DNA of 32,459 nt, taken from positions 1,330,572 through 1,363,030 of the forward strand of contig NZ_GG657754.1 in the NCBI RefSeq assembly GCF_000158915.1, in the 5' to 3' direction. The DNA is from Streptomyces himastatinicus ATCC 53653 (GTDB lineage Bacteria > Actinomycetota > Actinomycetes > Streptomycetales > Streptomycetaceae). Position 1 is the stretch's first letter; every line of letters begins with the position of its first letter. The position numbers and the translations under genes were made by a program. The notes beneath the pieces were generated by a model, which saw nothing but the letters and a program-made list of their open reading frames with translations, was not told where the DNA came from and searched no databases. Below are positions 1 through 32,459 of this stretch, one piece after another.

Positions 1-96
1 GTCGGTGGCGGCGTGGGCGGGTGCGCCCGGGAGGAGGGCGGCGGCGCTTGCCCCGAGCGCGCACCACAGGGCGGTGCGTCGTGCAGCCGGAGTCAT
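1..96 (-). CDS. N-terminus of a secreted protein (partial)
   Basis: Reading the minus strand from the ATG at 96 to the window edge gives 32 uninterrupted codons with the look of a Sec signal peptide: a short n-region with two arginines (MTPAARRT), a hydrophobic alanine/leucine core, and an APAHA-A type cleavage site around residues 29-30. The mature protein lies outside the window, so its function cannot be read. I see no strong ribosome-binding site, so the start is a best guess. The gene is divergent from the metallophore-like operon, and the Zur-like box at 146-160 lies between them, so shared zinc control is possible. Zinc-regulated secreted or surface proteins and ZnuA-type binding proteins are common next to Zur boxes in actinobacteria, but that identity is only an inference here. 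Confidence 0.55.
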   Translation of the reverse strand, partial: MTPAARRTALWCALGASAAALLPGAPAHAATD

Positions 97-145
97 GTGT
101 CTCGCAATCAGCTCAGGCAGATCTGGTCGGATCATCAGATGACAA

Positions 146-160
146 TGAAAACGATTATCG
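146..160. promoter_or_regulatory. Putative Zur box (divergent promoter)
   Basis: The 15-mer TGAAAACGATTATCG matches the Streptomyces Zur operator pattern TGAAAATnATTTTCA at 11 of the 14 defined positions. It is an AT-rich island in very GC-rich DNA, between the divergent secreted-protein start (96) and the operon start (254). An ACGAT-N7-ATCGT dyad (151-167) overlaps it. The box would allow zinc-dependent repression in both directions. The match is by eye; no binding data are available. Confidence 0.7.
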
Positions 161-253
161 ATATCGTCTAGGCGGTCAAGACGGGTGCCCCTGCCGCCAA
201 GGCCGCTGCCCGGCCTGCCCGGAACCTCAACCGCACGGCGACGAAGGAGAGTT

Positions 254-1510
254 GTGGCTCATCTGCTGATGGTGGAGAGCTGGGTCGGATCGATGAGCAG
301 GCTGCTGCCACGGGCGATCCGCGAGAACGGGCACGAGTTCACCTTCCTCACCCGTGACCTGCACCACTACCTGCGCTCCGCGCCCGAGGGCACCGCCCAC
401 CCGCTGCTCGCCGCGCGCCACGTGCTGACCGCCGACACCAACGACACCGCCACCCTGCTGCCGGCGGTCGAGCGGCTGCACACGGCTCTCGGTTTCGACG
501 GGGTCATCACCTCCTGCGACTACTACCTGCCGGTGGCGGCGCGCCTCGCGGACCGGCTGGGGCTTCCCGGCCCGTCGGCCGAAGCGGTGGGGAACGCCTG
601 CCGCAAGGACGCGACCCGGCGCGTCCTCGACGCCGCCGGAGTGCCCGGACCGCGGTTCGCGGTGCACTCCACGTGGGCCGAGGTGGCGGAAGGGGCCCGG
701 GAGATCGGCTATCCGCTGGTCGTGAAGCCCGTGGACCTGTGCGCCGGGATGTACGTACGGCGCGTCGACGACGAGGCCGCGCTGCGGGACGCGTGGCGTG
801 CGCTCGACGGCTTCCCGGTCAACGCCCGGGGCCAGCGCCGCTCCCCCGCCGTGCTGCTGGAGGAGCTGCTCGACGGCCCGGAGGTCAGCGTCGAGACCGT
901 GTCGTACGGCGGCACCACCGAGGTGATCGGGGTGACCGACAAGAGCGTCGGCGGGGCGCCCGCGTTCATCGAGACCGGGCACATGTTCCCCGCCGCCCTC
1001 GCATCCGCCGACGCCGCGGCCGCGCGCGAGACCGCGGTGCTCGCCCTGAAGGCGCTCGGCCTGGACGACGTCGTCGCGCACACCGAGATCAAGCTGACCG
1101 CCGCCGGGCCGCGCGTGGTGGAGGTCAATCCGCGCCCCGCGGGCAACCGCATCACCGAACTGATCCGCCATGTCACGGGGGTCGACCTGGCCACCGCCTG
1201 TGTGGACGTCGCCCTCGGCCACCGGCCCGATCTGCGGGGCTGGGACACGGGGATGCGCAGCGCCGCCATCGGATTCCTGGTGCCGGCCACCGCGGGCACC
1301 CTGGCCTCGGTCGACGGCGGTGACGCGGCGCGGGAGGCGCCGGACGTGCTGGAGGTCCAGCTCGCCGAGCCCGGCAGGAGCGTCGAGGCGGCCGGGAGCA
1401 ACAACGCATACCTCGGCCATGTCATGGCGGGCGATCCCGAAGGGCCCGGGGCCCGCGCCCGGGTCGAAGCGCTGCTGTCCGGACTGCGCCCGCGGGTGGT
1501 GGCCCCATGA
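254..1510 (+). CDS. ATP-grasp ligase (amino acid/peptide ligase type)
   Basis: ATP-grasp enzymes use ATP to activate a carboxylate as acyl-phosphate and join it to an amine or thiol. The roughly 418-residue protein has a Rossmann-like N-terminal part (VAHLLMVES...), a preATP-grasp region, the nucleotide-binding lysine in YPLVVKP near residue 159, the VLLEELLDGPE strand near 201-211, and the metal-binding EVNPRPAGNR motif near 291-300. The C-terminal 100 residues resemble the extra domain of L-amino-acid ligases. I chose the GTG at 254 because AAGGAGA (244-250) stands just before it; the open frame extends up to 185 and an ATG at 269 is too far from this site. It is the first gene of a ten-gene operon, and its stop overlaps the next start (ATGA). 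It probably forms the amide bond of a small dipeptide-like product. The substrates are unknown. Confidence 0.85.
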   Translation: MAHLLMVESWVGSMSRLLPRAIRENGHEFTFLTRDLHHYLRSAPEGTAHPLLAARHVLTADTNDTATLLPAVERLHTALGFDGVITSCDYYLPVAARLADRLGLPGPSAEAVGNACRKDATRRVLDAAGVPGPRFAVHSTWAEVAEGAREIGYPLVVKPVDLCAGMYVRRVDDEAALRDAWRALDGFPVNARGQRRSPAVLLEELLDGPEVSVETVSYGGTTEVIGVTDKSVGGAPAFIETGHMFPAALASADAAAARETAVLALKALGLDDVVAHTEIKLTAAGPRVVEVNPRPAGNRITELIRHVTGVDLATACVDVALGHRPDLRGWDTGMRSAAIGFLVPATAGTLASVDGGDAAREAPDVLEVQLAEPGRSVEAAGSNNAYLGHVMAGDPEGPGARARVEALLSGLRPRVVAP

Positions 1511-2355
1511 CCGCGCGCCCGCTCACCGCCGCGCCGCCGTGTTTCTCGTACGAGGAGCTGGCCGACCGGGTGCTGGACGGCGCCTTCGGGCCCGATCCGC
1601 GCACCCAGCGGATCGCCGTGGCCTTCACCACGCGCCAGGCCGTACGCCACGACGGCCGCAGCGGCGGCTATCGCAACGAGGTGCTCAGCCTGCGGCTGGG
1701 CGAGGCCGTCGGCTCGTGCGCGGTCGAGCCGGGCGCACTGCCCTACGAGGCGATCGACACCTGCGTCGGCGTGGACGTGGCCCGGCTGCTGCGCCACGAG
1801 CTGGCCCCGGTCCGCGTCGCCGCCCTCGACGCGTATCTCCTGCGGATGCTGCCGCACACCTCCGCGTCCGGTGCGCGCCCCCAGCCGCTGGCCGCCGGGA
1901 CATCGCTGGAGAAGTCCCGCGCCCGCGCCGAGGCCGTCACCGGGCTGCTCGGGCCGGGGCCGGGCCGGACCGTTCTGGTCGTCGGTGTCGTCAACTCCCT
2001 TCTGGAGAGCCTGCGTTCACGTGGCCTGGGCTATGTGGCCTGCGATCTCAAGGGCGGTACGACGGAATGGGGCGAGCCGGTCGCCACCGACGCGCTCGCC
2101 CAGCTGGACCGCTGTGACGCCGTGCTCGCCTCCGGCATGACGCTCGGCAACGGCACCTTCGAACCGCTGCGGGAACACGCGCTGCGCCACGGGAAGCCAC
2201 TGGTGATGTTCGCGCAGACCGGCAGCGCGATCCTGCCGCGCTTCGTGGGCGCCGGGGTCACGGCGGTGTGCGCCGAGCCCTACCCGTTCTTCTGGCTGGA
2301 CGGCGGCCCCGGGCTGATCCACTGCTACGGAGGGCACTACGGGGGTCCCGCATGA
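1507..2355 (+). CDS. DUF4213/DUF364 protein (putative heavy-metal chelation family)
   Basis: This 282-residue protein has the two-part layout of the DUF4213-DUF364 family. An enolase-N-terminal-like segment (about residues 15-90, with AFTTRQAV and a GGYRNEVL stretch) is followed by a Rossmann-like half that starts near residue 155 (VLVVGVVNSLLESLR) and includes ASGMTLGNGTFEPL and AQTGSAILPRF. The family founder's structure was interpreted as having an active site with a possible role in heavy-metal chelation; the enzymatic reaction is not established. The gene overlaps its neighbours by ATGA on both sides, so it is translationally coupled between the ligase and the PLP enzyme. In a Zur-controlled operon a role in metal handling or metallophore assembly or breakdown is plausible, but this is inference. 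Confidence 0.75.
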   Translation: MTARPLTAAPPCFSYEELADRVLDGAFGPDPRTQRIAVAFTTRQAVRHDGRSGGYRNEVLSLRLGEAVGSCAVEPGALPYEAIDTCVGVDVARLLRHELAPVRVAALDAYLLRMLPHTSASGARPQPLAAGTSLEKSRARAEAVTGLLGPGPGRTVLVVGVVNSLLESLRSRGLGYVACDLKGGTTEWGEPVATDALAQLDRCDAVLASGMTLGNGTFEPLREHALRHGKPLVMFAQTGSAILPRFVGAGVTAVCAEPYPFFWLDGGPGLIHCYGGHYGGPA

Positions 2356-3443
2356 CCACGGCCGTCCATCACCCCACCGCCAACGGCGACCTCCTCGCGC
2401 TGCTCGGCCGCACCCCGCTCGCCCGGATCACCACCGATCTGCCCTGCCCCCATCCCGGTTTCTGGGCCAAGCTCGAAGGGCTCGGCGCCGGTGGTATGAA
2501 GGCCCGCGCCGCGGTGTCCATGCTGCTCGGCGCCCGGGAGCGCGGTGAACTGCGGCCCGGTGCGCCGGTGGTGGAGTCCACCTCCGGCACCCTGGGGGTC
2601 GGCCTGGCCTTCGCGGGCCAGGCGCTCGGCCATCCCATCGTGCTGGTCTGCGACACCGAGCTGGAACCGTCGATGCGGCGGTTGCTGCGCACCTACGGCG
2701 CCCAGCTGGAACTGGTCGACCGCCCGGCGGCCGAGGGCGGCTGGCAGGCCGCCCGTCTCGCCCGGCTGCGCGCGCTGCTGGCCCTGCTGCCGGACGCCTA
2801 CTGGCCCGACCAGTACAACAACCCCGACAACACGGCCGGTTACGCCTCGCTCGCCCACGAACTGACCGCCCAGCTCGACCACCTCGACATCCTGGTGTGC
2901 AGCGTCGGCACCGGCGGCCACAGCGCGGGCATCGTCCGCCCGCTGCGCGGGCGCTGGCCCGGGCTGCGGCTCATCGGCGTCGACGCCACCGGCTCGACCA
3001 TCTTCGGCCAGCCCGCCCGGCCCCGGCTCATGCGCGGCCTGGGCAGCAGCATCCATCCGCGCAACGTGGCCTACGGCGCCTTCGACGAGGTCCACTGGGT
3101 CGGCCCGGCCGAAGCGGCGGACTCCTGCCGACGGCTGGCCCGGGGCAGCTTCGTCAGCGGCGGCTGGAGCACCGGCGCTGTCGGACTCGTCGCCGCCTGG
3201 GCCGCCCGCGTCCACCCCGGCGCCGTGGTCGCCACCGTCTTCCCCGACGGGCCGCACCGCTACCTCGGCACCGTCTACGACGACGACTTCACCACCGCCC
3301 ACGGCGTCGACCTCGCGACCGCCGCAACCCGTCCCGTGGAGATCGCCCACCCGCGCGCCGTCGAGGCCACCGGCTGGGCCCGCTGCACCACCGTCACCGA
3401 CCCGCTGACCGGCGGGACCCCGATCCGGGAAGAGAGCCCGTGA
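2352..3443 (+). CDS. SbnA/cysteine-synthase-like PLP-dependent enzyme
   Basis: This is a fold-type II PLP enzyme of 363 residues. The Schiff-base lysine is K50 in GGMKARAA, the substrate loop is STSGTLG (76-82), the phosphate-binding glycine loop is SVGTGGHSAG (184-193), and S273 in GGWSTGA is placed to touch the pyridine nitrogen. The loop reads TSGTLG rather than the TSGNTG of true cysteine synthases. Segments such as DAYWPDQYNN, VDATGSTIFG and VFPDGPHRYLGTVYDDDF recall SbnA, the 2,3-diaminopropionate-forming enzyme of staphyloferrin B synthesis. It probably does a beta-replacement on an activated serine to supply a non-protein amino acid. No SbnB-like partner is present, so the nitrogen or other nucleophile donor is unknown. 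It overlaps the genes on both sides (ATGA and GTGA). Confidence 0.82.
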   Translation: MTTAVHHPTANGDLLALLGRTPLARITTDLPCPHPGFWAKLEGLGAGGMKARAAVSMLLGARERGELRPGAPVVESTSGTLGVGLAFAGQALGHPIVLVCDTELEPSMRRLLRTYGAQLELVDRPAAEGGWQAARLARLRALLALLPDAYWPDQYNNPDNTAGYASLAHELTAQLDHLDILVCSVGTGGHSAGIVRPLRGRWPGLRLIGVDATGSTIFGQPARPRLMRGLGSSIHPRNVAYGAFDEVHWVGPAEAADSCRRLARGSFVSGGWSTGAVGLVAAWAARVHPGAVVATVFPDGPHRYLGTVYDDDFTTAHGVDLATAATRPVEIAHPRAVEATGWARCTTVTDPLTGGTPIREESP

Positions 3444-4519
3444 ACGTCAGCCAACGCACCGTAACGCTCCACCTCGCCGAGCCGCTTCGCATCTCCCGCT
3501 CCACCATGGCCGCGCGCGACGCCGTGTGGCTGCGGGTCGAGCACGCGGGACAGCGCGGCCACGGGGAGGCCGTCAGCAGCGCGTACTACGGCCTGGACAC
3601 CGCCACCCTCCGGCGGCTGCTGCACGAAGCGGCCCTGGAGCTGGGCCGCTTCGCCGACCCGGAGAGCGCGCTGCGGGCCCTGTGGGAGGAGGAGCCGGGC
3701 CGTCGGCCCGCCGCGGTGACGGCGGCCGTCGAATCCGCGCTGCTCGACTTGTGCGGCAAGCGCGCGGGAGTCCCCGTCCACCGGCTCGTCGGCGCCACCG
3801 CCGAGCCGTTCGCCGCCACCGCCCGCACCCTCGGCATCGTCCCGGCCGAGCGCGCCGCGGCGCGGGCCCGGTGCCTGACCGACAGCGGGTTCTCCGTCAT
3901 CAAGGTCAAGGCCGGTGCCGCGGACCCCGAGGACGACATGGCGCGGATACGGGCCGTACGGACCGCCGCGCCCCACGCCCGGCTGCTGCTCGATCCCAAC
4001 GGCGCCTGGAGCGTGGCCCGGGCGCGCGAACTGCTCCCCATATGCGCGGAGTTGGGAGTCGAAGCTGTCGAACAGCCCATCGGGCCGGGCGACCCCGAGG
4101 CGCTGGCCCGCCTCGCCGAACACGCGCCGCTCCCCATCATCGCCGACGAGGACGCGGTGTCCTACGAGGACGTCCGCCGTCTCGCCGGACGGGTGCAGGG
4201 TGTCAACGTCAAGCTCGCCAAGTGCGGTGGCGTCCACGCGGCGCTGCGGATCGCCTCGCTCATCGAGGGCAGTGGCACCGCGCTGATGCTCGGCTGCCTG
4301 ACCGCCAGCACCCTCGGTATCGCGCCCGCCGTCCACCTCGCGGGCCACGCCCGCTGGACCGACCTGGACGGACACCTGCTGCTCGCCCACGACCCGTGGA
4401 CCGGCATCGGCGGCACCGACGGCGTGGTGCGGGCCAGTGGCCGCCCCGGGCTGGGCGTACGGCCGCTCGCCACCACCGAGGAAGAGGGAGAGGAGGGCCG
4501 CCATGAGAACGTGGCGTGA
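3440..4519 (+). CDS. Enolase-superfamily dipeptide epimerase-like enzyme
   Basis: This 359-residue member of the muconate-lactonizing/dipeptide-epimerase subgroup keeps the catalytic pattern. The first KxK motif is K155/K157, metal ligands are D185 (LLDPNGAW), E211 (EQP) and D236 (ADED), and the opposite general base is K258 in NVKLAK. A DLDG sequence at 308-311 matches the D-x-D motif that dipeptide epimerases use to bind the substrate alpha-ammonium group, which favours a dipeptide substrate over a cycloisomerase role. It would invert the C-terminal residue of an L,L-dipeptide to give an L,D product. GTG was chosen as start because it overlaps the previous stop (GTGA). With an ATP-grasp ligase three genes upstream, ligation followed by epimerization is a coherent route. 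Confidence 0.82.
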   Translation: MNVSQRTVTLHLAEPLRISRSTMAARDAVWLRVEHAGQRGHGEAVSSAYYGLDTATLRRLLHEAALELGRFADPESALRALWEEEPGRRPAAVTAAVESALLDLCGKRAGVPVHRLVGATAEPFAATARTLGIVPAERAAARARCLTDSGFSVIKVKAGAADPEDDMARIRAVRTAAPHARLLLDPNGAWSVARARELLPICAELGVEAVEQPIGPGDPEALARLAEHAPLPIIADEDAVSYEDVRRLAGRVQGVNVKLAKCGGVHAALRIASLIEGSGTALMLGCLTASTLGIAPAVHLAGHARWTDLDGHLLLAHDPWTGIGGTDGVVRASGRPGLGVRPLATTEEEGEEGRHENVA

Positions 4520-5756
4520 ACTGCGCGGCTTCCCGCTCGCCATCCGGCTGCTCCTGGTCAACCAGCTCGGTGTCAACACCGGCTTCTATCTGCTCATCCC
4601 CTATCTCGCCACCCACCTCGGCGAGGATCTGGGCATGTCGGCGGCGGTCGTCGGCATCGTCCTCGGGGTGCGCAACCTCAGCCAGCAGGGCCTGTTCCTG
4701 ATCGGCGGTTCGGCTGCGGACCGGCTGGGCGCGCGGGGCGTCATCATCGCCGGGTGCGCCGTACGCACCCTCGGATTCGCGCTGTTCGCGCTCGGCGACG
4801 GGCTGCCGGTGCTGCTGGCCGCGTCCGTGCTCAGCGGGCTCGCGGGGGCGCTGTTCAACCCGGCCGTGCGGGCGTATCTCGCCCGTGAGGCGGGCGGGCG
4901 CAGGGCGGAGGCGTTCGCCCTGTTCAACGTCTTCGCCACCACCGGCGCCCTCATCGGGCCGCTGCTCGGCAGCGCGCTGCTGCTGGTGGACTTCCGGGCC
5001 TCGGCGCTCACCGCCGCCGCCATCTTCGCGGTGCTGACCGTAGCCCAGGCACTGGTGCTGCCCGCCCGGGAGGTCGAGCCGTCGACGGGCGGTGTCCTCG
5101 CGGACTGGCGGGAAGTGGTGGGCAACCGCGCCTTCCTGGCCTTCGCGCTGGCCATGGTCGGCATGTTCACCCTGGAGAACCAGCTGTATCTGCTGCTGCC
5201 CGCCGGGGCGCGCCACGCCACCGGCTGGGACGGCGCGGCCGGGCTCGTGTTCCTCGTCGGTACGCTCGCCAACCTGGCGCTGCAACTGCGCGTCACCCGC
5301 GCCCTGAAGCGGCGCGGCAGCCGGGCGCGGTGGATCGGCGCGGGCCTCGCCCTCATGGGGCTGGCCTTCGTCCCGCCCATGCTGGTGGCGGGTGCCTCGC
5401 CCGGCGGGCGCGGCACGGCGGTGCTGTACGCGCTGCCGGTGCTGGCCGGTGCGCTGCTGCTGTACCTCGGGGTGATGGCCGCCCAGCCGTTCGTGATGGA
5501 GCTGATCCCGCGCTTCGGACGGCCGGAGCTGACCGGCACCTACTTCGGGGTGTTCTACGTGGTGTCCGGCATCGCCGCGGCCGTCGGCAACACGGCCGTC
5601 GGCTGGGCCATGGACACCGGGGAGGGCGGGGGCGCCGCCTGGCTGCCCTGGGCCTGCTGCGCGGGCTTCGGCCTCGTCTCGGCGGGCGGTGTCGCCTGGC
5701 TGCACCGCTCCGGTGCGCTGCCCGCCCGTACCGAAGCCGTGGTGGCGGCGGCGTGA
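4503..5756 (+). CDS. MFS transporter (probable metallophore exporter)
   Basis: This major facilitator superfamily protein of 417 residues has about 12 hydrophobic segments. The family loop motif between helices 2 and 3 is present as GSAADRLGARGV. The N-terminus MRTWRELRGFPLAIRLLLVNQ resembles MDR-type H+ antiporters of the MdtG/YdeE kind. The ATG at 4503 follows a strong GGAGG and overlaps the end of the epimerase gene by 17 bases. Its place directly after the biosynthetic genes and before the uptake genes suggests that it exports the small molecule made by this operon. An importer of the metal complex is the less likely alternative, because a complete ABC importer is encoded downstream. Confidence 0.85.
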   Translation: MRTWRELRGFPLAIRLLLVNQLGVNTGFYLLIPYLATHLGEDLGMSAAVVGIVLGVRNLSQQGLFLIGGSAADRLGARGVIIAGCAVRTLGFALFALGDGLPVLLAASVLSGLAGALFNPAVRAYLAREAGGRRAEAFALFNVFATTGALIGPLLGSALLLVDFRASALTAAAIFAVLTVAQALVLPAREVEPSTGGVLADWREVVGNRAFLAFALAMVGMFTLENQLYLLLPAGARHATGWDGAAGLVFLVGTLANLALQLRVTRALKRRGSRARWIGAGLALMGLAFVPPMLVAGASPGGRGTAVLYALPVLAGALLLYLGVMAAQPFVMELIPRFGRPELTGTYFGVFYVVSGIAAAVGNTAVGWAMDTGEGGGAAWLPWACCAGFGLVSAGGVAWLHRSGALPARTEAVVAAA

Positions 5757-6592
5757 GCGGGGACAGGAGAAGATCCGGCAATCTGCTCACCGACAGCCCG
5801 GAGTTGTACGAGGCCCGCTTCCCGGACCCCGAGCGGCTGGCCGGACGCTGGGCGGAGGACACCTTGCGGCGGTACGGCGCGGGGCCACGTGTCCTGGACA
5901 TCGGCTGCGGCACCGGGCGCGACGCCGCGTATCTGCACCGCGCGGGCCGGGCGGTCATCGGCGCCGACCTCTCCCCGGCGATGCTCGACTACGCCCGCGA
6001 ACGGCATCCCGGGCCGGAGTACCGCCGGGCCGACCTGCGCGGTTTCGCGCTCGGCACGTTCGACGCCGTCGTCTGTCTGGACAGCGCCCTGCTGTACTGC
6101 CACGGCAACGACGACCTCGACGGCTTCCTCGGCTCCTGCCGCCGCGCCCTCGCGCCCGGTGGCCTCCTCATGGCGGAGATGCGCAACGGCGCGTACTTCC
6201 TGGGCCGCACCGACCTCCTGGACACCCCGGCCGACGACGCGTTCACGTGGCGGGGAACCGGCTACCGGTCCACCACCACCCTCCGCGTCGACCGGACCGC
6301 GCAACTGCTGCGCCGCACCCGGGTGTGGACCTCCGACGACGGATCGCCGCCGGTCGAGCAGCGCTCCGCGTGGCGGCTGCTCCTCCCCCAGGAACTGCGC
6401 CACTTCCTGACCGCGCACGGCTTCACCGTCCTCGCGCTGTACGACGGGCCGGGGCCGCGCACCGATCCGCCGTGGCGGGACGGCGACACCCCCGGCGTCA
6501 CGGCCGACGCCGACCGGCTGCACCTCATCGCCCGGCTGGACACGCCTCAGGGCGTGTCCGCACACCACCAGCCAAGGACACCGCATGCATGA
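5753..6592 (+). CDS. Class I SAM-dependent methyltransferase
   Basis: This 279-residue protein has a class I methyltransferase core. Motif I is VLDIGCGTGRD (about 47-57), followed by a GADLSPAML acidic-loop segment, a RADLRGF segment, and FDAVVCLDSALLY as motif IV. It transfers a methyl group from S-adenosylmethionine; the acceptor cannot be read from sequence. The GTG start overlaps the MFS stop (GTGA), and the gene ends inside the start of the binding-protein gene. It lies between exporter and importer, so it probably tailors the operon's product, for example by N- or O-methylation. This is inference from context. Confidence 0.85.
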   Translation: MSGDRRRSGNLLTDSPELYEARFPDPERLAGRWAEDTLRRYGAGPRVLDIGCGTGRDAAYLHRAGRAVIGADLSPAMLDYARERHPGPEYRRADLRGFALGTFDAVVCLDSALLYCHGNDDLDGFLGSCRRALAPGGLLMAEMRNGAYFLGRTDLLDTPADDAFTWRGTGYRSTTTLRVDRTAQLLRRTRVWTSDDGSPPVEQRSAWRLLLPQELRHFLTAHGFTVLALYDGPGPRTDPPWRDGDTPGVTADADRLHLIARLDTPQGVSAHHQPRTPHA

Positions 6593-8171
6593 CGATCCCG
6601 CCCACCGCCTCCGCCACCCGGGCCTGCACCGCCGCGGCTTTCTCGCCGCCTCGGGCGCGGCCTCGCTCGGCGCGCTCGCCCTCACCGGATGTGGCGGCTC
6701 CCCCTCCGGCGCGTCCGGACACGGCGATGGCAAGCCGAAGCGTGGCGGGCGGCTGCGCGCCGCGTTCGCCGGTGGCGGGGCGAGCGAGAGCCTCGATCCG
6801 CATCTGGGCAGCCTCTTCGCCGACGCCGCCCGCGCCAAGGCGCTCTACGACAAGCTCGCCGACTACGACGCCTCCCTCGTGGCCCGGCCGCGCCTCGCCT
6901 CGGCGTGGGAGCCGAACGCGGGCCTGGACCGCTGGAAGGTCACCCTCAGGGAGGCCACCTTCCACGACGGAAAGCCGGTGACCGCGGACGATGTCCTCTT
7001 CAGCTACCGCCGCATCGCCGACCCGGAGAAGACGTTCCGCGCCAAGGCGTCGCTGGAACCCATCGATCTGAAGGCCAGCCGGGCACTGGACCGGCGGACC
7101 GTGGAGTTCGTCCTCAAGCGCCCGACCGCCGAATTCCCCAATGTGCTCGCCGCGTTCGGCGCGTACATCATCCCCGAGGGCGCCGGGGACTTCGACGACA
7201 AGCCGGTCGGCAGCGGGCCGTTCCGCCTCGTGTCATTCTCCCCCGGCCGCTCCACCGTCCTGCGGCGCAACGACGACTACTGGGACGGCGCCCCCTACCT
7301 GGACCGGCTGGAGTTCATCGTCGCCAACGACGAGTCCGCGCGCGTCAACTCCCTCCTCGGCGGCCAGGTGGAATACGCCCATGAGCTGAGCCCCACCACG
7401 GCGCGCGCCCACGAGAAGGCGGGCCAGATCGAGATCGTCCGGCTGCCGGGCAGCGCCATGCAGGCGTTCGCCATGAAGACCGACCGGCCGCCCTTCGACG
7501 ACAAGCGGGTCCGTGAGGCGTTCTTCCTGATCGCCGACCGGAAGGAGCTGCTGAACGGCGCCCTGTCCGGGGCGGGCGAGATCGGCAACGACCTCTTCGG
7601 CAAGGGGTACGCGTACTACGCCGACGGCCTGCCGCAGCGCGAACAGGACCTCGGACGCGCGCGCAAGCTGCTGAAGCAGGCGGGCGCGGAAGACCTCCGG
7701 GTCACCCTCGACACGTCGGCCGTCGCCGCCGGATTCACCGAGGCCGCCGGAATCTTCCGCGACCAAGCCGCCAAGGCCGGGGTCACCATCAGGGTCCGCA
7801 ACGGCAGCAAGGACTCCTACTGGAACGACATCCTCGACTCCGGCACCCTGTGCAGCTACCGCTCCGGTGCCATGCCCATCGAATCCCATCTCTCCCAGCG
7901 GCTGCTCACCGGCTCCACCACCAACGCCACCAAGTGGCAGCACAAGGACTTCGACGCCCTCTACCAGCAGGCCCAGTCCACCAGGGACGACAAGGACCGC
8001 GCCGCGGTGTACGAGCGCATGCAGCGCCGTCTGTACGCCGAAGGCGGCTTCCTGGTCTGGGGGTTCGCCGACTGGATCATCGGCACGGCCCGCACCGTGG
8101 GCGGCGTGGACCACCGGGCACCGGCCAACACCCTGGACTGGGCCCGGTTCGACAAGGTCTGGCTGCGGTGA
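6585..8171 (+). CDS. ABC transporter solute-binding lipoprotein (family 5, peptide/nickel type)
   Basis: This 528-residue extracytoplasmic binding protein belongs to the SBP_bac_5 family (DppA/OppA/NikA). Its N-terminus combines a twin-arginine stretch (RRGFL) with a lipobox LTGC, lipidated Cys near residue 36, so it is a Tat-exported lipoprotein. Family features include the RGGRLRAAF strand, WKVTLREATFHDGKPVTADDV, the GSGPFRL segment and ADRKELLNG. It delivers its ligand to the two permeases encoded directly downstream. Ligands of this family are di- and oligopeptides, nickel or metal-chelator complexes. Given the Zur boxes and the biosynthetic genes, the likely cargo is the zinc-loaded metallophore. 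The start at 6585 overlaps the methyltransferase gene by eight bases. Confidence 0.9.
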   Translation: MHDDPAHRLRHPGLHRRGFLAASGAASLGALALTGCGGSPSGASGHGDGKPKRGGRLRAAFAGGGASESLDPHLGSLFADAARAKALYDKLADYDASLVARPRLASAWEPNAGLDRWKVTLREATFHDGKPVTADDVLFSYRRIADPEKTFRAKASLEPIDLKASRALDRRTVEFVLKRPTAEFPNVLAAFGAYIIPEGAGDFDDKPVGSGPFRLVSFSPGRSTVLRRNDDYWDGAPYLDRLEFIVANDESARVNSLLGGQVEYAHELSPTTARAHEKAGQIEIVRLPGSAMQAFAMKTDRPPFDDKRVREAFFLIADRKELLNGALSGAGEIGNDLFGKGYAYYADGLPQREQDLGRARKLLKQAGAEDLRVTLDTSAVAAGFTEAAGIFRDQAAKAGVTIRVRNGSKDSYWNDILDSGTLCSYRSGAMPIESHLSQRLLTGSTTNATKWQHKDFDALYQQAQSTRDDKDRAAVYERMQRRLYAEGGFLVWGFADWIIGTARTVGGVDHRAPANTLDWARFDKVWLR

Positions 8172-9121
8172 CGGGTCTGCGCTCCTGGCTCGCCCGGCGG
8201 CTGCTGCTCGGCGCGGCGCAGACCGTGGCCGTGGTGCTGCTGGTGTTCGCGCTCACCGAGGCGCTGCCGGGCGATGCCGCCGTGGCCCTGGCCGGGGACC
8301 AGCCCGACCCGGCGCGGATCGCCGCCATCCGGGAGGCCATGGACCTGGACCGGCCCGCGTACGAACGCCTGCTGGACTGGGCGGCCGGGCTGCTCCACGG
8401 CGACCTGGGCACCTCGCTGGTCTCCGGCCGCCCCGTCGGCTCGTACGTCAGCGACGGGTTCGGCCCGACGCTGCTGCTCGCCGGGCTCACGCTGCTGCTC
8501 CTGGTGCCGCTGGGGGTCGGTCTCGGTGTGCTCGCGGCCCGCCACGCGGGGCGCCGTACGGACCGGGCCATCAGCTCGGTGGCGCTCGGTGTCTACGCCG
8601 TCCCCGAATTCGCCCTCGGCACGCTCCTGGTGACCGCCTTCGCGCTGCGGCTGGGCTGGTTTCCGCCGACCGCCGTCGGCTACGGCACCGATCTGCTCGC
8701 CCACCCCGCCACCCTGGTGCTCCCCGTGCTCGTGCTGCTGTCCCGGCCGGTGTGTTCGCTGACCCGTCTGGTGCGCGCCGGAATGATCGACGCGCTGGCC
8801 TCGCCGTACGTCGCCCAAGCCCGCCGGTACGGCGTGTCCGGTGTCCGGGTGCGCTACGCACACGCCCTGCCGAACGCGGTCGCCCCGGCCGCCCAGCACC
8901 TCGCCCGCACCGTGGACTGGCTGCTGTGCGGCGTCATCGTCGTGGAGGGCCTCTTCGTGATCCCTGGGCTGGGAACCGTCCTGCTGAACGCGGTCGCCGA
9001 ACGCGACATGCCCGTCGTCCAGGGGCTCGCCGTGGTGTTCGGGCTCATCACCGTCGTCCTGAACACCGGTGCCGATCTGGTGGCCCACCGCTTCGCTCCC
9101 CGGGCGGAGGTGACGGCGTGA
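8168..9121 (+). CDS. ABC transporter permease, DppB/NikB type
   Basis: This 317-residue inner-membrane permease belongs to the dipeptide/nickel importer class. It starts with a first helix after GLRSWLARRLLLGAAQT, followed by a long extracytoplasmic loop with the family's AIREAMDLDRPAYERLLDW pattern and HGDLGTSL segment. The EAA loop that docks the ATPase is seen around SPYVAQARRYGVSGVRVRYAHALPNAVAP. GTG at 8168 is the start, because it overlaps the binding-protein stop (GTGA). It forms a heterodimeric channel with the next gene product. Confidence 0.9.
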   Translation: MTGLRSWLARRLLLGAAQTVAVVLLVFALTEALPGDAAVALAGDQPDPARIAAIREAMDLDRPAYERLLDWAAGLLHGDLGTSLVSGRPVGSYVSDGFGPTLLLAGLTLLLLVPLGVGLGVLAARHAGRRTDRAISSVALGVYAVPEFALGTLLVTAFALRLGWFPPTAVGYGTDLLAHPATLVLPVLVLLSRPVCSLTRLVRAGMIDALASPYVAQARRYGVSGVRVRYAHALPNAVAPAAQHLARTVDWLLCGVIVVEGLFVIPGLGTVLLNAVAERDMPVVQGLAVVFGLITVVLNTGADLVAHRFAPRAEVTA

Positions 9122-9939
9122 GCACACACCTCGGCACGTGGGGGCGCTATGTCCTCGCCGCCGTGCTCGCCGGTGTCCCGCTCGCCCTGGCCCTGTTGGG
9201 GCCGTTCTTCGCGGGCGAGGCCGGGCCGCGCGCCGTGTCCTTCACGCTCGGCGGCGGCCACTGGCTCGGCACCGACTTCACCGGCCGCGACGTGTGGCGG
9301 CAGATCCTGCTCGGCGGACGTCCGGTGGTCCTGGTCGCGCTCGCCGCGACAGCTCTCACCTATCTGGTCGCCCTGCCGCTGGGGCTGCTGGCCGCGCTGA
9401 CCCATCGGCGGCGGCTGGAAGACCTGCTCATGCGCCCCCTCGACGTGCTGCTCGCCGTGCCGTCGCTGCTGCTGATTCTGCTGGTGGCCACCGTCGCCGC
9501 GCCGGGCCCCGCGGGGCTCGCCCTGCTGGTGGCGCTCGTCAACATCCCGGACGCCGCCCGGATCGTACGCGCCGCCGCGGCCGAGGCCGCCTCGCGCCCC
9601 GCCGTGGAGGCGCTGCGCATGCAGGGCGAGAGCGGGTGGCGGATCGGGGTCGGCTACGTCGGCCGGTCCACCGTGCGCACCCTCGCCACCGACGCCGGTA
9701 TCCGGCTCACCGGGGTGCTCTATCTGGTGGCCACGGCCGCGTTCCTGGGTGTCGGTGTCGCACCGGACGCCGCGGACTGGGCCGTCATGGTGGACCGCAA
9801 CCGCACCGGGCTGTTCGTCCAGCCCTGGGCGGTCGTGGTGCCCGCGCTGCTGATCGTCGCCCTGACCGTGGGAAGCAACCTGCTGTTCGACGCCGTACTG
9901 GAGCGCCGTGGGCAACCGGATAAGGGGGTACGGACATGA
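9118..9939 (+). CDS. ABC transporter permease, DppC/NikC type
   Basis: This 273-residue permease is the partner of the preceding DppB-type subunit. The family hallmark LGTDFTGRDVWRQILLGGR follows the first transmembrane segment, and an ATPase-docking loop is visible around ASRPAVEALRMQGESGWRIGVGYV. About five to six membrane segments are expected. GTG 9118 overlaps the upstream stop, and its own stop overlaps the ATPase start (ATGA). It belongs to the importer that probably returns the metal-loaded product of this operon to the cytoplasm. Confidence 0.9.
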   Translation: MSTHLGTWGRYVLAAVLAGVPLALALLGPFFAGEAGPRAVSFTLGGGHWLGTDFTGRDVWRQILLGGRPVVLVALAATALTYLVALPLGLLAALTHRRRLEDLLMRPLDVLLAVPSLLLILLVATVAAPGPAGLALLVALVNIPDAARIVRAAAAEAASRPAVEALRMQGESGWRIGVGYVGRSTVRTLATDAGIRLTGVLYLVATAAFLGVGVAPDAADWAVMVDRNRTGLFVQPWAVVVPALLIVALTVGSNLLFDAVLERRGQPDKGVRT

Positions 9940-11372
9940 ACGCGGTCGCGGAGATCGAGGACTTGCGCATCGAGGTCGGCGGCCGGGCCATCGTCGACGG
10001 GGTGAGCCTGCGGGCGCTGCCGGGGAAGGTCACCGCGCTGGTGGGCTCGTCCGGCAGCGGCAAGACCACCACGGGCCTCGCGCTGCTCGGCGAGTACCCG
10101 GCGGGGGCGAGGGTCACCGGCCGGGTCCGGGTGGCCGACGGCCTGGCCGGATACGTGCCCCAGCACCCGGCAGCCGTCCTCAACCCGGCCCGCCGGGTCG
10201 GCGCACTGCTCGGCGACATCGCGCGCGGCCAGGTGCGGAGCCTGCCGCGCTCCGAGCGCCGCGCCGCCGCGCGCGAACACGTCTTCACCGCCCTGTCGCT
10301 CGCCCAACTCCCTGACAGGGATGAGGTGTTGCGCCGCTATCCGCATCAGCTGTCGGGCGGCCAGCAGCAGCGTGTGGTGCTCGCGCAGGCGCTGCTCCTC
10401 GGGGCCAGGGTGGTGGTCGCGGACGAACCGACCACCGGGCAGGACCCGGTGACGAAGCGGCGCATCGTCGAGCGGCTGTCCGCGGTCGCCGCGCAAGGCA
10501 TCGCCGTGGTGCTGCTCAGCCACGACCTCGACGTGGTGCGGACGCTCGCCGACGAGGTCGTGGTGATGCGCGACGGCCGGGTGGTGGAGTCGGGACCGGC
10601 CGAGCGGGTGTGGCACGCCCCCGCCCACGCCTGGACCCGTCAACTCCTCGCCGCACACGGGCCAGCGCCGAAGGCCACGGGGCGCGTGCCGCCCGGCCAG
10701 GCCGTCCTGCGGGTGCGCGATCTGACGGCACGCCACGGGGCCACTCCCGTACTCCGCACCGGCGACCTCGCCGTCAGCGGCGGCACCTGTCTGGCCGTCC
10801 TCGGCCCCTCAGGCAGCGGCAAGACCACCCTCGGCCGCTGTCTGGCCGGACTCCACCGGGACCACGACGGACAGGTGCTGCTCGACGGGACGCCCCTGCC
10901 GCGCAGCCTGCGCTCGCGCACCCGGGAGCAGATCGCCGCCGTCCAGTACGTCTTCCAGGACGCGCGGGCCGCCTTCGACGAACACCGGCCGGTGCTGGAC
11001 CAGGTGGCGCGCACGGCGATACGGCTCAGGGGCGTCGCCCCGGCCACGGCACGGGCCGAGGCGCGGACGGTCCTGGACCGCCTCGGGCTGGTGGACGAGC
11101 TGGTGCACCGGCTGCCCGGGCAGCTGTCCGGGGGTGAACTCCAGCGGGCGGCGCTGGCCCGCGCCCTGCTCGCCCGGCCACGGGTGCTGGTGTGCGACGA
11201 GATCACCTCGGGCCTGGACACCGTCACCCGGCGCGGCTTCCTCGATCTGCTCGCCACGCTGCTGCGCGACCGCGACGACCTGGCGCTGATCCTCATCACC
11301 CATGACGCGGCCACCGCGGCGCTCGCCTCGCGGACCGTGGTCGTGGAGGCGGGTGAGGCCATCGAGCACTAG
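9936..11372 (+). CDS. Fused double ABC ATPase (DppD-DppF type)
   Basis: One 478-residue chain carries two complete nucleotide-binding domains, so a single polypeptide energizes the two-permease importer. Domain 1 has Walker [10 protein letters not shown], signature LSGGQQQ, Walker [11 protein letters not shown] and H-loop LLSHD. Domain 2 begins near residue 260 and has Walker [10 protein letters not shown], signature LSGGELQ, Walker [11 protein letters not shown] and H-loop LITHD. Domain 1's linker and Q-loop region looks shortened compared with stand-alone DppD proteins. It is the last gene of the coupled operon. Its TAG stop is only a few bases upstream of the second Zur-like box, leaving no room for a terminator, so read-through into the ribosomal protein genes is possible. 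Confidence 0.9.
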
Positions 11373-11376
11373 CTTT

Positions 11377-11391
11377 TGGTTATCATTTTCA
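11377..11391. promoter_or_regulatory. Putative Zur box before rpmB-rpsN
   Basis: Read on the minus strand the 15-mer is TGAAAATGATAACCA, which matches the Streptomyces Zur pattern TGAAAATnATTTTCA at 11 of the 14 defined positions; the left half-site is perfect. It sits 74 bases before the L28 start and just behind the operon stop. Zinc-independent L28/S14 paralogues are classic Zur targets in Streptomyces, so this box independently supports zinc control of the whole locus. Confidence 0.8.
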
Positions 11392-11464
11392 TCTAGCTGC
11401 TACGGTGGCACCCGCATATCCCCCAACACGACCGAACACGACGAGACACCACCAGAGAGGACCC

Positions 11465-11701
11465 ATGTCCGCCCACTGCCAACTCACCGGCCGCCGGCCC
11501 GGCTTCGGCAACCACGTCTCCCACTCCCACCGCCGCACCAAGCGCCGGTTCGACCCCAACATCCAGCGCAAGCGCTACTGGCTGCCCAGCGAGGGGCGCC
11601 ATGTCCGGCTCACGCTCAGCGCCAGGGCCGTGAAGACCGTCGACAGCATCGGCGTCGAAGCGGCCGTGGCCCGCATCCGCGCCCGGGGAGGAAAGGTCTG
11701 A
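11465..11701 (+). CDS. rpmB: Ribosomal protein L28, zinc-independent (C-minus) paralogue
   Basis: This 78-residue protein is clearly L28 ([22 protein letters not shown] family core). The zinc-ribbon form carries two CxxC pairs, but this copy keeps only one cysteine (HCQLTG) and lacks the second pair near the C-terminus, so it cannot hold structural zinc. Such paralogues replace the zinc-bound L28 during zinc starvation, freeing zinc from ribosomes. The ATG at 11465 follows a GAGAGGA ribosome-binding site. The gene overlaps the next one by one base (TGATG), so the pair is co-translated. A Zur-like box stands upstream. Confidence 0.95.
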
Positions 11702-12006
11702 TGGCGAAGAAGAGCAAGATCGCCAAGAATGACCGGCGGCACGCGATCGTCGCCCGTTACGCCCAGCGCCGCGCCCAGTTGAAGGCGCTCATCGCAGCCC
11801 CCCACACCCCGGATGAGGAACGTCTCGCCGCCGAGCGGGAGCTGCGCCGCCAGCCACGCGACGCCAGCGCCACGCGCGTACGCAACCGGGACTCCATCGA
11901 CGGCCGCCCCCGGGGCCATCTGCGCGCCTTCGGCCTGTCCCGCATCCGGCTGCGCGAGATGGCGCACGCGGGTGAGCTTCCCGGGGTGACCAAGAGCAGC
12001 TGGTGA
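11701..12006 (+). CDS. rpsN: Ribosomal protein S14, zinc-independent paralogue
   Basis: This is the 101-residue long form of S14, with the N-terminal [13 protein letters not shown] and the C-terminal [26 protein letters not shown]. The short zinc-binding S14 has about 61 residues and four cysteines; this protein has none. It is a small-subunit protein used when zinc is scarce. The start overlaps the L28 stop. A strong hairpin 20 bases after the stop ends the unit. Confidence 0.95.
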
Positions 12007-12025
12007 CCCTTACGAGCATCACCGG

Positions 12026-12068
12026 CATACGCCGCCACCCCCGGCCGGGCCGGGGGTGGCGGCGTATG
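12026..12068. terminator. Perfect 19-bp stem hairpin, probable bidirectional terminator
   Basis: Two perfectly complementary 19-base arms flank a 5-base loop; a G-U pair could extend the stem. There is no clear U-tract, which is usual for streptomycete terminators. It lies between the S14 stop (12006) and the inferred natural stop of the convergent symporter gene (12084), so it can serve both strands. Confidence 0.8.
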
Positions 12069-12083
12069 TGCGGGATGGGCGGA

Positions 12084-13583
12084 TCAGCCGGCTCCGGCCG
12101 CGGCCTCGGGCTGGACCTGCGGCGGGGGCGGGAGCGGGGCGTCCCGCCGTGCGGGGTGGCGGCGGAAACGGCCACCATCACCACGGCATTGAGGAACCAG
12201 GGGCGATGACACCCACGTTCAGGTCCTTGACGGCCTGCGGAAAGAGCCGGCATCAGACTGCCGACCGTGACACCGGAGAGGGTGACGACGGCGACCGTGA
12301 CCACACCGACGACGATGCCCGCTGCGGCCAGCGAGGGTGACGAACCGCCGCGCACTCAGGCTCGCGAGCAGGGCGGGGAAGAGCTGGGTCACCAGGGCGT
12401 AGCCCATGAGCAGCAGGGACACGATCGAGTCGCCGCCGTTGAAGGTGAAGTACAGGGAGACCAGCGCGAGGGCGGGGACCAGCCACTGCGCCAGGCGGGT
12501 CACCTGACGGTCGGTGGTCTGCGGGCGGGCGAGGCGGTAGACGTTCTTCGCCAGGCAGGTCGCGGAGGTCATGAGGAGCAGCGACCCGGGGACCAGCGCG
12601 GTGAGCAGTCCCGCCCCGCCCACGATGCCCACGAACCACGAGGGGAACGTGGCGGTGGTGATGCGCAGCAGCGAGAGGTCCGCGTCGGCGCCCTTGAGGC
12701 CGGGCACGACGAGGATGGCCGCGAAGCCGGCGAAGAAGACGAAGAGCAGGATGAGCTGGTAGAGCGGCATGAAGATGGCGTTGCGGCGGAAGACACGTTC
12801 GTTCTGGGCGCTATAGGAGGCGCTGAAGGTGTGCGGCCACATGTAGAAGCCCAGCGCGGAGAGCAGCACGGTGGAGGAGAACCACGAGGTGCTCATGCCG
12901 CTGGTGGGCAGCGTGATGAAGTCCGGATGGGCCTTGTCGACCGCCTGGAACATGTCCTCGAAGCCGCCGAAGTAGTGGATCGGCAGGTAGATGCCGAGGA
13001 TCAGGACGACCGCGAGGATGGCGACGTCCTTCATCACGGCCGTCCACGCCGAACCGTGGATGCCCGAGATGGTGACGTAGACAGTCAGCGCGACGGTGCC
13101 GATGACGATGGCCCAGTGGGAGGGGATCTTGCCGTCGGAGGAGACCGAGACGATGATCCCGAGTCCCTTCAGCTGGAGGACGAGGTACGGCACCATCGCG
13201 ATGACACCGACGAGGGCCACGAGCGCGCCCAGCAGCGGGCTCTCGAACTTGGCGACGAAGAAGTCGGACTGCGAGATGAGCCGGTGCTGCTTGGCGTAGC
13301 GCCACACGGCCGGGAGCAGCCAGTAGGACAGCACATAGGCGAGTGAGGCGTAACAGAGGATGTAGTACGCCGGGGCGCCCTTGCCGTACGCCCAGCCCGA
13401 GGCGCCGAGGAAGGTGAAGGTCGTGTAGATCTCGCCGGCCAGCAGCAGGAAGACGAAGATCGTTCCGAAGCCGCGGCCACCGACCGACCACTGCTCGAGG
13501 TCCATGTCCCGGCCGCGGCGGGCACGCAGGCCCAGCAGGAGCGAGGCGGCGAGGAAGACGAAGATGATGCCGAGGGCGATCAC
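12084..13583 (-). pseudogene. SSF-family sodium:solute symporter (MctP-like), 3' end frameshifted
   Basis: From the GTG at 13583 about 400 codons read as a sodium:solute symporter, with helices such as LGIIFVFLAASLLLG, GGRGFGTIFVFLLLAGEIYTT-type signature sequence and ASYSAQNERVFRRNAIF. From about 12345 downward the frame is lost. The expected last helices (AAAGIVVGVVTVAVVTLSG, then an LNAVVMVAVSAAT segment) are still legible but lie in other frames. I count an extra base near 12340, one near 12243, two near 12203-12209 and another small indel before a plausible natural stop at 12084-12086. The surviving open frame runs 12219-13583 with a non-family tail. GTGA overlap with the DUF3311 gene is typical of monocarboxylate symporter pairs. 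It could be a decayed gene or sequencing error. Confidence 0.75.
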
Positions 13584-13780
13584 GCGGCGTCCTCCTCACG
13601 GTTGGCGGGGTCGAGCCGGTAGATGACGGCCATGGTCGCCGAGATCAGGACGACCCACAGGACCAGCCAGAAGAGGATGAACGGCATACCGAGGACGTAG
13701 GGCGTCACCCGGTTCACGAAGAAGATCCCCCCGAGGATCCCGAGAAACGGGATCGCGCCGAGCAGATGGATGGGTTTCAC
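13580..13780 (-). CDS. DUF3311 small membrane protein
   Basis: This 66-residue protein has two predicted membrane segments (HLLGAIPFLGILGGIFF and FILFWLVLWVVLISATMAVIY) and an acidic end (REEDAA). DUF3311 proteins are regularly encoded just before SSF monocarboxylate symporters and are taken as their small partner; the exact role is unknown. GTG at 13780 was chosen because AGGAGGT precedes it by seven bases; the open frame extends up to 13876 but without family sequence. Its stop overlaps the symporter start. Divergent from the glyoxylate operon, it probably serves uptake of a monocarboxylate or related purine-derived substrate. Confidence 0.85.
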   Translation of the reverse strand: MKPIHLLGAIPFLGILGGIFFVNRVTPYVLGMPFILFWLVLWVVLISATMAVIYRLDPANREEDAA

Positions 13781-13932
13781 GTCAAGAACCTCCTGGGCTG
13801 GCCGCACTCCACAGACGGGGCGGGGCTCCTCTGGGGATGACACGAGCGTGGGACGGTCCCGCCGGGGTGATGCCACCGGGGGACGGCTCGGCCCTGGAAG
13901 AGGGGGCGGTCACCTCTCCCCGATCCAGGCCA

Positions 13933-13947
13933 TTCCACTTCGCGGAA
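13933..13947. promoter_or_regulatory. TTCC-N7-GGAA dyad, DUF3311/symporter side
   Basis: The sequence TTCCACTTCGCGGAA is an inverted repeat (TTCC...GGAA, with an inner C...G pair). It shares 11 of 15 bases with the site at 14119-14133. It lies about 155 bases upstream of the DUF3311 start. The two-copy arrangement suggests one regulator for both divergent units. An IclR-type repressor such as AllR, which controls allantoin and glyoxylate genes in Streptomyces, is a candidate, but I cannot confirm its motif. Confidence 0.45.
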
Positions 13948-14118
13948 AACTTTTTTCAACTGGGAGATGTATAGGTCGGCCGCGACCCCATGTCAACGCT
14001 TCGCACGCAGCGGGCTGATCAAACCTTTTGCTGAAGCGGACCCATCGCCATCAACCGCCGCCAGGGGGTTGACGCCGACGCACCTCAAGGGTTGTTATTC
14101 CGCTAAGCAAAAATCACT

Positions 14119-14133
14119 ATCCGCATCGTGGAA
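14119..14133. promoter_or_regulatory. ATCC-N7-GGAA dyad, malic enzyme side
   Basis: ATCCGCATCGTGGAA has the same spacing and outer bases as the dyad at 13933-13947 (one outer mismatch; 11 of 15 identical). It lies about 70 bases before the malic enzyme start, where an operator or activator site would be expected. Evidence is the pairwise similarity only. Confidence 0.45.
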
Positions 14134-14200
14134 GTTCACGAAAGTGGCGGATGGAGCCGTCCGGCGCTCCAGAGGCGCCCCGAACGTGCGAGGTCAGTCC

Positions 14201-15589
14201 ATGCCCACACCGAGTCCCGGATTCGCCCTCACCCTGCGTGCGGAGGCCCCCGCCGACGCCGCCTCCACCCGGCGGCTGGCCGCGGCGGTGGGCGACGCCG
14301 GGGGTGTGCTCACCGCGCTCGACGTCGTCGAGACCGGTACCGACCGCATCGTGGTCGACCTGACCTGCGACGCCGTCGACAGCGATCACATCCAGGTCAT
14401 CGCCGACGCGGTGGCGGCGCTGGACGGGGTGGGCGTGCGCACGGTCGGCGACGCCACGTTCCTCATGCACATCGGGGGCAAGCTGGAGGTCAGCCCCCGG
14501 GTCGAGCTGCACAACCGCGACGACCTCTCCCGCGCCTACACCCCAGGGGTGGCCCGCGTCTGCCGGGCCATCGCCACCGCCCCGGACGAGGCCCGGCGCC
14601 TCACCGTGAAGGGCAACACGGTCGCGGTCGTCACCGACGGATCGGCCGTGCTGGGCCTCGGCAACCTGGGCCCCGCGGCCGCCCTGCCCGTCATGGAGGG
14701 CAAGGCCGCCCTGTTCAAGCGGTTCGCCGACGTGGACGCGTGGCCGGTCTGCCTGGGCACCCAGGACACCGACGAGATCGTCCGGACCGTCGAGCTGATC
14801 GCCCCGGTCTACGGAGGTGTCAACCTCGAGGACATCGCCGCACCGCGCTGCTTCGAGATCGAACGGCGGCTGCGCGAGAAGCTGGACATCCCGGTCTTCC
14901 ACGACGACCAGCACGGCACGGCCGTCGTCGTCCTGGCCGCCCTCACCAACGCCCTGCGCGTGGTCGGCAAGAAACTCGCCGACACGACGATCGTGGTGAG
15001 CGGGGTGGGCGCCGCGGGGACCGCCATCATCCGGCTGCTGGCCGCCGAGGGCGCGGGCGACATCGTGGCCTGCGACCGGTCCGGTGTCGTCCACCGCGAC
15101 CGGCCAGGGCTGGACGACTCCCGCCGTCGGCTCGCGGAGCGCACCAACGCCGGAAACCGCTCCGGCAGCGTGGCGGACGCCCTGCGCGGCGCGGACGTCT
15201 TCATCGGGGTGTCCGCACCCGACATCCTGAACGGAGAGGACGTAGCGGCCATGGCGGACGACGCGATCGTCTTCGCCCTGGCCAACCCCGACCCCGAGGT
15301 CGATCCGGTCCAGGCGCGGCGCCACGCCACCGTCGTCGCCACCGGCCGCAGCGACTACCCCAACCAGATCAACAACGTGCTGGCCTTCCCCGGCATCTTC
15401 CGCGGGCTCCTCGACGCGAGCGCCCGGGAGATCTCCGACGCGATGCTCATCGCCGCGGCCCGCGCCATCGCCGACACGGTGGCGGCCGGGGATCTGCACG
15501 CCGGACACATCGTCCCCAGCGTCTTCGACCCGGACGTCGCGCCCGCGGTCGCCGCGGCGGTCCGGGACGCGAGCCGCACCCGAACCTGA
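14201..15589 (+). CDS. NAD(P)-dependent malic enzyme with N-terminal ACT-like domain
   Basis: Malic enzyme decarboxylates L-malate to pyruvate with reduction of NAD(P). The 462-residue protein has an ACT-like domain in the first 80-90 residues ([16 protein letters not shown]..., with IVVDLTCD), then the malic core: the SRAYTPGV tyrosine segment, [26 protein letters not shown] with FHDDQHGT metal ligands, and a Rossmann motif [14 protein letters not shown] chose ATG 14201 because GAGG lies seven bases upstream and family sequence begins there; the frame is open to 13967. Placed first in a glyoxylate-assimilation operon, it could drain malate made from glyoxylate by malate synthase into pyruvate. 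That link is inference. The ACT domain suggests control by a small ligand. Confidence 0.9.
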
Positions 15590-15631
15590 CAAGAACACCT
15601 GGCAAGACACCTACGTCCTGGGATGTGAGAA

Positions 15632-16465
15632 ATGAGCGCCCACCGTCTCCCGTACACGGTCAACCTGTCGATCCTCTTCACCGAGCTGCCGCTGCTGGAG
15701 CGCCCGGCCGCGGCGAAGGCCGCCGGGTTCGACGCGGTCGAGTTCTGGTGGCCCCACGCGGTGGCGGTGCCGGAGGACAAGGACGTCGACGCCTTCGTCC
15801 GCGCGGTGCGGGACGCCGGGGTCCAGCTGACCGGTCTGAACTTCTTCGCCGGTGACATGCCGGGCGGCGACCGCGGCCTGGTGTCCTGGCCCGCCCGCAG
15901 CGCGGAGTTCCGCGACAACATCGACGTGACCGTGGGGATCGGCGAACAGCTGGGCTGCCGCGCGTTCAACGCCCTCTACGGCAACCGCGTCGACGGAGCC
16001 GACCCGGCGGAGCAGGACGCCCTCGCCGCCGAGAACCTGGCGCTCGCAGCCGAGGTGGCACGGCGCATCGGCGGCACGGTGCTGGTGGAGCCGGTCAGCG
16101 GCGCCCCCGCGTACCCCCTGCTCACCGCGGCGGACGCGCTCGGCGTCATCGACCGGGTGGAGCGCGCGTCCGGCGCCCGCAATGTGCGCTTCCTCGCCGA
16201 CTTCTACCACCTGGCCGTGAACGGCGACGACGTGGCCGGTGTGATCGCCGCCCACGCGGACCGCGTCGGCCATGTGCAGATCGCGGACGCGCCCGGCCGG
16301 GGCGCGCCGGGCACCGGCGGGCTGGACCTCGACGGGCTGCTCACCGCGATCGAGACGGCGGGCTACGACGGCTGGGTGGGCCTGGAGTACAAGGCCCAGG
16401 GCCCGAGCGCCGACAGCTTCGACTGGCTCCCGCGCGAGCGGCGCGGCAGCACCGCCCGCGCCTGA
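15632..16465 (+). CDS. hyi: Hydroxypyruvate isomerase
   Basis: This 277-residue TIM-barrel enzyme of the AP-endonuclease-2/Hyi family interconverts hydroxypyruvate and tartronate semialdehyde. Family marks are YTVNLSILFTELPLLERP at the start, GFDAVEFWWP, GLNFFAGDMPGGDRG, the metal-site region VLVEPVSGAPAYPL, the FLADFYHLAVNGDD stretch, and GHVQIADAPGRGAPGTG. It lies 42 bases after malic enzyme and 33 bases before the reductase, and so belongs to one operon. The ribosome-binding site is weak (GTGAGAA), which may lower its yield. Confidence 0.93.
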   Translation: MSAHRLPYTVNLSILFTELPLLERPAAAKAAGFDAVEFWWPHAVAVPEDKDVDAFVRAVRDAGVQLTGLNFFAGDMPGGDRGLVSWPARSAEFRDNIDVTVGIGEQLGCRAFNALYGNRVDGADPAEQDALAAENLALAAEVARRIGGTVLVEPVSGAPAYPLLTAADALGVIDRVERASGARNVRFLADFYHLAVNGDDVAGVIAAHADRVGHVQIADAPGRGAPGTGGLDLDGLLTAIETAGYDGWVGLEYKAQGPSADSFDWLPRERRGSTARA

Positions 16466-16498
16466 CCGAGCCCTCAAAGCAACCACACGGAGGAAACC

Positions 16499-17395
16499 AT
16501 GAGCGCCACTTCACGGAAGATCACCTTCATCGGCCTGGGCATCATGGGCGGCCCGATGGCCGCCAACCTGGTCAAGGCCGGGCACACCGTCACCGGCTAC
16601 AACCGCAGCCGCCCCGCCGTCGACAAGCTCGCGGCGGCCGGTGGCCACGGCGCGGACAGCATCGCGCAGGCGGTGCGCGACGCCGAGGTCGTCATCACCA
16701 TGGTCCCGGCCGACCCGCAGGTGAAGGAGGTCGTCCTCGGCGAGGGCGGCGTCCTGGAACACGCCGCGCCGGGCACCCTGCTGATCGACATGAGCAGCAT
16801 CACCCCGCAGACCTCCCTGGAGGTCGAGGCCGCCGCGAAGGACAAGGGCATCCGCACCCTGGACGCCCCGGTCTCCGGCGGCGAGGCCGGGGCCATCGAG
16901 GCCGTCCTGTCCATCATGGTCGGCGGCGAGCCGGACGACTTCGCCGAGGCGAAGCCGGTGTTCGAGGCGCTGGGCACCACCATCGTGCACGTCGGCCCGC
17001 ACGGCGCGGGACAGACGGTCAAGGCCGCCAACCAGCTGATGGTCGCCGTCCACCTCCAGGCCCTGGCCGAGTCCGTGGTGTTCCTGGAGAACGCCGGGGT
17101 GGACCTGGGGGCCGCGCTGGAGGTCCTCGGCGGCGGCCTGGCCGGATCGACCGTACTGGCCCGCAAGCGGGACGCCGTACTGAGCCGTTCGTTCCAGCCC
17201 GGTTTCCGCATCGACCTGCACCACAAGGACATGGGCATCGTCACCGACGCCGCCCGGGCGGTCGGCGCACCGCTGCCCGTCGGCGCCGTCGTCGCCCAGC
17301 TGGTCGCCTCCGCCCGCGCCTGCGGCGACGGCGACCTGGACCACTCCGCACTGCTGCGCGGCGTCGAGCGCCTGGCCGGCCGCGACATCCACTGA
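16499..17395 (+). CDS. glxR: 2-hydroxy-3-oxopropionate (tartronate semialdehyde) reductase
   Basis: This 298-residue member of the beta-hydroxyacid dehydrogenase family reduces tartronate semialdehyde to D-glycerate. It has the dinucleotide-binding start [20 protein letters not shown], the substrate-binding [11 protein letters not shown] segment, and the catalytic lysine in [13 protein letters not shown]. Strong GGAGG (16489-16493) sets the ATG. It works directly downstream of glyoxylate carboligase, the next gene (25-base gap). Glycerate kinase, which would follow in the pathway, is not in this window. Confidence 0.93.
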
Positions 17396-17420
17396 ACCCC
17401 CGGAACCACAGGAGAACCCC

Positions 17421-19199
<1,779 letters not shown>

Positions 19200-19202
19200 C
19201 CC

Positions 19203-19220
19203 CCGGGCGGCATCGCCCGG
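19203..19220 (+). terminator. Short GC hairpin after gcl
   Basis: A 7-bp perfect stem (CCGGGCG / CGCCCGG) with a GCAT loop starts three bases after the gcl stop. Its position and strength suit a terminator or mRNA 3'-end stabilizer. Confidence 0.55.
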
Positions 19221-19232
19221 CACCCCACAGCT

Positions 19233-19279
19233 CCTCCCGGCGGCGTGATCCACGCGGTCGAAGCCGCGCCGCCGGGAGG
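19233..19279 (+). terminator. 13-bp inverted repeat between gcl and allantoicase
   Basis: Arms at 19233-19245 and 19267-19279 are perfectly complementary over 13 bases, with a 21-base spacer that itself can form a small GCGG/CCGC stem. Together with the hairpin at 19203-19220 this gives tandem structures, which probably reduce transcription into the allantoicase gene. Confidence 0.55.
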
Positions 19280-19290
19280 CTCACCCCAAC

Positions 19291-19314
19291 GGCTCCCGAG
19301 CCGGCTCCCGAGCC
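19291..19314 (+). repeat. Tandem 12-bp duplication before allantoicase
   Basis: GGCTCCCGAGCC occurs twice in immediate succession (19291-19302 and 19303-19314). Each unit can fold as GGCTC/GAGCC. The repeat ends just before the GAGGAG ribosome-binding site, so it could affect translation of the downstream gene or simply be a replication-slippage product. Confidence 0.6.
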
Positions 19315-19324
19315 GAGGAGAGAC

Positions 19325-20529
<1,205 letters not shown>

Positions 20530-20541
20530 ACCGGGGCGGGT

Positions 20542-21735
20542 TCACCAGGCCACGGGCAGTTCGTAGACGCCGTAGACCGATCCGTCGTGCTTGAAGGGGA
20601 TCTTCTCCAGATCGGTGGCCAGCCGGAGGGTCGGGATACGGCGGTAGAGGGTGCTGTAGACGACCTGGAGCTCCATCCGGGCCAGCGGCTGGCCCAGGCA
20701 CTGGTGCACCCCGAAGCCGAACGCCACATGGCGGCGGGCGTCGCGCCGGAGGTCCAGCCGGTCGGGGTCGGGGAACACCTCGGGGTCGCGGTTGGCGATG
20801 TCGTTGGCCAGGATGATCCCCTCCCCGGCCCGGATGACCTGGCCCGCGACCTCGATGTCCGCCAGCGCCACCCGGCGGCGCCCGCTGTGGGTGATGTTGA
20901 GGTAGCGCAGCAGCTCCTCCACCGCCGAGGCGACCAGCTTCGGATCGTCGCTCTCGCGCAGCAGGGCGAGCTGGCCGGGGTTCTCCAGCAGGGCGAGGGT
21001 GCCCAGCGCGATCATGTTCGCGGTGGTCTCGTGGCCCGCGAGCAGGAGCAGCACGCCCATCTGGGCCGCCTCCTCGCGGGTCATCTCGCCCGCCGTGATC
21101 CGCCGGGCCAGACCGGACAGCAGATCGTCCACGGGGTGGGCGATCTTCTCGCCCATCAGGCCGTCCAGGTAGCCGAGCAGCGCTCCGTGGGCGGCCTGCC
21201 GCTGCTCGGGCGTCACCTCGCGGTTGATGAGGACCTTGCTGTTGTCCTGGAAGAAGTCGTGGTCGGCGTACGGCACTCCGAGCAGCTCGCAGATCACCAG
21301 CGAGGGCACCGGCAGGGCGAACGCCTGCACCAGGTCGACGGGCGTGGGACCGGCCAGCAGCTCGTCGATGAGGTCATCCACGATCTTCTGCACGGCCGGA
21401 CGCATCGCCGCCACCCGCTTGATGGCGAACGGCGCCGTGACCATCCGCCGGAGCCGGGCGTGTTCGGGGTCGTCCATCAGGATGAAGCTGATGGCGGTGC
21501 CGCCCTTGGGCAGCGGGGCCGAGCTCGGATATCCGGGCCGGGTGATGTCGGCGCTGACCCTCGGATCGCCCAGCACGGTCCGCTGCTCGGCGTGCCGGGT
21601 CACCAGCCACGGTGTGCTGCCGTCCCACAGCCGGACCCTCGCGAGCGGCCCCTCCTCCATCGTCTCGCGCAGCGCGGGCGGCGGGTCGAACGGGCAGCCC
21701 GCCGCCCTGGCCATCGGAAACTCCGCAAGCGTCAT
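20542..21735 (-). CDS. Cytochrome P450 (actinobacterial class I, CYP105-like)
   Basis: This soluble P450 monooxygenase has 397 residues. The I-helix oxygen-binding motif AGHETT is at 233-238, the ExxR pair is E274/R277, and the heme-ligand loop FGFGVHQCLGQPLAR has Cys346 as iron ligand. Length and sequence style fit streptomycete CYP105-type enzymes that hydroxylate secondary metabolites, steroids or xenobiotics; the substrate cannot be read. Electrons must come from a ferredoxin and reductase encoded elsewhere, since no ferredoxin gene adjoins it. A GGAAGGAA ribosome-binding site precedes the ATG. It is divergent from an MFS exporter, and convergent with allantoicase with only 12 bases between stops. 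Confidence 0.93.
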   Translation of the reverse strand: MTLAEFPMARAAGCPFDPPPALRETMEEGPLARVRLWDGSTPWLVTRHAEQRTVLGDPRVSADITRPGYPSSAPLPKGGTAISFILMDDPEHARLRRMVTAPFAIKRVAAMRPAVQKIVDDLIDELLAGPTPVDLVQAFALPVPSLVICELLGVPYADHDFFQDNSKVLINREVTPEQRQAAHGALLGYLDGLMGEKIAHPVDDLLSGLARRITAGEMTREEAAQMGVLLLLAGHETTANMIALGTLALLENPGQLALLRESDDPKLVASAVEELLRYLNITHSGRRRVALADIEVAGQVIRAGEGIILANDIANRDPEVFPDPDRLDLRRDARRHVAFGFGVHQCLGQPLARMELQVVYSTLYRRIPTLRLATDLEKIPFKHDGSVYGVYELPVAW

Positions 21736-21817
21736 GCCTGTTCCTTCCTCTTCTGTGACATGGCCTTCGCCTCCGATCCGGGCGTCGTCCGGTGATCAGG
21801 CAACCCGATCCGGTACA

Positions 21818-21839
21818 TTAAGTCAACCAGCTGATTTAA
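21818..21839. promoter_or_regulatory. 22-bp dyad in the P450/MFS divergent promoter
   Basis: The site runs TTAAGTCA...TGATTTAA. Compared with its own reverse complement, 16 of 22 bases are identical and every mismatch is a transition. It is AT-rich in GC-rich surroundings, 26 bases before the MFS start and 83 before the P450 start. This is typical of MarR- or TetR-type operators at drug-exporter promoters. No regulator gene is adjacent. Confidence 0.6.
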
Positions 21840-21864
21840 ATGTGTTCCCGACGGAGGCCCCGCC

Positions 21865-23340
21865 ATGTCCGACGCCCTGCCCAGACCCGCCCCCGCCGGG
21901 TCCTCCGGACCGCCGCGCACGAACGCCGTCGTGGCGGTCCTGGCCTTCGCCGGGATCGTGGTCTCGCTGATGCAGACCCTGGTGATCCCGCTGATCCCGG
22001 AGCTCCCCACTCTGCTGCACGCCTCCGCGGCGGACACCACCTGGGCCATCACCGCCACCCTGCTCGCGGCCGCCGTCGCGACACCGGTGATCGGGCGGCT
22101 GGGAGACATGTACGGCAAGCGGCGCATGCTCCTGATCAGCCTGGGCCTGCTGGTCGCCGGGTCGGCCGTCGGCGCCCTCAGCGACTCGCTGGCCCCCATG
22201 GTCGTCGGACGGACCCTCCAGGGCCTGGCGGCCGGGGTCATACCGCTCGGCATCAGCATCATGCGCGACGAACTGCCCGCGGAGCGGCTCGGCGCGGCGA
22301 CCGCCCTGATGAGCGCCTCGCTCGGGGTCGGCGGCGCCCTGGGCCTGCCCGCCGCCGCGCTGCTGGCCGAACGCGCCGACTGGCATGTGCTGTTCTGGAC
22401 GGCGGCCGGGTTCGGGGTGCTCGCCACCGCGCTCGTGGCCAGGCTCGTACCGGAATCCGCGGTGCGCAGCGGCGGACGCTTCGACGTGGCGGGGGCGGCC
22501 GGTCTGTCGATCGCGCTGGTGTGCCTGCTGCTGGCGATCTCCAAGGGCGCCACGTGGGGCTGGACCAGCGGCCTCACCCTCGGGCTGTTCCTCGTCTCGG
22601 CGGTCACGCTGGCGCTGTGGGGCCGGTGGGAACTGCGCACCGCGCGGCCGCTGGTGGACCTGCGCACCACCGCACGGCGTCAAGTGCTGCTCACCAACCT
22701 CGCCTCCGCGGTGTTCGGCTTCTCCATGTTCGCGATGTCCCTGCTGATGCCGCAGCTGCTCCAGCTGCCGAAGGCCACCGGTTACGGACTCGGGGAGACG
22801 ATGCTGACCGTCGGCCTGGTCATGGCGCCGTCGGGTCTGGTGATGATGGCCATGGCGCCGCTGTCCGCGCGCATCTCCAAGAACCAGGGCCCCAAGGTGA
22901 CGCTGATGGTCGGCGCCGTCGTGGTCTCCGCCGGATACGGCCTCAACATCGTGCTGATGTCCGCCATCTGGCACCTCGTCCTGGTCTCCTGCGTCATCGG
23001 GGCCGGAATCGGGCTCGCCTACGGCGCCATGCCCGCGCTCGTCATGGCGGCGGTGCCGGTGACGGAGACGGCCGCGGCCAACAGCCTCAACACCCTGATG
23101 CGGTCCATCGGCACCTCGATCTCCAGCGCGGTCGCGGGCGTCGTCCTGGCCGAGATGACCACCACGCTCGGCTCCGTCGCCCTCCCCGCCCAGAACGGCT
23201 TCCGGGTGGTCATGGCGGTCGGCGCCGGGGCCGCCCTCCTCGCCTTCGTCCTCGCCTCGTTCCTCCCCCGGCAGCGCCCGACGCCCGCCGCGGCGCCCGC
23301 GACCGCGACGACCGCGCATGGGGTCTCGCGCACCGGGTAG
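21865..23340 (+). CDS. MFS exporter, DHA2 (EmrB/QacA-like) family
   Basis: This 491-residue membrane protein is expected to have 14 helices. Loop motif A is GRLGDMYGKRRM, followed by GRTLQGLAAGVIPLGISIMRD, the antiporter motif C region (SASLGVGGALGLPAAALL), and a long cytoplasmic stretch after helix 6. Proteins of this class expel drugs or secondary metabolites in exchange for protons. GGAGG (21853-21857) sets the ATG. The divergent P450 and the shared dyad suggest a pair that modifies and expels the same kind of compound. The substrate is unknown. Confidence 0.9.
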   Translation: MSDALPRPAPAGSSGPPRTNAVVAVLAFAGIVVSLMQTLVIPLIPELPTLLHASAADTTWAITATLLAAAVATPVIGRLGDMYGKRRMLLISLGLLVAGSAVGALSDSLAPMVVGRTLQGLAAGVIPLGISIMRDELPAERLGAATALMSASLGVGGALGLPAAALLAERADWHVLFWTAAGFGVLATALVARLVPESAVRSGGRFDVAGAAGLSIALVCLLLAISKGATWGWTSGLTLGLFLVSAVTLALWGRWELRTARPLVDLRTTARRQVLLTNLASAVFGFSMFAMSLLMPQLLQLPKATGYGLGETMLTVGLVMAPSGLVMMAMAPLSARISKNQGPKVTLMVGAVVVSAGYGLNIVLMSAIWHLVLVSCVIGAGIGLAYGAMPALVMAAVPVTETAAANSLNTLMRSIGTSISSAVAGVVLAEMTTTLGSVALPAQNGFRVVMAVGAGAALLAFVLASFLPRQRPTPAAAPATATTAHGVSRTG

Positions 23341-23394
23341 ACGGATCGGCGACCAGCCCGATGTCCGCAGTCCCATCACCCGAGGAGAGCCCCC

Positions 23395-23622
23395 ATGCTG
23401 ATGGCCCACCCCGCCGTGTTGCGCAATCTCGTCGAGCAGTACGAGACCCTGCACGCCCTGCACGCCGACGTGGGCAGCCCGGAGGTCCGGCAGCGCATGG
23501 ACGACGTCGCCTACACGCTGTGCGTCTCCACCGGGACCCGGGACGTGGACACCGCCCTGATCGCCGCCCGCCACCAGCTCCCCGGCGCCCGCGTCCAGGA
23601 CGACTCCCTGCTGAGCACATGA
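23395..23622 (+). CDS. DUF5133 small protein
   Basis: This 75-residue protein beginning MLMAHPAVLRNLVEQYETL belongs to a small family (DUF5133) found in Streptomyces. The middle (MDDVAYTLCVSTGTRDVDTALIAAR) is the conserved part. It is predicted to be soluble and mainly helical, without signal peptide. No function is known. GGAG ahead of the ATG supports the start. It lies 54 bases behind the MFS exporter and may be co-transcribed. Confidence 0.85.
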   Translation: MLMAHPAVLRNLVEQYETLHALHADVGSPEVRQRMDDVAYTLCVSTGTRDVDTALIAARHQLPGARVQDDSLLST

Positions 23623-23666
23623 CGCCGGGCCGATGACGGCCTGCGCCGGGGACCACATGGTGTCGG

Positions 23667-26835
<3,169 letters not shown>

Positions 26836-27176
26836 GATCGTTCCTCGTCTCTGATGACGGCGGGAGGCGGCGCACACGGACGCACCCTGTAGGGGCGCAC
26901 GGAAGGCGTCACCGGCAGTGAGCCGTGTCCCCGATCGGTGACACGAAAAGGGGCCCCGAACAGGACCGAAGCCCGGTGAAGGCAGGTGTGGGGCGGGTTG
27001 CGGTTCAGTGGAATCTAGGTGTCCCGACCAACCCCGGCCATCGACAGACGTCACGCATCGCCCCCCTCGGTTTCATACAGATGTAATAAAGCGCGGCCGC
27101 GCTCACGGAGGGTCGGCACCACCACCACGGTGGGAATTCGGATGACGGGTCCGGCCCGGCCCCGTATCAAGAGGGC
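26836..27176. promoter_or_regulatory. Divergent intergenic region with two small dyads
   Basis: These 341 bases separate the permease from the next MFS gene; I see no gene in them. A 20-bp near-perfect palindrome centred on CCGATCGG lies at 26925-26944 (one mismatched pair), about 90 bases before the permease start, and could be an operator. On the MFS side, an AT-rich patch around 27070-27092 includes a TACA-GA-TGTA repeat and a TAATAA sequence. Promoter positions are not certain. Confidence 0.45.
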
Positions 27177-28481
27177 ATGGACACGACGAATGATTCCCGG
27201 AGACCCGGACGGCGCCTCGGTGTGCTGCGGCAACGGGACTTCCGGCTGCTCTGGCTGGGCGAGACCACCAGCGGGCTGGGCGCCAGCATCACCACGGTGG
27301 CACTCCCCCTGGTCGCGGTGGTGGAGCTACGGGCCGACACCCTCGCCGTCGGGCTGCTCACCGCCGCGGTGTGGCTGCCGTGGCTGGTGATCGGGCTCCC
27401 GGCCGGGGCCTGGGTGGACCGGGTCCGGCGGCGGCCCCTGCTGATCGCCTGCGATGTGGTGTCGGCGGCCCTGTATGCGAGTGTCCCGGTGGCGGCCTGG
27501 TTCGATGTCCTGACGCTGGCTCAACTGCTCGTGGTGGCGGTGATGTGCGGGGTGTCCGCGGTGTTCTTCGACACCGCGTACCACGCGTACATCCCCGCGG
27601 TGCTGGACGAGCGCGACCTGCTGGAGGGCAACGCCAAGCTCCAGGGCAGCGAGGCCGCCACGCGCGTAGTCGGCCGCGGAACCGCCGGGCTGATCGCCCA
27701 GGCGTTCGGCGCGGTGGCCGGGCTGCTGATCGACGCCCTGACCTTCGTGGTCTCGGCGGTGTGCCTGCTGATGATCCGGGGCCGGGAACCCGCTCCGTCG
27801 GCCCCCGACACCACGGCCACGCTGCGCCGACGCATCGGCGAGGGGCTGCGCTTCGTCCGCCATGACCCCTATCTGCGGCCGATGGTGACCTACGGGGCCG
27901 TGCTCAACATGGCGCTGATGGGATACCAGGCGGTGCAGATCGTGTTCCTGGTCCGCACGGTGGGAGTGTCCGAGGCCACGGTCGGTGCCCTGATCATGGC
28001 GGGCAGCATCGGCGGCATCCTCGGCGCCCTGCTGGCCACGGCCATCGGCCGCCGCTTCGGATCCGCCCGCGGGATGCTCGTCCTCCAGGCGGTCACCAGC
28101 CCGTTCGCGCTGCTGATGCCACTGGCCACGCCCGGCGCCGGACTGCTGCTGTTCGCGGTCGGCGCGTTCATGGTGGGGACGGGCGTCGCGATGTGCAACG
28201 TGGTGGTGGGCAGCTTCCGGCAGCGGTACTGCCCGCCCGAGCTGCTGGGCCGGGTTGTCGCGACGACGATGATGCTCAACCACAGCACCATTCCGCTCGG
28301 CTCGCTGCTCGGCGGACTCCTCGGCGACGCCCTCGGGCTGCGCCCCACCATGTGGATCATGACGGGGGCGGTGGCGTCCTGCTGGCTGATCCTGGCACTC
28401 GGCCCGATGCGGCGCCGCTGCGATCTGCCACCCGCCTACGGGGCGGAGCCGGTACCGGTGCCGGAGCGCCCCTTGGGCTGA
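27177..28481 (+). CDS. MFS transporter, DHA3/EntS-like
   Basis: This 434-residue, roughly 12-helix transporter begins with the family pattern LRQRDFRLLWLGETTSGLGASITTVALPLVAV. It contains PAGAWVDRVRRRPLLIACDVV (loop 2-3 motif) and ELLGRVVATTMMLNHSTIPLGSLLGG in the second half. Members export siderophores, macrolides or other drugs, or have no known substrate. AGAGGG lies before the ATG. Only 17 bases separate its stop from the convergent STAND-protein stop, so the two units may overlap at their transcript ends. Confidence 0.88.
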   Translation: MDTTNDSRRPGRRLGVLRQRDFRLLWLGETTSGLGASITTVALPLVAVVELRADTLAVGLLTAAVWLPWLVIGLPAGAWVDRVRRRPLLIACDVVSAALYASVPVAAWFDVLTLAQLLVVAVMCGVSAVFFDTAYHAYIPAVLDERDLLEGNAKLQGSEAATRVVGRGTAGLIAQAFGAVAGLLIDALTFVVSAVCLLMIRGREPAPSAPDTTATLRRRIGEGLRFVRHDPYLRPMVTYGAVLNMALMGYQAVQIVFLVRTVGVSEATVGALIMAGSIGGILGALLATAIGRRFGSARGMLVLQAVTSPFALLMPLATPGAGLLLFAVGAFMVGTGVAMCNVVVGSFRQRYCPPELLGRVVATTMMLNHSTIPLGSLLGGLLGDALGLRPTMWIMTGAVASCWLILALGPMRRRCDLPPAYGAEPVPVPERPLG

Positions 28482-28498
28482 CAGATTCGCTTGGCACA

Positions 28499-31400
28499 CT
28501 ATTTATCGCGGCCACGGTCGCCGTCGCCCAGGTGCTGGGAGAGGACGGTGGCCAGCTCGACGCTGTGGAGGTAGCCGTAGCCCTGGTTGCGGACGGTGTC
28601 CAGGCCCAGTCCGGCGCACTGGATATTGACCGAGACGCCCTCGAACCGCTCGGTGAGATCGCGCGGGACGGCCAGCGGATCGTCGGTGCCCGCGAGGTTC
28701 ACCCATCGCCGTACGCCCGGGGGGCGCCCGCCCCGGCCGTTGACGGGGGCGGGTTCCAGCCGGTTGAAGACCAGGTCGAGGCCGAGCGGTGCGCCCAGGG
28801 TCACCAGCAGGTCCACCGAGAGGTCCGGCCGTCCCCAGAGCGCCTCGTAGGCGACGAGGCCGCCCAGGGAGTGGGCGATGACGACGTCCGGCAGCCGTGC
28901 GGCGATGGCCTCGGCGACGATGTACCGCGCCTGGGCCCGCTGCGCGGGGTCGTTCAGGTAGGTGTACAGCTCCCGCCCCATGCCGGGCAGCAGGGCGTTG
29001 GGCATGCCGATGGCCCGGGTGAGGGCGTCCGCGAGGCGGCGCAGCCGGCCGCGGCCGTTGCCGCCGTTGCCGTTGTCGGGCTTCTCGCCCGTGGTGCGCA
29101 AGGCGCCGCCGTAGTGGGCGACGCGCACGTCGAAGGGGGGCGGGGGGCCGGTGTGGCCAACCCGCTCCACACCGTCGCGCAGGGCCAGGAGCCATTGTCG
29201 CGACAGCTCCGTGGCGCTCTGCTGACCGTGGCCGAAGCCATGGACGCCCAGCACCCGGGGGACGGCGGTGAACCGCTCACCGGCGGGGGTGCGGTCGTCC
29301 AGATGCCACGCCCAGGGAACGCCCTTCTCGTTCACCGCGACCGCCAGCGGGCGCCCGCCCACGCTCATGGTGGCGGTGAACCTCTCGATGGGGCCCATGC
29401 CTTCGGGCCTGGGGATTTCCAGGTGCGCCGAACCGGTCAGCGGCCACACGGTGCAGTGATGCCGGGAGCTGCGCACCAGCGCCCGCCGGCCTCGCCAGTC
29501 GACGAACCGCAGCCGCGGAAGGGGCTGGAACGGTCCCTGCGCGACGGGCACCGCACGGGGTGCTTGGCCCGGGGCCACGGAGGCGCGCATCAGCAGCATG
29601 GTGCCCGATCCCATGAAGTAGAGCGCCGGTCCGGGCCCGGCCGCGGCGGCCATCGCCGCCACCGGACCCGGGCAAGACCCCAGGCCGACCGGCTCCGACC
29701 ACAGCCGCCGGGGCGGCGGCTCGCACGCCGGGCCGATGCCCTGTGCCTGCCGTATCTGCGCCGCGACGGACGAGGCCGCCAGCCGGTACAGCGTTCTGCC
29801 CCGGGAGCCGGTGACGGATTCGAGCAGCCCGTGTACGGGGGCCAGGGCCTCCCGTACCTCGTAGAGCGAGAGCGGTCCGCAGCGCCGCTGGATCTCGATG
29901 TCGGTCAGCGCCTCGTCCCCGGCCGCCGCCAGCGTGGTGAGGACCGGCACGGTCCAGGGGTTACGCGCGTCCGCGAGCAGCAGGGCCACGACATCGGCGC
30001 TGGTGCGGGGCACACCGGAACCCACCCAGCGCGCCTCCTCGGGGCCCTCCAGGAGGTCGCCGCGGGAGGCGATGAAGCCGGTGTAGGCGCGGGCGATGAG
30101 GACCTGTTCGGCGACCGGGCTCCGTTCGACGAGCGCCGTGGCGGCGGCCTCGCCGAACGCCTCGCGCACGGGGGCGGCGGAGGCGGCGCGGTAGGCGGGG
30201 GCGGTGGACAACGCGCGGTCGCACATCTCGCGCAGGGTGCGGTGCTGAAGGTCGGGGGAAGCGGTGAGGGTGATGCGGGTGAACTGGGGGACGCCGCGCA
30301 GCAGCCGGTCCATGGGGCGGCCCGGGCGGGTGGCGACCACCAGTCGGCAGCTCCCGGATTCGAGGAGCGGGCGCAGCAGTCCCGCCACGACGGTCTCGGG
30401 GTACCGCGCCTCGTCCAGGGCGTCGATCACGATGACGGGCGGGGTCGTGAGGCGCTGGAGCCGTGCGATCAGCGCGTCGGGCGTGCCCGGGACCGTGTCT
30501 CCGACTGCGGTGATCTCCCGCCCGAGGACCCGCGCCAGCTCCGCCTCGTCGCGTCCGCGGGCGGAGACGGCCAGCGGTGTGGGGCGGCCGGGGCGGCGCC
30601 GCATCCGCGTGGACAGCGCGGCCAGCAGGGTCGTCTTGCCGCTCCAGGGCTCCCCGGTGACCAGGGCCAGCCCGCCCGCGGACGGGTGGTCGATCCACTG
30701 CGCCAGCTGCCGGAAGGCCGGTGTCTCGGGTGGTTCCGCCGGGTCCTGGTCGAGGAGGGGGGACAGGGGCGGGGCGTAGTGGGGGTTGGGCAGGAAGTCG
30801 TCGTTGTCCCGCAGCGACAGCACGACGCTGTTCGAGGTGCGGCCGTCGGTCAGTTCATGGGCGAGGGCCAGTACGTCCCCGAAGGAGATGAACTGCTCGT
30901 AGCGCGCGTGCCCTTCCGCCCCGGCCGCGAAGTGGCGCAGCGCCTCGGCGAGCGCGAGGGTGAGGTCCCAGGCGGGGGCCCGCTCGGGCGGCCCGGACAT
31001 GAGGACGGCCTCGAAGCCGAAGACCGGGACGATGGCGCTCCGCACGGCCGGGCAGTCGTCCACGATCATCAGGCGCCGCCCCCGCGTCGCTTCGGTGGGC
31101 AGCGTCCTGAACAGCGTTTCGCTGTCCGCCGACTGGCCCGCCACATGGACGACCAGGGCGTCCGCGTCGCCGAGCAGGGCCGCGGTCTCCTCGACCGTAC
31201 GCCGGAACTCCCGGGCCGAGACGTCCATGGCGACCCGGGCCCGGCAGCGGAACTCCTCGAATGCCTGGGCGAGTTGACGGCAGGCAGGCTCCAGCGAGGG
31301 GTCGGCGGCGGCGCCGAAGCCGAAGCTGAGCAGGAAGAGCCGCCCCGCCCGCCGGGGCGCCCCGGCGGGGGCCGGGCCGCCGACGGCCACTTCGGCGGAC

Positions 31401-31891
31401 TCCAGGACCCGGCCGCGGACGACGCCTTCGGTGTCGCCGGTGAACAGCTGGGACCGGCCGCCGTCGGTCAGCAGCGCCAGCGCGCTCACGCGCTCGGCGA
31501 CCGGGACGGTGGGCAGGAAGGTGGCGCCGCTGTCGAGGTCCAACAGGCTGATCCCGTCCGGTCCGGGGACCGCCACGACCCGCTGGCCCATGATGTCGTG
31601 GCAGGCCAGCACGGGCGGGTGTGCGGTGCCAGCCCGGCCGTCGCGCCGCCAGACGTCACCGCAGTCGGGCCCTTGCTCGCCCGCGCCCGGAGTCGTGCGC
31701 GAGCGTGCGTCGATGACAGCGTCACGCGAGCTGCGGCCGAGCCGTGGTGCGCAGCGAGGGCGTGATCCCCAGGTCGCCCCGGTGGGTGGCGAGCCTGCCG
31801 TGGCCCGGTGGCCACGTCCCAGAGCCACAGCTCGCTGCCGGACGTCGTCACGACCACGTCGCGGCCGCCGACCCGGGCGCACTCCACGCAC
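28499..31891 (-). CDS. STAND/NACHT-type NTPase with caspase-like region and C-terminal alpha/beta hydrolase
   Basis: This very long frame encodes a signal-transducing NTPase of the kind used in bacterial conflict or signalling. Residues are counted from 31891. Propeller-like repeats (VVAVPGPDGISLLDLDSG) lie near 100-165. A caspase-like segment follows near 180-390, in which MIVDDCPAV keeps a cysteine, but VVHVAGQSA lacks the usual His-Gly, so it may be inactive. Then come Walker A GEPWSGKTT near 413, Walker B VIVIDALDEA near 484 and RLVVATRPG. A second, weak propeller-like region leads to the hydrolase (VLGVHGFGHG near 877) with Ser in AHSLGG (about 1007), Asp in AGTDDP and His in GYLHSVE (about 1108). 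The first 50 or so codons of this frame overlap the upstream fragment and are probably not native. The real gene starts beyond the window. Confidence 0.75.
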   Translation of the reverse strand: MRGVRPGRRPRRGRDDVRQRAVALGRGHRATAGSPPTGATWGSRPRCAPRLGRSSRDAVIDARSRTTPGAGEQGPDCGDVWRRDGRAGTAHPPVLACHDIMGQRVVAVPGPDGISLLDLDSGATFLPTVPVAERVSALALLTDGGRSQLFTGDTEGVVRGRVLESAEVAVGGPAPAGAPRRAGRLFLLSFGFGAAADPSLEPACRQLAQAFEEFRCRARVAMDVSAREFRRTVEETAALLGDADALVVHVAGQSADSETLFRTLPTEATRGRRLMIVDDCPAVRSAIVPVFGFEAVLMSGPPERAPAWDLTLALAEALRHFAAGAEGHARYEQFISFGDVLALAHELTDGRTSNSVVLSLRDNDDFLPNPHYAPPLSPLLDQDPAEPPETPAFRQLAQWIDHPSAGGLALVTGEPWSGKTTLLAALSTRMRRRPGRPTPLAVSARGRDEAELARVLGREITAVGDTVPGTPDALIARLQRLTTPPVIVIDALDEARYPETVVAGLLRPLLESGSCRLVVATRPGRPMDRLLRGVPQFTRITLTASPDLQHRTLREMCDRALSTAPAYRAASAAPVREAFGEAAATALVERSPVAEQVLIARAYTGFIASRGDLLEGPEEARWVGSGVPRTSADVVALLLADARNPWTVPVLTTLAAAGDEALTDIEIQRRCGPLSLYEVREALAPVHGLLESVTGSRGRTLYRLAASSVAAQIRQAQGIGPACEPPPRRLWSEPVGLGSCPGPVAAMAAAAGPGPALYFMGSGTMLLMRASVAPGQAPRAVPVAQGPFQPLPRLRFVDWRGRRALVRSSRHHCTVWPLTGSAHLEIPRPEGMGPIERFTATMSVGGRPLAVAVNEKGVPWAWHLDDRTPAGERFTAVPRVLGVHGFGHGQQSATELSRQWLLALRDGVERVGHTGPPPPFDVRVAHYGGALRTTGEKPDNGNGGNGRGRLRRLADALTRAIGMPNALLPGMGRELYTYLNDPAQRAQARYIVAEAIAARLPDVVIAHSLGGLVAYEALWGRPDLSVDLLVTLGAPLGLDLVFNRLEPAPVNGRGGRPPGVRRWVNLAGTDDPLAVPRDLTERFEGVSVNIQCAGLGLDTVRNQGYGYLHSVELATVLSQHLGDGDRGRDK

Positions 31892-32459
31892 ACGGTTCCG
31901 TCGGCCGCTCCCCCGCCCCCGGCCGGGTGGCTGCCGCTCAGCGCCGCGTGGATCGCCTTGGCGTACGGGGCGAGTTCGCCGCCCAGACCGCCCAGCACCG
32001 AGGCGGCCACGCTGGCGAACGCGCGGCCGCCGGTCAGGGTGAGCGGGCCCGTGGGGTCGGCGGCCAGCACCCGGAAGTCGAGGGAGCCGCCGAAGGGCGC
32101 GGCGAGCGCCTCGGGGGCCCGGATGAGGGTGGTGAGCACCTGGTAGGCGCGGGTGCGGGTGAGCCCGGCGGCCAGTTCGTCGCGTACGCCGTCGCGGAAC
32201 GCGTACACCACCTGGTCCGGGTCCTCCCCGCGGCGGCGGTCCGTGGTGCGCACCAGCAGATCGGAGAGGAACACCTCGGCGAGGTGGGCGGGGCCGGTGG
32301 CGGGCAGCAGATGCTGCTGGAGCCAGCGCATCAGCGGCAGGGTGAGCGGGGCGGCGGACAGCAGGAACGCCAGGTTCAGCGCGCCCGGCGTGGCCCAGGT
32401 GCGGAACTCCTCGACCAGTTCCGGGCCCGCGGTGTGGTCCGGGAGGCGGCCCGCGGCGT
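31722..32459 (-). pseudogene. Upstream part of the STAND gene (SAV_2336-like), out of frame and partial
   Basis: From the window edge the minus strand is open. It reads like the helical N-terminal region of SAV_2336-type proteins: PLTLPLMRWLQQHLLPATG, HLAEVFLSDLLVRTT, VVYAFRDGVRDELAAGLTRTRAYQVL, and FDFRVL-like sequence (SLDFRVLAADP). It leads into the propeller repeat VVVTTSGSELWLWDVATG. Near 31800 the frame slips: the sensible continuation (GRLATHRGDLGITPSL) is in another frame and stops at 31722-31724. The next sensible piece (DAVIDARSRT... VVAVPGPDG) is in the frame of the large downstream ORF. So one gene is split by two small indels, or the sequence is wrong here. The true start lies beyond 32459. 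Confidence 0.7.

What the first reader, a model, noticed from the sequence alone, without database searches (positions are those of the whole stretch)
146..11391. Candidate undescribed zinc-metallophore system: Zur-flanked ten-gene make-export-import operon without NRPS
The sequence shows ten same-strand genes with every junction overlapping: ATP-grasp ligase, DUF364 protein, SbnA-like PLP enzyme, dipeptide-epimerase-like enolase, MFS exporter, methyltransferase and a complete dipeptide/nickel-type ABC importer. Zur-like dyads lie on both sides, and zinc-independent L28/S14 genes follow. Known zincophore routes (NRPS coelibactin, opine-type nicotianamine-like, EDDS) have different gene sets; no NRPS, opine dehydrogenase or SbnB is seen. 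The inferred chemistry is an activated serine to a beta-substituted amino acid, ATP-grasp ligation to a dipeptide, C-terminal epimerization and methylation. The result would be a small L,D-dipeptide chelator taken up by a dipeptide-type importer.
Basis: partly seen in the sequence, partly recalled or inferred. Interest (0 to 1): 0.9.

Follow-up and report, generated by a model that had tools for sequence, protein, structure and literature searches.

The report
Zinc-switched chelator operon built around DUF364
Ten overlapping genes in a Streptomyces chromosome, sitting behind a predicted zinc-sensor (Zur) site, likely make, release and take back a small zinc-binding molecule by a route for which our searches found no description, and two of its enzymes, one from the uncharacterised DUF364 family, recur side by side near predicted Zur sites in many other actinobacteria.

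Summary
Ten + strand genes (254-11372) overlap at all nine junctions. A Zur box (146-160) lies in a promoter spacer (139-167); a second (11377-11391) precedes L28/S14 genes short of zinc-binding cysteines.

The zinc-metallophore reading is well supported; the product chemistry is only inferred. All ten genes in this order occur at 82 of 94 close-relative loci; eight more end at a contig edge. A site scoring >=15 lies upstream in 92 of 94; one of the two misses has no upstream sequence. A Rhodococcus plasmid carries the same ten genes.

New here: this DUF364 subfamily sits with an SbnA-type PLP enzyme in otherwise different operons: 42 of 44 further Streptomyces loci (both misses end at contig edges), 41 of 44 with a Zur site >=18, and 14 of 15 loci fetched from other genera. 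A GHMP kinase joins in 34 of 44. No SbnB passes its cut-off in the genome, so the PLP enzyme's C-N bond is probably kept.

Most likely: a zincophore family with a PLP-DUF364 core; the window is its ATP-grasp/epimerase/methyltransferase branch. The EDDS genes could not be compared.

The parts
139..167 (+). predicted promoter: ATGACA, 17-base spacer, TATCGT
   Evidence: 9 of 12 consensus matches, mean 0.0 in shuffles
146..160 (.). predicted Zur box lying in the promoter spacer
   Evidence: matrix score 20.7; site >=15 upstream of the first gene in 92 of 94 relative loci
254..1510 (+). ATP-grasp ligase, L-amino-acid-ligase type
   Evidence: ATP-grasp_4 and LAL_C2; best solved relative 3vot, L-amino acid ligase BL00235
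1507..2355 (+). DUF364 protein
   Evidence: PF04016; AlphaFold2 model pLDDT 90.2, best fold match the DUF364 structure 3npg
2352..3443 (+). SbnA/cysteine-synthase-type PLP enzyme with the catalytic lysine motif GGMKARAA
   Evidence: TIGR03945 best family; SbnA 5d84/5d87 best solved relatives; motif in 93 of 94 relatives
3440..4519 (+). enolase-superfamily epimerase, dipeptide-epimerase-like (KxK, DLD)
   Evidence: motifs in 85 and 80 of 94 relative loci by exact pattern
4503..5756 (+). MFS transporter, probable exporter
5753..6592 (+). class I SAM methyltransferase; several N-methyltransferases among its weak best solved relatives
6585..8171 (+). family 5 substrate-binding protein (dipeptide/nickel type)
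8168..9121 (+). ABC permease 1
9118..9939 (+). ABC permease 2
9936..11372 (+). ABC ATPase with two nucleotide-binding domains in one chain
   Evidence: two ABC_tran stretches
11377..11391 (.). second predicted Zur box, in front of L28-S14
   Evidence: matrix score 25.5, but this site helped to build the matrix
11465..11701 (+). ribosomal protein L28 with one cysteine
11701..12006 (+). ribosomal protein S14 without cysteine

Best explanation
The ten overlapping genes at 254-11372 form one operon that is predicted to be repressed by zinc-bound Zur and would make, export and re-import a small amino-acid-derived zinc chelator (a zincophore). Inferred route: the SbnA-type PLP enzyme joins the beta-carbon of an activated serine to the amino group of a second amino acid; because no SbnB is encoded to split that product, the new C-N bond stays, giving an N-(2-amino-2-carboxyethyl) amino acid, an opine-like metal-binding core. 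DUF364 acts on that core (reaction unknown; I favour a second condensation). The ATP-grasp ligase then adds an amino acid by an amide bond, the epimerase inverts one residue, the methyltransferase methylates (probably on nitrogen), the MFS protein exports the product, and the SBP-permease-ATPase system brings the zinc complex back. Shown by the calls: gene content, order, conservation, Zur-like site in a promoter spacer, lack of SbnB at cut-off. Inferred: every reaction, zinc binding, Zur binding.
For: All ten genes in order at 82 of 94 relative loci and, by its own annotation, on Rhodococcus plasmid pRZP2, also Embleya and genus g251. Zur-like site >=15 upstream in 92 of 94; sites >=18: 101 within 450 bases upstream of the ligase gene, 12 elsewhere in 1.77 Mb of the same loci. 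Promoter with the box in its spacer. Same DUF364 subfamily beside a SbnA-type PLP enzyme in 42 of 44 other Streptomyces loci, with an MFS gene in 44 of 44, a FecCD permease in 34 (my count) or a Dpp-type importer in 5, and a Zur site >=18 in 41; Markov copies of those loci gave 0 sites. 14 of 15 loci fetched from other genera have the PLP neighbour. SbnB best 52.8 bits against cut-off 326.9. DUF364 was linked to metal transport and chelation from gene context in 2010 (PMC2954201, passages).
Against: No metabolite, expression or binding data. The genome has five Fur-family proteins, so another metal sensor is not excluded, though recalled iron- and nickel-box patterns fit badly. The window's upstream site departs from the consensus at three of 15 bases. 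L072 carries only the first five genes, with no importer found. L159 scores 14.9, L254 (same operon, other genus) below 15. Epimerase motifs were not found by exact pattern in 9 (KxK) and 14 (DLD) of 94 loci, some cut by contig ends. NCBIfam cut-offs for SbnA and the epimerases are not reached.
Confidence: 0.72

Rival explanations
1. It is a member of the known aminopolycarboxylate (EDDS-like) zincophore class: the PLP enzyme makes an Asp-Ser type core and the rest decorates it, so the pathway is a relative of the Amycolatopsis EDDS genes and only looks new because those genes could not be compared.
For: EDDS is Zur-repressed in an actinomycete and was found through its Zur sites (PMC4993170, PMC9252823, passages). 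A PLP C-N bond-forming core would suit both. Three Amycolatopsis species carry this DUF364 subfamily in the listed hits.
Against: No EDDS gene sequence was available. A. japonica does not appear among the 120 listed hits of the Prauserella-type DUF364 search, where other Pseudonocardiaceae do (capped list, weak evidence). ATP-grasp, epimerase and methyltransferase are not needed for EDDS (recalled structure).
Confidence: 0.15
2. The operon makes a dipeptide antibiotic or metal-enzyme inhibitor (bacilysin/dapdiamide logic) that happens to be made under zinc starvation, and the importer takes up something else.
For: The ligase is closest to L-amino acid ligases and shares the ATP-grasp/PLP logic of dapdiamide-type pathways (weak DdaF hit).
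Against: Importer genes are in the same overlapping unit at 82 of 94 loci; relatives with other enzymes keep a metal-type importer and the Zur site.
Confidence: 0.08
3. It serves another metal (nickel, cobalt) or several metals, with Zur as one of the switches.
For: The binding protein's best NCBIfam model is a nickel type (149.5 bits, cut-off 600).
Against: Zur-type site conserved; no good nickel- or iron-box match (recalled patterns); L28/S14 neighbours are zinc-saving genes.
Confidence: 0.1

Closest known systems
Staphylopine / pseudopaline (opine-type zincophores)
   Same: Small amino-acid-built chelator, make-export-import genes together, zinc control; the C. diphtheriae paper's passages describe CntABCDF as a NikA/OppA-like staphylopine importer (PMC6711530)
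   Different: No opine dehydrogenase or nicotianamine-synthase-type gene among the ten; here PLP enzyme, DUF364, ATP-grasp ligase and epimerase
[S,S]-EDDS of Amycolatopsis japonica (aminopolycarboxylic acid metallophore)
   Same: NRPS-free, Zur-repressed zincophore of an actinomycete (passages)
   Different: Gene-by-gene comparison was not possible; relation open
Staphyloferrin B SbnA/SbnB route to 2,3-diaminopropionate
   Same: SbnA-type PLP enzyme is the nearest characterised relative; one published scheme has SbnA join Ser to Glu (PMC3179956, passages)
   Different: No SbnB over cut-off in the genome; where 5d84 has Ser (VSTTG) the window has Gly (VGTGG), so Glu as partner cannot be assumed
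DUF364 proteins of known structure (3l5o, 3npg)
   Same: Predicted fold matches 3npg; metal-related gene context proposed in 2010
   Different: Only 12-13% identity to 3npg; this subfamily pairs with a PLP enzyme and a Zur site, which the 2010 passages do not mention
L-amino acid ligases (BL00235, BacD) and dipeptide epimerases
   Same: Fold family and motifs
   Different: Used together in a Zur-type operon; substrates unknown
Coelibactin (NRPS zincophore of S. coelicolor)
   Same: Zur-controlled, Streptomyces (passages)
   Different: No NRPS among the ten genes

Membership tests
Zur-regulated zincophore system | Zur site at the promoter, conserved in relatives | tested here: met
   sequence evidence only, no binding test
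Zur-regulated zincophore system | Zur binds the site and zinc represses the genes | not testable with these tools
   needs EMSA and RT-qPCR
Zur-regulated zincophore system | biosynthesis, export and import genes in one unit | tested here: met
   82 of 94 relatives
Zur-regulated zincophore system | secreted product binds zinc | not testable with these tools
   needs LC-MS
Opine-type metallophore (staphylopine) | opine dehydrogenase and nicotianamine-synthase-type enzyme in the operon | tested here: not met
   none among the Pfam hits of the ten proteins
NRPS zincophore (coelibactin) | NRPS in the operon | tested here: not met
   the rest of the genome was not searched for NRPS
SbnA-SbnB diaminopropionate pathway | SbnA equivalog | tested here: not met
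   239.7 bits, cut-off 349.95
SbnA-SbnB diaminopropionate pathway | SbnB partner | tested here: not met
   best 52.8 bits, cut-off 326.9, whole genome
EDDS aminopolycarboxylate pathway | homologues of the EDDS genes | not testable with these tools
   sequences and Spohn 2016 not held; collection scan already used
DUF364 (PF04016) | profile over cut-off and the enolase-like + Rossmann-like fold | tested here: met
   28.5 of 23 bits; 3npg fold match, TM 0.60-0.63 by target
Dipeptide epimerase | KxK and C-terminal DxD motif | tested here: met
   window sequence; pattern in 85 and 80 of 94 relative loci
Dipeptide epimerase | NCBIfam equivalog cut-off | tested here: not met
   137.8 of 343 and 119.5 of 500 bits

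The most novel reading that the evidence does not exclude
This DUF364 subfamily is the signature enzyme of a separate class of metallophore biosynthesis, beside NRPS, NIS and opine routes: a GHMP kinase activates serine (or threonine), the SbnA-type PLP enzyme and DUF364 turn it into a minimal zinc chelator, and branches decorate it, by ATP-grasp ligation, epimerisation and methylation in the window, by HemK-like methyltransferase or dioxygenase elsewhere. 27 of 44 loci show no enzyme from my reference set other than kinase, PLP enzyme and DUF364 (my count; genes outside the set not excluded).
Probability: 0.45. Interest if true: 0.9.

Novelty: new variant of a known kind. Interest (0 to 1): 0.78.

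Why it matters
Few zincophores are known and antiSMASH 7 lists NRP, opine-like and aminopolycarboxylic types (PMC10320115, passages). If right, at least 68 of 295 sampled Streptomyces genomes carry this operon and 55 places in the same sample carry related ones (my counts), a large and easily tested set. It also gives DUF364, a family without known activity in the passages read, a concrete partner enzyme and a substrate to test: the product of the SbnA-type enzyme.

Tried and rejected
Rejected or abandoned: (1) that L28/S14 belong to the unit: found at 1 of 94 relatives; one other-genus locus, L253, also has them near the cluster. (2) That the family is nearly confined to Streptomyces: the phylum search with my profile found 7 of 396 genomes, 2 of 236 genera at E<=1e-15, but the Pfam search in the class found 32 of 394 genomes, 9 of 137 genera; the two samples and thresholds differ. 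(3) Any DUF364 will do: G909 (L241), the strongest Pfam match, has no PLP partner and no Zur site; I left it out of the 17-locus count. L199 and L200, distant hits, had no DUF364 relative at 1e-10 and were left out of the 44. Of 55 second-group places I fetched 44. (4) EDDS gene content: none of the passages read gives it. (5) The methyltransferase as an aminocarboxypropyl transferase: one locus (L076) has SAM synthetase and three methionine-salvage genes beside the Zur site, but these occur at 1 of 156 loci, so it does not carry to the window. (6) ORF clustering of the second group was too noisy; I used reference proteins instead. (7) The kinase as a PduX-type serine/threonine kinase is recalled; NCBIfam gives only weak, mixed GHMP hits.
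Full report
The operon. One search gives ten + strand open frames between 254 and 11372 that overlap at each of nine junctions. One search names them: ATP-grasp ligase with an L-amino-acid-ligase C-terminal domain, DUF364, PLP enzyme, enolase-type epimerase, MFS transporter, class I methyltransferase, family 5 binding protein, two permeases, and a two-domain ABC ATPase. The PLP enzyme is closest to SbnA among solved structures and in NCBIfam, below the equivalog cut-off. The ligase is closest to L-amino acid ligase BL00235, the epimerase to structures annotated as muconate cycloisomerase or dipeptide epimerase. The methyltransferase has only weak solved relatives, several of them N-methyltransferases. 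Proteins 95% and 93% identical to the DUF364 protein are from Streptomyces botrytidirepellens and Streptomyces sp. NPDC001700; the window's own genome is an unnamed 11-Mb one.

The switch. The site TGAAAACGATTATCG (146-160) lies in the spacer of a promoter-like pair at 139-167. It differs from TGAAAATGATTTTCA at three bases and fits the S. coelicolor motif tGaNNatSatNNtCa except at two defined positions (motif from PMC5472717, passages; fit counted by eye). My scoring matrix rests on seven own-genome sites that I picked for matching the consensus; several lie at znu-like genes, family 5 binding proteins and L28 genes. Among 94 relative loci, a site scores >=15 within 400 bases upstream of the ligase gene in 92 and >=18 in 87; L159 scores 14.9 and L160 has no upstream sequence. 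Sites >=18 number 101 within 450 bases upstream and 12 elsewhere in 1,769,882 bases of the same loci; several of the 12 score over 20 and may be real Zur sites of other genes. By simple identity to the consensus, 91 of 94 have at least 11 of 15 bases, a level reached in about 0.4% of shuffled regions.

Conservation. One search found relatives of the DUF364 protein in 122 of 295 Streptomyces genomes, in two groups: 68-82% identity (68 genomes with the window's own) and about 36-45% (55 places), plus a few distant or fragmentary hits (my counts from its list). One search found 285 related stretches in named genomes and kept 80, 79 Streptomyces and one Wenjunlia. Over 14 unnamed and those 80 loci, all ten genes lie in the same order at 82 of 94; eight loci end at a contig edge; two (one strain twice) have the genes in frame-broken pieces; L072 has the first five only; L099 has six and part of the seventh.

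A wider family. I fetched 44 of the 55 second-group places. The PLP enzyme lies beside DUF364 in 42 of 44; the two misses, L168 and L185, end at contig edges. An MFS gene is near in 44, a GHMP kinase in 34, a HemK-like methyltransferase in 16, a PhyH-type dioxygenase in 6, a Dpp-type importer in 5, a FecCD permease in 34 (my count). A Zur site >=18 is present in 41 of 44, none in Markov copies; L165, L168 and L198 have none. The kinase was found at none of the 94 first-group loci. In other genera, the class search hit 32 of 394 genomes, 17 outside Streptomyces; of 15 fetched, 14 have the PLP partner; with three plasmid loci added, 15 of these 17 loci have a site >=18 and 16 one >=15. The exception, L241, is a DUF364 protein without PLP partner or site. 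Listed protein hits name Prauserella, Amycolatopsis, Lentzea, Saccharopolyspora, Micromonospora, Tsukamurella and others.

How it probably works. SbnA-type enzymes add an amine to an activated serine; SbnB then releases diaminopropionate (recalled, with the schemes in PMC3179956, passages). The genome has no SbnB over its cut-off, so the first product probably keeps its C-N bond: an opine-like amino acid with several metal ligands. Many second-group loci show only kinase, PLP enzyme and DUF364 from my reference set, so these three may suffice for a chelator. DUF364 is predicted to have the 3npg fold (AlphaFold2 pLDDT 90.2; Foldseek E 2e-6, TM 0.60-0.63 by target), with invariant C179, D180, N215 and others across 26 sequences. 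Its reaction is unknown. In the window the ligase, epimerase and methyltransferase would add, invert and methylate; export by MFS and import by the Dpp-type system follow from their families. None of these reactions was tested.

Known or new. Ten library searches listed no paper that by its title or abstract describes this gene set; 15 papers were seen as passages only. The library misses most subscription journals, including the EDDS gene paper. The EDDS relation is the main open point. I rate it a new variant of a known kind (zincophore operons), with a fair chance of a separate biosynthetic class.

Noticed in passing
L076 890-5330 (G006): A second operon, divergent from the PLP-DUF364 operon across two strong Zur sites, encodes a UbiE-like methyltransferase, SAM synthetase and methionine-salvage genes MtnA, MtnB and ARD, as if the pathway spends SAM and leaves methylthioadenosine; seen at 1 of 156 loci.
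   Followed up: partly
L026 2668-4215 (G000:C2 near 8462214) and L028 5484-7088 (G000:C2 near 10029483): Two further family 5 binding proteins of the same genome have a Zur-like site just upstream: possible uptake of other zincophores.
   Followed up: no
L253 11326-13700; L093 825-1116: L28-S14 genes with a Zur-like site also lie near the DUF364 cluster in another genus and near the operon in Wenjunlia.
   Followed up: no
L072 and L078 (both G012): One Streptomyces genome carries both groups, and its first-group copy has only the first five genes.
   Followed up: no
L238 22302-22580: On the Rhodococcus plasmid a DUF1490 gene follows the operon, behind a second Zur-like site at 21803.
   Followed up: no
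L239 7043-13837: A Tsukamurella tyrosinosolvens plasmid carries FecCD-ABC-SBP-DUF364-MFS-kinase-PLP behind a Zur-like site.
   Followed up: partly
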